From Lachnospiraceae bacterium (GTDB lineage: Bacteria; Bacillota; Clostridia; Lachnospirales; Lachnospiraceae), in contig JAAUZJ010000047.1 in the NCBI GenBank assembly GCA_014804695.1, positions 1-64,000 on the forward strand: a stretch of DNA of 64,000 nucleotides. The letters run 5' to 3'. Below the pieces are notes generated by a model that saw only the letters and a program-made list of their open reading frames with translations, was not told the DNA's origin and ran no database searches. This document shows positions 1 to 64,000 of this stretch, in pieces (the first letter of the stretch is position 1; every line of letters starts with the position of its first letter). The translations under genes and the position numbers were made by a program.

Positions 1-155
1 CAACAAGATAACCTTGGCTTCTCTTGTTTCCGTTATACTGTTTGTTGCTTTTCGTTCTTGCTTTTCTGAAATTCTCTTGAATTTTCAGGGTTGCATTACT
101 GTTTGTTTGTCAAGGTACTGTTGTTGCACTCATAATAAATTTATTACGCCGCAAC
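1..155 (-). other. Untranslated leader downstream of the edge promoter
   Basis: No ORF with a ribosome binding site is visible on either strand. The segment follows the strong minus-strand promoter and is probably the leader of an operon (rRNA is a candidate) that continues to the left of the window. Confidence 0.4.
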
Positions 156-162
156 GAAATTG

Positions 163-191
163 AGTATATCACCATAAAATGGTATTGTCAA
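163..191 (-). promoter_or_regulatory. Strong sigma-A promoter reading leftward out of the window
   Basis: On the minus strand there is TTGACA, a 17-nt spacer and TATACT. Upstream (about 192-250) is a long A/T-rich stretch that could serve as an UP element. The downstream 155 nt to the window edge contain no convincing ORF and include an ACCTTGACAAACAAACAG stretch. A near-consensus promoter with an A-tract and an untranslated leader is typical of stable-RNA operons. That the target is rRNA is inference, because the target lies outside the window. Confidence 0.7.
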
Positions 192-260
192 CAGAAAATC
201 TGATAAATTTTGATGAATTTTGATTTTTTTTTAATTTTTTCAAATTATTTTATAGGGTTA

Positions 261-992
261 TTATTGCAACGAAATCAACGTACTGTTGTCATCGCTTCTA
301 AGCTGGATTGCGATACTTCCTACATTAGTTCCTTCAGGCACTTCAACAATAGCAACCAGCTCTGTCGATGCGTTTGCTTCAAGTGTACCTTTGTAAGTCT
401 GTATATCATTTAACAACATGGTAGACAATACGCTCTTAGAAGCCTCATCATTCACTGATACTCTTGATTTCATTCCGTAGTTTAACATATTTAATTCCCG
501 TTCCATGCCGCTGTTATTTGCTGCCTGGAATTTTAACACCAGTAGTTGCGTCCCCGGCGTTGCCTGCATTGCAAAAAAGGCATCTGCGCTATCCTGCGTT
601 GCATCGGGATATTCACTCTTTAATTCATAGCCTGTATATTGAAATGAAAATCCTTCTATTCCATAAAACTCTTCTATGGAAGATGCCGAATATTCTTCAC
701 TGACATCTATAACCTCAGTATTATCTGCAGATGGCTCGTCCTGAATTTCTTCCGGTTCAACACTATTCTCTTCTTCTAATTCTTCCGCTTTAGCGCTGTC
801 TTGTTCCTCCTCATACGCAGTCAGATCAACTAAATGGCTACTATGATATTTATCATATTTGAGCAAAAGCCCCACTGCGTACTCCGTAATAATATCATTC
901 TCTTCCTGTGTCAACTCCGGCATAACATCCCCACAGCCTGTAAGCGCGCAGGCAATACCTATACTGCACAATAAAATACTTATCTTTTTCAC
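261..992 (-). CDS. Lipoprotein with acidic linker and C-terminal beta-rich domain
   Basis: Predicted membrane-anchored lipoprotein on the outer face of the cell membrane; function unknown. The start codon is GTG (GTGAAAAAG). A lysine-rich n-region and hydrophobic stretch end in the lipobox LTGC, with Cys20 as the lipidated residue. Residues about 60-100 are strongly acidic (many Glu/Asp). The rest, to residue 243, looks like an extracytoplasmic beta-sandwich of the DUF4352 sort; that is a resemblance by eye, not a search result. It has its own promoter (1096-1124) although it follows the histidine kinase gene on the same strand. It may be the envelope-facing output or partner of that sensor system, which is inference from position. 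Confidence 0.75.
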   Translation of the reverse strand: MKKISILLCSIGIACALTGCGDVMPELTQEENDIITEYAVGLLLKYDKYHSSHLVDLTAYEEEQDSAKAEELEEENSVEPEEIQDEPSADNTEVIDVSEEYSASSIEEFYGIEGFSFQYTGYELKSEYPDATQDSADAFFAMQATPGTQLLVLKFQAANNSGMERELNMLNYGMKSRVSVNDEASKSVLSTMLLNDIQTYKGTLEANASTELVAIVEVPEGTNVGSIAIQLRSDDNSTLISLQ

Positions 993-1095
993 TTAAACCA
1001 CATTCTCCCTAATATATTTATTTTATACAATAAAAATAACGCTCTGCGAACTTTCTATTGTCATGAAGTAAAATATACCATCACAGACAATTTAT

Positions 1096-1124
1096 ATTAT
1101 ACCCCATAATTTATATTATGACAA
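1096..1124 (-). promoter_or_regulatory. Promoter of the lipoprotein gene
   Basis: On the minus strand TTGTCA, 17 nt, TATAAT, about 100 nt upstream of the GTG start at 992. Five of six and six of six matches to the sigma-A consensus with ideal spacing. It indicates that the lipoprotein can be expressed independently of the kinase operon. Confidence 0.7.
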
Positions 1125-1137
1125 ATGATTTTTCTAT

Positions 1138-2607
1138 CTATGCCATTTCAAGCTCAAACCAGAACTCCACTCCGTTATCGTAATTTATCACACCATATTC
1201 CTGCCCCATAGACTCCATTATCGCTTTGACAATAGATAATCCGATGCCGCTGCCGCCATACTCCCTTGTCCTTGCCTTATCCACCTTATAAAATTTTTCC
1301 CAAAGGTGCTCAAGGCTCTCTTCCGGTATAGGATTTCCGGTATTAAATACCGATATTCTGACTTTATTTTCAAGCTTATGAAGCTTTACATCAATAATTT
1401 TTTCATATAAGACATAATTGATGGCATTACTGAAATAGTTCATGAAAACTTCTTCTGTCTTAAACTCATCTGCCCATACATAAATCGGCTCGTAGGCCTG
1501 CATTCGCACCGAAATTTCCTTTTGTCTTGTCAAAATTTCTGCCGAATGAATATAGTTTTGGATAAGAGAAACAACGTCAAAACGTTCCATCGTCACAGCG
1601 TCATTACCAAACTCAAGCTGATTTAACGTCAAGAGTTTCTTGACCATAAGATTCATCTTCGCAGACTCATCCATAATTACGTCGCAGTAAAATTCCCTGC
1701 TCTCAGCATCATCATTAATACCTTCTTTTAACCCTTCCGCGTATCCTTGTATAAGTGCGATCGGAGTTTTTAACTCATGAGATACGTTGGAAAGGAATTC
1801 CTTACGCATTTCGTCAATTTCATTTTTGCGCTCTATATCTCTTTGCAGCTCGTTATTGGCGGTTTTTAATTCTGAAATTGTTTTCTCAAGAGTATAGGAA
1901 AGTTCGTTTATGTTATGTCCAAGAAGCGCAATTTCCGTCTTGCTGTTACCGCTGTATTTGGCGTCAAAGTCAAGATGTATCATGCGCTCGGATATCTGGG
2001 TGAGTTCCATTATCGGTCTGGCAATTTTACCGGATACCCACATCCCGGTTATAGCGCCAAGAACGGCTGCGATAACCCCTACATATGCAAGGAAACGATT
2101 GGCTAACTTTACGCTTTCTTTAATACTTTCAATCGGATTCTGGAACAAAAAAAGATGACCGTTGTCAAGTACTCCCCACATTTCCATATATTCGGTCTTA
2201 GTTCTGTCGTCTAAGGTTATTCTGATTTCGTAGTTACTTCCTTTTTCCAGTACATTGATATTGTCATAATTTACATTATCAAACAAATTATCCAAAAGCC
2301 TTCTGCTCAACCTCTCGCGATCATCCTCGGAGGTCTTAAGCGTATGGGTTTCCGCATCCAGAAGAATAAAGCTTATATTATTCCTGCCGCAGATTTTCTG
2401 AAACTCAATGTCAAATTCTTCCGTACTAATCTGTCCCTCATTAGATGCAAGGTTCATGTAATTATAGGTATTCATAAGGACCGTCTGCTTGTTTCTTATA
2501 TAATAATCTTCAAGGAACGTATTATTAATAAACCAACACAAAATTATCGTTCCTATCATTAAAAGGCATAAAACACCTGCAAACTGTTTTTTTATGGAAT
2601 ATTTCAT
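1138..2607 (-). CDS. Sensor histidine kinase, HAMP-HisKA-HATPase
   Basis: Membrane sensor kinase, probable partner of the response regulator encoded three genes upstream. The start was moved to the ATG at 2607 (MKYSIKK) because AAAGG sits 6 nt before it; the ORF track starts 8 codons earlier without a site. Of 489 residues, a transmembrane helix lies at about 10-30, an extracytoplasmic sensor region runs to about 160, a second helix at about 165-190 is followed by HAMP. The HisKA box SHELKTPIALIQGYAEG holds the phospho-accepting His. The ATPase domain has the N box (NAINYV) and the glycine box GGSGIGLSIVKA. Downstream of the small peptide gene by 36 nt, so probably cotranscribed. The ligand is not recognisable from sequence. 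Confidence 0.93.
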   Translation of the reverse strand: MKYSIKKQFAGVLCLLMIGTIILCWFINNTFLEDYYIRNKQTVLMNTYNYMNLASNEGQISTEEFDIEFQKICGRNNISFILLDAETHTLKTSEDDRERLSRRLLDNLFDNVNYDNINVLEKGSNYEIRITLDDRTKTEYMEMWGVLDNGHLFLFQNPIESIKESVKLANRFLAYVGVIAAVLGAITGMWVSGKIARPIMELTQISERMIHLDFDAKYSGNSKTEIALLGHNINELSYTLEKTISELKTANNELQRDIERKNEIDEMRKEFLSNVSHELKTPIALIQGYAEGLKEGINDDAESREFYCDVIMDESAKMNLMVKKLLTLNQLEFGNDAVTMERFDVVSLIQNYIHSAEILTRQKEISVRMQAYEPIYVWADEFKTEEVFMNYFSNAINYVLYEKIIDVKLHKLENKVRISVFNTGNPIPEESLEHLWEKFYKVDKARTREYGGSGIGLSIVKAIMESMGQEYGVINYDNGVEFWFELEMA

Positions 2608-2643
2608 ACTTTTCCTTTCAATATAACCCATATATACCCAGGT

Positions 2644-2883
2644 CTAATCCTCAAGTACGTCAAAGGCACAGCCTCTGGCCCAGGGGCTGCCAATATCACA
2701 ACGTCCATGATGATACTGTTTTTTGACCTCACCTTGTGCATATTCATCTGATACAGCGATTTTTAATCTACTGGCATCCGAAGATGCAAAGCCGTCTAAC
2801 ATAGATATTACCTGCTCTAAATTCGCCTCATCTATCTGTTCAAGAGAAATATTCTCCCCATTTTGCTTTATTTGCATACTCAT
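2644..2883 (-). CDS. Small protein with conserved-looking Cys/Gly C-terminal tail, inside a two-component operon
   Basis: Protein of 79 aa, not recognised with certainty. The start was placed at 2883 (AGGAG 4 nt upstream) or 2877 (10 nt); the longer ORF in the track would overlap the LRR gene. The first 50 residues are acidic and leader-like (SLEQIDEANLEQVISMLDGF), followed by QYHHGRCDIGSPWARGC and FDVLED at the end. The two Cys, the two Gly-Ser/Gly-Cys turns and the leader-plus-tail layout resemble precursors of modified peptides, but no modification enzyme is adjacent. It lies 10 nt after the LRR gene and 36 nt before the kinase, so it is translated from the same mRNA as the regulator. A secreted signal or a kinase modulator are alternatives; both are inference. 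Confidence 0.7.
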   Translation of the reverse strand: MSMQIKQNGENISLEQIDEANLEQVISMLDGFASSDASRLKIAVSDEYAQGEVKKQYHHGRCDIGSPWARGCAFDVLED

Positions 2884-2893
2884 CAAACTCCTG

Positions 2894-3817
2894 TTATTTA
2901 AATTCAAGTGATTCCCATATATCTACGTCCTGCCCTCTGCCCTGCCACTTTTTTAGTAAGTAGGCTTTGAGTTCAACATTATCCTCCCCCAAATCATCCA
3001 AAATCTCATTTATATTTTCTTCATTAATTCCGTTAATTTCAAACAATTTATCGCAATACTGCAGTCCCATGCAGCGGCTTTCTTTTACAAACTCCCACGC
3101 AGACTCATCCTTACAGCCTTTAGTCCTTTTCAGTAAAAAGTCTGTAAGTTTCTTTTTCATAACACCAGCTATTTTATTTGAATATATAAGGCGCATAAAT
3201 GCAATTCCTGACTTTTTATATGCAAGCTTCTTCAAGCATGTCTCTTGTTTGGCGCCCATATCCTCCTCTGCGCAGTATACCAGATTTTTCAGTGCGCTCT
3301 CCTCTGATTCGTTAAGTACCGTAAGAATCTTGGAATCCAGATTCTGATACCAATTATCGCTCCCAGCCTGTATTGGGTTAAGCAGATATTCCGCCTCCAG
3401 TGCAGTCACTGCCATAGCAAGCAGCTTAGGAAGTGCCTTATCTTTTTCCATAATAGAATCAGAAATAAAAATATCGTTCAGTTTCTCCGACTTATGAAAT
3501 ATCTGCTTTTCAAAATTAATTTCATTATAAGGCAGGGTTATATCCCGAAGCATATAGCAGGCAGAAAATGCCCAGCTGCCAACAAAATCCAGCGTATCCG
3601 GAAGTACGATATGCTGCAGATATCTATTGCCCCAAAAAGCCTTTTTGGCGATTGCGGTCACGGTCTTATTATCTATCTGTGACGGAATAGCAAGAAACTC
3701 TGCCGTTCCCTCATAGGCAGTTATGCAAATAGAGGTATCTGATCTAACATCTCTACGGGCAGTTTCAATATAATAAATAATCCCATCTTGTAATTCATAT
3801 TGCTTTGGTGTCTTCAT
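2894..3817 (-). CDS. BspA-type leucine-rich-repeat protein
   Basis: Protein of 307 aa without signal peptide or membrane segment, so probably cytoplasmic. The first 130 residues contain LRR_5/BspA-like repeats (VTAIAKKAFWGNRYLQHIVL, then FVGSWAFSACYMLRDITLP), the pattern seen in many Clostridia proteins. The rest is alpha-helical, with repeated short helices (for example ALKNLVYCAEEDMG) recalling ankyrin or HEAT-type stacking, and has no recognisable catalytic motif. It starts 6 nt after the response regulator stop codon and is followed 10 nt later by the 79-aa peptide gene, so all belong to one transcript. A scaffold or protein-binding role is the usual guess for this family. Function here is unknown. 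Confidence 0.75.
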   Translation of the reverse strand: MKTPKQYELQDGIIYYIETARRDVRSDTSICITAYEGTAEFLAIPSQIDNKTVTAIAKKAFWGNRYLQHIVLPDTLDFVGSWAFSACYMLRDITLPYNEINFEKQIFHKSEKLNDIFISDSIMEKDKALPKLLAMAVTALEAEYLLNPIQAGSDNWYQNLDSKILTVLNESEESALKNLVYCAEEDMGAKQETCLKKLAYKKSGIAFMRLIYSNKIAGVMKKKLTDFLLKRTKGCKDESAWEFVKESRCMGLQYCDKLFEINGINEENINEILDDLGEDNVELKAYLLKKWQGRGQDVDIWESLEFK

Positions 3818-3823
3818 ATTATT

Positions 3824-4501
3824 CTATTGGGTTTCAAACTTATACCCCATGCCCCAAATCGTCTTAATCATATCACCTTTTGGTCCCATTTTACTGCGCA
3901 ATTTTTTTACATGGGTATCTATTGTTCTGGCATCCCCGAAATAATCATAATTCCATACACTGTTAAGTATCTTCTCCCTCGACAAAGCCAAGCCCTCGTT
4001 TTCGAGAAAATACGAAAGCAGCTCAAACTCCTTATAGCTGAGTTCTACCTGTTCTCCGTCCACTTTAACAATGTGTGCCGCTTTGTTAATCGTAATACCG
4101 CCGGCTTCTAAGATTTCATCTGATGTAAGCTGATTTGTCCGACGCAGAATTGCTTCTACCCGCGCCACCAGAATTTTAGGGCTGAACGGCTTGGAAATAT
4201 ATTCGTCTATACCAAGTTCAAAGCCTAACAGCTCATCCCTTTCATCGGATTTAGCGGTTAACATAATTATTGGCACCTTGGAATAAGCACGTATTTCCCT
4301 GCATACATTCCAACCGTCCATATTGGGCATCATAACATCCAATATGATCAGCGCAATATCATTATGCTCAAAGAAAATGTCCAATGCCTGTACGCCGTCC
4401 TGAGCTTCTATAACTTCATAATTGCTTTTGAATAAAAAGTCTTTGACAAGCTTACGCATACGGCTTTCATCATCAACAACTAAAATTTTCAGTTTATCCA
4501 T
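3824..4501 (-). CDS. OmpR/PhoB-family response regulator
   Basis: DNA-binding response regulator of 225 aa. The receiver domain has the acidic pair Asp10-Asp11, the phospho-acceptor Asp55 in LDVMMPNMDG, and the conserved Lys in MLTAKSDE. The C-terminal winged helix (about 125-225) contains ELSYKEFELLSYF and the recognition region RTIDTHVKKLRSKMG. It is the first signalling gene of a tight run: LRR protein 6 nt downstream, then the small peptide gene, then the histidine kinase. Having two extra genes between regulator and kinase is unusual. No promoter was found in the 42 nt separating it from the upstream hypothetical gene, so it may be read from further upstream. Confidence 0.95.
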   Translation of the reverse strand: MDKLKILVVDDESRMRKLVKDFLFKSNYEVIEAQDGVQALDIFFEHNDIALIILDVMMPNMDGWNVCREIRAYSKVPIIMLTAKSDERDELLGFELGIDEYISKPFSPKILVARVEAILRRTNQLTSDEILEAGGITINKAAHIVKVDGEQVELSYKEFELLSYFLENEGLALSREKILNSVWNYDYFGDARTIDTHVKKLRSKMGPKGDMIKTIWGMGYKFETQ

Positions 4502-4543
4502 TCACAGCCTATCCTTTCATATTTTTACAGTAATCATTCGTAT

Positions 4544-5095
4544 TCAGGGGGTAATCCCGACTTCCCTTTCCGCTGCACGGACTGCCTGCTCTCTTTCCGT
4601 AAGTTCCTGCTCCCACTCGGAGTATTCATTGACTACTTCCCTTTTGTAATTAATTATGTTTGGATGATCACTTTCCAACGCAATTACAAACATCGCTATG
4701 ATCATCACAACCATAAGTATATTTATACATATTGAAGCTATAAATCTCCCCTTATACTCCGGCTGCCTTGCCGCAATGCTCCGTCTTATGGAACGATTAG
4801 CTTCCGTCTTATTCGTAAAAGTGGTATTAAGCTGAATCGGCCTTATATTCTCCGGTGCAATACCGCAGCGTCTAAGACGGTCTTGTATCTTTATCAAATA
4901 GGTGAAGCCAATAGGAGTTTGAAAAATTTTAGTATCCAGCGCTTTATGATATAGCGCCAGAACATTCTGCGGTTTCCTGTAATCAAGATTATCCTCCAGA
5001 GCTTTCACCCTTTTTGCATCCAGCCTTGCGGTTTCGGCATCCGCCAATGTGGCAAAGCGATATCCTTCTACTATAAAATCGTCTTTCGTTTCCAT
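4544..5095 (-). CDS. Hypothetical protein with one membrane helix
   Basis: Family not recognised. The ATG at 5095 is preferred (GGAGG 13 nt upstream); the track start is a TTG only 2 nt from the same site. The protein of 183 aa has a charged cytosolic part (about 1-120), one hydrophobic helix (FIASICINILMVVMIIAMFV, about 125-148) and a short charged, coiled C-terminal tail. It lies between a multi-spanning membrane protein (stop 41 nt upstream) and the response regulator on the same strand, so it may belong to either unit. No enzymatic motif is visible. Confidence 0.6.
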   Translation of the reverse strand: METKDDFIVEGYRFATLADAETARLDAKRVKALEDNLDYRKPQNVLALYHKALDTKIFQTPIGFTYLIKIQDRLRRCGIAPENIRPIQLNTTFTNKTEANRSIRRSIAARQPEYKGRFIASICINILMVVMIIAMFVIALESDHPNIINYKREVVNEYSEWEQELTEREQAVRAAEREVGITP

Positions 5096-5136
5096 ATTTA
5101 TAGCCAATCCTCCATGCTGCTATCGCAATCTATACA

Positions 5137-6408
5137 TTAAAACCCTGTTTCAATTTTAATATTCTTCATATATAGCCGCACTATGCCCGATAACATGGCA
5201 AAAATGCTGACACACAACTGCCTGTAAGTGAACCAGTAATGCCTATAGGAATGTGTTCCTGACAAAATATACCAGCATATAGGTGCAATCGCAATTATAA
5301 CAAACGGAATAATTCCAACATATGAATTTTCCCCTGTTTTTCCTGACTTCCAAGCCTTTATAAAACGAAACGCCATATAAATCAAAATCGCTGCCATAGC
5401 GATTACAATAGGCCATTTTATAAATACCTGCACATTTTTAATAATTACCTGCAGATAATTTACCTTTTCACCGTTATCTACCATATTGGTATAATGATTG
5501 GCCCTGTATAGGGCGCTTTTAAACATATTGCTTCCGGTCAGAATGCTTCCTACAAGCCATTTTCCAGCCCACATTCCGCCATAGCCGATTATCCATGATA
5601 TACTTCCTGCAACCACAAGCCCTGTTTCGCTTTTCCATGATTTTTCTTTCATTAACATAAATATCATCGGGAAATACAAACCTACAAGCGGAAATGTAAG
5701 GAAGTCAAAATAAGCTGTGACAATTCCAATCAACACAAAAAATAACAACTGTTGTTTATTATCCCATTTCGTTTTCTTAAGTACCACTATCACGGAAATA
5801 AGCATAATATAGCTTACTGTTGAAAATTGAAAAGAAAGGGGAATTGCCAGCGGGTTCATAAGCAGCATTACAAATGCAAAGGGTAGAATATACTGCTTCA
5901 ATCCGCTATCTATCATCAGCCACATAATATACAACAGCAAAGCAAAGAAAACAAACATATTAATGACACGAATGTCACTTACATCAAAAAACAAAAGCAG
6001 CGGTTTCAAAATAACCAGATAACCATGCCAATATCTTTGGTAATTATCCGTATAATTCTCCTTAGCTACATCATTTGCATAGTCTGTCAGCGAACCCACC
6101 GGATTTCTGTCATAATACTCAATGCGGTTTACCCACATGGCGTCTTTTACCACATTTCCTGTTCCTGGAAAAATCGCATTTAAAAGCATGTATGCATCCG
6201 TACAATTATCAAGCTGGGACATTTTATATCCGGACATAAGCTGCGGATATACGCCCTCGTAATCATAAATGGGCGTAGAACGCTGAACATTATTTTTCAT
6301 TTCATGCGTAGGAAGCATATAAACCAATATTAGCAGGATGGCTCCTGCTAATATTGATATGCCTAATACGGCTATGCTTTTTATTAGATATTCTATAAAA
6401 CGTTTCAT
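5137..6408 (-). CDS. Polytopic membrane protein, GT-C-like topology
   Basis: Integral membrane protein of 423 aa with about ten hydrophobic segments. The first helix (about 8-30) is followed by a roughly 110-residue external loop (TPIYDYEGVYPQL, NYTDNYQRYWHGY) and then closely packed helices. This layout, one helix and a large first loop with acidic and aromatic residues, resembles GT-C glycosyltransferases, but the sequence is too divergent to assign a substrate. It begins 8 nt after secDF stops, so it is cotranscribed with it. A role in envelope polymer or protein modification is inference only. Confidence 0.6.
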   Translation of the reverse strand: MKRFIEYLIKSIAVLGISILAGAILLILVYMLPTHEMKNNVQRSTPIYDYEGVYPQLMSGYKMSQLDNCTDAYMLLNAIFPGTGNVVKDAMWVNRIEYYDRNPVGSLTDYANDVAKENYTDNYQRYWHGYLVILKPLLLFFDVSDIRVINMFVFFALLLYIMWLMIDSGLKQYILPFAFVMLLMNPLAIPLSFQFSTVSYIMLISVIVVLKKTKWDNKQQLLFFVLIGIVTAYFDFLTFPLVGLYFPMIFMLMKEKSWKSETGLVVAGSISWIIGYGGMWAGKWLVGSILTGSNMFKSALYRANHYTNMVDNGEKVNYLQVIIKNVQVFIKWPIVIAMAAILIYMAFRFIKAWKSGKTGENSYVGIIPFVIIAIAPICWYILSGTHSYRHYWFTYRQLCVSIFAMLSGIVRLYMKNIKIETGF

Positions 6409-6416
6409 TTTACTTA

Positions 6417-8696
6417 TTATTTAGCTGACTTGGCAGCATTTTCTTTATTGCCCACCTTAGTACGCATCAGGTACCAGAAAGAACCTGCTAAGAAGATGGA
6501 TGAATAGGTACCGCAGATAATACCTGCTATCAAAGGCAGCGCGAACTCTCTGATTGATGAAACACCAAATACTTCAAGTGCCGCCACCATGAAGAAGGTT
6601 GTCAGGGAAGTAAATATACTTCTTGATAAGGTCTGTGAAATACTTCTGTTCACAACCTCCTCTAAACTGTCTTTTCTTCCCATGCCTGCCATATTCTCAC
6701 GAATACGGTCAAAGATAACGATTGTTGCGTTAATTGAATAACCAACTATTGTCAACATGCAGGCAATAAAGGTATTGCCGACAGATACTCTTACAATTGC
6801 ATAGAATGCAAGCACTACAAGGACGTCGTGTAACAATGCCATAACTGCGCCTGCACCGAAACGGATATCCTTAAATCTGAACCAGATATAAATAAGCATA
6901 CAGATAGCTGCTACCACGATTGCAATAATTGCATCCGATTTCATCTCGGAACTTACTGTTGCGCTTATTGTCTCAGCCGTAATAGATTCTTCATCAACAT
7001 CGAAATTATTTACCATTACATCCGTAAACTCTTCTCTTTCATCTACACTAAGTGTTCTGGTCTTGATAATAATCTGATTAGATCCTGCAACCTTAGTTAC
7101 CTGTACGTTTCCGTCTCCGGTTATATCCTCAATATACGGAACTACGTCTGAATCTATTTGTTCTATCGTCATATCCTCATTCATGGTTACCGTAGTAGAA
7201 GTACCGCCTACAAATTCAAGACTGTAATTGAGCGGTGCTCCGTTTGTAGCCTGCTGTACTCCCATAACCACAAAACCTGCAATAATAACCACGCCTGAAA
7301 TTACAAAGAACACATTTTTCTTTGAGAGGATCTGCATCGGCTTTGCCTCTTTAATAATACCATATGCCTTAGGATTCTGAACACCAAGCGCATAGAACGC
7401 ATTTAATAAAAATCTTGTTATAACAAGTGCTGTGAACATTGAAAGGATAATACCAAGTGCAAGAGTCTGTGCAAAACCTCTTATGCTTCCTGTTCCCTTT
7501 ATTGCCAATACCGCAGCTGCAATAAGTGTAGTAATATTACCATCCAAAATAGCTGAAAGCGCTTTGGAGAAACCGGTCTTAATTGCTGACTGGACTGCCT
7601 TTCCCGCCGCAAGTTCTTCTTTAATACGTGCAAATATAATAACGTTTGCATCCACCGCCATACCAATCGAAAGGATAATACCTGCAATACCAGGTAAGGT
7701 AAGCGTAACTTCAAAAGCATCCATCAAAATGATCATAAGCGCAGTATATAAACATAGTGCAATACTAGCTGCAATACCTGGTACATAATAAACCGCAATC
7801 ATGAAAATAACAACAAGTGCGAAACCAACTGCCGCTGCAATAAGACTTGTTCTGATCGCATCTGATCCAAGCTGTGCTCCGACTACATTGGAACGTAATT
7901 CTTCAAGTTCAAGTTTAAGACCACCGATACGAATTGTTGAAGCAAGCTTCTCTGCCTCTTCAAAACTATCCTGACCGGTAATGATCGCCCTTCCGTCATT
8001 AATAACTGCATTTACGTTAGGTGCGCTTACAATTTCTCCGTCATAGTAAATTCCTATAGACTCTCCCGCTGCATAGGCCGTAGCGGTTGCTTCGGCAAAT
8101 GCCTGTGTTCCTGTATCATTCAATGTAAGTGAAACCACATATTCGGAATTCTGCATTTGATCCTGCTGTGATCCTGCCTGTGCGCTTACTACCTCTGAAC
8201 CCGTAATAACGATTGAACCATCTTCAATAAGTTCATCTATAGATTTATTAAGAGTAGTGCCAATTACAAGATTTCCACTATCGTCAATTGTATAACCTGA
8301 CTGATAGTTATCGTTTCCCTCGCTGTCCTTCTGGGAAATAAAATACAAAGTACCCGGCTGTCCAAGCTCTTCCAAAATAGCGTTGGCATCCGAAACACCC
8401 GGTATCTCAATGTTGATTCTGTCATCGCCTTCCTGATATACCTGAGCTTCCGTACTGTAATTCTCAACACGCTGCTGCAATTTATAAATTGTATCACTCA
8501 TATCTTCCTTATCAGGTTTCTCTTCACCTACTACCTGATATGTGATACTTACGCCTCCCGCAAGGTCAAGTCCCAGCTTAATGCTTGAGGCGGAGCCTGA
8601 CTTATCAGCACCTACACCGAATACCGACATAAGACCGCAGCCGGCAAGTACCAGTGCAAAGACAATCAGATAAATTATTGCTTTACTCTTTTTCAT
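6417..8696 (-). CDS. secDF: Fused protein-export subunit SecDF
   Basis: Membrane component that uses the proton gradient to help the Sec translocon release exported proteins. The 759-aa chain is a natural SecD-SecF fusion, as in many Bacillota. The SecD half starts with a helix, the LGLDLAGG motif at about 41-48 and an external P1 domain to about 270, followed by five helices with LSIGMAVDANVIIFARIKEE. The SecF half begins near residue 455 (NVFFVISGVVI), carries its own external domain (SLEFVGGTS) and ends with five helices including the counterpart motif TIVGYSINATIVIFDRIREN. The gene starts 2 nt after scfB ends. Association of SCIFF maturase with secD/secF genes is common in Clostridia. Confidence 0.96.
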   Translation of the reverse strand: MKKSKAIIYLIVFALVLAGCGLMSVFGVGADKSGSASSIKLGLDLAGGVSITYQVVGEEKPDKEDMSDTIYKLQQRVENYSTEAQVYQEGDDRINIEIPGVSDANAILEELGQPGTLYFISQKDSEGNDNYQSGYTIDDSGNLVIGTTLNKSIDELIEDGSIVITGSEVVSAQAGSQQDQMQNSEYVVSLTLNDTGTQAFAEATATAYAAGESIGIYYDGEIVSAPNVNAVINDGRAIITGQDSFEEAEKLASTIRIGGLKLELEELRSNVVGAQLGSDAIRTSLIAAAVGFALVVIFMIAVYYVPGIAASIALCLYTALMIILMDAFEVTLTLPGIAGIILSIGMAVDANVIIFARIKEELAAGKAVQSAIKTGFSKALSAILDGNITTLIAAAVLAIKGTGSIRGFAQTLALGIILSMFTALVITRFLLNAFYALGVQNPKAYGIIKEAKPMQILSKKNVFFVISGVVIIAGFVVMGVQQATNGAPLNYSLEFVGGTSTTVTMNEDMTIEQIDSDVVPYIEDITGDGNVQVTKVAGSNQIIIKTRTLSVDEREEFTDVMVNNFDVDEESITAETISATVSSEMKSDAIIAIVVAAICMLIYIWFRFKDIRFGAGAVMALLHDVLVVLAFYAIVRVSVGNTFIACMLTIVGYSINATIVIFDRIRENMAGMGRKDSLEEVVNRSISQTLSRSIFTSLTTFFMVAALEVFGVSSIREFALPLIAGIICGTYSSIFLAGSFWYLMRTKVGNKENAAKSAK

Positions 8697-8698
8697 TT

Positions 8699-10117
8699 TT
8701 AACTCTCCTTTTCTTCGTCATCGGCAAGCGCCGCTTTTATCATAATCGCACATTCAATGCGCTTTCTCTGCAATTTACAGCCAAGTTCGTATACGCCGTT
8801 AATCTTTCCGTTAAATTGATAGGAATTGGCGCTGCAGCCACCGCTGCAATAGAATTTGGCAAAACAATCTCTGCATTTTTCTTTCGTATAAACATTGCAA
8901 TTTTTAAACTCAGTTCTGATATCCTCACGGATAATGCCATCATCAACATTTCCCATAAGGAAATCTTCGTTCCCGACAAACTGATGACATGGATAAAAAT
9001 CGCCCCAGGGCGTGACTGCCAGATACTCATTTCCCGAACCGCAGCCCGAAAGTCTCTTGGCAACACAAGGCCCGCCTTTTAAATCTATCATAAAATGAAA
9101 GAAATTGAAAGCCTTTCCTTCTTTTCTTCTCTTTAAATATTCTAGCGCAAGTTTGTCATACTCTTCCAATAAAGCCGGAACATCCTCCTCACGGAGTGCG
9201 TAATCCTCAGTTTCCGCCGCAACCACGGGTTCTACGGAAATCTGCTCAAAGCCAAGATCTGCAAGATGCTTAACGTCCTGCGAGAAATCCTTATTGTTAT
9301 GTGTATAAGTACCCCGCACATAATAATTCATCTGATTTCTGCTGTCGGCAGCCTTCTTAAATTTAGGAACGATCTCATCGTAACTTCCCTGGCCGCCGCG
9401 ATGTGGCCGCATCCTGTCATTGACTTCTTTTCTTCCGTCAATGCTTAAGACTATGTTTCCCATCTCCCGGTTGACAAATTCCATTATTTCATCATTTAAT
9501 AGAATTCCATTCGTTGTAAGTGTAAACCGGAATTTTTTATTATGCTCTTTTTCAATGCTTCTGCCATACTCTACAAGCTGTTTGACAACTTCCCAGTTAA
9601 GCAGCGGTTCGCCTCCAAAGAAGTCTACTTCCAGATTGACACGGTTTCCTGAATTGGCAACCAAAAAGTCCAATGCCTTCTTACCAACTTCAAAGCTCAT
9701 CAGCGCACGTCTGCCATGATACTCACCTTCCTCTGCAAAGCAATACTTACACGCAAGGTTGCAGTCATGGGCAATATGCAGACAGAGCGCCTTGACAATG
9801 GTTCCCCTGTTATCAAAATCCGCAATATACTTCTCATAGATATCTTCCGTAAAAAGCAGTCCTGCATCTCTAAGCTCTAAAATCTCATCCAACGCTTCTT
9901 CAAGCAGTTCCTGTGAAAATTTACTTAAATCTTCACTTTTTGAGAGCTTAAGATTCTTAAGCCTGTCTAACATCTCGTCTTTATCTGTCACATGCTCTTT
10001 GATAAGCTGTTCAACTACCGGTATGACATCATAAACAATTTCATCGACTACGTGTACGCTTCCGCTGTTTACGTCCAGTACAATATTGTAGCCATTATTT
10101 TTATATTGATGTATCAC
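8699..10117 (-). CDS. scfB: Radical SAM/SPASM SCIFF peptide maturase
   Basis: Radical S-adenosylmethionine enzyme of 472 aa that installs thioether crosslinks in the SCIFF precursor encoded just upstream (ranthipeptide pathway). The start codon is GTG with AAGGAG upstream. The N-terminal part (about 1-95) fits a RiPP-recognition winged helix. The radical SAM cluster motif is CNLACKYC with Cys119, Cys123 and Cys126, followed by FFGGEPLLNW. The C-terminal SPASM domain has many cysteines (CGSGNEYLAVTPWG, CRDCFAKFYCSGGC) that bind auxiliary iron-sulfur clusters. It is separated from the precursor gene by 100 nt with a hairpin (10165-10188) that probably sets the precursor:enzyme ratio. Confidence 0.97.
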   Translation of the reverse strand: MIHQYKNNGYNIVLDVNSGSVHVVDEIVYDVIPVVEQLIKEHVTDKDEMLDRLKNLKLSKSEDLSKFSQELLEEALDEILELRDAGLLFTEDIYEKYIADFDNRGTIVKALCLHIAHDCNLACKYCFAEEGEYHGRRALMSFEVGKKALDFLVANSGNRVNLEVDFFGGEPLLNWEVVKQLVEYGRSIEKEHNKKFRFTLTTNGILLNDEIMEFVNREMGNIVLSIDGRKEVNDRMRPHRGGQGSYDEIVPKFKKAADSRNQMNYYVRGTYTHNNKDFSQDVKHLADLGFEQISVEPVVAAETEDYALREEDVPALLEEYDKLALEYLKRRKEGKAFNFFHFMIDLKGGPCVAKRLSGCGSGNEYLAVTPWGDFYPCHQFVGNEDFLMGNVDDGIIREDIRTEFKNCNVYTKEKCRDCFAKFYCSGGCSANSYQFNGKINGVYELGCKLQRKRIECAIMIKAALADDEEKES

Positions 10118-10164
10118 GAAGAACGCTCTCCTTTTTAATGCACGCCCGACGGACGCACTATAAT

Positions 10165-10188
10165 AAGCAGCGACTTAAATCGCTGCTT
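10165..10188 (-). terminator. Attenuator-like hairpin between SCIFF precursor and maturase
   Basis: A perfect 9-bp stem AAGCAGCGA/TCGCTGCTT with a 6-nt loop, followed on the minus strand by ATTATAG rather than a U-run. It is more likely a partial terminator or RNA-stability hairpin than a full stop. This would give more precursor than maturase mRNA. Confidence 0.55.
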
Positions 10189-10217
10189 ACAAACACATAA
10201 TTTGACAGTCTATCAGC

Positions 10218-10361
10218 CTATTTTGCGTGCTCGCAGCTCTGATTTCCAACTGTACAGGATGTCTTGCAAGCTGACTGGCAGGATGTCTGACACTCTCCGC
10301 AGCCGCCTTTTTTCATGGATTCTTTCAAATCTCTGGTTGTAAGTGTTTTGATATGTTTCAT
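10218..10361 (-). CDS. scfA: SCIFF ranthipeptide precursor (six cysteines in forty-five)
   Basis: Precursor peptide of 47 aa, missed by the ORF track because it is short. Translation begins MKHIKTLTTRDLKES (leader) and continues into a core with Cys21, Cys24, Cys28, Cys32, Cys36 and Cys43, ending NQSCEHAK. This cysteine spacing and the KHIKTL start match the SCIFF family found in nearly all Clostridia. AAGGAGG lies 9 nt before the ATG and a promoter is at 10455-10483. ScfB, encoded next, is expected to form Cys-to-alpha/beta/gamma-carbon thioether bonds in the core. The biological role of mature SCIFF is not established. Confidence 0.97.
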   Translation of the reverse strand: MKHIKTLTTRDLKESMKKGGCGECQTSCQSACKTSCTVGNQSCEHAK

Positions 10362-10454
10362 AGTATGTATTCCTCCTTATGTCATCGCAGTCTGCAAAAA
10401 AACTGCAGCCTGCCAAAAATACTTTTATGATTAATTATTTTCACAATTTGCACT

Positions 10455-10483
10455 AGTATAACACAGTTTCGCCTTGTTGGAAA
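10455..10483 (-). promoter_or_regulatory. Promoter of the SCIFF-maturase-secDF run
   Basis: On the minus strand TTTCCA, 17 nt, TATACT, about 95 nt upstream of the SCIFF start. The -10 box is good (5/6); the -35 box is moderate (4/6). Confidence 0.5.
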
Positions 10484-10525
10484 GAGTTTTTTTAAGTATT
10501 ATTACTTGTTCACATTATGTAAACC

Positions 10526-10559
10526 AAAGACCGGACAGGCGCCATGCCATATCCGGTCT
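10526..10559 (-). terminator. Terminator after the peptidase-like gene
   Basis: An 8-bp stem AGACCGGA/TCCGGTCT followed on the minus strand by TTGGTTTA. The U-run is interrupted, so termination may be partial. It separates the upstream gene from the SCIFF promoter. Confidence 0.55.
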
Positions 10560-10593
10560 ATAGATTCATTATTTTATTGGCAATTACTCTGTC

Positions 10594-11262
10594 TTAGCAT
10601 TTGATTTCCAGATAACCAAGCAGCTTGCTGGTATCATACTCTGCAATCTCACCTAAGTTAGAATCATAATATCTTCCGTCATAATGTACAAGATAGTGGC
10701 AGAAACGTCCCATCTTCTCCATCAGGATCGCACATTTAGGAAGTACGGTTTCTCTTCCTTCTGTGTATACAATGATATCTGTATGGTCGATACCATAATA
10801 ATTAAGCGCTGAAATAACACGTCCCATAGTAGCCTGCCATTCGCGGCAATCCATAACGCTGATTACATCGGCAATTGTAACGCCTGCTAACATAGCCACG
10901 CAGGCCTGACCGCAAAGTCCGTCCTCAGGCAGCTTAATAACTTCAACGCTGTCAATCTTACGGATAGGATTATCAAAGCTGTAAGGACTGTTCTGGTCCA
11001 TACGGATGAGGGAACCGTTTACATGCAGAAGAATCTTGTGTGTAGAACCCGGCTCTACGCCTACTGCTGATTCATCCTCAATAACTACCTCATAAATACC
11101 TTTCTCCTTAGGATGCAGCTCGCAGTCGATAATCTTATTATCAAGTACTAAATCTCCCTTGATCACATCTCTCTGCTTGCACACCTCCCATACGTTAAAA
11201 GGGATCTGAATCGTATATCCCTTGTCCGCTTTTTCAACCTTGGATTCAAAAAAATATCTCAT
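10594..11262 (-). CDS. Two-domain protein: barrel-like N-terminus plus C39/papain-like C-terminus
   Basis: Protein of 222 aa. The ATG at 11262 (GGAGG 4 nt upstream) is chosen over the track start. Residues 1-100 (IQIPFNVWEVC, VEPGSTHKILLHVNG) resemble DUF1905/AbrB-like small beta-barrels. Residues about 115-222 contain DGLCGQACVAMLAG, a typical cysteine-peptidase nucleophile helix (C39 and related folds), then CHYLVHYDGRYYDSN, which supplies a candidate catalytic His and Asp. There is no signal peptide, so it is probably cytosolic. It could be a peptidase or a fold relative with another activity. It is monocistronic and lies upstream of the SCIFF locus on the same strand; a functional link is not shown. 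Confidence 0.65.
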   Translation of the reverse strand: MRYFFESKVEKADKGYTIQIPFNVWEVCKQRDVIKGDLVLDNKIIDCELHPKEKGIYEVVIEDESAVGVEPGSTHKILLHVNGSLIRMDQNSPYSFDNPIRKIDSVEVIKLPEDGLCGQACVAMLAGVTIADVISVMDCREWQATMGRVISALNYYGIDHTDIIVYTEGRETVLPKCAILMEKMGRFCHYLVHYDGRYYDSNLGEIAEYDTSKLLGYLEIKC

Positions 11263-11431
11263 GTTTCCTCCATTCCGGTGTCGCACACCTATATTTATTA
11301 AATTTATAACTTGTTCATATGTATGGTACTATTGTAACAAATTTCTACGGAAAAGAAAACTATTTTTTGTAATGTTTACTAACAATATTTAAGAATTTCA
11401 TTAACTGACACGTCATTATGTATATAGTGCT

Positions 11432-12538
11432 TTACTGCGCAAGGCTCTCAAAGCTTATATTCATGTCCACATCTGTACTAATTCCGTTTACTTTTCCTTT
11501 ATCCGTATACTGCCATACTTTAAAATCATACGGATAATACAGTTCCGTATCATACTGGGCAAACCACTTATCGTAATCCTCAAGCTGCTCTATATCTAAA
11601 AGCATCATAAAGGTTTTTAAATTGCCGTAAATCATTGGCGTATAGCCTGCATTTTTTATCATATCGCAAAATGCAATACAATACTCGGTTCGTTCCTCTT
11701 TGGTTACATCTTCTGTTCTTGCATTATCCACATTTACCGCTTCTACATCAAGCACAACAGGATATGTAACATTATAAGGCTCTATCTCATTAAGAACGAA
11801 CTCCGCCTCTTCTTTAGCTTCCTCTACGCTGGTTGCCTGGGAAAAGAAGTAAACGCCAACATCTATATTATTCTTAAGAGCTCCTTCTATATTATTATTA
11901 AAGGTGTCGTCCTTTTTGATCTCACCCTCCGTATAACCCCGTATTCCCAGTCTTATAAAGGCATATTCCACATCATCCTGCGCGACCTTTTTCCAGTCGA
12001 TTTTCTCCTGATATTTCGATACGTCAATGCCCTTGTGGGATATAATATTATCGCCCTCATAGTACTCTAACAATTCGTCTTCGTTAACTACAAAGTTGTC
12101 TTTTACATATGTATGCTGCTCAAGTTTATCTAAGATTGGGAAAAAATAATACTGGCTGGCATCCACCATCACTATCTCATCAGGATAAAAATGCCTTATC
12201 ATCTTAAGCGCCCCATCTCCGGAAAGCATCATATCTTTCATGCTATCCAATATTTCTTTCCTGGTTTCATCCGACGCCTGCTTAAATACTTCTTCGGTAT
12301 TGCTGTTAATTAAAGCCGCCACCTCTTCTTCGGTATAATTCCCTTGCAAAACTTCCAGTTCATTCATTACCTCTACATTTTCAAGCTGTGCTGCGCTGTA
12401 CTTAAATACCATTATCATACAGAGAGTAACTGAGAACAATGTAATAATGCAGAGAATAATGGAGCCAAAAAGTATTGCATTTTCATTTTTCCTGCGTTTT
12501 TTTCCCTTAAGTCTCATCTGTGAATTATTATCCTGCAT
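11432..12538 (-). CDS. Membrane-anchored GH25-family muramidase-like protein
   Basis: Cell-wall-directed enzyme of 368 aa with a short basic cytosolic segment (GKKRRKNEN), one transmembrane helix at about 20-45 and an extracellular linker. The GH25 (Chalaropsis-type lysozyme) domain runs from about 165 to the end: GIDVSKYQEKIDW with the conserved Asp, VVLDVEAVN with the DxE pair on strand 4, and VWQYTDKGKV near the end. These are the catalytic landmarks of N-acetylmuramidases. The type-II-membrane arrangement suggests action on peptidoglycan near the membrane. It follows the YitT gene by 23 nt and is likely cotranscribed. The region upstream of the start carries the recurrent GAAAGGCATGG leader motif. 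Confidence 0.9.
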   Translation of the reverse strand: MQDNNSQMRLKGKKRRKNENAILFGSIILCIITLFSVTLCMIMVFKYSAAQLENVEVMNELEVLQGNYTEEEVAALINSNTEEVFKQASDETRKEILDSMKDMMLSGDGALKMIRHFYPDEIVMVDASQYYFFPILDKLEQHTYVKDNFVVNEDELLEYYEGDNIISHKGIDVSKYQEKIDWKKVAQDDVEYAFIRLGIRGYTEGEIKKDDTFNNNIEGALKNNIDVGVYFFSQATSVEEAKEEAEFVLNEIEPYNVTYPVVLDVEAVNVDNARTEDVTKEERTEYCIAFCDMIKNAGYTPMIYGNLKTFMMLLDIEQLEDYDKWFAQYDTELYYPYDFKVWQYTDKGKVNGISTDVDMNISFESLAQ

Positions 12539-12561
12539 ATTAACCCATGCCTTTCCCTTAT

Positions 12562-13416
12562 CTAAATACGTTCACTAAAATAACTTTTATACCCTTCCCC
12601 AAATATTTCGGTTGCGCTGGTAATGATCATAAACGCCTCTGAATCCTCTTCTTTGACAATTGCTTCAACCCTTGGGGAAGTATGCTTTTTGACCGCACAC
12701 ATTAACACCCTCTTGGGATTGCCGCTGAATGCACCGTGTCCTTCTAAATAAGTCACTCCGATATCCAGATCCTTAAGCATTTTGTCCGCTATAGCCGTTG
12801 GCTTATCGCTGATTATATAAAGCAATTTTGCCTCGTCCTTTCCGTATAGTACAATATCCAGCATAACAGAGTTAACCACGACCAAAATTCCGGCATATAA
12901 GGCGGAATCAATATTTCTGAAAACAATCGCTGACAGGGTTATAACAATAACGTCTGTTATGAAAAAAAGTGCCCCGGTTTTTAAATGCGGTAATTTTAAT
13001 CTTAAAAATTTAACAATAATGTCCATTCCGCCGGTAGTTGCACCGACTCTCATTATCATTCCTATTGATACTGCGTATAAAACGCCTCCAGATAATGCTG
13101 CTAAAAGTATATCATCCGTTACAGCTCCAAGGGGAGCTAAAATATTGGTAACTACGGAAATAATTGCAAGCGCATAAATCGTAGAAACCGTAAAATTCAG
13201 CCCAAACTTATATATAGCGAGTAAAAGGATCGGAACATTCAACATAAAAATAAGCGTTCCTGTCTCTATCGGTAATACCCTGCTTATAATAATGGCAATT
13301 CCGGACACTCCACCGGGCGCCATATTGTTAGGATCTATGAATGAACTGATTGCCACAGAATTGATAACAGCTGCTATTGTAATAATTGCATACTTTTTTA
13401 TAATACTAGTCTTCAT
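12562..13416 (-). CDS. YitT-family membrane protein (DUF161 + DUF2179)
   Basis: Membrane protein of 284 aa with about six hydrophobic segments in the first 200 residues (DUF161 repeats, with FIDPNNMAPGGVSGIAII and RVGATTGGMDIIVKFL) and a C-terminal cytosolic DUF2179 domain (LLYIISDKPTAIADKML, KRVLMCAVKKH). This is the standard architecture of YitT-type proteins of Bacillota. Function is not firmly known. It is downstream of threonine ammonia-lyase, separated by a double-hairpin repeat, and upstream of the GH25 gene. Confidence 0.92.
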   Translation of the reverse strand: MKTSIIKKYAIITIAAVINSVAISSFIDPNNMAPGGVSGIAIIISRVLPIETGTLIFMLNVPILLLAIYKFGLNFTVSTIYALAIISVVTNILAPLGAVTDDILLAALSGGVLYAVSIGMIMRVGATTGGMDIIVKFLRLKLPHLKTGALFFITDVIVITLSAIVFRNIDSALYAGILVVVNSVMLDIVLYGKDEAKLLYIISDKPTAIADKMLKDLDIGVTYLEGHGAFSGNPKRVLMCAVKKHTSPRVEAIVKEEDSEAFMIITSATEIFGEGYKSYFSERI

Positions 13417-13482
13417 AATATGATCGATACTCCTATAGATTACATTATTCCGATTTTCTTACATTATATTCCTACTCAGCCT

Positions 13483-13551
13483 GCGATGTTTGTGCACGAC
13501 ACCGCAGGTGCCGGAGCAAACTCGCGGTTGAAAGAATTTATTCTTTCAACC
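13483..13551 (-). repeat. Stop-codon-linked double hairpin, copy 1
   Basis: Plus strand: GCGATGTTTG, spacer, CAAACTCGC, then the perfect hairpin GGTTGAAAG/CTTTCAACC. On the minus strand it begins 1 nt after the ilvA stop codon. Two further copies (29173-29225, 41421-41477) have the same two-stem layout with paired base changes. The hairpins lack a U-run, so they are not ordinary terminators. Confidence 0.75.
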
Positions 13552-13552
13552 T

Positions 13553-14773
13553 CTATATGTTGGCACGTATCAGTTCAGGTTTATAACCATTTTCTTTAAG
13601 TGCGCTAATAATCTGGTTCTTATGTTCCGTACCATATGCTTCCATGGTAATCCTAAGTTCCACCGCTGCATTCCTGTTAATAGATACAAACTGGTTATGT
13701 TCCAATTTAATGACATTTCCGCTTTGTTTGGCAATCACATCCGACACTCTGGATAATTCACCCGGTTTATCCGGAAGGAGCACTGATACGGAAAAGATTC
13801 TGTCACGCATCACAAGTCCCTGCTGCACAACGGAGGACATTGTAATAACGTCCATATTACCACCGCTTAGTATTGATACGACTTTCTTATTTTTTACATC
13901 CAGATGTTTAAGCGCCGCTACCGTAAGAAGACCTGAATTTTCTACGATCATCTTGTGATTTTCTACCATATCCAGAAAAGCGACAACTAATTCCTCGTCC
14001 TCAACTGTGATAATACCGTCCAGACTTTTACTTACAAACGGAAAAATTGTGCTTCCCGGCGTTTTAACTGCTGTACCGTCAGCTATCGTATTTACGCTGT
14101 CTAAGGTCAGAACCTTCCCCGCCTTGATCGATTCCTGCATACAGTTTGCACCCGCAGGCTCAACGCCGATTACTTTAATCTTGGGATTTAACAGTTTAGC
14201 AAGCGCAGAAACTCCCGTTGCAAGCCCTCCGCCGCCAATAGGCACCAGAATATAATCAACAAGCGGAAGCTCTTTTATAATTTCCATTGCAATGGTTCCC
14301 TGTCCGGTTGCCACGTCCAGATCATCAAACGGGTGCACAAATGTATACCCATTTTCCTCTGCCAATTTATATGCATGTGCGCACGCTTCATCATAAACAT
14401 CCCCATACAAAACCACTTCCGCGCCATAGCCCTTGGTTCTGTTAACCTTTATGAGCGGCGTAGTCGTCGGCATTACGATCGTAGCCTTAACCCCATAACA
14501 CTTAGCCGCATAAGCAACTCCCTGCGCATGATTTCCTGCAGATGCCGTAATAAGTCCCTTCTGCCTGTCCTCTTCACTAAGAGTGCTCAGCTTATAATAC
14601 GCCCCTCTTAACTTATATGCACCCGTAAACTGCATGTTCTCAGGTTTCAAATAAACCTTATTCCCGGTCTGTGCGCTGAAATAGTCGCTATAAACAAGCT
14701 TGGTCTCCATTGTAACCTGCTTAACTACCTCACACGCTTCCTCGAATTTCTCTAGTGATAACTTTTTCTCCAT
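13553..14773 (-). CDS. ilvA: Threonine ammonia-lyase with ACT domain
   Basis: PLP enzyme of 406 aa converting L-threonine to 2-oxobutanoate and ammonia, the entry to isoleucine synthesis or to catabolic threonine use. The catalytic lysine is Lys54 in FTGAYKLRGA; the phosphate-binding loop is IGGGGLATG (about 178-186). Residues about 325-406 form a single ACT domain (FSVSVLLPDKPGELSRVSDV), the short type of about 400 aa seen in Clostridia. That length leaves catabolic (tdcB-like) versus biosynthetic function open, because one ACT domain occurs in both. A palindrome-rich 389-nt region separates it from ftsY, so it likely has its own promoter. Confidence 0.93.
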   Translation of the reverse strand: MEKKLSLEKFEEACEVVKQVTMETKLVYSDYFSAQTGNKVYLKPENMQFTGAYKLRGAYYKLSTLSEEDRQKGLITASAGNHAQGVAYAAKCYGVKATIVMPTTTPLIKVNRTKGYGAEVVLYGDVYDEACAHAYKLAEENGYTFVHPFDDLDVATGQGTIAMEIIKELPLVDYILVPIGGGGLATGVSALAKLLNPKIKVIGVEPAGANCMQESIKAGKVLTLDSVNTIADGTAVKTPGSTIFPFVSKSLDGIITVEDEELVVAFLDMVENHKMIVENSGLLTVAALKHLDVKNKKVVSILSGGNMDVITMSSVVQQGLVMRDRIFSVSVLLPDKPGELSRVSDVIAKQSGNVIKLEHNQFVSINRNAAVELRITMEAYGTEHKNQIISALKENGYKPELIRANI

Positions 14774-14841
14774 TTAACAACCACACCTTTCTCTCAACCT
14801 GTAATACTATAAGTAATTGCAAACTGTTTTTCATGGCGACC

Positions 14842-14981
14842 GTTGTACAATATAGACAATGTCAACGCAGGCACGCTTGCGCTACATGTCGCTCGTAGCG
14901 GTACATAAGGTGCCAAAATACGGCACCTAAGTACCGACGGCTCCATAGTACCTGCTTATGATATTGTCTATATTGTACAAC
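14842..14981. repeat. Multi-branched 140-bp palindrome
   Basis: A perfect 19-bp inverted repeat (GTTGTACAATATAGACAAT at 14842-14860 and its complement at 14963-14981) encloses a second near-perfect stem GCAGGCAC/GTACCTGC and an inner hairpin AGGTGCC/GGCACCT. A further small stem GCTAC/GTAGC is present. No ORF is inside. It could be a structured RNA leader of ilvA or a small non-autonomous element; only one copy is in this window. Confidence 0.7.
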
Positions 14982-15021
14982 TAGGTTGTGGAAATAACCA
15001 ACCTTGCAATTGCCAATACCC

Positions 15022-15106
15022 AGACCTTAGTTAATATAAATAAAAAGGCGGGGTGAGTTCGCTCCTGCGGTCGAACCCCGTTTTTTATTTATATTAACTA
15101 AGGTCG
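15022..15106. repeat. Long palindrome with conserved GC core, copy A
   Basis: A 23-bp perfect stem (ACCTTAGTTAATATAAATAA at its base) closes on the core CGGGGTGAGTTCGCTCCTGC followed by GGTCGAACCCCG. The core followed by T6 acts as a candidate terminator on both strands. It lies between ftsY and ilvA. Related copies are at 27667-27750, 35797-35939 and 42249-42382. Confidence 0.85.
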
Positions 15107-15162
15107 TACTATTAGCCAAATATGTGACATTGTCAAAGACTATGCCATTAGCCAATAGTTTC

Positions 15163-16101
15163 TCAATCACTATCCGCGACGTCAAACAACGCATTCACAA
15201 ACTGCTCCGCGTCAAACTTCTGCAAATCCTCAATCTTTTCCCCTACTCCAATATATTTAACAGGAATCTTAAGCTCTGACTGAATTGCTACCGCAATTCC
15301 ACCTTTAGCCGTTCCGTCCATTTTAGTAAGAATAATTCCTGTCAGATCCGCAACTTCCCCAAACTCTTTGGCCTGCTGCAGTGCATTCTGCCCTGTGGTC
15401 GCATCCAAAACTACCAGATTCTCCCTATGGACACCCGGAAATTCCTTATCAATGATACGGTTAATCTTCTTAAGCTCTTCCATTAAGTTTTTCTTATTAT
15501 GAAGCCGTCCGGCGGTGTCGCATAAAAGCACATCCACATTCCTTGACCTTGCTGCCGTAACCGCGTCATAGATCACACTTGCGGGATCGGCGCCTTCATT
15601 TCCGCCGATTATATCAACGCCTGCACGATGCGCCCACTCAGTAAGCTGCTCGCCCGCCGCCGCACGGAAAGTATCAGCCGCCGCCATAAGCACCTTCCTG
15701 CCCTGACCTTTAAGCTGTCCTGCAAGCTTGCCTATAGATGTGGTCTTACCCACTCCGTTTACGCCGATTACAAGCACGATGGACTGTTTATGCTCAAATT
15801 CATAAGCAGCCTCTTCCACCTGCATCTGCTCCTTGATATTCTGTATCAGAAATTCCTTGCACTCATCAGGCTGCTTGATATGATTCTCCTTTACCTGTGT
15901 CCGAAGTTTTTCTAAAATCTCCTGTGTAGCCCTGACACCTATATCGCCCATGATCAGAATCTCTTCCAGTTCTTCGTAGAAATCTTCATCTATATTCGAA
16001 AAACCGCTAAAAACTGAATCAATCCCCGATACAATGTTATTCCTGGTCTTAGATAAGCCATCTTTCAACCTACTGAAAAAGCTCTTCTTCTCTTCACTCA
16101 T
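15163..16101 (-). CDS. ftsY: Signal recognition particle receptor FtsY
   Basis: SRP-family GTPase of 312 aa that receives ribosome-SRP complexes at the membrane. A short N-terminal helical part (about 1-90, without the long acidic A domain of enteric FtsY) precedes the NG domain. The GTPase motifs are GVNGVGKTTSIGKLAG (G1), DTFRAAAGEQL, DTAGRLHNK (G3) and TKMDGTAKGG (G4). It starts 27 nt downstream of smc and is the last gene of the rnc-smc-ftsY set, the standard Bacillota order. Confidence 0.97.
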   Translation of the reverse strand: MSEEKKSFFSRLKDGLSKTRNNIVSGIDSVFSGFSNIDEDFYEELEEILIMGDIGVRATQEILEKLRTQVKENHIKQPDECKEFLIQNIKEQMQVEEAAYEFEHKQSIVLVIGVNGVGKTTSIGKLAGQLKGQGRKVLMAAADTFRAAAGEQLTEWAHRAGVDIIGGNEGADPASVIYDAVTAARSRNVDVLLCDTAGRLHNKKNLMEELKKINRIIDKEFPGVHRENLVVLDATTGQNALQQAKEFGEVADLTGIILTKMDGTAKGGIAVAIQSELKIPVKYIGVGEKIEDLQKFDAEQFVNALFDVADSD

Positions 16102-16128
16102 AGATTATTTAATCCTCATTCTTTCAAC

Positions 16129-19100
16129 CTAATCGTCTAATTCCTTATCTATTAAATTTACGCTTACCAATGTGGAAATACCTTTTTCCTGCATTGTAAT
16201 ACCATACAGACGGTCCGCCTTTTCCATCGTTCCGCGCCTATGTGTAATAACAATAAACTGAGTATTCTTTGTCAGCTTATGTAAGTACTTTGCAAAACGG
16301 CCTACGTTATTTTCATCCAGCGCAGCCTCAATCTCGTCCAAAAGACAAAACGGCGAGGGCTTAAGATTCTGGATTGCAAACAGCAGACAGATTGCGGTAA
16401 GCGACTTCTCTCCACCCGACATCTGCATCATATTTACCAGTTTCTTTCCCGGTGGCTGTGCAATTATACGGATTCCTGCCTCCAGCACATCCTCGTCTTC
16501 AACTAATTCAAGAGTTCCCCTTCCGCCGCCAAACAGCTCTTTAAATACAGAGTTAAACTCTCTGTTTATTTCAGCAAATTTCTCATTAAACTGCTTGCGC
16601 ATGGACGTATCCAGTTCTTCTATAATTCCAAGCAGGGTTTTCTCCGCTTCAACCAGGTCGTCATGCTGCGTCTTTAGGAAAGTATAACGCTCCATTATGT
16701 TTCTGTAATCCTCAATCGCGTTGACATTGACGTCACCTAACTTACGGATTTCATCCTTCAAGCCTGAAATTTCCTTTTTCATTACTGACAGGTCTGTCAT
16801 TTCTTCATTACGAAGCGACGCCGCATCAGATAAGGTAATCTCGTACTCGTCCCACATATAGTTAATCTGTGATTCAATGGATTCTTCCAATTTTTCTTTC
16901 TGCGAATTCAGACGGTAAACCTCTTTATCAAGCGAGGTCATCTTCTGTGAAAGTTCTTCCCTTTCGTTAAAGAAGTTCTTCTGCTTAGCCGTTAATTCCT
17001 CTTTGGATGCTATATCTTCACTAAGTTTAATTTCCGTATCTGACTGGGTTGTATGCGAAGCAAGAATTGTTTTCTCTATCTCTAAAATACTTTCTTTCTT
17101 GCGCTCCACCTCTTCTTTTCCAAGCTGCAAGCCTTCCTTTACTTCCTTAAGCTCTAAATCATAACGCTCGATTTCCGCATCTATACGATCTATATTCTGC
17201 TTATGGAAGCCTTCTTTCTGGCGCATCTTCTCAACTTCAACATCCCATTCGGCAACTTTGGCAGACTGCTCTGATTCTTTGGTGCGCTCGATTTCTAACT
17301 CTTTCTGGAAATCTGCAATCTGTACTTCCACATTCTTTTCTAACTGTTCGGAGGCCTCAAGTTCCTTGACAATAGCTTCCTTATCAGCCTGTATTTCCGT
17401 CATCTGAGCATCCATTTCCTGCTCTTCTGTCTTTAACTCGCCAAAACTTTCTGCAGCTTCATCCTTACGCTCTCTTGCCTGACTCACATTCAGCCTTGCT
17501 GTATTCTGCTCGATAAACTTACGCTGAAGCTGTCCCTTTATATCTTCTATCTCAAGACGCAGCTTATTTCTCTTCGCCTTGGTCTCTTCTATATCCTCCA
17601 AAATCTTGTCGATTTCCGCCACATACTGCTTTACTTTTTTCTCAAGCTCGTCCATCTCACGACGGCGTCCAAGCAGATTGCTGTTATTCTTGAAATTACC
17701 TCCGCTGATTGCACCACCGGGAACCAAAAGCTCGCCTTCAAGCGTCACCATCCTGATGCCATAATGAAATTTAGCTGCAATCTTTACCGCATTGTCAACA
17801 TTGTCAACAACTACGATTCTTCCAAGCATGGATTTTGCGACGTTTTTATACTTTTTATCTACTTTAACAAGCTCATCAGCCATACCGATCACGCCTTTTT
17901 CATTAAGCGCTTCAGGGTTTTTGAATTCCTGCGGGTTGGTAATGCTTGTAAGCGGAAGAAAGGTTGCCCTGCCCGCCCTTGTCTTTTTAAGAAAAGCAAT
18001 CATGCTCTTTGCGGTTTCTTCATCTTCCGTAACAATGTTCTGGATATTTCCGCCAAGCGCTATCTCGATTGCAGTTTCGTATTTCTCATCTACCTGAATA
18101 ATATCGGCTACAACACCGATAATGCCTTTTTTATCGGATTTCTGCTCCATAACGGCTTTAACTGCGCCGCCGTAGCCCTCATAACGCTCCGTCAGATTGG
18201 AAAGCGCTTCTAACTTGGATTTTTCCTGATGATAAAGCACCTGCGTATCACGCAGCTTCTGATCCTTGCCTGCCAGTTCCTCCCTCATTCCGGCAAGGTT
18301 TTCTTCCTTTGATTCCTGGTCATCCTTAAGCTTCTGAATAGCTTTGTTTACTCTTTCAAACTCTTCCTCTAAATTCTTGATAGTCTCAGCCTGAGCTGCT
18401 TCATCCGACTTAGCGCGCAAAATCCTTGAATTTAACTCCGCCTTCCTGATCTGAATCTGCTCAAGCATAGTATCAAAACGTCCCATCTTGGATTTGATGG
18501 TAGCTCTGTTATTAAGTGCATCAATAATAGTGTTCTTGCCTGTTTCAATATGATTATTCAGCTCTTCAATCTTATTTTGCACACTTTCTAAGAGCTGCCT
18601 TGCTTCTTCCCTCTCACCTTCAAGAACGCTCAGTTTCTCGTCAATCTCTGACTTATCCTGTAAAATACCTTCTTTTTCCTGATTCTTCTCCCCAATCGTT
18701 GCCTGAAGGGTTTCAATCCTCGTACGCAGATGCTCCTCATTGCCCTGCGCCGCATTGATCTGCTCTTTTAAGACATTGACTTCACCCTCTAATTTAGAAC
18801 GCATCACGCCTGTATCCGCAAGCGTACTCCTTGCCTGCTCAATCTCCTGCTCTAAAATCTCAAGACGGCTCTCTATTTTTTCATATTCATCTTTAATATG
18901 TTCGAATTTCTGTGTTGTGTCCTCTAAATCTCCGTTTGCAATATTTAATTTCCCGTCTGCCTCATCAAGCTGTTCCTTAACTTTAATATTTTCTACTAAA
19001 AAAGCATTTATATCCAAGGTTTTAAGTTCTTCTTTTTTGCGTAAATAAATTCTCGCTTTTTCGGACTGTTTCTCAAGTGGCCCGATCTGTTTTTCTAATT

Positions 19101-19689
19101 CGGTCAAAATATCATTAATACGCACAAGGTTTTGTTTCTCATCTTCTAACTTCTTCTGTGCCGCATATTTTCTGCGTTTAAACTTAACAATTCCCGCCGC
19201 TTCATCAAAGAGTTCACGACGTTCTTCCGGCTTGCCGCTGAGAATCTTATCAATCTGTCCCTGTCCGATGATCGAATAACCTTCCTTACCGATACCGGTA
19301 TCATAAAAAAGCTCGTTTACATCCTTAAGACGGCATATTGTGCCGTTTATCATATACTCACTTTCACCTGAACGATACAACCGTCTTGAGACCGTAACTT
19401 CATCATAATCAATCGCCAGCTGATGGTCAGCATTATCCAGGGTAATTGCAACATAGGCATAGCCAAGCGCCTTACGAAGCTCGGTTCCGGAAAAAATGAC
19501 ATCCTGCATTGAAGCGCCTCGAAGCTGCTTAATACGCTGCTCTCCAAGCACCCACCTTACCGCATCTGCAACGTTACTCTTACCGCTGCCGTTAGGGCCT
19601 ACTATTCCCGTAATACCGTTGTGAAACTTAAATGTAATTTTATTTGCAAAGGACTTAAAGCCTTGTACTTCTATACTTTTTAAATACAT
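16129..19689 (-). CDS. smc: Chromosome segregation ATPase SMC
   Basis: Condensin subunit of 1186 aa that loops and organises the chromosome. The N-terminal Walker A is GPNGSGKSN (about 32-40). Two long antiparallel coiled coils flank the hinge (about 510-660, GYGGAVKAVMEQ and LVPGGAISGG). The C-terminal head has the signature MSGGEKSLTAICLLFA and the Walker B CLLDEIEAALDE. Length matches Bacillota SMC. It follows rnc by 5 nt. Confidence 0.98.
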   Translation of the reverse strand: MYLKSIEVQGFKSFANKITFKFHNGITGIVGPNGSGKSNVADAVRWVLGEQRIKQLRGASMQDVIFSGTELRKALGYAYVAITLDNADHQLAIDYDEVTVSRRLYRSGESEYMINGTICRLKDVNELFYDTGIGKEGYSIIGQGQIDKILSGKPEERRELFDEAAGIVKFKRRKYAAQKKLEDEKQNLVRINDILTELEKQIGPLEKQSEKARIYLRKKEELKTLDINAFLVENIKVKEQLDEADGKLNIANGDLEDTTQKFEHIKDEYEKIESRLEILEQEIEQARSTLADTGVMRSKLEGEVNVLKEQINAAQGNEEHLRTRIETLQATIGEKNQEKEGILQDKSEIDEKLSVLEGEREEARQLLESVQNKIEELNNHIETGKNTIIDALNNRATIKSKMGRFDTMLEQIQIRKAELNSRILRAKSDEAAQAETIKNLEEEFERVNKAIQKLKDDQESKEENLAGMREELAGKDQKLRDTQVLYHQEKSKLEALSNLTERYEGYGGAVKAVMEQKSDKKGIIGVVADIIQVDEKYETAIEIALGGNIQNIVTEDEETAKSMIAFLKKTRAGRATFLPLTSITNPQEFKNPEALNEKGVIGMADELVKVDKKYKNVAKSMLGRIVVVDNVDNAVKIAAKFHYGIRMVTLEGELLVPGGAISGGNFKNNSNLLGRRREMDELEKKVKQYVAEIDKILEDIEETKAKRNKLRLEIEDIKGQLQRKFIEQNTARLNVSQARERKDEAAESFGELKTEEQEMDAQMTEIQADKEAIVKELEASEQLEKNVEVQIADFQKELEIERTKESEQSAKVAEWDVEVEKMRQKEGFHKQNIDRIDAEIERYDLELKEVKEGLQLGKEEVERKKESILEIEKTILASHTTQSDTEIKLSEDIASKEELTAKQKNFFNEREELSQKMTSLDKEVYRLNSQKEKLEESIESQINYMWDEYEITLSDAASLRNEEMTDLSVMKKEISGLKDEIRKLGDVNVNAIEDYRNIMERYTFLKTQHDDLVEAEKTLLGIIEELDTSMRKQFNEKFAEINREFNSVFKELFGGGRGTLELVEDEDVLEAGIRIIAQPPGKKLVNMMQMSGGEKSLTAICLLFAIQNLKPSPFCLLDEIEAALDENNVGRFAKYLHKLTKNTQFIVITHRRGTMEKADRLYGITMQEKGISTLVSVNLIDKELDD

Positions 19690-19694
19690 ATATA

Positions 19695-20384
19695 TTACCT
19701 TTCGTTTATATGCTGCAGCGCTTCATATGCGGCCTGCTGTTCGGCTGCTTTTTTGGTTTTACCGGATCCGCTGCCTATTTTCTCCTTATCAATCATTGCT
19801 TCAACTACAAAGACCTTATCATGGTCAGGCCCTTTTTGTGATATAAGCTCGTAGTGAAGCACGCCGCTATTATTCTGCTGCACTACCTCTTGCAGAATGG
19901 TTTTGGCATCATAAAAAATTTTTTTATTCTCAAGGTCGGATAAGATGAATTTATGAATATATCCGGAAGCTTCTTCCATACCGCTGTCAAGATATATCGC
20001 GCCTATAATGGCCTCCATGACGTCGCAGATAATGGAATCCTTATCCCTTCCACCCGTCATTTCCTCTCCTTTGCCAAGCAGAATATATCCCTCTAATCCA
20101 AACTGTCTTGCACAGTAGGCAAGCGCCGACTCACATACCATAGAGGCCCTGAGCTTTGTAAGCTCCCCTTCCTTCATCGAATCGTTCCGGTGAAATAAGA
20201 ACTCACTGGATACCAACTCTAAAACCGCGTCTCCCAAAAACTCTAAACGCTCATAGTCCGCATACTTATTAATTTTCTGCTCATTGGCAAAAGAACTATG
20301 CGTTAACGCCTGCTTAAACAGGAGCTTATCTTTAAAATGATATCCTATTTTATTTTCCAGTTCACCTAAATCTTTTCGCTCCAT
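19695..20384 (-). CDS. rnc: Ribonuclease III
   Basis: Double-stranded RNA endonuclease that processes rRNA precursors and structured mRNAs. The signature RLEFLGDAVLELV with the catalytic acidic residues is present, as is a second acidic site DVMEAIIGAIYLD. The C-terminal dsRNA-binding domain (about 155-229) has GSGKTKKAAEQQAAYEAL. The start at 20384 (MERKDLG, after GGGGGCAGGG) gives 229 aa, the usual length. The track start at 20423 (weak GGAAAG site) would add 13 residues and cannot be excluded. Confidence 0.95.
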   Translation of the reverse strand: MERKDLGELENKIGYHFKDKLLFKQALTHSSFANEQKINKYADYERLEFLGDAVLELVSSEFLFHRNDSMKEGELTKLRASMVCESALAYCARQFGLEGYILLGKGEEMTGGRDKDSIICDVMEAIIGAIYLDSGMEEASGYIHKFILSDLENKKIFYDAKTILQEVVQQNNSGVLHYELISQKGPDHDKVFVVEAMIDKEKIGSGSGKTKKAAEQQAAYEALQHINER

Positions 20385-20455
20385 CCCTGCCCCCAAAATC
20401 TCAAAAAAGCGCAAGCTCAGCATCTTGCGCTTTCCACTACTGCCTGAACAATTTT

Positions 20456-20695
20456 CTATACCGCCGAATCTTCCACATCCTTAATTAAATTAACGGCTTC
20501 ACCAACCGTTGTAATCTTCTCTACTTTTTCCGCCGGAATTTCTATATCAAACTCTTCTTCAAGTCCCATTACAATTTGAAAAATATCCAGTGAATCCGCA
20601 CCTAAATCTTCCATAAAAGTAGTTTCCTGCGTTATTTCTTCCGGATCCACATTTAAAACATCGGCAATAATCTTTTTTAATTTATCAAATTCCAT
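20456..20695 (-). CDS. acpP: Acyl carrier protein
   Basis: Carrier of growing fatty-acyl chains, 79 aa and acidic. The phosphopantetheine attachment serine is Ser35 in GADSLDIFQI. It lies between plsX and rnc (14 nt after plsX), the common arrangement in Bacillota linking fatty-acid/phospholipid synthesis to the RNase III-SMC block. Confidence 0.97.
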   Translation of the reverse strand: MEFDKLKKIIADVLNVDPEEITQETTFMEDLGADSLDIFQIVMGLEEEFDIEIPAEKVEKITTVGEAVNLIKDVEDSAV

Positions 20696-20709
20696 TTAAA
20701 CAGCCTTCC

Positions 20710-21720
20710 TTAATCCTGTACGGTAATTTTCTCTCTGATCTTTTCATTGATTCTCTGTTCTTTGAAAGTAACACACTGCAAGATAGAATTCTTTATCTCA
20801 ACCGAAGTTGAACTGCCATGCGTCTTAACCACCAGACCGTTAAGTCCAAGCATAGGTGCACCACCATACTGCTCAAGGTCAAAGGCCTTCAGAGTCTGTT
20901 TCAAAGCGGGTTTCACCAAAAGAGCGCCAATCTTACTCCTAAGGGAAGTCATCATTCCTGCCTTCACCTTTTTAATAAGCGTAGCTCCAACGCCTTCATA
21001 CATTTTAAGTATAACGTTTCCGACAAACGCTTCACAGACAATTACATCAGCCATTCCACTTGGAATATCCCTTGCCTCAATACTGCCTATGAAATTTATA
21101 TCCGGACAGTTTTTGAGAAGCGGAAAAGTCTCTTTTACAAGTGCGTTGCCTTTTTCCTCCTCAGCACCGATATTAACGATTGCCACCTTAGGATTTTTTA
21201 CGTTCATAACATTTTCCATATAAATAGAGCCCATTTTGGCAAACTGCACAAGATGGGAAGGTCTTGCATCCACATTGGCACCGCAGTCTACTAACAGTGC
21301 GCAGCCGTTCTCCGTAGGAATAACCGGTGCAAGCGGCGGTCTCTCTACCCCTTTAATACGTCCTACTATAACTTGTCCGCCAACTAAGGTTGCGCCGGTA
21401 CTTCCGGCTGAAACATAGGCGTCGCAAGTGCCGTCTTTAACCAGATTAAGCGCTTTTACCAAAGAAGAATCCTTTTTCTTACGTATTGCCATAACAGGCG
21501 GTTCTGCTGTTTCAATTATTTCTTCTGCATTTACAATAACAAGCTGCTCTGATGGATAGGTATAGCCCTCAAGTTCTGCCTTAAGCACGTCTTCTTTACC
21601 TGTCAGAAATACTTTTACTTTATTATTTTCATTAATTGCTTCTATGGCGCCTTTTACAATCTCCTTAGGCGCATTATCGCCGCCCATAGCGTCTAAAGCC
21701 ACATTAACATATTCTCCCAT
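20710..21720 (-). CDS. plsX: Phosphate acyltransferase PlsX
   Basis: Converts acyl-ACP to acyl-phosphate, the first step of phosphatidic acid synthesis in Gram-positive bacteria. It is a peripheral membrane enzyme of 336 aa. The N-terminal VALDAMGGDNAPKEIV and the internal SAGSTGATLVGGQVIVGRI are family signatures; the C-terminus has YGGAPMLGLNGLVVKTHG. It follows rpmF across a terminator (21813-21848) and precedes acpP. Confidence 0.97.
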   Translation of the reverse strand: MGEYVNVALDAMGGDNAPKEIVKGAIEAINENNKVKVFLTGKEDVLKAELEGYTYPSEQLVIVNAEEIIETAEPPVMAIRKKKDSSLVKALNLVKDGTCDAYVSAGSTGATLVGGQVIVGRIKGVERPPLAPVIPTENGCALLVDCGANVDARPSHLVQFAKMGSIYMENVMNVKNPKVAIVNIGAEEEKGNALVKETFPLLKNCPDINFIGSIEARDIPSGMADVIVCEAFVGNVILKMYEGVGATLIKKVKAGMMTSLRSKIGALLVKPALKQTLKAFDLEQYGGAPMLGLNGLVVKTHGSSTSVEIKNSILQCVTFKEQRINEKIREKITVQD

Positions 21721-21812
21721 GCTCTTAATCTGCTCCTCTCTTTTGAGAATCCATACCTCAAAGCATCTTATATTAATATACTAGACCATAGGGTAAAAAT
21801 CAAGCTATTGGA

Positions 21813-21848
21813 CAAAAAAATTCCCCATCAGAATATCTGGCGGGGAAT
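21813..21848 (-). terminator. Intrinsic terminator after rpmF
   Basis: On the minus strand ATTCCCC and CAGA pair with TCTG and GGGGAAT, followed by T7. It starts about 6 nt after the rpmF stop. It separates yceD-rpmF from plsX, although read-through into plsX is likely because no clear promoter was seen for plsX. Confidence 0.85.
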
Positions 21849-21853
21849 ATGGA

Positions 21854-22033
21854 TCAATCAACTGCAATAATTTCTTTTTTGTTATATGTGCCGCATTTCT
21901 TGCATACTCGGTGAGGTACCATTAATGCGCCGCACTTGCTACATTTTACTAATGTAGGAGCAGTCATTTTCCAGTTTGCTCTTCTCTTATCTCTTCTTCC
22001 TTTGGAAGATTTGTTCTTAGGACAAATAGACAT
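21854..22033 (-). CDS. rpmF: 50S ribosomal protein L32
   Basis: Small basic ribosomal protein of 59 aa, below the ORF-track cutoff. It reads MSICPKNKSSKGRRDKRR and has the zinc-binding pairs CSKCG and CKKCG, so it is the zinc-containing form of L32. AGGAGG precedes the ATG. It follows yceD by 2 nt, and yceD-rpmF is a widely conserved pair. Confidence 0.97.
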   Translation of the reverse strand: MSICPKNKSSKGRRDKRRANWKMTAPTLVKCSKCGALMVPHRVCKKCGTYNKKEIIAVD

Positions 22034-22035
22034 TC

Positions 22036-22563
22036 TTACACCTCCTTATTTGCGTTAAAGATATCTTTTATCACAGCCATCCTTGGATCGGGAACAAATG
22101 TGTCACATTCGCAGTCTCCCGTATTAAGGTCTTTACCGCATTTAGGGCAGATGCCCTTGCAATCCGGTTTACATAACACCTTCATAGGCCAGTTAATCAT
22201 GATTTCATTGTTCAGCAAGTCGTTTACGTTCAACTGATAACCTTCCATAAAATCCTGGTCATCATTTTCTTCAGACATATCTTCTTCCATATCGGAAACA
22301 CTGACTTCTCTGAAAAAATCAAGTGTCATCTTTTCTTCTACAGGTTTCAGACATCTGTCACAGTCAAGTAAAAAAACGAATTCAACCTGTCCTTTAATCG
22401 CTGCCCTGTTCTTACCAATGTTTGTAATGGTAAAGCTAACCGGCGACTTCTCGACAATCTTAAACGCCTCACTGCCTATGACGACTTCCGTCATGTCTGT
22501 TTCTATCTGTACCGAAATTACTTTGTCCTCGGATGTTAATACATCAGTTAAATTTATGAACAT
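22036..22563 (-). CDS. YceD family protein (DUF177)
   Basis: Protein of 175 aa of the YceD/DUF177 family, linked in other bacteria to 23S rRNA accumulation and always near rpmF. Cysteines in LDCDRCLKPV, and further CKPDCKGICPKCG and DCECD near the C-terminus, form the family zinc-site pattern. The start has AGGAG 6 nt upstream. It is the first gene of the cluster and is driven by the promoter at 22590-22618. Confidence 0.93.
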   Translation of the reverse strand: MFINLTDVLTSEDKVISVQIETDMTEVVIGSEAFKIVEKSPVSFTITNIGKNRAAIKGQVEFVFLLDCDRCLKPVEEKMTLDFFREVSVSDMEEDMSEENDDQDFMEGYQLNVNDLLNNEIMINWPMKVLCKPDCKGICPKCGKDLNTGDCECDTFVPDPRMAVIKDIFNANKEV

Positions 22564-22589
22564 AGTTAACTCCTACTCACACTCAAATT

Positions 22590-22618
22590 ATTATACATAG
22601 GGTGTTTTGGTTTGTCAA
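22590..22618 (-). promoter_or_regulatory. Consensus sigma-A promoter for yceD-rpmF
   Basis: On the minus strand TTGACA, exactly 17 nt, TATAAT: a perfect match in both boxes. The start codon of yceD follows within about 30 nt of the -10 box. Confidence 0.9.
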
Positions 22619-22638
22619 CTATAAATTTTATCGTTCGC

Positions 22639-24960
22639 TTACCGTCTCCGTTTTTCCTTTATATTAATCATATAGAAAACAACTCCCACAAGTGTCAGCA
22701 GGGAAATTATCTCACATACTCTCCAATACCATGGCTCTTTAAATTCAACCGAAAAGCTTCCGCTAAATCCTGCCGGAACAGCTACTGCAATACGATAAGA
22801 TTCACCGGATGTAATCGCCAGTTCTTCTTTGGTATCAGCATATGCGTGATAGCCTTTATATAAAAGCAGAGGCACTTCTACCATACTTTCATTTTCCGTA
22901 TTGTTTGTAAGCGAAACAACCACCGCAGCATCATCCCTATGCCACTCCTCAAGCGATATCTCATCGGGATTATACGTCAGATCATCTACATAAGCGTCCG
23001 TATACCTGCTTAAACTAAAACTTCCATCCCAGTTTAGCGGAATATATTCCCCAAACACTATATCAAAAGTATTTAAACCACCTGCCTGATAGATACGATA
23101 GGTATTGCTCTCATTCAAAACACCACTCATAAAAGAAAGCCCCTGCCATATTGAAATCACAACCAAAGCTATAGCAAACACTTTCTTTTTACTGTGTTCA
23201 ATCCAGCTTTTACGTAACACTATGCATAACAGGTATGACAGCATAAGTCCTGAAACCACCAGAAATCTCCATGAATACTGGACACTCTTTATCGGCATCT
23301 TTAAAAACGGCAGTTTAGCCACAATCCATGTGTAAGGAAAAGATGTCGTTGTCATTATAAGGCTTAATATACATGCAAATACGGCAAAATATTCTTCCCT
23401 TTTCTCCGCTTTATTTCTTTCTCTTCTTCCCACACAGACAATAAACCAGATTGCCAACACCAATATTGCGGCAAGTCCGACGGTTCTTGGCATATCCGCT
23501 GAGACTCCCAAAGCTGCCTTTTTGGTTGCGCCTATAACTGAATAATCATTTATCAAAAGCTGCGCAAGAAAGCCTCCCTTTTCTTCCAGCTTATATGGCA
23601 CATACTCATCCATATTATTAATAACATATGTTCCGCTAAACATATAATCCACAAACGGAATAAGGAACCACAGATTTAGAAGCACCGTTGCTACAGCCGC
23701 CTTAATGAGTACAAGCAGATTCTTTTTCCGAATCGTCTTTTTCCAGAAAATAACAACTGCAAGAATGACAAAAAGCGCTGTCATTTCCGTCGATATCATA
23801 TGGGAAAGAAATATGCCCGTACACCCCGCTGTAATGGTTATCCAGCTTCTCTCATGTGCCTTGGAATCTTCAGGCAGCATATAGACTTTCCATAAACCAT
23901 AAAGCACAAGAGGCATAAAAACTATCGCGGTATATTCTCCAACAGCTGCTCTTGAATACACATCATATAGTCTGAATATATTGAGTGAATATATAACGGT
24001 ACATATGAGTCCCGCCCTCTTAGTGCCCATATGTGAAAAACAATGATATGCAATTAATACGGTGGCCGCATTAATTATAAGCACATAAAACTGGTATGCC
24101 GTCTGTATGGACACTCCAAAAATACGCAGTATCGCCGGAATATATAATAAAACGTCGCCATAAAAAACCGAAACCGCATAACCATGTCCGGCAAGCCAAT
24201 ATGGCTGGATTTTTACCGGAAACGTGCCGTTTTGAAGCCCCTGTCTCAAGCCTTCTATCCTTGTAAGATGAAATTTGAGATCAGCTGCATTGGTCCATAA
24301 AAAGTTAACCATAAGCGGTATACTGCTGAATATTATCAGCAACAGTATTACCTTAATATCAAAAATCGTCTCTTCATCAATGCGACGTTTTTCTTTGCTA
24401 AAGAAAAACATGTACAAAAACACAGCTGCATCTATAATACAGAAGAATACCGCAATGCGAAACAAAAAATTTCTTACCGAAACAGCGGATGTAGTAATAC
24501 TTATATTCCTAATCAGGATATAATCGGTATCCGTTGCGTCTCCTGTTAATCTACCACGCACAATTAAAGGCCTGTCAGCATACTTTACCCTAAAGTCACA
24601 AGTAATATTAGTTGAATTCGCAATCGAAATAAACCCACTGACATCGCTGTCATATTCTCCGTCAGAATATATAATGTCCATCTTAGATCCGATATCGCCT
24701 TTTGCACACTCGCACTGCGCCGACAATGTATACAGGCCCTTTGGCAAGGTAATCTCAGGGGTTGCTATATATTTGTATCCTGATGACTTATCAAGATAAA
24801 AACCGCTTTCACCATTATTATAAACTAAATCTTCTTGTGCATAATTAAGCTGCACATCCTCACGCCTGCTATATATTACGCCTGCCACGCACAAAATAAG
24901 CAACTGCAGCGCTATAAGACAACACCATAATATTTTACTGTTTTTTATTTTAAACGGCAT
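22639..24960 (-). CDS. PTPS-related polytopic membrane protein
   Basis: Large membrane protein of 773 aa. One N-terminal helix (about 10-28) is followed by an external beta-rich domain to about 160, then about twelve helices, and a second external domain (about 590-745) before a last helix and a basic tail. The segment LKFHLTRIEGLRQGL followed by YWLAGHGYAVSVFYGDVLLY matches the 6-pyruvoyl-tetrahydropterin-synthase-related membrane family, which is thought to be GT-C-like despite its name. Envelope polysaccharide or lipid modification is plausible; the substrate is unknown. It starts 29 nt after alaS. Confidence 0.8.
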   Translation of the reverse strand: MPFKIKNSKILWCCLIALQLLILCVAGVIYSRREDVQLNYAQEDLVYNNGESGFYLDKSSGYKYIATPEITLPKGLYTLSAQCECAKGDIGSKMDIIYSDGEYDSDVSGFISIANSTNITCDFRVKYADRPLIVRGRLTGDATDTDYILIRNISITTSAVSVRNFLFRIAVFFCIIDAAVFLYMFFFSKEKRRIDEETIFDIKVILLLIIFSSIPLMVNFLWTNAADLKFHLTRIEGLRQGLQNGTFPVKIQPYWLAGHGYAVSVFYGDVLLYIPAILRIFGVSIQTAYQFYVLIINAATVLIAYHCFSHMGTKRAGLICTVIYSLNIFRLYDVYSRAAVGEYTAIVFMPLVLYGLWKVYMLPEDSKAHERSWITITAGCTGIFLSHMISTEMTALFVILAVVIFWKKTIRKKNLLVLIKAAVATVLLNLWFLIPFVDYMFSGTYVINNMDEYVPYKLEEKGGFLAQLLINDYSVIGATKKAALGVSADMPRTVGLAAILVLAIWFIVCVGRRERNKAEKREEYFAVFACILSLIMTTTSFPYTWIVAKLPFLKMPIKSVQYSWRFLVVSGLMLSYLLCIVLRKSWIEHSKKKVFAIALVVISIWQGLSFMSGVLNESNTYRIYQAGGLNTFDIVFGEYIPLNWDGSFSLSRYTDAYVDDLTYNPDEISLEEWHRDDAAVVVSLTNNTENESMVEVPLLLYKGYHAYADTKEELAITSGESYRIAVAVPAGFSGSFSVEFKEPWYWRVCEIISLLTLVGVVFYMINIKEKRRR

Positions 24961-24989
24961 TATTTCTCCTTTAAAAAATATAAACCAAT

Positions 24990-27629
24990 TTATTTTATCT
25001 GTCCGTCCAAAACCTTAGAAGCCTCTGCTATCGCGTCATCAATGCCGGCCGGATTCTTGCCGCCGGCCTGTGCCATGTTCGGACGTCCGCCGCCACCGCC
25101 GCCGACAAGTCCTGCTATTCCTTTGATCAGATTTCCGGCATGAGCGCCCTTAGCCATTGCGCCGTCGGTCGCCATTGCGATCAGATTGACCTTGCCATCT
25201 GCATCGGAAGCTAACACTACAACGCCGTCTCCAAGCTTACTCTTAAGCTGGTCTCCCAAGTCACGCAGTCCGTTCATATCCACACCTGACACCTTTGTTG
25301 CCAGTAATTTAACACCTTTTACTTCATTTACTTTGTCCATAACATCGCCAAGTGCATCTTTAGCTGCTTTACTCTTCAGAGACTCATTTTCACTCTGTAA
25401 AGTTTTTAATTCAGCCATTAAATGACTGCATCGGTCAATCAAATTCGCCGGCGTTGTTTTCAGTATCTTAGAAGCCTCTTCTAACTTCTCTTCCAATTCG
25501 GCATAATATTTAAGAACGCCGTTTCCGGTCAGCGCTTCTATTCTTCTGACACCTGCTGCAACGCCGCTTTCCGATATGATCTTAAAGGAAGAAATTACTC
25601 CGGTACTCTTTACATGGGTACCTCCGCAGAATTCCTTAGAGAAATCGCCCATTTCAACAACGCGCACCTTATCGCCGTATTTCTCGCCAAAAAGCGCCAT
25701 CGCACCGGTTTTCTTAGCTTCTTCTATAGAAAGCACTTCCGTTACAACCGGAATGTTTTCTGCAATTTTTTCATTAACGATCTGCTCTACCTTAGCAAGT
25801 TCATCAGCCGTCATTGCTGAAAAGTGTGAGAAGTCAAAACGAAGTCTCTCACCGTCATTATATGAACCGGCCTGCTCTACATGCGTTCCTAAGACCATAC
25901 GAAGCGCCTTTTGAAGAAGATGCGTCGCACTGTGATTCTTACAGGTTGCATTCCTTCTGTCGGCATCCACCTCTAAGGTAACGGTATCGCCTACCTTGAA
26001 CATCCCTGAAACCACGCGGCCGATATGTCCCACTTTTCCGCCTAACATTGCAACCGTATCTTCTACCTTAAATTCGCCGTCTGCGGTCCGTATTATGCCG
26101 ACATCACCGGACTGACCGCCCATAGTTGCATAAAACGGCGTCTCATCCACAAAAACAGTTCCGATTTCACCATCCGTTAACGCTTCTACAAGCTCTGTCT
26201 CGGTTGTAAGTACGGATATCTTAGAATCATGTACAAGTTTGTCATAGCCTACAAAGACAGAAGTTATACTAGGATCAATGGACTCATATACGGTTACGTC
26301 CGCACCCATATAATTAGTCACCTTACGAGCCTTACGCGCTTTAACCTTCTGCTCCTGCATTGCTTCTTTAAAGCCCTCTTCGTCTACGCTGAAACCTTTT
26401 TCCTCAAGTATTTCTTTGGTCAGATCTATAGGGAAGCCATAGGTATCATACAGCTTAAACGCATCCTCACCGGAGAGTTCTTTTATACCCTTACCTGACA
26501 TGGACTCTTCCATTTCCATTAAAATATTAAGTCCCTGGTCGATTGTCTTATTGAACTTATTCTCTTCCTGTGTGAGTACGTTAAAAATAAATTCCTTCTT
26601 CTCGTCAAGCTCAGGATAACCGTCTTTAGAACCTTCAATGACAGTATTACTTAAATTAGCAAGGAAGGTTCCCTGAATTCCAAGTTTACGTCCCTGACGC
26701 GCAGCCCTTCTGATAATACGTCTGAGTACATATCCACGTCCCTCGTTAGAAGGCATAATTCCGTCGGAAATCATAAATGTTGCCGAACGTATATGGTCGG
26801 TAATAATACGTATTGATACGTCCGTATCATAATCCTCTTTATATGAAACATTCGCAATTTCGCACACTTTTGTACGAAGTGCAAGCACCGTATCAACATC
26901 AAAAATAGAATCCACATCCTGAACAACGGATGCAAGACGCTCTAATCCCATTCCGGTATCGATATTTTTCTGTGCAAGCTCAGTATAATTGCCCTTACCG
27001 TCATTATCAAACTGCGTAAAGACATTATTCCAGATTTCCATATAACGGTCGCAGTCGCAGCCAACCGTACAATCCGGCTTTCCGCAGCCGTACTTTTCGC
27101 CGCGGTCATAATATACCTCTGAACATGGTCCGCACGGGCCTGAGCCATGCTCCCAGAAATTATCCTCTTTACCGAAACGGTATATTCTCTCTGGCGCTAT
27201 GCCGATATCTTTATTCCAAATTTCAAATGCTTCGTCATCATCTACATAAATTGAAGGATAGAGCCTATCCGGATCAAGACCGACTACTTCAGTCAAAAAT
27301 TCCCAGCACCAGGCAATCGCATCTTTCTTAAAATAGTCGCCAAATGAAAAGTTTCCAAGCATTTCAAAGAAAGTACCATGCCTTGCAGTCTTACCTACAT
27401 TCTCCAAGTCTCCTGTACGGATACATTTCTGACATGTGGTAACACGTTTCCTTGGCGGTATCTCCTGCCCTGTAAAATACGGCTTAAGCGGAGCCATACC
27501 CGAATTTATAAGTAAAAGACTGTTATCGTTATGCGGTACTAATGAAAAACTTTTCATTTTCAAATGTTCCTTGCTTTCAAAAAACTCAAGGAACATACGT
27601 CTTAATTCGTTCACACCATATCGTTTCAT
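24990..27629 (-). CDS. alaS: Alanyl-tRNA synthetase
   Basis: Charges tRNA-Ala, full-length at 879 aa. The class II catalytic core is at the N-terminus (LLINSGMAPLKPYFTG; RHGTFFEMLGNFSFGDYFKK). The editing domain carries the zinc-site motifs HSATHLLQKALR and CGGTHVKSTG, and the C-Ala domain ends with GGGGGGRPNMAQAGG. It follows glyS, with palindrome copy D in the intergenic region. Confidence 0.98.
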   Translation of the reverse strand: MKRYGVNELRRMFLEFFESKEHLKMKSFSLVPHNDNSLLLINSGMAPLKPYFTGQEIPPRKRVTTCQKCIRTGDLENVGKTARHGTFFEMLGNFSFGDYFKKDAIAWCWEFLTEVVGLDPDRLYPSIYVDDDEAFEIWNKDIGIAPERIYRFGKEDNFWEHGSGPCGPCSEVYYDRGEKYGCGKPDCTVGCDCDRYMEIWNNVFTQFDNDGKGNYTELAQKNIDTGMGLERLASVVQDVDSIFDVDTVLALRTKVCEIANVSYKEDYDTDVSIRIITDHIRSATFMISDGIMPSNEGRGYVLRRIIRRAARQGRKLGIQGTFLANLSNTVIEGSKDGYPELDEKKEFIFNVLTQEENKFNKTIDQGLNILMEMEESMSGKGIKELSGEDAFKLYDTYGFPIDLTKEILEEKGFSVDEEGFKEAMQEQKVKARKARKVTNYMGADVTVYESIDPSITSVFVGYDKLVHDSKISVLTTETELVEALTDGEIGTVFVDETPFYATMGGQSGDVGIIRTADGEFKVEDTVAMLGGKVGHIGRVVSGMFKVGDTVTLEVDADRRNATCKNHSATHLLQKALRMVLGTHVEQAGSYNDGERLRFDFSHFSAMTADELAKVEQIVNEKIAENIPVVTEVLSIEEAKKTGAMALFGEKYGDKVRVVEMGDFSKEFCGGTHVKSTGVISSFKIISESGVAAGVRRIEALTGNGVLKYYAELEEKLEEASKILKTTPANLIDRCSHLMAELKTLQSENESLKSKAAKDALGDVMDKVNEVKGVKLLATKVSGVDMNGLRDLGDQLKSKLGDGVVVLASDADGKVNLIAMATDGAMAKGAHAGNLIKGIAGLVGGGGGGRPNMAQAGGKNPAGIDDAIAEASKVLDGQIK

Positions 27630-27666
27630 CGTTAATATATTGTCCTTTCTTTGTTATTCTCTAACC

Positions 27667-27750
27667 ACGAACTCGAACAAACTGAATAAAAACGGGGTTC
27701 CGATGCGGTGGCAAGTCACCCCTTATTTTATTCAGTTTGTCCGAGTTCTG
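27667..27750. repeat. Long palindrome with conserved GC core, copy D
   Basis: Arms GAACTCGAACAAACTGAATAA and its near-complement close on a core which, read on the minus strand, is GGGGTGACTTGCCACCGCAT then CGGAACCCC. The arm sequence is unlike copies A-C but still pairs (one mismatch and one small offset). It lies between glyS and alaS, in inverted orientation relative to copies A and B. Confidence 0.8.
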
Positions 27751-27755
27751 ATTAT

Positions 27756-29144
27756 TTAGAATTCAAATTTATCCGCAAAATAAGCATACAATTTATCAAT
27801 CTCTACGCGCTCCTGCTCCATGGAATCGCGGAAGCGTACTGTTACACAGTTGTCGGTCTCGGAATCGAAATCATATGTAACGCAGAAAGGTGTACCGATT
27901 TCGTCCTGTCTTCTATAGCGTTTTCCGATATTTCCCCTGTCATCGAATTCACAGTTATATTTTTTACATAATTGCGTATATATTTTCTCAGCGCCCTCAT
28001 TTAACTTCTTGGACAATGGCAGCACGCCAATCTTAACAGGTGCAAGTGCAGGATGGAAATGAAGTACGGTACGCACATCTCCCTCTCCGATTTCTTCTTC
28101 GTCGTAAGCTGCGCAAAGGAAAGCCAGTACAACGCGGTCTGCACCAAGTGAAGGCTCTATTACATAAGGAACATATCTTTCATTTTTAACATCATCAAAA
28201 TAGGACAAATCCTCTCCGGATGTGTTCTGGTGCTGTGTCAGATCGTAATCGGTTCTGTCTGCGATTCCCCACAATTCGCCCCAGCCAAACGGGAAAAGGA
28301 ATTCAATATCAGTAGTACCCTTAGAATAGAATGAAAGTTCTTCAGGCGAATGATCCCTAAGACGCATCTCATCCTCTTTCATGCCAAGAGAAAGCAGCCA
28401 GTCACGACAGAAACCTCTCCAATACTGGAACCATTCTAAGTCAGTTCCCGGCTCGCAGAAAAATTCAAGCTCCATCTGCTCAAATTCCCTTGTACGGAAA
28501 GTAAAGTTACCGGGAGTTATTTCATTACGGAAAGATTTACCAACCTGTGCAATTCCAAACGGTATCTTCTTACGGGAAGTTCTCTGCACGTTTTTAAAGT
28601 TTACAAAGATCCCCTGGGCGGTCTCAGGTCTTAAATAAACCGTATTCTTAGCATCTTCCGTAACGCCCTGGAAGGTCTTAAACATTAAGTTAAACTGTCT
28701 GATATCAGTAAAATTATGTTTACCGCATGTAGGACAGGGAATATTTTTCTCTTCCACGAAATCTTTCATCTTCTGCTGTGACCAGCCGTCAATAGGCTCG
28801 TCCAGTGTAATATTGTTCTCTGCGGCATAATCTTCTATAATTTTATCAGCGCGAAAACGTTCATGACATTCCTTACAGTCCATGAGAGGATCTGAAAAAC
28901 CGCCCAAATGACCTGATGCTATCCATGTCTGCGGATTCATAAGAATTGCGCAGTCCACACCGACATTATAAGGATTCTCTGTCACAAACTTCTGCCACCA
29001 TGCTTTTTTGACATTGTTCTTTAATTCTACTCCAAGATTTCCGTAATCCCATGTATTAGCAAGCCCTCCGTAAATCTCCGAGCCCGGATACACAAAGCCC
29101 CTCGCCTTCGCCAAAGCTACAATCTTGTCCATTGTCTTCTCCAT
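27756..29144 (-). CDS. glyS: Glycyl-tRNA synthetase, single-chain dimeric type
   Basis: Charges tRNA-Gly (alpha2 form). The start at 29144 (MEKTMDKIV) has GGAGG 8 nt upstream; the track start lies inside that site. Class II motifs are visible: [21 protein letters not shown] (motif 2) and [14 protein letters not shown] (motif 3). A zinc-finger insert has CKECHERF and CPTCGKH. The C-terminal anticodon-binding domain ends [13 protein letters not shown]. The length of 462 aa is usual. Confidence 0.97.
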
Positions 29145-29172
29145 TAAACAATCCTCCATCCTTTATATGTAT

Positions 29173-29225
29173 GCGATGTTTGGGCGTAAGCACAAACTCG
29201 CGGGTGAAAAATTTATTTTTCACCC
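29173..29225 (-). repeat. Stop-codon-linked double hairpin, copy 2
   Basis: Plus strand: GCGATGTTTG, loop, CAAACTCGC, then GGGTGAAAAA/TTTTTCACCC. On the minus strand the hairpin starts with the last base of the TAG stop of the upstream lipoprotein gene. It lies between that gene and glyS. Confidence 0.75.
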
Positions 29226-29833
29226 TATTTAAAAACTATACAAGAGAGCCTGTCCTCATCTCCGGCTTCAATAACAGCATCTTTCTTGCCGGAAAGAGCG
29301 ACATTATCACTCATGTATATAATTTTATCATACACATTTATTCCAAGTTCTTCCCCCGCCTCTGTCTGTACAATAAGCACATGGCTGTCCTTAATCTGTT
29401 CAAACTTCTCATCATCCAGCGGCGCTCCGTTATTCATAACCATATCCTTAACCGAATACCCCGATGACGACGCATCGTTTACCGTTCCAAAATACAGTTC
29501 TTTATCATTAAAATCAGTATAGTCATCTCCGGACTTATATGATATTTTGACAATTATCATATTGTCATTTTCTTCTACGGATTCACATACAATATCTCCG
29601 TCTTCTTCACTATATAACCCGATTTTATCCTGCGTCATGGCAGAGAGTTCATCTACGCTGTATAAACTCTGGTCGAACTCATCCACTATAGTCTGCACTA
29701 TATTGCCATCTTTCGTAATAGAAATGGTATCCATATCAGACGCCGAAGCATTTACTTTGCCACAACCGGTCATCACATACATTACCGTAATTATCATAAG
29801 AACCATCATACTTGTATGCCGACATTTTCTCAT
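29225..29833 (-). CDS. Lipoprotein of unknown function
   Basis: Surface lipoprotein of 202 aa. Signal peptide MRKCRHTSMMVLMIITVMYV is followed by the lipobox MTGC. The mature part has SITKDGNIVQTIVDEFDQS and alternating charged and hydrophobic strands, with no catalytic motif. Proteins of this look are common in Clostridia upstream of, or near, glyS and recO, but I do not recognise a named family. It is driven by the promoter at 29865-29893, which may also serve glyS and alaS. Confidence 0.7.
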   Translation of the reverse strand: MRKCRHTSMMVLMIITVMYVMTGCGKVNASASDMDTISITKDGNIVQTIVDEFDQSLYSVDELSAMTQDKIGLYSEEDGDIVCESVEENDNMIIVKISYKSGDDYTDFNDKELYFGTVNDASSSGYSVKDMVMNNGAPLDDEKFEQIKDSHVLIVQTEAGEELGINVYDKIIYMSDNVALSGKKDAVIEAGDEDRLSCIVFK

Positions 29834-29864
29834 AATAGCCTCCCTGTTCTTAATACCGCATTAC

Positions 29865-29893
29865 ATTATATCCGACTTATCTGGTATTTTCAA
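29865..29893 (-). promoter_or_regulatory. Promoter of the lipoprotein-glyS-alaS unit
   Basis: On the minus strand TTGAAA, 17 nt, TATAAT (5/6 and 6/6 matches). It overlaps the last codons of recO. Confidence 0.75.
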
Positions 29894-30546
29894 GCCCCAT
29901 GCATAGCATCTAAAATTTCCAGACTCTTAAACTTCCTATCCACAAAGCGTTTTCTGTATTCATCCGCAATCCATGCAAGCTCCGTAAGTACACTGTCAGT
30001 CACCGTAAAAGTATAGAGTTTCTCGATTGAAGACTCCATAATATAATTTACAGCATATCTTGTAGACTCCTCAAACTCACCATCCCCAGGCATGCCCGGA
30101 AACTCACCGGAAAGAACCATAGCCTTCATCTCAAATATGTAACGGACAAGGTTATTGGGAATTTTCTCATGCATAAGCGCCTTTAATGACTGATAAAGCA
30201 GCTTAAGCATCTCCTTATCCTCATTATTTTCTCTCGTATAATAATCCATCACTTCTAAAAAATAGATCCCGTAATATGCACCCTCAAAATCCGTTCTTAG
30301 CCCTTCAAAATAATTGCTGATATCCGCTTCCATAAGATTATAAGAAGACTTTCCGGCGTAAAGTTTGAAACTGCCAAAAGAAAAAGGATTTGTAGCAGCA
30401 AGAAGTCTGCTGCCTTGCCGCCTTGCCCCTCTGGCAAACGCGGAAATTTTTCCTTTTTCTTTTGTCAGAATAACAACCCTTCTATCATATTCCCCGATTG
30501 GCTCAGCCTTTAAAATCATCCCTGTAAGCTCCGTATAATCCTGCAT
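29890..30546 (-). CDS. recO: DNA repair protein RecO
   Basis: Recombination mediator that loads RecA with RecF/RecR. The start at 30546 (MQDYTELTGMILKAEPIGEYDR) has AGGGG 9-10 nt upstream. The track start 34 codons earlier lies in sequence shared with the YqzL-like gene in another frame. The protein of 218 aa has the N-terminal OB fold with the RGARR loop and a helical C-terminus. It contains no cysteine at all, so the CxxC zinc site found in many RecO proteins is missing. The start region overlaps the preceding gene by 44 nt. Confidence 0.92.
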   Translation of the reverse strand: MQDYTELTGMILKAEPIGEYDRRVVILTKEKGKISAFARGARRQGSRLLAATNPFSFGSFKLYAGKSSYNLMEADISNYFEGLRTDFEGAYYGIYFLEVMDYYTRENNEDKEMLKLLYQSLKALMHEKIPNNLVRYIFEMKAMVLSGEFPGMPGDGEFEESTRYAVNYIMESSIEKLYTFTVTDSVLTELAWIADEYRKRFVDRKFKSLEILDAMHGA

Positions 30547-30697
30547 GAGACTTATCCCCTGACTTAACTTCCAAAGGACCTTTATGCTTGTCTTTTTTTC
30601 GGTCCTCTTCCATATCCTGTAGTGCATTTTTGTACGACAGGAAATCACTGATGCTTCCTGTCATCATAAATCGTTCCCAGTAATTTACCTCTTTCAT
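30503..30697 (-). CDS. YqzL-like small protein
   Basis: Small protein of 64 aa starting MKEVNYWERFMMTGSISDFL. The W-x2-F-x2-TG-x-I-x-D-(Y/F)-L pattern is that of the YqzL group encoded between era and recO in Bacillota. The C-terminal half is longer than usual and highly charged, and its last 44 nt overlap recO. The start at 30697 replaces the track start because family members begin MK. Function is unknown. Confidence 0.75.
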   Translation of the reverse strand: MKEVNYWERFMMTGSISDFLSYKNALQDMEEDRKKDKHKGPLEVKSGDKSHAGLYGAYRDDFKG

Positions 30698-30750
30698 CTT
30701 AAGCCCCCTAACCAACTATATGTTATTAGGGTTCGCTTTTTTCATTTTTT

Positions 30751-31662
30751 CTATTCGGAATCCTTGGGATTATATCCGAAATTTTTCAAAAGAAAATCAC
30801 TATCGCGCCAATCCTTTTTAACCTTCACCCACAACTTAAGATTTACCTGTTTTTCAACCAGATTCTCAATATCATGTCTTGCAAGCGAGCCTATTTTCTT
30901 AAGCATCTGTCCCTGCTTTCCGATAATTATCCCCTTATGGGAATCCTTCTCACAAATGATCGTCGCTTCTATATCGACAATGCGCTTCTTGTAATTCATG
31001 GCCTCAATTGTTACGGCAATGCCATGAGGTATCTCTTCTTCCAAACACCTAAGCGCTTTCTCCCGGATAAGCTCCGCCACAATCTGTCTGACCGGTTGGT
31101 CGGTAACTGTATCTTCATCATAAAAAGGATGCCCGTAAGGCAGATATTTCATTATACAGGAAAGAAGTTCATCGGTTCCGTCTCCTTTAAGCGCCGATAC
31201 AGGTACTATCTCCGCAAAGTCCATCTGCTTTCTGTATGTATCTATAAAAAGAAGTATCTCGTCCTTTTTCACCGTATCTATCTTGTTTATCACGAGAATA
31301 ACAGGTGTTTTTATATTTTTTAACTGCTCTATAATATGCTGTTCTCCGGCTCCGATAAACGTAGTCGGCTCCACGAGCCACAACACTACATCCACCTCCG
31401 AAAAGGTACGCTCTGCGGTATTCACCATATAGTCGCCAAGTTTATTCTTCGCCTTATGAATTCCCGGCGTATCCAGAAAAACAATCTGTCCCTCATCCGA
31501 AGTATAGACCGTCTGTATTCTGTTTCTGGTGGTCTGCGGCTTATTCGAGGTAATTGCTATCTTCTGCCCGATAAGATGGTTCATCAACGTAGATTTTCCA
31601 ACATTCGGTCTGCCTACTAATGTGGCAAAACCCGACTTAAACTGTTTGTTTTCCTGTTTCAT
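30751..31662 (-). CDS. era: GTPase Era
   Basis: Ribosome-associated GTPase for 30S assembly, 303 aa. The G1 motif is GRPNVGKSTLMNHLIG, with the effector region TTRNRIQ, DTPGIHK (G3) and NKID (G4). The C-terminal KH domain (about 205-290) has IIIGKQGQMLKKIG. It leads into the YqzL-like gene and recO. Confidence 0.98.
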   Translation of the reverse strand: MKQENKQFKSGFATLVGRPNVGKSTLMNHLIGQKIAITSNKPQTTRNRIQTVYTSDEGQIVFLDTPGIHKAKNKLGDYMVNTAERTFSEVDVVLWLVEPTTFIGAGEQHIIEQLKNIKTPVILVINKIDTVKKDEILLFIDTYRKQMDFAEIVPVSALKGDGTDELLSCIMKYLPYGHPFYDEDTVTDQPVRQIVAELIREKALRCLEEEIPHGIAVTIEAMNYKKRIVDIEATIICEKDSHKGIIIGKQGQMLKKIGSLARHDIENLVEKQVNLKLWVKVKKDWRDSDFLLKNFGYNPKDSE

Positions 31663-31762
31663 CGTATATTTTCCCTTTTATATTTTTCTGAGTATTCTTA
31701 TTTTCCGAATATTATTCTTATTCTGAGATTACTTTTTTCTGAATATTATTCTTTTCTGAGCA

Positions 31763-32794
31763 TTATTCCGTATCTTCGGGCTTTTTATCCATATCATTGG
31801 TAAGCTGCTGCCGTATTTTTTCTTCTTTAACAGCTTTACGTTTAGTGATTTTTTTAACTACCACAATACCTACCACAATAACTATAGCCCATACTATCAA
31901 ATAAGGAATATTGACTATAAACCATACAAAGAGGTTTACAAGTCCATCCCCAAGGCTATATGTGTTTTCCGAAAAGCCTTTCTTTATTCTGTCCCAGACT
32001 GAAGGATTTTCTACTACTGTCGTTACTCGTTTTACTTCCTGAATACTCAGATTAATAGTGCTGTAATCAATCTGGTCATTCAACGTGCGAAGCTGCGATT
32101 CCATGCTCTCAATCTCATATCTTACATCCGAAAGCCTCTGTTCTATTGTAATTATCTCCTCTATGGTGTCTGCATTTTCTACCAGCTCCAGCAGTCTTTT
32201 CTGCTCTGCAAGAAGCGCGCTCTTGTGGCTCTCTAAATCCACATACTGTAAAGTAACATCTGTTACTCTTTCCGTCTTATTGGTTATATTGGTAGATTCG
32301 TCCACCTGTACTACAAACTCGTCAAAACGCGCCGTCGGAATACGTACAGTCCAATTGGCATTGCGGTCACCGCTATAATCGGAAAAAGTCCTTCCGTTAT
32401 ACTCATACTGATACTCAATATAGCCACCAAGCTGCTTAATCTGAGCCGACAGATTAACAAGAAGATCATCGTACTTTTCCGTCTCCACGCTCATATCTAC
32501 AGTCTTGATCAGCTTACGGTTTGAGGCATTGGAATTTTCATTCACAAGCTCACCAGACGACTGGTTCCCTGTATAGCCTTCTTCCGCATAGGCTGCCTCA
32601 TAATCCATATCCGCCGCTGCCGTCGTATTAGATGCAACATAATCATAGCTACCGGCCGTGTCATAAGCTGCGCTATCGAACGTAGCATAGTTCATTTCGG
32701 TCATACCACTCTTATCGCTGCTGCCACAGGCGGTCATGCTGACTGTAAGCACCAACAATACCGCTGCCGTTAGTCCCAAATTTCTTTTTTTCAT
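31763..32794 (-). CDS. DUF4349 lipoprotein
   Basis: Membrane-anchored protein of 343 aa. Signal peptide with lipobox MTACGSS, then a low-complexity Ala/Tyr/Thr segment to about 85. The DUF4349 domain follows (about 90-300) with RKLIKTVDMSVETEKYDDL, the coiled-coil segment SALLAEQKRLLELVENADTI and RYEIESMESQLRTLNDQIDY. A transmembrane helix lies near 290-320, then a basic tail. The family is widespread; function is unknown. It follows the M16C peptidase gene by 44 nt. Confidence 0.88.
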   Translation of the reverse strand: MKKRNLGLTAAVLLVLTVSMTACGSSDKSGMTEMNYATFDSAAYDTAGSYDYVASNTTAAADMDYEAAYAEEGYTGNQSSGELVNENSNASNRKLIKTVDMSVETEKYDDLLVNLSAQIKQLGGYIEYQYEYNGRTFSDYSGDRNANWTVRIPTARFDEFVVQVDESTNITNKTERVTDVTLQYVDLESHKSALLAEQKRLLELVENADTIEEIITIEQRLSDVRYEIESMESQLRTLNDQIDYSTINLSIQEVKRVTTVVENPSVWDRIKKGFSENTYSLGDGLVNLFVWFIVNIPYLIVWAIVIVVGIVVVKKITKRKAVKEEKIRQQLTNDMDKKPEDTE

Positions 32795-32838
32795 AATACA
32801 TCCTCCCCTTAATTATAGCTTTTTACTACTCCCCATTC

Positions 32839-35760
32839 TTAGTGAAACAAATAGTCCGTTTCCGCAAACACCTCCTTTTGCTGCTTAATCTTATCCTCAT
32901 TCCCGACAACACATAAGCTCTCATCCTGCATAAATGCGCTTATATATTCGGCTAATCCTCTTATGGTCTCAGGCACAGTCGCAAGAAGCTCGTCGCGCTC
33001 TTTCTGTACCTGCTCGTATGAATAATTTGTCATATATCCGGCAAGGGAATAGGTCCCCCTGGCAGATGGCGTCATCGGCATATCCAGTTCGCTGACCGCG
33101 CCTATTATATACTGGGTCATGGTTCTTTCATCAGCATCGAAATTACAGATATATTCTGTCGCTTTTTCGTATACATCTATTGTTTTCTCCAGATTAGGGT
33201 CCCTGTAAGACACAAAATAGCTCTCGCCGGTCTTACCAAACTGGCACATACAGCCGTAGGCTCCGCCCTTGACACGCACCTGCGTCCACAGGTAATCATA
33301 ACCCATCATTACCCGAAGCGCCTTAAGCGCTCCTGTATAGGGAAGTCCTTTCTTGGTGAAATTTCCTGCCCTGCACACGTACTGTACCTGTGAAGATGTC
33401 ATAAAGCCTTCATTCTTTTTCTCAAGCTTAGGTTCATAGGCCTTAACATCAATCGTCCCGGTATGCAGACTATCACGAAAATCTTCTATAAGAGCCTCCA
33501 TATTCTTAAGTCCCTCTTGCTGCGCCGTGTAATCCACCATCAGATTCTCAGGTCTGAAAATAAACGTCATTAGAGAGCTTAACTTCTCTATCAGCTCATC
33601 TTTACGGTTATCAAAATCTTTATCCAATTCCTCAAGCATCCTGTAAAAAGGTATACCGCTCATCTGGTCGGAAACTGCCGCCGTCTTGGAAATATACGAC
33701 AGGGCGCGCACCGCTGCAATAGAATGTCCGGCCGACATCATCTGCGCCTGTTTCTGCGACTTAAGCTCCGAAATGAGTTCATGCAGACGCTTAGCATCAT
33801 CAAAGCGTGAGTTCATAACAATCTCTTTTACCAGCCTGAACGCATGCTCCATATTCTCATACAGTGCCTTTACCTTAATTTCCATAGTTGCTGTATATTT
33901 ACTCATATCGCGAGCATCAGTATAGGTATTAATTACAGGTGTTATTCCACCAGTCAGTATATTTATCTCATTAAAAAGTTCGCCGTAGGTATAATTATCC
34001 GTATCGACAAGCGCAAGGACCGCCTTTAACAGTCCCACATATGGAAAAAGCTCCTCAGGAACGGTATTCAAATTAAACATAAACCGCAGATATCCTATGC
34101 CGTTTGTAAAGATATCATGGTATAAAAATACGGTATTTCCGACTTTTTTCTCTTCATTAACGTATTTTTCTGCCTCTTTTTTCATATCTTCACGCGTAAG
34201 TAACGGAATCTTCTCTAAATCCTCCTTAGCGCTTGGCTCTTCCTGATATTCCTTAAGGGCATTAGTCTGTTCTACTATTTCCTCAAGCTCTTCTTTAGAG
34301 AGCGAAGCTTTCTTCTCTGCCAGTTTATCGGCCAATTCTTTATCCCTTTTACTTGTAAGTCCCTTAACAGGTTCAACCACTACGATTGTCCTGTGCGTAT
34401 TATTCAGCAGATACTTTTTAATAAGATTTTCGTAATAATCGGTATCAATCGCATCTTTAAGGGCTGTATAAGTGTCGTTTGCCTCAACGTGTAAAAAGGG
34501 CTTGTTGTCGTCATAGAGCCAGCTGTCAAACATTTGCAAGCCGAATAAAAGTCCCTTTGGATATGAGCCAAAATCCGCCTCTCTGTATTTGAATTCATAA
34601 AAGTTAAGCCCTGCACGAAGTGCCTTTTTATCAAGTCCATTCGTAGCAAGCTCGTTAAGCTTCTGCTCAATTGTCGCACTAAACTCTTCAAGCTGTTCTT
34701 TGTTGGCATTTTTGGACACTATCGAGAAAAATGGCTGTTTAATCCCGTTTTCATAAGTGCTGTAGACGTCCTTGCCAATCCCCTTATCAATAAGCACCTG
34801 TTTAAGCGGCGCACCGGGCGCGGAACAAAGCACATAATCCAACACCTGAAAAGCTATATACTGCTCCTTATCCAGATTGTCAGAAAAAGCTGTATTATAT
34901 GAAAGATACGTGCTATCGCTCTCAGATTCATTATCCATGATCGGATACTCTTTATATACCGTAACAGGCTCATCAAAGGGCTTCTGCATTGCCAGCGTCG
35001 AATCTACATCAAGCGCATCATACTTAGACAGATACTCCTCGTCCAAAAATGCAAGTTTTTCTGCCATATCCATATCTCCATACAGATAAATATAGCTGTT
35101 TGAAGGGTGATAGTATTTATGATGGAACTCCAAAAAATCGTCATAGGTAAGTTCAGGAATCACATCCGGATCTCCACCGGATTCAACGGCATACGAGGTG
35201 TCGGGATATAGTGAATTCATTATCTCTCTATCGAGCACATCATCAGGCGATGAAAACGCGCCTTTCATTTCGTTGTATACAACGCCGTTAATGGTAAGCT
35301 CATCATCTAAATCCTCAAGCTCATAGTGCCAGCCTTCCTGTCTGAATATTTTCTCTTCATTGTATATATTCGGATGAAAAACCGCATCCAGATACACATC
35401 CATGAGATTCTGGAAATCCTTATCATTACAGCTTGCCACCGGATATACAGTTTTATCAGGATAAGTCATTGCATTTAAAAAGGTATTTAAAGAGCCCTTG
35501 GCAAGTTCGATAAAAGGATCCTTGACCGGGAACTTATCCGAACCGCAAAGTACGCTGTGCTCAATTATATGCGCAACACCTGTACTATCTACCGGCGGCG
35601 TCCTAAAGCCTATATAGAACACCTTATTATTATCATCATTAGACATAAGCACAATCCTTGCGCCGGTCTTATTATGCCTTAGTATATATGCGAGTGAGTT
35701 TAACTCCTTTATCTTTTTCTTCTCAATTACCGTATATGCCTGTAATTGTTCAATCTGCAT
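32839..35760 (-). CDS. M16C-family zinc metallopeptidase (PreP/insulinase-like)
   Basis: Large cytosolic oligopeptidase of 973 aa. The start at 35760 (MQIEQLQAYTV) follows AAAGG and the recurrent CATGG spacer. The track start lies inside palindrome copy C and has no ribosome binding site. The inverted zinc motif is HIIEH (His64, Glu67, His68), with the downstream acidic ligand region. The second, inactive half (about 500-973) has VQYVCRAGNF and GGAYG, as in PreP-type clamshell peptidases. These proteins degrade peptides of roughly 10-70 residues. The N-terminus lacks a signal peptide. Confidence 0.93.
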   Translation of the reverse strand: MQIEQLQAYTVIEKKKIKELNSLAYILRHNKTGARIVLMSNDDNNKVFYIGFRTPPVDSTGVAHIIEHSVLCGSDKFPVKDPFIELAKGSLNTFLNAMTYPDKTVYPVASCNDKDFQNLMDVYLDAVFHPNIYNEEKIFRQEGWHYELEDLDDELTINGVVYNEMKGAFSSPDDVLDREIMNSLYPDTSYAVESGGDPDVIPELTYDDFLEFHHKYYHPSNSYIYLYGDMDMAEKLAFLDEEYLSKYDALDVDSTLAMQKPFDEPVTVYKEYPIMDNESESDSTYLSYNTAFSDNLDKEQYIAFQVLDYVLCSAPGAPLKQVLIDKGIGKDVYSTYENGIKQPFFSIVSKNANKEQLEEFSATIEQKLNELATNGLDKKALRAGLNFYEFKYREADFGSYPKGLLFGLQMFDSWLYDDNKPFLHVEANDTYTALKDAIDTDYYENLIKKYLLNNTHRTIVVVEPVKGLTSKRDKELADKLAEKKASLSKEELEEIVEQTNALKEYQEEPSAKEDLEKIPLLTREDMKKEAEKYVNEEKKVGNTVFLYHDIFTNGIGYLRFMFNLNTVPEELFPYVGLLKAVLALVDTDNYTYGELFNEINILTGGITPVINTYTDARDMSKYTATMEIKVKALYENMEHAFRLVKEIVMNSRFDDAKRLHELISELKSQKQAQMMSAGHSIAAVRALSYISKTAAVSDQMSGIPFYRMLEELDKDFDNRKDELIEKLSSLMTFIFRPENLMVDYTAQQEGLKNMEALIEDFRDSLHTGTIDVKAYEPKLEKKNEGFMTSSQVQYVCRAGNFTKKGLPYTGALKALRVMMGYDYLWTQVRVKGGAYGCMCQFGKTGESYFVSYRDPNLEKTIDVYEKATEYICNFDADERTMTQYIIGAVSELDMPMTPSARGTYSLAGYMTNYSYEQVQKERDELLATVPETIRGLAEYISAFMQDESLCVVGNEDKIKQQKEVFAETDYLFH

Positions 35761-35796
35761 ATTTTGAACCATGCCTTTCTTTATAAAATGATTGAT

Positions 35797-35939
35797 TGTG
35801 AAACGGTTTGCCATTGGCACGAACTAAGATATTATAAATAAAAAAGGGGCTCGAACCGCGGGAGCGAAGGTCGCCCCTTTTTTATTTATAATATCTTAGT
35901 TCTGGGTATTGGTAATTTGGTTTGCAATAGTTTCACAAC
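35797..35939. repeat. Long palindrome with conserved GC core, copy C
   Basis: Outer stem ATTGTGAAAC/GTTTCACAA, inner stem GAACTAAGATATTATAAATA with a perfect complement, and core GGGGCTCGAACCGCGGGAGC then GAAGGTCGCCCC (minus-strand orientation of the core of A and B). The element overlaps the 5' end of the track ORF for the M16C peptidase, which argues for the downstream start. Confidence 0.85.
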
Positions 35940-36005
35940 TGGGTATTTGTATTAGTATATCACTTACTTGTGAAATTAGCAAAAGATTGTGAAAATTTTC
36001 GGATG

Positions 36006-36045
36006 AAAAAAACAGGCCTGACACCATATTTTAATGTCAGGTCTG
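36006..36045 (-). terminator. Intrinsic terminator after the beta-helix protein gene
   Basis: On the minus strand CAGACCTGACA and TGTCAGGCCTG pair (one mismatch), followed by T7. It is about 50 nt past the stop codon at 36093. Confidence 0.85.
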
Positions 36046-36092
36046 CTTTGAGATTCTTATGTCCTTTATTGAGGATGTGTCATTAATTAATA

Positions 36093-39000
36093 TTATTCAC
36101 GCGTTATGCCGCCTGTCTTGTCAACAATTTCTTTAATTTTTGAATTTTTAATAACCACATTTTTTCCAGCCATGTTATAAAACGTTCCATCCATCGTACA
36201 ATTTTCAATCCTTACATCAGTTGCCTTTTTAATGATTCCCAGACTGCCTTTTGCATTTCCCTCAAATGTTGAATTTAATATTTTAACATGCTCAGTGGGA
36301 TTATAGTTGTATTCAATATCAATGCCATATTGAGGATCTGTTCCCTTTGCATAATTAAATTGACATCGGTCTATCGTAACATTATTCGCATCTGTAATAG
36401 AAAGATTGCTTCTTCTATTATGGTGAAGATTACAATTCTCAATCGTTACATAGTCGCTGGATAACAGCGTTGCGGAATACGTCCCCAGATAAATTCCGTC
36501 ACCCCAGCATTGGGAAATCTCCATATCGCTGATATTAACATTTCTGCATCCATCTATCGAGATTCCATGTCCCGATTCGCCTTTTGTACCGGTATGTTCA
36601 TCACGATCCCCTATGATCTGACCTCCTGAAATAGTAATATTATCGCGGTCAAAAGCATATATTGCATGATAGTCATTCGAACTGTTGTTTGCAATTACCA
36701 TGAGCAACGCTCCCGAAGACATGATCAATGTCTGATTATCAGTCAGAACAATACCACCGAAATCACTTACGGCATCAATCCAATAAACGCCGGCGGGTAT
36801 ATACAGATAATCACATAAATCAGGATTGCGTTCCCACTGTCTCAAAATCGCATTTATAGCCGGGGTATCATCAGTCGTTCCTTTCTCTTGGTGATATATA
36901 TAACCATCTCCTTCGGGCAGATTTTTCTCCTCATCACCTTTTACAACAACAAAACAGCGTTGAACGAATTTACGTTTATTTGTATACACTTTAATCTGAA
37001 CGGCTCCCACTTTTTTCATGGTAAGCAGACCATTTTTATCTACGTATACAATTTCCGAATTACTGCTTTCAAATTCGACATTGCTTAAATTTACCGGTCC
37101 CTCAAATTCCAACGGATAAGTATCTCCTACTTCTCCCTCAATTGTCTGACCTGACTTTTTTAGAACCGGAGCATCTACTATTGTAACCTTACACGTTGCC
37201 TTTTTATTGCCATCCTGGGCAGTGGCAGTTATCGTTACAGTACCTTCTTTCTTAGGATAGATAATAGCGGCAAAAGTATACTCATCATCATCGATAGTTC
37301 TTAGTATGGGCACAACTGTCGCAATATTACTGTTGGAAGTAGACCAGATTACAGTTGAATTCCATAATGTGTCATATGGTATCTCGGGTGTTAGCTGGAC
37401 TTTAATCAGCCCTTTCTCTTCATTGTCCTGAAGCGACATTGAAAGTACTGTCGTACTTAACTTTATCCCTTTTACGTGATTTATATTATACGACCTCTTT
37501 TTAATCTTAAAAGAACAGGTTCTCATTCCGCCGTATTCACTGTATTCACTTCCGCGTAATGTTACTTTCGCAGTTCCGGCTTTAATATTATTCGTGTAAT
37601 CCACAATTTCTACAACGTTATATAATTCATTTCCTTTTTTCATATCAGCACTGTTTGCGTAAACATGAATATCACTCCATGTATGTAACTCTATTTTCTC
37701 TCCTGTATACTCCTGTGGATCAATTACAATTTTCAATTTACTGATACTCTTACTTTTGTCATATATCTTGTAACTGCCTTTAATGGAAGTACCTTCATAA
37801 GCTCCCGCACCTTGCACAGTGACACTAACGGTGCTGCCTTCGCCGGGAGTTGATGATCCGTCTGTCACCTTATAGTCAATCTCCTTAGAGTAATCCGTTC
37901 CCGCAGCCAGCTTTTTACCGTTAACATCTTTGATTGTTATTTTCGTTGATTTCCATGCATCTGCTTTTGTGCTCACCGGCATATCCGAAACCAACATTAT
38001 TCCCTTGCTGATATCTCCGTTCGTCACCTTAATCTTTATGGTATTTTTATATCCTTTGTAATTTCCCTTACCGTTAATCTCAAGGCTCATGTCTGTTCCC
38101 GGAGTTTTATTATTTGTTATTTTTACCGTATAATCGGTCTTATTTTTAAGAACTTTATTATCCGAATCCTTTAAGTCAAACTCCGGCACTGCTCCGCCCT
38201 TTTGATAAGCTATCTCAAGCGGATCTTCGGATTTTAAATTTTTCCACTTAATATTAAAACCAGCATTATCACTATTCGGTTTTATTTCATACGTTTTTTT
38301 GAGTGTACCTTTGTATCTGCCTTTTCCGGTAAAAGTAACCGTCACCTTTCCAACTTTCTTTACATTGCCATACTTTATTGCATAGTCTTTTCCTTGAATA
38401 AGCGTCTCTTTGTCTGTGCCGCTTCCAAATGCCAGTATACCTTCTTCTTCCTGATAGATTCCGCCTTCATCGTCAACCGTCTTTTGTGAAAAGGTTATGC
38501 TGTCTTTCCATGCAGTTCCCGAAACGGCGTCTTTAATATTCCTGTCGCCTACCAGCTTAAGATTTACCCTTTTAGAGCCGCGATAACCCTTACTCTTCCC
38601 GACTTGGGTAGGATATACCATCACGTATGAGCCGTCAACTGCGTCCGCACGGACTTCATAATCATAAAGAGTTTTGTCAAGAACGGTTTTGCCGAATGCA
38701 AGTTTTTCAATTGTCACATCTTCTTTTGTTAAAGCTGTTCCTTTATATTCATATTGCTTCTTTCCAAGAGTAACCGCTGCGGAGCTGAAATTAAGGTTTT
38801 TATCTTTAAGAACTACGAGGTTCATCTGGAAAGAACCTGTAAAGTTGCCGGTTCCATTTACTGTATAGCTGTATACCTTTCCTGCTTCATAAGAATCTCC
38901 TTTTTTATAATCGTTTGGCAGTGTAGTATAATCGCAGACAAAATCTTTATTAAGAATCAGCTTTTTCTTGCCAAACGTCAGTTCAGGAGCTGGTATTTTC

Positions 39001-40640
39001 AGGTTTTTAGCGTATGTAACTGCCTGTTCGTATCCTGGTGAATTATTATTATCTTTGCTATCTCCTTCCGTGCTGTCATTATTCGTATTACCAGCATCGG
39101 TATTGTATATATTTACATCGTTTATATCTAGGGGTTTTATCGTATAATACAATGTCACACTGCCGCTGTACTGCCCCTTCAGGGTAATTGTAAGGCTTGG
39201 TGCTTTAGCTGAATCATAAGTGGCGGCATTGATATTATTTTTATAACTGATGGTATAATCCGTCTTTTCCGTTAAAAGTGTATCGTTATGGTAAACGCGG
39301 ATATTCTGCGTAATTTTTTCGCCTGTGTAAACAAAATCATCGCTCTCTCTTTTAAAGCCGTCTATCTTCATATCATCGGATCTATCACTCAATATCGCTA
39401 CAACATCTACTTTGATAACAGCCGTTATTCCATTGCATTCCGCTGTAATTTGTGCACTTCCTGTTCCATTGGCCCGAATCTGTGCAGTTCCTATTCCATC
39501 GGATGCAGTCACTCCGTTTGAAATTACAGTGGCTACCTCCTCGTTACTGCTCTTCCACGAAATTTCTGCCGAAATGCCTTCCGGTTCAATCGTTGCGGTA
39601 ACTTGCTGCCGCTCACCAGCATGCATTGTTAATTTCTTTTTATCTAATTTCAAACCGCTTACTTTTTTATCTGTCTCCTGCCCTGCATTATCACCTTCAA
39701 AGGAGCCAGAACCTTCATCTCCGGTTTCATCTGCTGCGATGGTCTCAGTATCTTCTGATGAATTATCTATATCGCTATCTTCTAAGGCAGTCTCATCATC
39801 ATTCATTTCATCTTCAACTGTATCTTCGGCGGTTGACGCATCCTCCTGCGTCATGCTCTCATCTAACTCTTCTTCGTTTAATGTATCATCCTGCTCTTCA
39901 TCTATATCCGCATCTTCTTCCGGCAGAAATGGCACTGTCGCTGCCGCATAAAATTCTTTATTCGTCTCTTCTTCTGATTCCAAGTAATAAGCTGCACGAA
40001 TATAGTAGTTATAAGCCTCATTGTCTACAGCAACTTCGTCATCAGCTTCATCATCAGTAACTATAACTGCCTCCTCATCCAAAACAGAATCATCTAAAGC
40101 GGCTTTAGCATCCATGACTTCAAGCTTTACCGTTTTATAATAACTGCCATCTTCATCTTCATTCTCTGTCATTATAAAATATGGTGAATCGGGTACAGTA
40201 TCAAAGCCTATCCAGTCATCTTCTTCATCAATAAGGTTTGCACTGCCTTCCTGTGTTCCTTTCTCTGCGCGGAGAATACTCCAGATAAGCGTACCCTGTT
40301 CTTCTTTTTCCAGAATTCCGTCCAAGCTATAGTTGACAAATAACGTCACCGAATCTGACGTTTCAAAAGTAACCGGTAAATCGTATACAAATTCGGAATC
40401 ATCCGTATATGGAAATTCTTCCTCTTCTTTTATCTGTCCGATATGTAAGACTGGCAGCTGAGATAAATCCGACGATTGCGTTTCTGCCTCTGCTTCAGGA
40501 ATCTCAACATCTGCTCCAGGAATCTCGACATCTTCATCTGTTATAGCAGCCTCTGTTGCAAATACGGTAACACTGCCGCAGTCACCAAGCGCCATTGGTA
40601 TTGTAAGCAGAAGTGCAAGCCATCTTTTCATTATCTTCAT
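36093..40640 (-). CDS. Giant secreted Ig-like / beta-helix protein
   Basis: Exported surface or extracellular protein of 1515 aa. The Sec signal peptide (MKIMKRWLALLLTIPMALG) ends near VFATEA. A very acidic Asp/Glu region spans about 195-335. One Big_2 Ig-like domain follows (about 345-430, SWKSSNEEVATVISNG), then a series of MBG-like repeats (about 440-1090) containing DYTISY/DYAIKYG and Y(K/S)G-type signatures, then two more Ig-like domains (about 1100-1250). The C-terminal right-handed beta-helix (about 1270-1515) has SDMEISQCWGDGIYLGTY and repeated NVTI/NSTF rungs, as in pectate-lyase-like carbohydrate enzymes. There is no LPXTG anchor or SLH domain, so the attachment mode is unclear. Its own promoter is at 40722-40750. 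Confidence 0.88.
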   Translation of the reverse strand: MKIMKRWLALLLTIPMALGDCGSVTVFATEAAITDEDVEIPGADVEIPEAEAETQSSDLSQLPVLHIGQIKEEEEFPYTDDSEFVYDLPVTFETSDSVTLFVNYSLDGILEKEEQGTLIWSILRAEKGTQEGSANLIDEEDDWIGFDTVPDSPYFIMTENEDEDGSYYKTVKLEVMDAKAALDDSVLDEEAVIVTDDEADDEVAVDNEAYNYYIRAAYYLESEEETNKEFYAAATVPFLPEEDADIDEEQDDTLNEEELDESMTQEDASTAEDTVEDEMNDDETALEDSDIDNSSEDTETIAADETGDEGSGSFEGDNAGQETDKKVSGLKLDKKKLTMHAGERQQVTATIEPEGISAEISWKSSNEEVATVISNGVTASDGIGTAQIRANGTGSAQITAECNGITAVIKVDVVAILSDRSDDMKIDGFKRESDDFVYTGEKITQNIRVYHNDTLLTEKTDYTISYKNNINAATYDSAKAPSLTITLKGQYSGSVTLYYTIKPLDINDVNIYNTDAGNTNNDSTEGDSKDNNNSPGYEQAVTYAKNLKIPAPELTFGKKKLILNKDFVCDYTTLPNDYKKGDSYEAGKVYSYTVNGTGNFTGSFQMNLVVLKDKNLNFSSAAVTLGKKQYEYKGTALTKEDVTIEKLAFGKTVLDKTLYDYEVRADAVDGSYVMVYPTQVGKSKGYRGSKRVNLKLVGDRNIKDAVSGTAWKDSITFSQKTVDDEGGIYQEEEGILAFGSGTDKETLIQGKDYAIKYGNVKKVGKVTVTFTGKGRYKGTLKKTYEIKPNSDNAGFNIKWKNLKSEDPLEIAYQKGGAVPEFDLKDSDNKVLKNKTDYTVKITNNKTPGTDMSLEINGKGNYKGYKNTIKIKVTNGDISKGIMLVSDMPVSTKADAWKSTKITIKDVNGKKLAAGTDYSKEIDYKVTDGSSTPGEGSTVSVTVQGAGAYEGTSIKGSYKIYDKSKSISKLKIVIDPQEYTGEKIELHTWSDIHVYANSADMKKGNELYNVVEIVDYTNNIKAGTAKVTLRGSEYSEYGGMRTCSFKIKKRSYNINHVKGIKLSTTVLSMSLQDNEEKGLIKVQLTPEIPYDTLWNSTVIWSTSNSNIATVVPILRTIDDDEYTFAAIIYPKKEGTVTITATAQDGNKKATCKVTIVDAPVLKKSGQTIEGEVGDTYPLEFEGPVNLSNVEFESSNSEIVYVDKNGLLTMKKVGAVQIKVYTNKRKFVQRCFVVVKGDEEKNLPEGDGYIYHQEKGTTDDTPAINAILRQWERNPDLCDYLYIPAGVYWIDAVSDFGGIVLTDNQTLIMSSGALLMVIANNSSNDYHAIYAFDRDNITISGGQIIGDRDEHTGTKGESGHGISIDGCRNVNISDMEISQCWGDGIYLGTYSATLLSSDYVTIENCNLHHNRRSNLSITDANNVTIDRCQFNYAKGTDPQYGIDIEYNYNPTEHVKILNSTFEGNAKGSLGIIKKATDVRIENCTMDGTFYNMAGKNVVIKNSKIKEIVDKTGGITRE

Positions 40641-40721
40641 AATCTTATTTCTCCCTATAAAATATTACACACGAAGTTAAATATCGTATGTTATTTATTT
40701 AATAAATAAAACACCTATAAC

Positions 40722-40750
40722 ATAATATTGCTAATGAGATTTATTGTCAA
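40722..40750 (-). promoter_or_regulatory. Promoter of the beta-helix protein gene
   Basis: On the minus strand TTGACA, 17 nt, TATTAT, about 85 nt upstream of the start codon. The 329-nt gene-free stretch 40641-40969 holds this promoter and the terminator of the preceding gene; nothing else was seen. Confidence 0.8.
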
Positions 40751-40817
40751 TGTTTTGAATATTAACTTTTATTGGCAATTATTATGAACTCAACTTTGTA
40801 AAAAATGTGTTAAGATT

Positions 40818-40861
40818 ATAAAAGAGCAGGCGAGAACTACTTACGCAGTTCTCACCTGCTC
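40818..40861 (-). terminator. Strong terminator after the 140-aa hypothetical gene
   Basis: On the minus strand GAGCAGGTGAGAACT pairs with AGTTCTCGCCTGCTC (one mismatch), followed by TTTTAT. It lies about 110 nt past the stop codon. Confidence 0.85.
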
Positions 40862-40969
40862 AGTGTAAAAGGGGAATTTTACCAAAATTTGTTTAACAAT
40901 GTCATTCTAGCAAAAGTTTTTGTCAAAATCAAGCGTTTAGTGCGTTAATTATTTTGTAATTTATCGCGC

Positions 40970-41392
40970 TCATACACTAAAGGCCATCACAGCCAGCTTG
41001 GAAAGGATAATCTCCTGCACCTTTATCCCGTATTTTTTCTTCTGTGCCAAATTCATCTGCACAAACTCCGAAAGCGGAAGAATCTTATTCTTATATGCAA
41101 CCTTTTCTTTTCCAAAAAGCGATTTACTCTCCACGAACATACACACTTTTACCTTGGCTTTAAGCTGCATATATGTCCTATAGGAAAACTCCTCTCCTGT
41201 CATATAGTAAAACTGGCTCTCCAATGTGGTATCGGCCTGCGTGTCTTTCATTATATAATGTTCTATGATGCTTTTTAGCTTAAAAGGAACCATCTCATTT
41301 TCCATAAGTTCCCCATAATTATAATATGCACCTATATAAAGAGCGTTTACATCCTGCATAAAATATTTAAAATCTTCGTACTGGTATTTCAT
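40970..41392 (-). CDS. Hypothetical protein, 140 aa
   Basis: Family not recognised. The start at 41392 (MKYQYEDFKYF) has the recurrent leader AGAAAGGCATGG ending 8 nt upstream. The protein is soluble, rich in Tyr, Lys and Met (ALYIGAYYNYGELMENE; QFYYMTGEEFSYRTYMQL), and has a basic C-terminal half with FVQMNLAQKKKYGIKVQE. It directly follows the sigma-like gene with double-hairpin copy 3 between them. It could be a partner of that protein, which is inference from position only. Confidence 0.6.
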   Translation of the reverse strand: MKYQYEDFKYFMQDVNALYIGAYYNYGELMENEMVPFKLKSIIEHYIMKDTQADTTLESQFYYMTGEEFSYRTYMQLKAKVKVCMFVESKSLFGKEKVAYKNKILPLSEFVQMNLAQKKKYGIKVQEIILSKLAVMAFSV

Positions 41393-41420
41393 ATTAATCC
41401 CATGCCTTTCTCTCAACCCC

Positions 41421-41477
41421 GCGATATTTGTGACTGGTAAGTCACAAATTCGCAGGTGAAAAATTCATTTTTCACCT
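41421..41477 (-). repeat. Stop-codon-linked double hairpin, copy 3
   Basis: Plus strand: GCGATATTTGTGAC, loop, GTCACAAATTCGC, then AGGTGAAAAA/TTTTTCACCT. On the minus strand the second stem includes the TGA stop codon of the sigma-like gene. Compared with copies 1 and 2 both sides of the stem changed together (GTTTG/CAAAC to ATTTG/CAAAT). Confidence 0.8.
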
Positions 41478-42206
41478 TTGTATGGAGTCAATCTTATCGC
41501 CACTGATACGCATGGCTTCCCGTATATATTTATCACTCATTCCGGTTTCTTCCATAAGTTCTTCAACCGTAACCTTACGGTGCAGATCTTTCGACAATTC
41601 ATTGGCCTTATCCGCTACCTTATTGACCTTGTCGGCAATCTTTCGGTATTTTTTAACCTCTTCGGCATTTTCTGCAATATACTCTTCCATTGCATCCATT
41701 ACCATTTTAGCCAGCATTCCCTGTGCTTCGCCCGCATGTTCCAATGCGCCTAACATCGTCACACCCATTGTAACGGCCACGTTGCCCTCTCCAATCAGGT
41801 CTTCGAGAAATACACCTTGTCCTGCATAGAGTTTAGCTATTTCAACAACCTGAGGAATAAAAACATTTATAAGACTCCTCTGTGCATTCAAATCCCCTGC
41901 CATCGCAGACAATGTAATTGCTTCTTTCTCACCTTCCGATACCTCCGGCAGTTCCTTTAGCTGATTCAAATACTCCTCTAAATAATCAACTTCTTCTTCA
42001 CTAAGGTACTCTTCCGGATTTAGCGGCTCACCTATTCCGATTCCATGCTTCTTAAGATAGTCAAACACCAATTCTAGTTTATCAGCATTAAGTTCAAGTG
42101 CTGCAAAGGCTTTTTCAACCTGCTCTTTTGAAATGCAATTGCCCTGTTCCCTGGCAATACCTCGCACCAATTCGAGTGTCTTTCCAAATTCTATTTCACG
42201 ATTCAT
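41472..42206 (-). CDS. Sigma-70-like protein lacking promoter-recognition regions
   Basis: Protein of 244 aa resembling a shortened RpoD. Residues about 10-55 match sigma region 1.1 (LVRGIAREQGNCISKEQVEKAF). Residues about 105-165 look like region 2.1-2.2 (FIPQVVEIAKLYAGQGVFLE, DLIGEGNVAV). Residues about 190-240 look like region 3 (KVTVEELMEETGMSDKYIREAM). The aromatic, basic 2.3-2.4 segment that melts and reads the -10 box is replaced by a helical Ala/Glu-rich stretch, and region 4 is absent. It probably cannot direct transcription itself. It could bind RNA polymerase core as a competitor or serve another structural role; this is inference. Confidence 0.75.
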   Translation of the reverse strand: MNREIEFGKTLELVRGIAREQGNCISKEQVEKAFAALELNADKLELVFDYLKKHGIGIGEPLNPEEYLSEEEVDYLEEYLNQLKELPEVSEGEKEAITLSAMAGDLNAQRSLINVFIPQVVEIAKLYAGQGVFLEDLIGEGNVAVTMGVTMLGALEHAGEAQGMLAKMVMDAMEEYIAENAEEVKKYRKIADKVNKVADKANELSKDLHRKVTVEELMEETGMSDKYIREAMRISGDKIDSIQR

Positions 42207-42248
42207 ATATAAATACTAACCTCTCCGTCTTTACTTAATATTTAGGTA

Positions 42249-42382
42249 ATTGCGAAACGCCTTTCCAATACCCAGAACTTAGACACTATAAACAAAAGAA
42301 AGGGGTGAGTTCGCTCCCGCGGTCGAACCCCGTCTTTTGTTTATATTGTCTAAGTTCGTGGCATTATACATCATTTCGCAAT
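42249..42382. repeat. Long palindrome with conserved GC core, copy B
   Basis: Outer stem ATTGCGAAA/TTTCGCAAT (perfect 9 bp), asymmetrical loop with CCAATACCCAG, inner 24-bp stem GAACTTAGACACTATAAACA (one mismatch) and core GGGGTGAGTTCGCTCCCGC followed by GGTCGAACCCC. It lies between the rhomboid-like gene and the sigma-like gene. It is the most complete copy and defines the outer boundary of the element. Confidence 0.88.
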
Positions 42383-42386
42383 CCCC

Positions 42387-43259
42387 CTACTGCATCTTAA
42401 CGTGTGTATGCGTATACAAATGCTCCTCACAGTATTCATAGTTCCCTTCGCACTTAGAGCAAAACCTAAACTGCATCTGCGGGCTATCCACTTCAGTTCT
42501 TCCGCAAATCGCGCATTTATGCTTAGTAATACCTGCGCTTCCACGTCTGACATCACGCTTAAATTCCTGCCGCCTGTGTATCTGCTTAGGATTTAGATGC
42601 ATCATATTCCTTGACGTAACAAAGAATACGACAAAGTTAAGCAATGAGGCTGCAATCGCAAATTTGACATTCATATCTCCCTGTAAGAACGAAAATACCA
42701 GCACGACTCCATATATAACGCCAAGCCATTTAACTTTTATCGGAATAACAAACATAAGCAAAACTTGTACCTCCGGAAAAGTCGCAGCAAAAGCAAGGAA
42801 TATTGACATATTTACATAGTAGGTGCTGAAATACATTGAGACTCCCAAAAAATACATCGCTATGCCCTCAGAACCAAGCATAGCCAGTTCTTTTCCATAA
42901 AGCAGATAGGTAAATCCCATAAGCAGGAAACTTCCGGCAATCGTAAAGAGCATTCCCTCAAAGAGATAAACATTATACCTATATGTTCCCCATGTTCTCT
43001 CTAATGTAGTTCCGATTGAACAGTAGAAATACAGCATTATCAGAGTAAAAAATATATTCGACTCGCTTGGCGGAATTAAGATCCATGTCACAAGCCTCCA
43101 TATCTGTCCATGCAAAATGGCATAAGGACTAAGCGTAAGATAATATATGATACTTGGCGCCATTATCTCAATCAAGTACCCTATTGCATAACAGCTGACC
43201 AGCACAAACGACAGATTCCTAATCGCATATTTTCCAAATTTCTTCTCAAACGAACTCAT
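42387..43259 (-). CDS. Rhomboid-like membrane protein with C-terminal zinc ribbon
   Basis: Polytopic protein of 290 aa. The start at 43259 (MSSFEKKFGKYAIRN) has GGAGG 6 nt upstream. About six helices follow the rhomboid/derlin layout, with GQIWRLVTWILIPP in the first loop and TTLERTWGTYRYN. The place of the catalytic GxSG reads GSEG and no clear catalytic His is visible in the last helices, so it may be an inactive homologue. The C-terminus adds CAICGRTEVDSPQ, CSKCEGNYEYC and a His-rich tail, a probable zinc ribbon. The promoter is at 43306-43334. Confidence 0.75.
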   Translation of the reverse strand: MSSFEKKFGKYAIRNLSFVLVSCYAIGYLIEIMAPSIIYYLTLSPYAILHGQIWRLVTWILIPPSESNIFFTLIMLYFYCSIGTTLERTWGTYRYNVYLFEGMLFTIAGSFLLMGFTYLLYGKELAMLGSEGIAMYFLGVSMYFSTYYVNMSIFLAFAATFPEVQVLLMFVIPIKVKWLGVIYGVVLVFSFLQGDMNVKFAIAASLLNFVVFFVTSRNMMHLNPKQIHRRQEFKRDVRRGSAGITKHKCAICGRTEVDSPQMQFRFCSKCEGNYEYCEEHLYTHTHVKMQ

Positions 43260-43305
43260 CACATTCCTCCAAAATCTGCGAATCTCGCAGTAAAAAGTTG
43301 AATAT

Positions 43306-43334
43306 ATTCTATCATTACTACTTTTAAAAGTAAA
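43306..43334 (-). promoter_or_regulatory. Promoter with embedded palindrome for the rhomboid-like gene
   Basis: On the minus strand TTTACT, 17 nt, TAGAAT. The perfect 14-bp palindrome TACTTTTAAAAGTA (43319-43332) overlaps the -35 box and the spacer and could be an operator. It is divergent from the activase promoter. Confidence 0.5.
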
Positions 43335-43417
43335 TGTCACTCTTGATAAATAAATTAAAATAATAAAAATTTAATATTTACATTTTAAAAACTTAATAAA
43401 TTCCAGAAAACTGCTGA

Positions 43418-43446
43418 TTGCTTTTTTAAAATAACTGTCGTATAAT
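43418..43446 (+). promoter_or_regulatory. Promoter of the activase gene
   Basis: TTGCTT, 17 nt, TATAAT. A leader of about 90 nt, rich in A and T, runs to the GAGGAG ribosome binding site. Confidence 0.55.
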
Positions 43447-43540
43447 GACTTAGCATGTCAAAATACATTAAATAAGAAAGGTTTTTGTAATTTTTTCCAT
43501 AAAAAATAAATTTTTTCAATTATAGAGGAGTGATAAACAG

Positions 43541-46500
43541 ATGAATCAGATGCAATATACTCTCGGTATTGATATTGGCTCCACTACGGTGAAGATAGCG
43601 ATTCTGGATGAAAAACATCAGATTCTCTTTTCAGATTACCAAAGGCATTATGCCAATATAAGGGAGACTTTGTCTACGCTTTTGCAACTCGCGTATGAGA
43701 AGCTTGGAAATATTACCCTGCATCCCATGATCACCGGTTCGGGCGGACTTACGCTTGCCAATCACCTGGGGGTTCCTTTTGTACAGGAGGTAATTGCCGT
43801 ATCTACGTCCCTTAAGGATTTGGCGCCGGTCACTGATGTTGCGATTGAGCTTGGCGGTGAGGATGCCAAGATCATTTACTTTGAGGGCGGCAACGTTGAA
43901 CAGCGTATGAACGGAATCTGTGCCGGCGGTACAGGTTCTTTTATAGACCAGATGGCATCGCTTTTACAGACCGATGCATCGGGCTTAAATGAGTATGCCA
44001 AAAATTACCATCTCTTATACACAATTGCAGCAAGATGCGGCGTGTTTGCCAAGTCGGATATACAGCCGTTAATTAATGAAGGGGCAACCAAAGAGGACTT
44101 ATCAGCGTCTATTTTCCAGGCGGTAGTCAACCAGACCATAAGCGGACTTGCCTGCGGCAAACCTATAAGGGGACACGTTGCTTTCCTCGGCGGGCCGCTG
44201 CACTTTTTATCAGAGCTTAAACAGTCATTTATACGGACTCTCAAATTGGATGACGACCATATTATAGATGTGGACAACTCACATTTGTTTGCGGCTATCG
44301 GTTCTGCCTTAAACGCAAAGGAAGACGTAAGCTATTCCATGCAGGAAATGGTGGATAAACTTTCCAGTGATATCAAGATGGAATTTGAAGTAGAGCGCAT
44401 GGATCCGCTTTTTGCCAATAAGCAGGAATACGACGAATTCTGCGCAAGGCATTCGATTCACCATGTAAAAACTGACGTTTTATCGTCATACCGTGGCAAC
44501 TGCTTCCTTGGAATCGACGCAGGAAGCACTACTACTAAGATTGCGCTTGTCGGCGAGGATGGCTCGCTGCTCTATTCTTTTTACAGCAATAACGACGGAA
44601 GCCCGCTGAAAACGGCTATCCGCTCAATTAAAGAAATTTATGGGAAACTTCCCGAAGGTGTGAAAATCGTGCGCTCCTGTTCTACCGGATACGGTGAAGC
44701 GCTGATGAAAGCGGCCTTTTTACTTGACGACGGCGAGGTTGAGACCGTTGCGCACTACTACGCCGCGGCTTTCTTCAACCCTGATGTTGACTGTATTCTC
44801 GACATCGGCGGTCAGGATATGAAATGTATTAAGATCAAAAACCAGACCGTAGACAGCGTTCAGCTAAACGAAGCCTGTTCTTCGGGATGCGGCTCGTTTA
44901 TTGAAACCTTTGCCAAATCGCTTAATTACAGCGTACAGGATTTCGCCGACGCTGCCCTTTTTGCCGAGCATCCGATCGATCTCGGTACAAGATGTACGGT
45001 ATTTATGAACTCTAAGGTAAAGCAGGCGCAAAAAGAAGGGGCTTCCGTTTCCGATATTTCCGCCGGGCTTGCCTATTCGGTAATTAAAAACGCACTCTTT
45101 AAGGTTATCAAAGTCTCCGATGCATCGGAACTTGGTAAAAATATTGTCGTGCAGGGCGGTACTTTTTACAATGACGCAGTTCTCAGGAGTTTTGAAAAAA
45201 TAGCGGACTGCGAAGCAATAAGACCGGATATTGCCGGAATTATGGGCGCTTTCGGCGCAGCGCTCATTGCGAGAGAGAATTATAAAGAGGGCTATCAGTC
45301 CACTATGCTTAGTATTGACAAAATCAATACACTGCAGTTTGACACCAGCATGGCAAAATGTAAGGGATGTACCAATAACTGCCGCTTAACCATCAATAAA
45401 TTTACGGGAGGCCGTCAATATATCTCAGGAAACCGCTGCGAAAGAGGTCTTGGTAAGAGCAAGAATGAAAACGGCGTTCCTAACCTTTTTGACTATAAGT
45501 TAAAAAGGATTTTCTCCTATGAACCGCTTGCTGCCGATGAAGCCGTAAGGGGAACCGTCGGTATTCCGAGAGTTTTGAATATGTATGAAAACTATCCGTT
45601 CTGGTTCACATTTTTTACCAAACTGGGCTACAAGGTTGTGCTCTCACCGGTCTCTAACCGCAAGATTTACGAGCTTGGAATCGAATCTATACCAAGTGAA
45701 TCGGAATGTTATCCGGCCAAGTTAGCACACGGGCATGTGACATGGCTTATCAAACAGGGCGTTGACTTTATCTTCTATCCGGCGCTTTTTTATGAAAGAA
45801 ACGAGTTCCCGGATTCAAATGACCATTATAACTGCCCTATAGTTACGTCTTATTCCGAAAATATTAAAAATAATGTTGAAGAAATCGGCAGAGGCGAGGT
45901 TGTATTCCGTAATCCGTTCATGTCTTTCAGGGATTTAAAAACAGTTACCGAAGCCCTTACAAAAGAGTTTTCCGCGCTTCCAATAACAGATGTTATTGAT
46001 GCGTGTGAAGCCGGATGGAATGAGCTTGAAAATGCAAGAACCGATATGAAAAAGAAGGGCGAAGAGGTTCTTAAATATATGGAAACCAACCATAAACGCG
46101 GAATAGTGCTTGCCGGCCGTCCCTATCATATAGATCCGGAAATTAATCATGGTATTCCGGAACTTATCAACTCTTATGATATTGCCGTACTGACCGAGGA
46201 CAGCGTCTCTCATCTGGCAGCTCCGGAAAGACCGCTCATCGTCTCCGACCAGTGGATGTATCATTCCAGATTGTATGCTGCGGCAAGCTTTGTAAAAACA
46301 AGGGAGGATCTGGATCTTATTCAGCTAAACTCCTTTGGGTGCGGATTGGATGCTGTTACAACGGATCAGGTCAATGATATTCTGTCCGGTTCCGATAAGA
46401 TTTATACCTGCCTTAAAATTGATGAGGTAAACAATTTAGGCGCTGCAAGAATCCGTATCCGCTCACTGCTCTCAGCAATTAAAGTCCGCGAGCAGAAACA

Positions 46501-47779
46501 AAAGAAACGTGTGATTCATTCGAGTGCTATTAATAAAGTGGCCTTTACTGAAGAAATGCGCAAGGATTATACGATTCTTTGTCCGCAGATGTCTCCTATA
46601 CACTTTGAGGTGTTACAGGCTGCTTTCAGCGCCTGTGGATATAATTTCGAGGTACTTGACAATGACAACCGCCGCGCCGTAGACGTCGGCCTTAAATATG
46701 TAAATAATGACGCCTGCTATCCATCTCTTATGGTAGTCGGACAGATCATGGACGCCCTGCTTTCCGGTAAATATGATTTGAATAAAGTAGCAATCATTAT
46801 GACTCAGACAGGCGGCGGCTGTCGTGCCACCAACTACGTAGGTTTTATAAGAAGGGCTTTAGAAAAAGCCGGTATGGCTCAGATTCCGGTTATTTCACTG
46901 AATCTGGCAGGCATTGAAAGCAATCCCGGTTTCCACTTAAATGCAGATATGTTCATGCGCGCTGCCTACGCTGCCATATTTGGCGACATATTCATGCGCT
47001 GCGTCTATCGGATGCGTCCTTATGAAAAAGAAGCCGGCTCTGTAGAAGCAGTTCATCAAAAATGGGTAGAAAAATGTCGCAAATTTGTTTCGCAAAAGCA
47101 TATGAACTACTTTACTTTCTGCAAAATGTGCCGTGAAATAATTAAAGATTTTGATAACATAGAAATTACGGATGTGATAAAGCCTCGTGTAGGTATCGTG
47201 GGCGAAATCCTCGTTAAGTTCGCACCCGCTGCAAATAATCATCTGGTAGAACTTCTCGAAGCCGAAGGTGCAGAGGCCGTAGTTCCGGATTTAATCGACT
47301 TCCTGCTCTACTGCTTCTATAACCAGATTTATAAAGCCGAGAATTTAGGTAAGTCAAATAAAGCTGCATTTATTTCAAGACTCGGTATACGCGCAATTGA
47401 AATGCTTCGCGGCAGCGCCCACAAAGCATTTGAGAAAAGCCGTCATTTTGATCCGCCTACAAGTATTTATACTCTTGTGGATTATGCCAAACCGATTGTT
47501 GACATCGGCAACCAGACAGGTGAGGGATGGTTCCTTACAGGCGAGATGATAGAGCTTATTCACAGCGGCGTCAACAATATCGTCTGCACACAGCCTTTTG
47601 GCTGCCTGCCCAACCACGTTGTAGGCAAGGGTGTTATTAAAGAACTTAGAAAACGCTATCCGCTCTCTAATATCGTGGCAATCGACTACGATCCCGGAGC
47701 AAGCGAAGTCAACCAGCTCAACCGTATCAAGCTGATGCTGTCTACGGCCCAGAAGAACTTGAAGAAGCAGATTAGCTAA
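43541..47779 (+). CDS. Large 2-hydroxyacyl-CoA dehydratase activator-type protein
   Basis: Protein of 1412 aa combining activator and dehydratase-like parts. Two ASKHA ATPase domains of the BcrA/BadF type come first: about 5-265 ([30 protein letters not shown]) and about 325-580 ([30 protein letters not shown]). In this family the cysteines hold a bridging [4Fe-4S] cluster. A DUF2229 domain follows (about 600-900, [15 protein letters not shown]), then HgdB-like dehydratase segments ([29 protein letters not shown]). Such fusions occur singly in most Lachnospiraceae, without the canonical hydroxyacyl-CoA genes, as here. They are presumed ATP-driven electron-transfer proteins; the substrate is unknown. 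Confidence 0.93.
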
Positions 47780-47821
47780 AACAACGGACTTCACGCTTTG
47801 CGAGCTGTCCTTATGTCAATT

Positions 47822-47859
47822 AAAAAGCAGGTGTAATTTAATTATTACATCTGCTTTCT
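47822..47859. terminator. Bidirectional terminator between convergent genes
   Basis: Stem AAGCAGGTGTAAT/ATTACATCTGCTT (one or two G-U or mismatched positions) with flanking A and T tracts. It serves the activase on the plus strand and the DUF6472-like gene on the minus strand, whose last codons lie within it. Confidence 0.7.
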
Positions 47860-48021
47860 TACTATACCATATTCATCATCTAATTGATAGAATGAACAAT
47901 CGAAATCTCCGCCGCTTAGGAATCGGCTCATATCGTCCTCGTCCAAGTCTACCATACATACGTAACATTCATAGTCCTCATCATAAACATAGTTTATGCA
48001 GGAATCGCAATGACAACTCAT
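47845..48021 (-). CDS. DUF6472-like Cys-rich mini-protein
   Basis: Protein of 58 aa, too short for the ORF track. It begins MSCHCDSCINYVYDEDYECY and ends FYQLDDEYGIVRKQM. The cysteines CHCDSC and CYVC look like a small metal-binding knuckle, and the rest is acidic. I recognise it as a DUF6472-type protein common in Lachnospiraceae; function is unknown. Its start lies 36 nt after the preceding 96-aa gene, so the two share a transcript. Confidence 0.8.
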   Translation of the reverse strand: MSCHCDSCINYVYDEDYECYVCMVDLDEDDMSRFLSGGDFDCSFYQLDDEYGIVRKQM

Positions 48022-48056
48022 ATTTCTTAAACCTCAATTACATCTCTATTGTCCTG

Positions 48057-48347
48057 TTAATAAAAGGACTTCTCCATTTTACGATTGATGAATTTGACTT
48101 TGCTTCTTTCATCTTCAATCAATGGCTGTATCGCCTCGTCAGCGTCCTCTTTTTGAAGCTGGTTTACACAAAATACACAGGTTCCGAACTTATCACCCGA
48201 AAACATCTTGGGTTTCTCCCATTTCACATAATAAGAAACCCTGCTCTTTAACAAAAGCTTCTCAATCTTTTCTTTGGTATCCATATCCATAACCTGGCAC
48301 CATTCCAACTCATTATGCACCTTAACTTTTTGATATGCCGTCTCCAT
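48057..48347 (-). CDS. Hypothetical protein, 96 aa
   Basis: Family not recognised. The start at 48347 (METAYQKVKVHNELEW) is preferred, with AGAAAGG 13 nt upstream inside the recurrent leader motif; the track start lies in that spacer. The protein is soluble and charged (KIEKLLLKSRVSYYVKWEKP) with CVFCVNQLQKEDADEA, a CxxC pair. Its fold resembles small signal-domain proteins that bind DNA or metals only in a general way. Cotranscribed with the DUF6472-like gene from the promoter at 48389-48417. Confidence 0.6.
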   Translation of the reverse strand: METAYQKVKVHNELEWCQVMDMDTKEKIEKLLLKSRVSYYVKWEKPKMFSGDKFGTCVFCVNQLQKEDADEAIQPLIEDERSKVKFINRKMEKSFY

Positions 48348-48388
48348 TGTATTTACCATGCCTTTCTTTCAAGCCTGTTGCCTTACTT

Positions 48389-48417
48389 ATTATATCCCTT
48401 TTTATCACAATGTGCAA
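48389..48417 (-). promoter_or_regulatory. Promoter of the two-gene small-protein unit
   Basis: On the minus strand TTGCAC, 17 nt, TATAAT. It is divergent from, and adjacent to, the metA promoter. Confidence 0.7.
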
Positions 48418-48420
48418 GCC

Positions 48421-48449
48421 TTGCAGAATAAGGTAATTTATGTTATTCT
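48421..48449 (+). promoter_or_regulatory. Candidate metA promoter
   Basis: TTGCAG, 17 nt, TATTCT, about 40 nt before the metA start codon. The leader is too short for a SAM or T-box riboswitch and none is visible. Confidence 0.45.
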
Positions 48450-48489
48450 TGTAATCGGTGTAGTAAAACTTAAGAAACGGAGAATCGAC

Positions 48490-49407
48490 ATGCCAATCAA
48501 AATTCAGGACTCACTTCCCGCAAGGGCTACTTTAGAGAGCGAAAATATATTCGTAATGACCGAACATCGCGCTATCCATCAGGATATCAGACCTTTAAAT
48601 ATGCTGATCTTAAATCTTATGCCGACTAAAATCATTACGGAAACCCAGCTTCTGCGTAAGCTTTCAAACTCTCCCCTTCAGGTATCGGTAGAGTTTCTTC
48701 AGACTGCAAGCTACACTCCGCAGCATGTGGATTCCAATCATCTTGAATCTTTTTATACCACTTTCGATCAGGTAAAAGATCGTAAATTCGACGGCATGAT
48801 AATCACCGGCGCGCCTTTGGATTACGTAAAATTTGAAGACGTCACCTATTGGGACGAGCTCTGCACCATTATGGAATGGGGCAAAACCCACGTTCACTGT
48901 ACACTCCACCTATGCTGGGGCGCTTTTGCCGGACTGTACTACTTCTACGGCCTTGAACGCTATGACATGAAAGATAAATTATCCGGCGTCTACTCCCATA
49001 AAGTCCTAAAAAAAACATCCCCTCTTTTCAGGGGTTTTGACGATATCTTCTATGCACCGCAATCCCGCGCAATGGGAATTGAGGCAGAGAAAATCTTATC
49101 TGTTCCCGAACTTGAATTAATGGCAGTCTCCGATGAGGCAGGCGTTTCTATCGTAAAAAGCACCGACAGCCGCCACTTATTCGTCACCTGCCATCCCGAA
49201 TACGACGCTGACACCCTCGCCAAGGAATACTACCGTGACTTGGAAAAAGGGCTGAATCCAAACATCCCGGTCAATTACTTCCCTGATGATGATCCAAGTA
49301 AGGAGCCTATTGTTAATTGGCGCTCTACGGGGCAGCTGCTGTATTCTAATTGGTTGAATTATTATGTATATCAGACTACGCCGTATGATATACACAGGAT
49401 TGAATAA
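48490..49407 (+). CDS. metA: Homoserine O-acyltransferase MetA, probably acetyl-specific
   Basis: First committed step of methionine synthesis, transferring an acyl group from CoA to the homoserine hydroxyl. The start at 48490 (MPIKIQDSLPARATLESENI) has GGAG 7 nt upstream and gives 305 aa, the family length; the track ORF is 44 codons too long. Cys142 (HLCWGAFAG) is the acyl acceptor, with His235 and Glu237 in CHPEYDAD. At position 111 (GAPLD) this protein has Asp. Family knowledge is that Gly111 goes with succinyl-CoA (E. coli) and Glu111 with acetyl-CoA (B. cereus), so acetyl use is the inference here. No other methionine genes are nearby. Confidence 0.93.
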   Translation: MPIKIQDSLPARATLESENIFVMTEHRAIHQDIRPLNMLILNLMPTKIITETQLLRKLSNSPLQVSVEFLQTASYTPQHVDSNHLESFYTTFDQVKDRKFDGMIITGAPLDYVKFEDVTYWDELCTIMEWGKTHVHCTLHLCWGAFAGLYYFYGLERYDMKDKLSGVYSHKVLKKTSPLFRGFDDIFYAPQSRAMGIEAEKILSVPELELMAVSDEAGVSIVKSTDSRHLFVTCHPEYDADTLAKEYYRDLEKGLNPNIPVNYFPDDDPSKEPIVNWRSTGQLLYSNWLNYYVYQTTPYDIHRIE

Positions 49408-49485
49408 ATGTCGCATAAAATTTCCCAATTTTTCCTCACAGCTTTGGACATGCATCAGCAGGTTAAATAATAATTTTGAGTATAA

Positions 49486-49521
49486 GAAAAAGCATCTAGA
49501 TTTTATTTTCCAAATGCTTTC
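49486..49521. terminator. Weak bidirectional terminator between metA and Uma2 gene
   Basis: A 7-bp stem AAAGCAT/ATGCTTT with A and T tracts on both sides. The 141-nt gap 49408-49548 holds nothing else clear. Confidence 0.4.
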
Positions 49522-49548
49522 ACTAAATACTTCATATCTTTCTTTATA

Positions 49549-50082
49549 TTATTCAACTTTTAACGTGAATCCTTCATAAATGCTTACTGGTATATCCATG
49601 CCAAAAGAGTATTCTTCCATATTATCTTGCTCAAAATCATATACTGTCACCACTTTTTTATCCGGATCAACAACCCAATACTCTCTCACATCTGCAGTAC
49701 GATATTTAAATAACTTCTTATAATAGTCCATCTTGCGACTACTTGAGGAAACAATTTCAATTATCCAATCAGGTGCACCATTACATCCCTTATCCGTAAT
49801 TTTATTTTTATCACAAATCACAGATATATCTGGCTCCACATAGTTACTATCATTCTTATTTAGAAAAACCGCAAACGGCGCCGGAAACACTTCACACTCA
49901 CCTCCATGGCTTTGAATATAATTTCCGATTTCTCTATCAAAGAAATGAACTAATCTTTGATGATTTGTATTCGGTGGTGCCATATAATAGATTTTTCCAT
50001 CAATTAACTCAGCTCGTTCTCCGTCTGGTAGTGTATAAATATCTTCAATAGTGTATATTTCTTCTTTTTTCAATGCATCCAT
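49549..50082 (-). CDS. Uma2-family putative nuclease (DUF820)
   Basis: Protein of 177 aa with the Uma2 pattern of a restriction-endonuclease-like fold: ELIDGKIYYM, VEPDISVICDKNKI (acidic metal ligands), PDWIIEIVSSSSRKMDYYKK with the EIV-S-x-S core and Lys, and YWVVDPDKK. Such genes are abundant in cyanobacteria and present in some Clostridia. Nuclease activity is predicted from the fold; the biological role is unclear. It is a single gene between metA and the two-component system. Confidence 0.88.
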   Translation of the reverse strand: MDALKKEEIYTIEDIYTLPDGERAELIDGKIYYMAPPNTNHQRLVHFFDREIGNYIQSHGGECEVFPAPFAVFLNKNDSNYVEPDISVICDKNKITDKGCNGAPDWIIEIVSSSSRKMDYYKKLFKYRTADVREYWVVDPDKKVVTVYDFEQDNMEEYSFGMDIPVSIYEGFTLKVE

Positions 50083-50136
50083 GACTTCACCTACTTTCCA
50101 ATAATATTATACACCATTTAATTACAAATTACCACA

Positions 50137-50217
50137 TTAGACACCGCTATATCCATTGCTCCCAACATGATCCATATCACCATGGGTGTTAAGCAGCTCT
50201 ATTTTCAAATTTAATAA
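50137..50217 (-). pseudogene. Remnant of a metallo-beta-lactamase-fold gene
   Basis: A minus-strand reading gives KIELLNTHGDMDHVGSNGYSG before a stop. THGDMDHVGSN is the metal-binding motif of MBL-fold hydrolases (HxxxDH variant). There is no start, no C-terminus and no ribosome binding site, so it is a roughly 25-codon fossil between the Uma2 gene and the regulator promoter. The reading frame upstream degrades at once. Confidence 0.4.
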
Positions 50218-50269
50218 TAACATATATATCGTCCAATTCCCACAAGAACTGTTGATATAAAATGTTATT

Positions 50270-50305
50270 TTTCAGCTTCATTTCAGCGTTAAAATATACT
50301 ATAAT
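50270..50305 (+). promoter_or_regulatory. Response-regulator promoter with 11-bp direct repeat
   Basis: TTTCAGC at 50270-50276 and again at 50281-50287 (11-bp period), then 12 nt to TATAAT at 50300-50305. There is no -35 hexamer; the repeats occupy its place. OmpR-family dimers bind such direct repeats of about 11 bp. The same repeat stands before the membrane-fusion operon (60227-60259), so autoregulation and joint control are inferred. Confidence 0.7.
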
Positions 50306-50334
50306 TACAAAAGGATTTTATTAGGGGAAGCATT

Positions 50335-51006
50335 ATGAAAATACTTATAATCGAAGATGAGAAACTGCTGGCAGATTCTATTAAGACGTTATTGTTAAAT
50401 AAGGGCTTTGAGGTTGAGGTTGCCTATGACGGAGAAACCGGTACTGAATATGCGGAACTTGGCATCTATGATCTTTTGATTCTGGATGTGATGATGCCTA
50501 AAATGAACGGTTACGAAGTTGCCAGAAAAGTACGTTCCCAAAAGTGCGGAACCCCTATTTTAATGCTGACAGCAAAATCAAGTGTGGAAGACCGTATTAC
50601 AGGGTTGAACGCCGGGGCTGATTACTATCTGACCAAGCCCTTTGACACCAGGGAACTTCTTGCATGCATCAATGCACTGCTGCGTCGTCAGGGAACACAG
50701 GTAAATGAAGTTACATATGGCAATACCTCTCTTGACTTATCCTCCGGTATTCTGATATGCGGGACAAACTCTGTCCGGCTGTCTGCAAAAGAATTTGACA
50801 TTATGCGTTTTCTCCTCCAGTCAGGCAGCCGTAATCTTTCCAAGGAAGTAATTCTCGCAAGAGTATGGGGTTACGACTCTGATGCAGTGGAAAACCATGT
50901 AGAAGTTTATGTCGGCTTTTTACGCAAGAAATTGGCAAGCATAGGTTCCAACATCCGTATAGAAGCAATACGCAAAATGGGATACCATTTGGAAGTAGAA
51001 GGTTGA
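50335..51006 (+). CDS. OmpR-family response regulator controlling the adjacent exporter
   Basis: DNA-binding regulator of 223 aa. The receiver has Glu7-Asp8, phospho-acceptor Asp51 in LILDVMMPKMNG and the conserved Lys in MLTAKSSV. The winged-helix domain (about 125-223) has LSAKEFDIMRFL and the recognition helix region AVENHVEVYVGFLRKKL. The kinase starts 19 nt downstream. Its promoter has the TTTCAGC direct repeat shared with the exporter operon that converges on it, which makes this pair the likely controller of the transporter. Confidence 0.95.
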   Translation: MKILIIEDEKLLADSIKTLLLNKGFEVEVAYDGETGTEYAELGIYDLLILDVMMPKMNGYEVARKVRSQKCGTPILMLTAKSSVEDRITGLNAGADYYLTKPFDTRELLACINALLRRQGTQVNEVTYGNTSLDLSSGILICGTNSVRLSAKEFDIMRFLLQSGSRNLSKEVILARVWGYDSDAVENHVEVYVGFLRKKLASIGSNIRIEAIRKMGYHLEVEG

Positions 51007-51025
51007 AAGGAACGAGGTTATAAAG

Positions 51026-52237
51026 ATGACAAGAAAACTCCGCTATCAATTTATCATAATCACTATGAGCATTGTAACGATCATGCTCTGTATCATTATG
51101 TCGATGATATATTATTTTACGAAAGAAAATCTGGAAGAACGCAGTATCAATATGATACTAAATATTGCAAACCATCCATCCCTGTCTCACCGTCCTGATA
51201 AAGCACAGGAGGATATCCATCTGCCATATTTTACTCTCCAACTGAATTCACAAGGGGAACTGATTGCAACAGGCGGAGAATATTATGACCTCTCTGACGA
51301 AGACTTTCTGAAGGATCTCATTGACGCTACCTTTTCATCCTCTGGCCGCACCGGCATTATAAAAGAATACAATCTCCGATTTTTCCGTACTAATAACGCT
51401 GGAAAGCAGACTTTGGTTTATGCTGATATCTCAAATGATCTGACAACCCTGAATAGTTTAATACGTAACTGTTTCCTGATTGGCGTGATCTGCTTCCTTG
51501 TTTTTCTCTGTATCAGTTTTCTGCTTGCAAACTGGGTCATAAAGCCTGTTGAAAAGGCATGGGAACAGCAGCGCCAGTTTATTGCCGATGCCTCCCATGA
51601 ATTGAAAACTCCGCTGACCGTGATAATGACAAACGCGGAACTTATGCAGAATCCTGATTATGATGATACTAACCGTACTACATTTGCATCAGGTATTCTG
51701 GTCATGTCAAAGCAGATGCGCAGCCTGGTGGAACAGATGCTGGAACTTGCAAAAGCTGATAATGTACAGGATAATACTGTGTTTTCCTCTGTGGATTTCA
51801 GCCGCCTTGTTTCCGAAGCTATACTTCCGTTTGAACCCATATTTTTTGAAAAAGATCTCACGCTGCATACACAAATTTCAGAGAATATAAGGATAAATGG
51901 CGACGCCGGGCAGCTTCGTCAGGTCTTGGATATCTTGTTGGATAACGCCCAGAAGTATTCCCGTGAAAAAGGAACTACGTGGCTGACTTTGCAAAAACAC
52001 GGTAAATGGCACTGCCTGTTGTCGATAGCGGATGAAGGGGAGGAAATACCCGAAACTGACCTGAATAATCTCTTTAAGCGCTTTTACCGTGCAGATAAAG
52101 CAAGAACCCGGACCGGCAGTTTCGGACTCGGGCTCTCTATCGCAGAAACTATTATTGCATGTCACAAAGGAAAAATATGGGCGGAAAGCAAAAATGGCAT
52201 CAATACCTTTTTTGTTGAATTGGGAATGATATCATAA
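51026..52237 (+). CDS. Sensor histidine kinase of the exporter system
   Basis: Membrane kinase of 403 aa. Helix 1 at about 8-30, an external sensor of about 120 residues, helix 2 at about 150-172 (FLIGVICFLVFLCISFLLAN), and a short linker in place of a full HAMP. The HisKA box DASHELKTPLTVIMTNAEL holds the phosphorylated His. The ATPase has the N box LDNAQKYS and GSFGLGLSIAETII. It follows the regulator with GAGG upstream. The short sensor is of the type that detects envelope stress or small compounds; the ligand cannot be told. Confidence 0.93.
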   Translation: MTRKLRYQFIIITMSIVTIMLCIIMSMIYYFTKENLEERSINMILNIANHPSLSHRPDKAQEDIHLPYFTLQLNSQGELIATGGEYYDLSDEDFLKDLIDATFSSSGRTGIIKEYNLRFFRTNNAGKQTLVYADISNDLTTLNSLIRNCFLIGVICFLVFLCISFLLANWVIKPVEKAWEQQRQFIADASHELKTPLTVIMTNAELMQNPDYDDTNRTTFASGILVMSKQMRSLVEQMLELAKADNVQDNTVFSSVDFSRLVSEAILPFEPIFFEKDLTLHTQISENIRINGDAGQLRQVLDILLDNAQKYSREKGTTWLTLQKHGKWHCLLSIADEGEEIPETDLNNLFKRFYRADKARTRTGSFGLGLSIAETIIACHKGKIWAESKNGINTFFVELGMIS

Positions 52238-52239
52238 AG

Positions 52240-52269
52240 AAATCGAGCGCCCGCGCACTCGATTTTTTA
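52240..52269 (+). terminator. Terminator after the kinase gene
   Basis: Stem ATCGAG with a GC-rich inner part and CTCGAT, then T6. It is located between the convergent kinase and ABC ATPase genes and may act on both strands. Confidence 0.8.
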
Positions 52270-52278
52270 TGATATATA

Positions 52279-52956
52279 TTACTGCTCCAGACATCCGTCT
52301 ACAATATGAACAATCCTTCCCGCTGCCTTTGCAACATTCAGATCATGCGTGATCATCACAATGGTATTTCCCATCTCATGAAGCTGACCAAACAGCTCCA
52401 ATACATCTTTTCCACTGGATGAATCCAAAGCGCCCGTAGGCTCATCTGCCAAAAGCAATACAGGTTCTCCCACCAGTGCCCTTGCTATGGATACCCTCTG
52501 TTTCTGTCCTCCCGAAAGCTCCGCAGGTTTATGTTTCAGCCTGTGGCTGATTCCCAGCATTTCGATAACAGGCATGCATTTTTCCTCCGCCTCCTTTGTA
52601 GTCATTCCACGCACCACCAGAGGCATGATTATATTCTGCATAATGTTGTAGGTAGGTATCAGCTGATAGTTCTGAAAAATAAAACCGATTTCCCGGTTGC
52701 GGATCGCCCCCAGTTCTTTTTCCGCCATACTGTGAACAGGCTCTTCATCCAGATAATATTCTCCCGAATCCGCTAAATCCATACATCCCATGATATTCAT
52801 AAGTGTGGTCTTTCCCGAACCGGAAGGACCAAGTATCGCCACAAATTCGCCCTTTTCCACCAAAAAGTCCACATTTTTAAGTACCGGGACTTTTTCCATA
52901 CCCAGCATATATCCTTTATTGATCTGCCTCATATCAATAATTCTGTTATTACCCAT
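52279..52956 (-). CDS. MacB-type ABC transporter ATPase
   Basis: Cytosolic ATPase of 225 aa, partner of the FtsX-type permease next to it. Walker A GPSGSGKTTL, Q-loop FIFQNYQLIP, signature LSGGQKQRVSIARAL, Walker B LLADEPTGALD and switch His in MITHDLN are all intact. The MacB/LolD group powers extrusion of substrates through mechanotransmission rather than a transmembrane channel. It follows the permease by 94 nt, across a 28-nt palindromic hairpin. Placement last in the operon suggests it is made at a level set by that hairpin. Confidence 0.95.
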   Translation of the reverse strand: MGNNRIIDMRQINKGYMLGMEKVPVLKNVDFLVEKGEFVAILGPSGSGKTTLMNIMGCMDLADSGEYYLDEEPVHSMAEKELGAIRNREIGFIFQNYQLIPTYNIMQNIIMPLVVRGMTTKEAEEKCMPVIEMLGISHRLKHKPAELSGGQKQRVSIARALVGEPVLLLADEPTGALDSSSGKDVLELFGQLHEMGNTIVMITHDLNVAKAAGRIVHIVDGCLEQ

Positions 52957-53022
52957 CTATGTATCTGCCTTTCCGTAACTTTTCTTTCCATTAGTAACCG
53001 TTTAGTTCCGGCTAATTGCTTA

Positions 53023-53050
53023 GGAATAGTTAAATTAATTTAACTATTCC
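53023..53050 (-). repeat. Perfect 28-nt palindrome directly after the permease stop codon
   Basis: GGAATAGTTAAATT followed by its exact complement, adjacent to the stop at 53051. It forms a 14-bp hairpin in the mRNA without a U-run. It probably sets the relative yield of permease and ATPase mRNA. Confidence 0.6.
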
Positions 53051-54475
53051 TTATTCTTGATTCAGCGCCACTATAGGAATCAGACGTGATGCTTTAAACG
53101 CAGGATAAAAACCGAAAATTGTTCCTGTCAGCACTCCAAAGAGCAGGGACAGTACTCCGCCCCATACAGAAAGCTCCACCCGTACGGAAAAGCTTTCTAT
53201 GATCGGCGTGATCCCCAAAGATACCAGAACTCCCAATACAGCTCCCACCAGACTGATACAGCTTGCTTCCAGCAAAAATTCTATCAGGATATCTTTCTGG
53301 TCACAGCCGATTGCTTTCAGGATACCAATTTCATTGGTACGCTCTTTTACTGATACAAAAAGCACATTCATAATACCGATACCGCCAACAACAAATACAA
53401 TTGTTGCCATTGCCATCAGCAGGAGCGTTAAAGTCTCATTGGACTTTGACGCCGCTTCCATCTTGCTTCCGGCGTCGGACATGGTAAATACCACATTATC
53501 ACCATAAATGTCTGTAAGTACCTGCTGCGCCTGCTCCATGATATCCTCCACTTCATCCACATCTTCCGCTACTATGGTGATGGTAGGGCTGACAGACTTA
53601 CCGGTCAGATACTTGATCCCTGTTTCATAAGGAATGAAAATCGCTTCATCAGGGCTGATACCGGACGCCACCGTTCCCATCTCCACTAATACGCCGCTTA
53701 CAACATAAGCGCGGTTGTCTATATACACAGAAGAATCATAAGCATCCAGTATACTGTCAAACATTTCCGCTGCCACGCTATATCCCAGCACACAGGCCCT
53801 TTCCTTGTTGGTGTCGTTATCCTCCGTCAGGAACTCTCCAATTGCCATTTCCAGGTTGCTGATCTTAGCATAATTATCTTTCACTCCGGCAATGGTATAG
53901 GTGGTGCTTTCCTCCAGATCGCCGCCTTCTGCTTCCTGTCTGGTAGTATAAGAAATAGTAGCGCTGGAAATTCCGGGAACGCCGTCTTCCAGCTCCTGTA
54001 CATCTTCATCGGAAAGGATGATCTCTACCATGTTTGTCTGGTTTTCCGTACCTCCAAACATAAAGGAACCTCCCATATCTCCACCACCGGGCATACCACC
54101 GCCCATATTTCCGCCGCCTCCGGGCATGCCGCCGCCCATATTTCCGCCGCCTCCGGACATGCCGCCGCCCATATTTCCGCCACCGCCGGACATGCCGCCC
54201 ATATTTCCGCCACCGCCGGACATGCCGCCCATATTTCTACCGCCGCTACTGTTCCCACGACGTGAATTACCGTTATATTCATAAGAAATATCTACCGACC
54301 CGGCATTCAAGTTTTTAAACTGTTCCGCCACCTCCAGCTTACCGCCGGTTCCTATAGCAATAACCAGCATAATGGTTGCAGAGCCTACAATGATTCCTGT
54401 AGAGGTTAGAAACACCTTAAATTTATTCTCTACAAGATTCAGCCAGACCAGTCTGACTATTTCAGATAATTTCAT
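53051..54475 (-). CDS. MacB-like ABC permease with Gly/Met-rich repeat insertion
   Basis: FtsX/MacB-type permease of 474 aa with helix 1 at about 18-40, a large external MacB_PCD domain (about 45-330) and three C-terminal helices (MAMATIVFVVGGIGIMNVLFVSVKERTNEIGILKAIG is the coupling-helix region). The external domain carries an inserted low-complexity stretch of GGNMGGMSGGG-type repeats near residues 75-135, longer than in typical relatives. The insertion is rich in Gly, Met and Asn and may flex or bind soft metals; this is inference. The start overlaps the stop of the adaptor gene before it by one base (TAATG). Confidence 0.93.
   Translation of the reverse strand: MKLSEIVRLVWLNLVENKFKVFLTSTGIIVGSATIMLVIAIGTGGKLEVAEQFKNLNAGSVDISYEYNGNSRRGNSSGGRNMGGMSGGGGNMGGMSGGGGNMGGGMSGGGGNMGGGMPGGGGNMGGGMPGGGDMGGSFMFGGTENQTNMVEIILSDEDVQELEDGVPGISSATISYTTRQEAEGGDLEESTTYTIAGVKDNYAKISNLEMAIGEFLTEDNDTNKERACVLGYSVAAEMFDSILDAYDSSVYIDNRAYVVSGVLVEMGTVASGISPDEAIFIPYETGIKYLTGKSVSPTITIVAEDVDEVEDIMEQAQQVLTDIYGDNVVFTMSDAGSKMEAASKSNETLTLLLMAMATIVFVVGGIGIMNVLFVSVKERTNEIGILKAIGCDQKDILIEFLLEASCISLVGAVLGVLVSLGITPIIESFSVRVELSVWGGVLSLLFGVLTGTIFGFYPAFKASRLIPIVALNQE
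54078..54238. repeat. Tandem repeats encoding the Gly/Met-rich insertion
   Basis: Units of about 30-36 nt with CCGCCCATATTTCCGCC repeated about six times, encoding G-G-N-M-G-G-x-M-x-G-G-G. The plus-strand ORF rich in proline across this segment is a shadow of the same repeats. Copy number is likely variable. Confidence 0.85.
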
Positions 54476-56172
54476 TATTTCTTTCCTCCGCTTTCCTGAA
54501 GCACAATTTCACCCTCAGAAAGTCCTTCCTTGATTTCTATATTGACGCCATCCGAAAATCCTGTGACAACTTCCCTTGTACTGATACTGCCATTAGCCGC
54601 TTTCACCTTTACGTAACTTACTCCATCTTCTTGTGTTATGACACGTACAGGAACGTAAAGCACCTCTGATACTTCATCCGATACAAAAGTCACCTCCGCG
54701 GTCATGTCCTGATACAGCAGTTTTCCTGTATTTTCTATGGTCACAGTTACCGAATAAAGTGTCTTATTGGTGCTGCTGTCAATCTCTGCATCCCCAATCT
54801 CCGTTACACTTCCTGCAAATACCTCATCTTCAAAAGCTGCCAGCGTTACGTTGACTTTACTGCCCGGTACCACTGTATCCATATCATCTTCTTCCACAGA
54901 TACGGTAATGGTCATTTCGTCATAATTGTTCAGACTGACCAAATCGGTGTTCCTTGTCAGATAGTCTCCTGCTGCTACATAAACATCTGTGATCACGCCG
55001 CTTTCTGTTGCGGAAATAATCTGGTCTACAATAACAGAGTCAAATTCATCCAGCTTCGTTTTTGCCTCTTCATAATCTGCTTTGGCAGTTTCCGTTTCAT
55101 AGGCGCGCTGCTCTACGACGACATCATAAATTTCCTGTGCATTCTCCGCATTGAACGCCCTCTTATCCCGCTGCCCTCTTGCCGTGATTTCTCCGCTTTC
55201 CAGAGCCTTTCTCGCCAGTGCAAGGGCAGTTTCTTTCTCTTCCTTTTCCTGTGTGTAGGTATCAATAGTGTCTCTTAGCTTCTCAATTTCCTCTTCCAGG
55301 GTTTCTACCATGTCTCTGGAATCCTCTGCCGTCTGGTAAGCTATGATCCACCAATAAAGCTCAGTTTCCTTATCTGTTCCCGCTGCGCTATATTCGGCAT
55401 TCGCAAGCACCTGCTTTTCCTCTGAAAGCAGAGCCTCTTTCTCCGACAGTTCCGTCTCCGCTTCTGTAAGAGCCTCCTGCGCTTTCTCAAGAGCTTCTTC
55501 CGCCTCCGTTACTGCCTCTGTCAGTTTGGAAACCGTCTGCGCATACTCAGATTCAGAATAAGTACCGTAGAGGGAATTCGTTTTTAATTGACCTTCAGCA
55601 GATGTCAAAGACTGCTTTTCGGCAGTAAGCGCCTGTTGGTATACCAGCTCTGCGTCCGTCACATCAGAGACAAGCTCAGAGCGGATATTTTCTACCGATT
55701 CTGCTGTAAGTTTCAGAAGCTGTGTACCTTCTGCAATTTCTTCCCCGGCCTCCACATATACTTCTTCAATTTCCAAACTCCTGTCAGAAGAAGACGATGA
55801 TTGTGACTGTCCCAGCATACCCGACAACATATCACCACCCATACCGCCTCCCATACCTCCGCCCATACCGCCTCCAAAAGAAAAGCTGGTTTCACCGGTA
55901 AAAGCGCTGATATCCAGTTCAAAACTCTGAACAGTAGTTCCTACATCCACATTACCGCTCTCTGTCACACCTGCTGCCAGATCACCTTTCACAACAGTCT
56001 TTTCCTTATAAGTGACTTCTTCCGATTTTCCTACTGCAGAAACAATAACAGCTGTTATGATAATAAGAAAAAGGGCAATGGCTGTTCCAGCCAGCCAAAA
56101 TATTTTCTGCTTTTTATTTTTGGGTTTGACTTTTTCTATAAACTGTAAAACTTTTTCCCTGATACGCTTCAT
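54475..56172 (-). CDS. Membrane fusion protein 1 of the exporter operon
   Basis: HlyD/RND-type adaptor of 565 aa, anchored by an N-terminal helix (about 21-45), followed by a lipoyl-like half (KTVVKGDLAAGVTESGNVD), a short Gly/Met patch (GGGMGGGMGGGMGG), a very long alpha-hairpin coiled coil (about 160-375, EALEKAQEALTEAETEL), the second lipoyl half (ATESGVITDVYVAAGDYL) and beta-barrel/MP domains to the end (VREVVTGF-type). In Gram-positive cells such adaptors extend the MacB-type permease to the wall. It is the third adaptor of the operon and 14 nt downstream of the second. Confidence 0.92.
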   Translation of the reverse strand: MKRIREKVLQFIEKVKPKNKKQKIFWLAGTAIALFLIIITAVIVSAVGKSEEVTYKEKTVVKGDLAAGVTESGNVDVGTTVQSFELDISAFTGETSFSFGGGMGGGMGGGMGGDMLSGMLGQSQSSSSSDRSLEIEEVYVEAGEEIAEGTQLLKLTAESVENIRSELVSDVTDAELVYQQALTAEKQSLTSAEGQLKTNSLYGTYSESEYAQTVSKLTEAVTEAEEALEKAQEALTEAETELSEKEALLSEEKQVLANAEYSAAGTDKETELYWWIIAYQTAEDSRDMVETLEEEIEKLRDTIDTYTQEKEEKETALALARKALESGEITARGQRDKRAFNAENAQEIYDVVVEQRAYETETAKADYEEAKTKLDEFDSVIVDQIISATESGVITDVYVAAGDYLTRNTDLVSLNNYDEMTITVSVEEDDMDTVVPGSKVNVTLAAFEDEVFAGSVTEIGDAEIDSSTNKTLYSVTVTIENTGKLLYQDMTAEVTFVSDEVSEVLYVPVRVITQEDGVSYVKVKAANGSISTREVVTGFSDGVNIEIKEGLSEGEIVLQESGGKK

Positions 56173-56186
56173 AATAATTGTGCTCC

Positions 56187-57995
56187 TTATCTGCCTCCCA
56201 TGTTATCTGCAGGACCGCCTCCGCCTCCGCCAAATGAATTGGAATTACCCATTCCGCCACCATTATCCGGGGAAGCGCCGCCAAAGCCGCCCTCCGAAGG
56301 TCTGCCACCGAATCCGTCGGATCCGTCTTCCTGATTCATATCCGGTTCTTCTTCAGTCGCTTCAGTGCTACCGGAACTGCTTTCCGCATTTTTATTCATA
56401 ACGCTTTCAATATAAACAATATCGCCTTCCTCAAGCCCGCTCACGATCTCTATGGATGCAGTATCGGAAAATCCTGTTTCCACAGCCGCCTTTACCCTGT
56501 TGCCGGAAGCATCTTTTTTGTATACATAGCTTACGCCGTTTTCTTCAAATACGGCTTTCTTTGACACATAAAGCACATCCGTAACTGAATCCGTCACAAA
56601 AGTAACGTCCGCAGTCATGCCGCCATATAAAAGCTCTGTATCACCCAGTACCAGAATATCTACCGGATAACTGATGGTAGTCGCATGCTCTGACGAGGCT
56701 GTGGTTGTTATACTTATGATCCTGCCCTCCCAAAGCTGCTCCGGATAGGCGGTAAAGACAAGTTCTACGGAATCACCTACTGAAATTGCCGCCACATCCT
56801 CTTCCGAAACATCAATAGATATCTGGTATTCATCCGCCTTTGCATAAGTCAGCATAGCGCCTTCACTTATAAGCTCATCTCCGGCTTCATACCTGACATT
56901 AGTGACCAGCCCGCCTTCAGATGCATAAATTTGATTATCTCCGCCCACAAATTCTTCAAAAGCATCCATTTTACCCTGTATCTCATCCAGTTCAGTCTGT
57001 GCCTGATTTACGGCTTCCGAGAGGGAATTAGTGGAATAGTTATAAATTTCTTCCGCCAGTTCCCCTTCCAGACTGGCAGAATTATAATTATTAACCGCCT
57101 CCTGGTTTTCTAAAATCTGCGTTACTTTGGCGTCTTCTATTTCCTGCTGCTTCTTTTCTATTTCCGCCTGATTATCCGTAATTGTATCACTGTATCTTTG
57201 CAATTCATCCTCAAGCGCTTCTAACTGGCTTTTTGCAGTCTGGTAGGCTGTAAGATTACTGGTATAGGCTGTTGAATTATGTAAATCTGTTTCCTCATAT
57301 GTTTCTTTTGCCGTTGTATAGGCTGTCTTAGCATTCTCGTAAGATTCCAGCAAATCCTCATCTGCTAACATTTCCTCTGCCACGGCTATTTCCAGTTCCA
57401 GCACCGCAATTTCTGCCTCCAGGCCTTTTACCTTCTGCTCGCTTGCAGTGATTGCAGCCTGAAAATCCGCATTTGCCCGGTTTCCTGCTTTCACACTGCT
57501 GTCATAGGTACTCTTTGCACTCAGCATGGAAATATCGTACTCCGCCTGGGCGTTAGACAATGTAATTCTGGCTTCCGTAAGAGCTGAACTTAATTTTCTC
57601 CGTACCGAGCTTACGCTGCTGTCCGTAAGCTTAAACAGCAAATCGCCTTCTTCAATCCGTTGTCCGCTGACTACATATACTTCTTCGATTTCCAGATATT
57701 TAGTGGTCTCACTGTCTTCATCGTCATCGCTGTCATCATCATCGTCGTCATCCAATTCCAGATCAAGATCATAAGTCACGCTGCTCTCACCAAAAGACAA
57801 GCTTCCACTTTCCATGATTCCCAGAACCAGATCGCCTCTGGCAACGGTTTCTTCTTTATATATGTACACTTCATTACTTAAATTCGGCTTGATAAACAAA
57901 GTATAAATGCAGGCTCCCAAAAGGAGTATTAACGCTGCGGCAGCCAGAATCAGCTTCCTGCGGAATTTTTTGTCTTTTTTCAGTCTTTCCTTCAT
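56187..57995 (-). CDS. Membrane fusion protein 2 of the exporter operon
   Basis: Adaptor of 602 aa with an N-terminal helix (about 14-34), an Asp-rich patch (LELDDDDDDDSDDDED, a likely cation-binding or repulsive segment), lipoyl half YLEIEEVYVVSGQRIEEGD, a long coiled coil (about 130-345) and second half NQIYASEGGLVTNVRYEAGD. Its C-terminus is a Gly/Ser/Asn-rich tail (GGASPDNGGGMGNSNSFGGG). Its start codon overlaps the stop codon of adaptor 3 by four bases (ATGA), a sign of coupled translation. Confidence 0.92.
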   Translation of the reverse strand: MKERLKKDKKFRRKLILAAAALILLLGACIYTLFIKPNLSNEVYIYKEETVARGDLVLGIMESGSLSFGESSVTYDLDLELDDDDDDDSDDDEDSETTKYLEIEEVYVVSGQRIEEGDLLFKLTDSSVSSVRRKLSSALTEARITLSNAQAEYDISMLSAKSTYDSSVKAGNRANADFQAAITASEQKVKGLEAEIAVLELEIAVAEEMLADEDLLESYENAKTAYTTAKETYEETDLHNSTAYTSNLTAYQTAKSQLEALEDELQRYSDTITDNQAEIEKKQQEIEDAKVTQILENQEAVNNYNSASLEGELAEEIYNYSTNSLSEAVNQAQTELDEIQGKMDAFEEFVGGDNQIYASEGGLVTNVRYEAGDELISEGAMLTYAKADEYQISIDVSEEDVAAISVGDSVELVFTAYPEQLWEGRIISITTTASSEHATTISYPVDILVLGDTELLYGGMTADVTFVTDSVTDVLYVSKKAVFEENGVSYVYKKDASGNRVKAAVETGFSDTASIEIVSGLEEGDIVYIESVMNKNAESSSGSTEATEEEPDMNQEDGSDGFGGRPSEGGFGGASPDNGGGMGNSNSFGGGGGGPADNMGGR

Positions 57996-60130
57996 TGTCC
58001 ATCTCCTTTTGCGTCTCTTTGTTCATCCGATCCTTTGGCGCCTTTACCCGGCCTTCCACCGCCTCTTTCTCTGTCTTCACCTTCAGGCATTCCACCGCCT
58101 CTTTCTCCGCTTTCGCCTTCTGCACCTGTCTCAGACATCCTCATCATCTGCTGTATCGTTTCATCACTCATTCCGAAATACACATACGCCGTCAGGTTGG
58201 AATCCAGAGTACTCACATCACCATCCAGCATAACAGTTACCTGATAAGTAACAGAAGAACGGCTCTGTGCCTGCGTAACAGGATTTATGAGAGTTACTGT
58301 TCCCTGATAAGAACCATACTCACTGACTGTCACATAAACACTGTCGCCTATGGAAATATCTGCGATATTGCTCTGGTCTACACTGGCAGTTACTGTTACT
58401 GTTTCAGGATTGCTGTAAGCGATAACAAGGCTTTCCCCCGACAAATAGCTGTTCGCCCTGACACCGTTCATAACAATGGTTCCCGCATTCTGCGTATAAA
58501 AATACCCATCCCCGATAGTCTCCTCAAAGAGCGCCATGTTTTCTTCGGCTTCTTCCTTATCATCTGCAAGGGCAGCCAGCGTTTCTTCCAGACTTTCCAG
58601 AGCCGTTTCATAAACAGCCTGCGCATTATCACTTTCTGCTATCGTTATTTCATAATCTGCCTTACAGGAAATCAACTGTTTTTCATATTGAGTCTGTGCC
58701 TGAACTAATTCTGCTTCTAAAGATTCCAGATTACTGATCGCCTGTTCCAGTCCGGCAGCTGCCCTTTTTTTGGCAGTCTCATAATTCTTTAATGCAGTCT
58801 CATAGTTATTTGATTCCTCCTGCACCAGTTCATCCAGCATGTTATAAACGGAAAGTATGGATGATGCTTCATTATAACTGCTTCCCCTGCCAGCTCCTGA
58901 TGTTTCACCCATATTTCCCTGTCCGCCGCCGCCCTGATCCATTTGCGGCGGTGCTCCGTTCGCGCCTCCGGGGCGTTCTGTGTTTCCATTTCCACTGTTG
59001 TCGTTGCCACTTCCGTCGGTGCCATCTCCACTTCCGTCGGTGCCGTCTCCACCTCCGCCGTTGCCATCTCCACTTTCGTCGGTGCCGTCTCCACCTCCGC
59101 CGTTGCCATCTCCACTTTCGTCGGTGCCGTCTCCACTTCCGCCGGTACCATCTCCACTTTCACCGCTTTCTGCTAATGTATTCAGGCTCATTGTCAAAAA
59201 TTGCAAATCTGACACCGCTGTCATATTTGTATTTAATACTGCATTTTCCGCACTGACAGAGCCATTTGCCATGGTACGCAGATTACTGCCCCCTCCGGTC
59301 TGGGAACCGCCACTACTGCTTCCAGTACCTGAACTCGAATTTCCACCTGAGCTTGAACCTGAACCGCCGGAAGTACCTTCGCTTTCCTCTATATTCCACT
59401 TCTCGTAATATTCCATAAGAAGTGCAAAATGCTCGCAATAAGCCTGATAAAGCTCATCTACCTTATAATAAGTTCTGTAATAATCTTCGTTCACAGACTT
59501 TGTATATTCCTCCGCCAATTCTCTGGCTTCCTCAACCTGTTCTTCCAACCTCTCCACCTGCTTTGCAGCTTCAGCCACAGCCTTATCGTATTCCGCCTGA
59601 CTGTATTTTTTGTTAACGGCTGCAGTTTCATTTGTAACTCTGGCATCAATGACTCCCGTTTCATAATCGATGACGCCCTGCCTGTAAGCAAGCTCAGCCT
59701 CAACAACCGCATTTTCAAGCTCCTTACGCGCATCCTCCAATGTATCTTCCGAAACCTTAAAAACAGCAGTCCCTGCCTCAACCTCATCGCCTGTAGACAG
59801 ATAGCTTTCTTCTACATAAATAGAAGTTTCAAGGAAATCCAGTTCCCACAGTTCACTCAACATTCCTACGGAAGTCAGCCCACTGGCGCTAATAACATTT
59901 TCACCCATGTTATCCATGGAAAAAGGCATATCCCTCCGTCCTGAGTCATTCCTGTTCTTTGCATAAAAGAAAAACGCAGTGCCGCCTGCAAGCAGTAAAA
60001 CACACACGCTTGACAAAATAATGATCAGGCGTTTCTTTTTACTAAGCTTGCCTTTCTTCTCCTGTTTTTCATTCTGCTCTGTTAATTCTTCGTCTATATT
60101 TTCTTCATTTATATCTTCTAACTTCATCAT
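57992..60130 (-). CDS. Membrane fusion protein 3, first gene of the exporter operon
   Basis: Adaptor of 712 aa with N-terminal helix (about 33-55), first lipoyl half (ISASGLTSVGMLSELWELDF), coiled coil and a large inserted Ser/Gly region (about 250-420) with GDGTDESGDGNGGG repeats, then a second coiled coil, the returning lipoyl part (NAGTIVMNGVRANSYLSG) and a barrel (VTASVDQSNIADISIGDSV). The C-terminal tail is Arg/Gly-rich (RGGGMPEGEDRERGGGRPGK). The insertion lies inside the alpha-hairpin and probably disorders its tip. It opens the operon, behind the direct-repeat promoter 60227-60259. Confidence 0.9.
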   Translation of the reverse strand: MMKLEDINEENIDEELTEQNEKQEKKGKLSKKKRLIIILSSVCVLLLAGGTAFFFYAKNRNDSGRRDMPFSMDNMGENVISASGLTSVGMLSELWELDFLETSIYVEESYLSTGDEVEAGTAVFKVSEDTLEDARKELENAVVEAELAYRQGVIDYETGVIDARVTNETAAVNKKYSQAEYDKAVAEAAKQVERLEEQVEEARELAEEYTKSVNEDYYRTYYKVDELYQAYCEHFALLMEYYEKWNIEESEGTSGGSGSSSGGNSSSGTGSSSGGSQTGGGSNLRTMANGSVSAENAVLNTNMTAVSDLQFLTMSLNTLAESGESGDGTGGSGDGTDESGDGNGGGGDGTDESGDGNGGGGDGTDGSGDGTDGSGNDNSGNGNTERPGGANGAPPQMDQGGGGQGNMGETSGAGRGSSYNEASSILSVYNMLDELVQEESNNYETALKNYETAKKRAAAGLEQAISNLESLEAELVQAQTQYEKQLISCKADYEITIAESDNAQAVYETALESLEETLAALADDKEEAEENMALFEETIGDGYFYTQNAGTIVMNGVRANSYLSGESLVIAYSNPETVTVTASVDQSNIADISIGDSVYVTVSEYGSYQGTVTLINPVTQAQSRSSVTYQVTVMLDGDVSTLDSNLTAYVYFGMSDETIQQMMRMSETGAEGESGERGGGMPEGEDRERGGGRPGKGAKGSDEQRDAKGDGQ
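58975..59165. repeat. Tandem repeats in the third adaptor gene
   Basis: Units of 18 and 42 nt (TCGGTGCCGTCTCCACCTCC then GCCGTTGCCATCTCCACTT) encode G-D-G-T-D-E-S-G-D-G-N-G-G-G at least twice, with partial copies on both sides. They are likely to vary in copy number between strains. Confidence 0.8.
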
Positions 60131-60226
60131 TTTCCTCTCTCTGGCCCCAGCGGCAATAAACGGTCAAGGCATACTGATACCTTGATAATCTGGGGGTGCT
60201 CTATTTATAATAAAAAACCAGTGTAT

Positions 60227-60259
60227 ATTATACTAGCCAATGCTGAAACTACGCTGAAA
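60227..60259 (-). promoter_or_regulatory. Exporter operon promoter with 11-bp direct repeat
   Basis: On the minus strand TTTCAGC, 4 nt, TTTCAGC (11-bp period), 9 nt, then TATAAT at 60227-60232. The repeats take the place of a -35 box. The identical repeat and spacing stand before the response regulator gene (50270-50287). Confidence 0.7.
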
Positions 60260-60268
60260 TCAGACACT

Positions 60269-60303
60269 AAAAAAGACAACCAAGATCATATCTCTTGATT
60301 GCC
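60269..60303 (-). terminator. Terminator after the UPF0175 gene
   Basis: On the minus strand GGCAATCAAGA and TCTTGGTTGTC pair with two G-U pairs, followed by T6. It stands immediately upstream of the direct-repeat promoter. Confidence 0.75.
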
Positions 60304-60394
60304 TTTTCATCATGATTATTATGCACTTTTTCAACTGAAAGAAAAGCACAACTTTCAATTAATTCTTTCTCTGTCTCATAATCATTATTTCTTG

Positions 60395-60658
60395 TCAACT
60401 CGTTCTTTTTACTGTCTGGATTTCCTCCTCCAATTCTTCATCTGTCATATCCAAATATGGTATCCCAATCATGCTATATAATCTAATAAGTTCCATTTTG
60501 TTCATTCCCAATAGTTCTGCCGCACGACCATGTGAAATTGTATCATTTGCAATACTTGGATATAACAAAAGCGCATTTCGCATTTCTTCCGTTGTATCAT
60601 CTAGTACATAATCCTTCGCTAGTGCCGGTATCTTTATTTCAATGCTTGCCATAGACAT
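60395..60658 (-). CDS. UPF0175-family small protein
   Basis: Protein of 87 aa, start at 60658 (AAAGGAG 7 nt upstream). It reads MSMASIEIKIP followed by ALLLYPSIANDTISHGRAAELLGMNKMELIRLY, which contains the UPF0175 helix-turn-helix with the invariant S-x-G-x-A-A-E-L-L-G. Family members are often antitoxin-like partners of PIN-type toxins. No partner gene is found downstream; a short open frame there ends inside the terminator. It may be an orphan antitoxin or a regulator. Confidence 0.85.
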   Translation of the reverse strand: MSMASIEIKIPALAKDYVLDDTTEEMRNALLLYPSIANDTISHGRAAELLGMNKMELIRLYSMIGIPYLDMTDEELEEEIQTVKRTS

Positions 60659-60847
60659 AAAACTACTCCTTTCTTTTTCAAACCACTTAAGTGAATATAT
60701 ATTAATTCTCGTCACCACTCTAAAAGCATTTTTATCTTATATCATACATTATACACATCATTCAGTTAAAATACAATCAACCGATACCTAATTGCTACTC
60801 AGCTACTTTTTGAAAAGATTTAACGATAATCATTATTTATATGTTTT

Positions 60848-60988
60848 TTATTTATTTTCCACTTGCAATGTAATAAGTTTCAGTATATTGCCAGGATTGT
60901 AGAATATCCCTTTTTCTCCCCAACTACTGACTAAAACTGTCCCCTCTAAATTGTCAAGGCAATACTGCAAAATTTCATCTGGTCTCAT
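60848..60988 (-). pseudogene. Truncated DUF6194-like gene
   Basis: ORF of 46 aa with an intact AGGAG 9 nt upstream. It reads MRPDEILQYCLDNLEGTVLV and continues WGEKGIFYNPGNILK, the N-terminus of DUF6194-type proteins, then diverges into unrelated residues and stops. Full family members are about three times longer. Frame loss or deletion after codon 37 is the likely cause. It lies between the UPF0175 gene and the next protein. Confidence 0.65.
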
Positions 60989-61084
60989 ATTTTGCTGCTC
61001 CTATTCCCATATCTGCCGAAAAGCAGGAAAGCCCATCCATCCTCTATGCCTTATTGGTGATATACGTTCATTCATAACAGACTA

Positions 61085-62134
61085 TCAATTATAACTCGGT
61101 ATGTAATCTCCAAACTGATTGTTAATTCCGCTTATAAATGAATACTGTCTTGTAAATACCGTAAGGCTGCTTAAAAAGCGGCTATAATTCTTATAGTTGT
61201 CCTCTGTTTTGAAATTGTCACTTAGCAGATCATTCACATTAAAAATCTGCCCCTTTAAGCTTCCGGTTTTGGATATTGAAAATGGAATATTTATATACTC
61301 CTGACAGTCATTCCACGAAACTGATAAAATACCATCGAAGGAGTTTTGTTTGTAGAAAAATTTGAAATTCTCAGGAGGTACCAACGATTCATCTTCCATA
61401 CTGGCTCTGCCTACTTGATTCCTATAGTTAATATTCCACATACTATTATAATCGAATCCTCCGTCTATTGTATAGATAGAATTTTTTTCTATCTCTTCGG
61501 TATCAATTTCGGGAATCTCCCATTTATCTGTCATATTATGAGCGGCTTTCTGCAATAGTTCTTTTGTTTCCTCACATTTGTAATAGTAATCAGAATTGTA
61601 GTAAACAAAGTCGTCTGACCTGCCGCCATATGTTGCATTTATAGCCAGTCCCTCATTATAATTTGCATTTTGGGCTGCTATTGCATTTTTCTTTGCAAAC
61701 ATTTCATACATCTGCGCTACAATCTGCTGGTTATCTTCTTCATCCGTACCCGTTGTCTGACGCATTTGTGTCCGGTAAATGCGCATGGAAGTACAACATT
61801 CTTCAAAATAATCCTCCACATCGCTCTGACTGATTTTTCCTGAGTAATAATCCGTCATGCAATTATAGATAGATTTTTGCATATCATATCCAAACTGGTC
61901 GGAAAACACGCTTGCAGGCAATCCTGTTACCTGTTTATTTATGTCATTATAATTTTCTGACGGGATAGCCTGCATGGTAAATTGAGTGATACCTTTAATT
62001 TCAACACTATCCTGCGCCTTTGTCTTTAAAGCCTCACAATCAATTGGAGTTCCGTTCTGATATTTCTTTTGAAGTTCTTCAAGTTGCTCCTGTGAAATGT
62101 ATGGAATACTTCTCCCATTGCCTGTAATTAACAT
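61085..62134 (-). CDS. Hypothetical protein next to a FliD-like gene
   Basis: Family not recognised, 349 aa. The start at 62134 (MLITGNGRSIPYISQEQL) has GGAGG 8 nt upstream; the track start abuts the previous stop. No signal peptide or membrane segment. It is rich in Asn, Tyr, Gln and acidic residues (NSDYYYKCEETKELLQ; MWNINYRNQVGR) and looks like a secreted or filament-associated protein without a leader. It is the third gene of a run with the 427-aa protein (15-nt spacing) and the FliD-like protein. Confidence 0.6.
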   Translation of the reverse strand: MLITGNGRSIPYISQEQLEELQKKYQNGTPIDCEALKTKAQDSVEIKGITQFTMQAIPSENYNDINKQVTGLPASVFSDQFGYDMQKSIYNCMTDYYSGKISQSDVEDYFEECCTSMRIYRTQMRQTTGTDEEDNQQIVAQMYEMFAKKNAIAAQNANYNEGLAINATYGGRSDDFVYYNSDYYYKCEETKELLQKAAHNMTDKWEIPEIDTEEIEKNSIYTIDGGFDYNSMWNINYRNQVGRASMEDESLVPPENFKFFYKQNSFDGILSVSWNDCQEYINIPFSISKTGSLKGQIFNVNDLLSDNFKTEDNYKNYSRFLSSLTVFTRQYSFISGINNQFGDYIPSYN

Positions 62135-62149
62135 GATCTTGTCCTCCAT

Positions 62150-63433
62150 CTACGAAAATAATTTCTGAGTATTTGCTGCAAAACTTGTATTTTCATTCAT
62201 AATATCTGATAGTATGCTTATTGCTGCTCCTTTTTTATAACCAGAACTTTGGAAGGCTGCTAAAAACTTTTCTTTGGTCTGCTCCATTATTGATACCGCG
62301 GACTCTCTATATTCAGTATCAAGAAATTGGGACTTATCTTGTGTTTTTCCTTCATTTTTAGAAGAGTTTCTATGGAAATACCATGAACTGTCCGGATTTT
62401 CAAATGCTTTATTTGTCTGTTGACAGGTAATATACCCCTCCAGATTTGCCAGACGCATTTTAAAAGCCTCATCTAATCCAGCTAAATCTTCATCAAGCGT
62501 CAGCGACGTTTTTCCCGTAAGTCCATAGGAAACTTCACGGTCTCCATTTTCATGTTCTTTTACAATTTCATTGTAACGGGTTTCATATGTATCCATTATA
62601 GATTTCATTACATCTTCAACATTATAATTTCCGTCTTTTAATGTCTGGCTGCTGACGCTCCGCATTGCCATATAATGTTCCCATGCGACCTCGTTTGTAT
62701 TTTGTATTGTCAGTTCCCTGACATTGGTATAATCTGAATCGGGTTCAAATTTTCCTGTCAGCAACTGCGATAATGTACCCACATTATGATCGAACGTCAC
62801 ATATATCTCCCGTGTTCCGGCATCATAAGCATTAGACGCTTTTGCCAACAGCCTTTCATTGTTCCATGACTGTAATAACCGGTCTCTTTCCTGTTCCTGA
62901 TTTGCAATCTTTTCATTCCACATTTTATGCTGCTGTTTTTTTGTCTGCGCTCGTTTTTCAAGATATTCCTCCAGAAGATCCTTCTGCTTAGCTTTCTGCC
63001 CGCTTGTCTTTTTATAAAAACTGTTTTGTGAACGGGCATAAAATTCTGAATCGTTGTATACAGACCATGAATCGCCTCTATAATCTTTAGAAGTGGCTCC
63101 TACCGTGATTACCAAAGAGCAATCAGGAGCAGGAGCAACAGACGATGTTAAATCACGTCTAAGTAATGATAATATCTTTTCCCTGTACTCAGGATCATCT
63201 TTCATATTCTTAAACGCTTCCTCTGATATGTTAATAGCCACATTTGCTATTGTCCTATCCCTTGGTATCTTATCAATTTCAGCATAGAATTCCTTTTTGA
63301 AAATCGCCATTTCTTCCGCTTCTGATAATTCCCGCGTACTGCCTGTTTCTTCTGTGCTTTTTACGCTCTTTGTGCTTTTCGTTGTCGCTACATTATTCTG
63401 ATAAAATTTAAGTCCTGCTCCACTAATGCTCAT
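62150..63433 (-). CDS. Hypothetical protein with coiled region, downstream of FliD-like gene
   Basis: Family not certain, 427 aa. The start is the ATG at 63433 (GGAGG 10 nt upstream) and not the GTG of the track. The N-terminus MSISGAGLKFYQNN is followed by a Thr/Ser/Lys-rich stretch, a mixed domain (IANVAINISEEAFKNMKDD; SLVITVGATSKDYRGDSW), a helical segment with EYLEKRAQTKKQQHKMWNEK and a C-terminal region with SLTLDEDLAGLDEAF. There is no signal peptide. It resembles proteins annotated near flagellar or surface-filament genes in Lachnospiraceae (possibly DUF6033), which is recollection and not a match. Confidence 0.6.
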   Translation of the reverse strand: MSISGAGLKFYQNNVATTKSTKSVKSTEETGSTRELSEAEEMAIFKKEFYAEIDKIPRDRTIANVAINISEEAFKNMKDDPEYREKILSLLRRDLTSSVAPAPDCSLVITVGATSKDYRGDSWSVYNDSEFYARSQNSFYKKTSGQKAKQKDLLEEYLEKRAQTKKQQHKMWNEKIANQEQERDRLLQSWNNERLLAKASNAYDAGTREIYVTFDHNVGTLSQLLTGKFEPDSDYTNVRELTIQNTNEVAWEHYMAMRSVSSQTLKDGNYNVEDVMKSIMDTYETRYNEIVKEHENGDREVSYGLTGKTSLTLDEDLAGLDEAFKMRLANLEGYITCQQTNKAFENPDSSWYFHRNSSKNEGKTQDKSQFLDTEYRESAVSIMEQTKEKFLAAFQSSGYKKGAAISILSDIMNENTSFAANTQKLFS

Positions 63434-63484
63434 TTCCAAATTTCCTCCGTGCACTGGAATGTCTGTCTGTTTTCCAATATTATG

Positions 63485-64000
63485 TTAACCGAATAAATCA
63501 TACTTGCTTGCCAGTGCTGAATAAAGCGATCCGCTGGATGAATACTGGCTTGACAAGCTGCTTATGTTTGTCTGTGCATTGTCGGAAACCTTTCCTGCCA
63601 GATATGCAACTTTTTGTGTAAAGCCTGTGCTGCTGCCAAGCACTTTTTCCAAGGCGTCAATATCCGTTCCTTTCAACTTATCCTTGTCAACGCTCAGCGA
63701 GCCATCTTTTGCCACACTGATTCCAATGCCTGCCAATGCTTCCTTATTGCCGGAAGCTGCAGATTTAAGCATCTGAGCGTAGTAATCATTCATGGTATCG
63801 GACATATTTTTCAGTGCAGAGAGCGTACTGTTATACTTTCCTACAAAGTCATCCACTGCATTGTAGATGTCCTGATTGTCCCCGCTTTCCCTTGCCTTAG
63901 AAAAAAGTGAATCCTCATCGGTTGACATAAATATGGATGCAGCATCAAATAACTGGTCCGCTGTCTTTTCTAACTTTTCATATTTGGTCTTGGTGACAGT
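63485..64000 (-). CDS. FliD-like capping protein, C-terminal part (runs off the window)
   Basis: The open frame continues to base 64000, so the 5' part lies outside the window and at least 171 residues are visible. The end resembles the flagellar hook-associated protein 2 C-terminus: GIGISVAKDGSLSVDKDKL followed by GFTQKVAYLAGKV and a Ser-rich end (SSQYSSSGSLYSALASKYD). The helical segment before it (DDFVGKYNSTLSALKNMSD) fits the coiled D0 part. FliD caps and extends filaments, but no other flagellar gene is seen here, so a related secreted filament protein is possible. Confidence 0.7.
   Translation of the reverse strand, partial: TVTKTKYEKLEKTADQLFDAASIFMSTDEDSLFSKARESGDNQDIYNAVDDFVGKYNSTLSALKNMSDTMNDYYAQMLKSAASGNKEALAGIGISVAKDGSLSVDKDKLKGTDIDALEKVLGSSTGFTQKVAYLAGKVSDNAQTNISSLSSQYSSSGSLYSALASKYDLFG

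Follow-up and report, generated by a model that had tools for sequence, protein, structure and literature searches.

Interrupted palindromes of one family are dispersed over a Lachnospiraceae genome of 3.65 Mb in about 70 copies (covariance-model scan, E <= 1e-12), and their arms change fast in sequence, vary from copy to copy and stay complementary. It is a real mobile hairpin family at the level of the genus. The most likely source of the matching arms is recopying of the arms during DNA replication, not selection of each matching change, and the explanation that we favour as the probable one is a non-autonomous, MITE-like palindrome whose arms are matched mainly by template switching at the DNA level and which is terminator-like as well.

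Results

Four palindromes with a common frame

The window, which is the whole stretch of 64,000 nucleotides analysed, contains, at the places given, all four palindromes that a sequence-only reading of this DNA had reported, as a check of the window sequence confirms (Table 1). Two of them, at 27667 and 35797, are indeed inverted and lie on the minus strand, and covarying outer stems are present in the two copies for which they had been claimed (copy 1, Table 1, and copy 4, TTGTGAAAC/GTTTCACAA). The core that had been thought common to the four, GGGGTGAGTTCGCTCCYGC...GGTCGAACCCC, is found in the copies at 15022 and 42249 only, whereas the copy at 35797 has GGGGCGACCTTCGCTCCCGCGGTTCGAGCCCC and the one at 27667 has a different loop within the same frame. 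What all four share is this frame, which reads CAGA, arm, A tract, GGGG-loop-CCCC, T tract, arm, TCGT. The arms covary as had been stated, but they are not as strongly different as described, most of them carrying CTTAGACAATATAAA(C/T)AAAA, in which the substitutions are paired. At the outer end the arms are almost invariant, with CAGA on the left and TCGT on the right.

Table 1. Palindrome copies and associated features in the window
Feature	Position	Strand	Basis or sequence
Copy 1, type B core	42249-42382	+	sequence; covariance-model match 42260-42373, 111.8 bits, E 1.2e-22
Copy 1, outer stem	42249-42257/42374-42382	+	ATTGCGAAA/TTTCGCAAT
Copy 1, CAGA	42273-42276	+	
Copy 1, left arm	42275-42301	+	
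Copy 1, core	42302-42331	+	
Copy 1, right arm	42332-42357	+	
Copy 1, TCGT	42356-42359	+	
Copy 2, type B core at 15050-15079	15009-15120	+	sequence; covariance-model match 15008-15121, 109.1 bits
Copy 3, type C core, loop GGGGTGACTTGCCACCGCATCGGAACCCC	27653-27763	-	sequence; covariance-model match 91.8 bits, E 7.3e-18
Copy 4, type A core at 35846-35877	35797-35939	-	sequence; covariance-model match 35805-35917, 121.3 bits
Ordinary intrinsic terminator of the upstream gene, separate from and outside copy 4	36017-36041	-	terminator scan

The elements measure about 110-170 bp and form a layered hairpin with an outer stem, a short stem, the CAGA/TCGT internal loop, an arm stem of 23-25 bp, the GGGG/CCCC stem and a small loop. 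The sequence of the small loop is specific to the subfamily or species, and other species keep the frame with other loops. When two of the window copies were folded on both strands, the RNA-fold control gave z values of about -9 to -11. A search of the window against Rfam 15 returned no family above the gathering cut-off, and the only matches were sub-threshold chance ones to mir-27 in four loci. Type A copies contain a T-arm-like motif, GGTTCGAGCCCC, and since the window has no tRNA gene, we treat this likeness to tRNA as coincidence.

Size and distribution of the family

The sequence-only reading had taken the palindromes as one repeat family and expected more copies in the genome, and the search with a covariance model, built from 55 copies, bears this out. 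An exact search for the core pattern matches the genome 55 times, against none for a reversed-pattern control, and these counts together with the roughly 70 covariance-model copies exclude chance. Copies occur in 8 of the 37 sampled genomes of the genus, with one to more than 60 matches each, and seven diverged copies occur in one genome of another genus of the same family, while the other families of the order, sampled with 24 genomes, yielded none. Thus, the family is genus-restricted and patchy. The named carriers are Lachnospiraceae metagenome-assembled genomes, including Butyrivibrio sp. NALB_7823_4 and SC0353_S20_4. Matches to the exact pattern outside the Lachnospiraceae proved to be ordinary short terminators lacking the CAGA/TCGT frame. 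We found no earlier description of the family in the open-licence literature, and it is apparently previously undescribed.

Several copies depart from the regular build. L013 is a nested copy, and the left arm alone of L042 (950-1063, minus strand) is interrupted by a small inserted hairpin (CAGAAAATTTACTTCGTAAATTATCTG), so that the arms are mismatched there. The right flanks of L003, L029 and L076 carry tandem right-end repeats (TCGTGGCATT..., TCGTGGCAATGGAAT... and TCGTGACAGC...) outside the element, which vary between sister genomes. At L195 in genome G007 (about 1600-1770) a second, unrelated palindromic element with internal hairpins, GGCATGAACTCATATG...CATATGAGTTCATGCC, adjoins the family copy, and it is absent from the orthologous site L071 in G021.

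Covariation of the arms

Among the 55 copies, 17 of 30 pairs show double changes, and 156 double-changed cells were observed as compared with 31 in shuffles. Sliding the partner by 1-3 columns reduces pairing to half or less. The outer stems covary modestly (self 15.6 versus cross 11.4), and this modest covariation is a point against arm copying. If pairing in RNA were selected, G.U mismatches should outlive A.C mismatches in the transcribed sense. Read in gene sense, the mismatches comprise 27 G.U and 32 A.C, so that G.U is not favoured, and over all copies there are 39 G.T and 47 A.C.

Changes at orthologous sites were compared in two species pairs, G000/G061, with flanks mostly 85-95 % identical, and G007/G021, at about 88 %. 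The 19 usable ortholog pairs, from which the out-of-register L065/L066 and the indel-bearing L031/L243 were left out, contain 397 unchanged positions, 23 double changes from one Watson-Crick pair to another and 21 one-sided changes (8 G.T, 8 A.C and 5 other). By rough arithmetic, a change of about 7.6 % per side would, under independence, give only about 2-3 double changes, mostly unpaired. Arms that failed to covary at orthologous positions would have spoken against the sequence-only reading; with 23 compensated against 21 one-sided changes, its claim of covariation stands. Nine of the 23 double changes are of the transversion type, and these count against stepwise selection on RNA because they have no G.U intermediate.

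Individual loci are instructive as well. In the pair L099/L264 three changes are compensated and none is one-sided, and in L099 a longer stretch of the arm is mirrored, while in L031/L243 a single-base insertion is mirrored on both arms. In the second copy at L093 the arms are unrelated to those of the family: the right arm has its homologue in sister genome G061 in DNA outside the element, and the left arm, GCCGTAACATGTATAAT, is an inverted copy of this unique flanking DNA. The ancestral state of the left arm has been deleted in G061, and the direction of the event is therefore only probable. It is possible, and we suggest it tentatively, that hairpin arms are routinely rewritten by fold-back copying, in which unique flanking DNA may also be captured and become a new arm. 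The symmetric L282 in G061, with TCGT-type ends on both sides, was also considered as a case of arm copying, but a deletion that fused two inverted neighbours can explain it, and therefore we do not use it as proof.

The same sites bear on a further explanation, in which other dispersed copies take the place of whole hairpins and both arms change together, whether by gene conversion or by transposition more than once to a given site. The high copy number of the family would favour such replacement, and so would L063/L083, where seven paired positions differ at one site between flanks about 92 % identical. Here another copy may have replaced the hairpin and so caused the seven double changes, although no donor turned up among the copies compared. 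However, most ortholog pairs differ at 0-3 positions only, and no donor is visible, since the arms of L099/L264, L268 and L083 occur in no other copy compared, that of L099/L264 being present in a single copy per genome among all sequences compared. Replacement is thus quite unlikely as the general explanation.

Gene context

Copies occur scattered along the contigs, in either orientation, and have housekeeping genes such as alaS and ftsY among their neighbours. The sequence-only reading had placed all four window copies between co-oriented genes, which is correct (all are minus-strand genes), but this setting is not special genome-wide. Around 69 copies, 51 pairs of flanking genes are co-oriented, 9 divergent and 9 convergent by simple longest-ORF gene calls, close to the background by intergenic length of about 70, 21 and 9 %, respectively. 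At the G000 loci (e.g. L001-L052) most type A copies point the same way as the co-oriented genes on either side, whereas most type B copies point the opposite way (18:2 versus 3:11, Fisher p = 8e-5), and the TCGT end is usually near a gene edge, which is the start codon for type A and the stop codon for type B.

It had also been proposed that the stem would act as a terminator in both directions, and the anatomy agrees with this, as it combines a GGGG/CCCC stem with A and T tracts. A T-rich tail follows the GC stem in 66 of 72 copies in the plus direction and in 69 of 72 in the minus direction. Terminator-like activity of the hairpin is therefore plausible from its sequence. The placement agrees less well. 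Terminators would be expected to avoid divergent gaps, and no such avoidance is seen among the 69 copies, as many being divergent as convergent. Copy 4 follows the terminator of the upstream gene and precedes the start of a gene for an M16/PreP-like peptidase, and it is, like L039, behind another terminator and in front of a start codon. Copy 3 takes up nearly all of a 126-nt gap between an alaS-like gene and a class II tRNA-synthetase gene, and many copies leave before the downstream gene only the space that fits a ribosome-binding site.

Presence and absence between sister genomes

The part of G061 examined contained both flanks of 34 copies. At these sites the element is absent in 17 cases, intact in 13, half deleted in two and chimeric in two, the last at one locus. 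Such presence and absence at orthologous sites, together with many dispersed, mostly intergenic copies that have no coding capacity and ORFs on both sides, is what a MITE-like element would show. Some absences are clearly deletions, as at L032/L119 and L045/L261, where the sister genome retains half elements with one arm deleted. At L090 the G061 site (L292) consists of a perfect hairpin of short length, TAGGCAGTTGC-AAAA-GCAACTGCCTA, and its stem agrees with the outer stem that the copy in G000 carries. Either an element entered a hairpin at this site or the inside of one was lost, and both events would explain what is seen; the other empty sites have no matching hairpin. No clean target-site duplication was seen at the sites inspected, and no cognate transposase or autonomous partner element was found. 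A comparison of L025 (about 1570-1640) with L296 shows a neighbouring gene whose stop codon seemingly comes from the element end (TAGGTAATTGCG), replacing the last codons seen in G061.

Discussion

Our results argue that the covariation of the arms is genuine, and we infer that it is better explained by copying of arms in DNA than by selection alone. The sequence-only reading had concluded that kept pairing implies selection on the structure. This conclusion is not supported, since G.U is not preferred, nine of the 23 double changes are transversions, indels appear in mirror image on both arms and one arm repeats a unique flank in inverted form, all of which are predicted by DNA arm copying and not by stepwise RNA selection. 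In the mechanism we propose, polymerase template switching inside the hairpin (quasi-palindrome correction) would copy a change in one arm into the other in a single step and could recruit flanking DNA as a new arm, while the repeat would be gained and lost between sister species. In transcripts that cross the element, its best-conserved part, made up of the A/T tracts and the GC stem, may work as a hairpin that is terminator-like or sensitive to RNase. Template switching is known to create and maintain hairpins (PMC8794818) and to homogenise arms and invert spacers (PMC8604942), and it is an established mechanism in E. coli as well (PMC7202029). Different species nevertheless keep both the CAGA/TCGT internal loop and the inner TAA/G loop, and since unlimited arm copying would erase them, some selection or constraint from mobility must also act.

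Among the alternatives, selection on RNA structure survives best. It takes the element as a bidirectional intrinsic terminator or another structured RNA at gene ends whose arms are matched by ordinary compensatory evolution. Besides the T-rich tails in both directions, it is supported by the arm positions adjoining the GC stem, where the A/T tract is the most conserved, and by the type B copies, which usually begin 16-38 nt from a stop codon. The mismatch spectrum, the transversions and the placement among genes speak against it, and on balance we consider it unlikely as the main cause. Far less probable still are recombination sites read as folded single strands, either integron attC-like or of the REP kind moved by a RAYT transposase: the internal asymmetry is kept and structure is conserved over variable sequence, but the scattered copies form no cassette array, the Y1 transposase (PF01797) has no match in the copy-rich G007, G021 and G061 and one IS200-sized match in G000, and with no transposase tracking the element we rejected a RAYT/REP origin.

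Arm copying in a mobile hairpin can be set beside several known systems. The EFAR repeats of Enterococcus faecalis are miniature palindromic elements whose targets are stem-loops, and after integration their ends retain part of the target stem. L090 and its hairpin site in G061 look similar, although here such a pattern is clear at one site only. In the Bacillus cereus group, bcr1 and the intergenic repeats related to it have been described as MITE-like (PMC3446304), and our family is like bcr1 in its size of about 150 bp, its many intergenic copies confined to one group and its long hairpin, often in transcripts between genes. This comparison is by features and not by sequence, and no sequence relation is expected. 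Unlike in bcr1, the arms of the present family vary from copy to copy yet stay complementary, and the loops are replaced between species. The multi-base compensated changes and one-step reverse-complement copies are like template-switch (quasi-palindrome) mutations (PMC8794818, PMC8604942, PMC7202029), which have been described for single genes and reporter sites, whereas here they affect many independent copies of a dispersed repeat family. REP/BIME palindromes are likewise dispersed and intergenic, but they are 20-40 bp long with GTAG or CGTC tags (PMC3733652), and the present elements are longer. Unlike REP/BIME with RAYT, the copy-rich genomes G007, G021 and G061 are without a Y1 transposase.

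To prove that an RNA structure is functional, one relies as a standard on covariation. The family described here would pass the covariation test by a huge margin, and its mismatch spectrum and ortholog changes nevertheless point to arm copying at the DNA level. If this is true, strong covariation in such a family arises as a by-product of mutation and does not prove that an RNA is functional, which, if confirmed, would be a warning for RNA-motif discovery. Confirmation would also provide dozens of independent template-switch events that are datable in closely related bacterial genomes, and the carrier genomes would then be a natural assay of template switching in bacteria. The Lachnospiraceae, for their part, gain an abundant and apparently undescribed repeat that is placed between many neighbouring genes.
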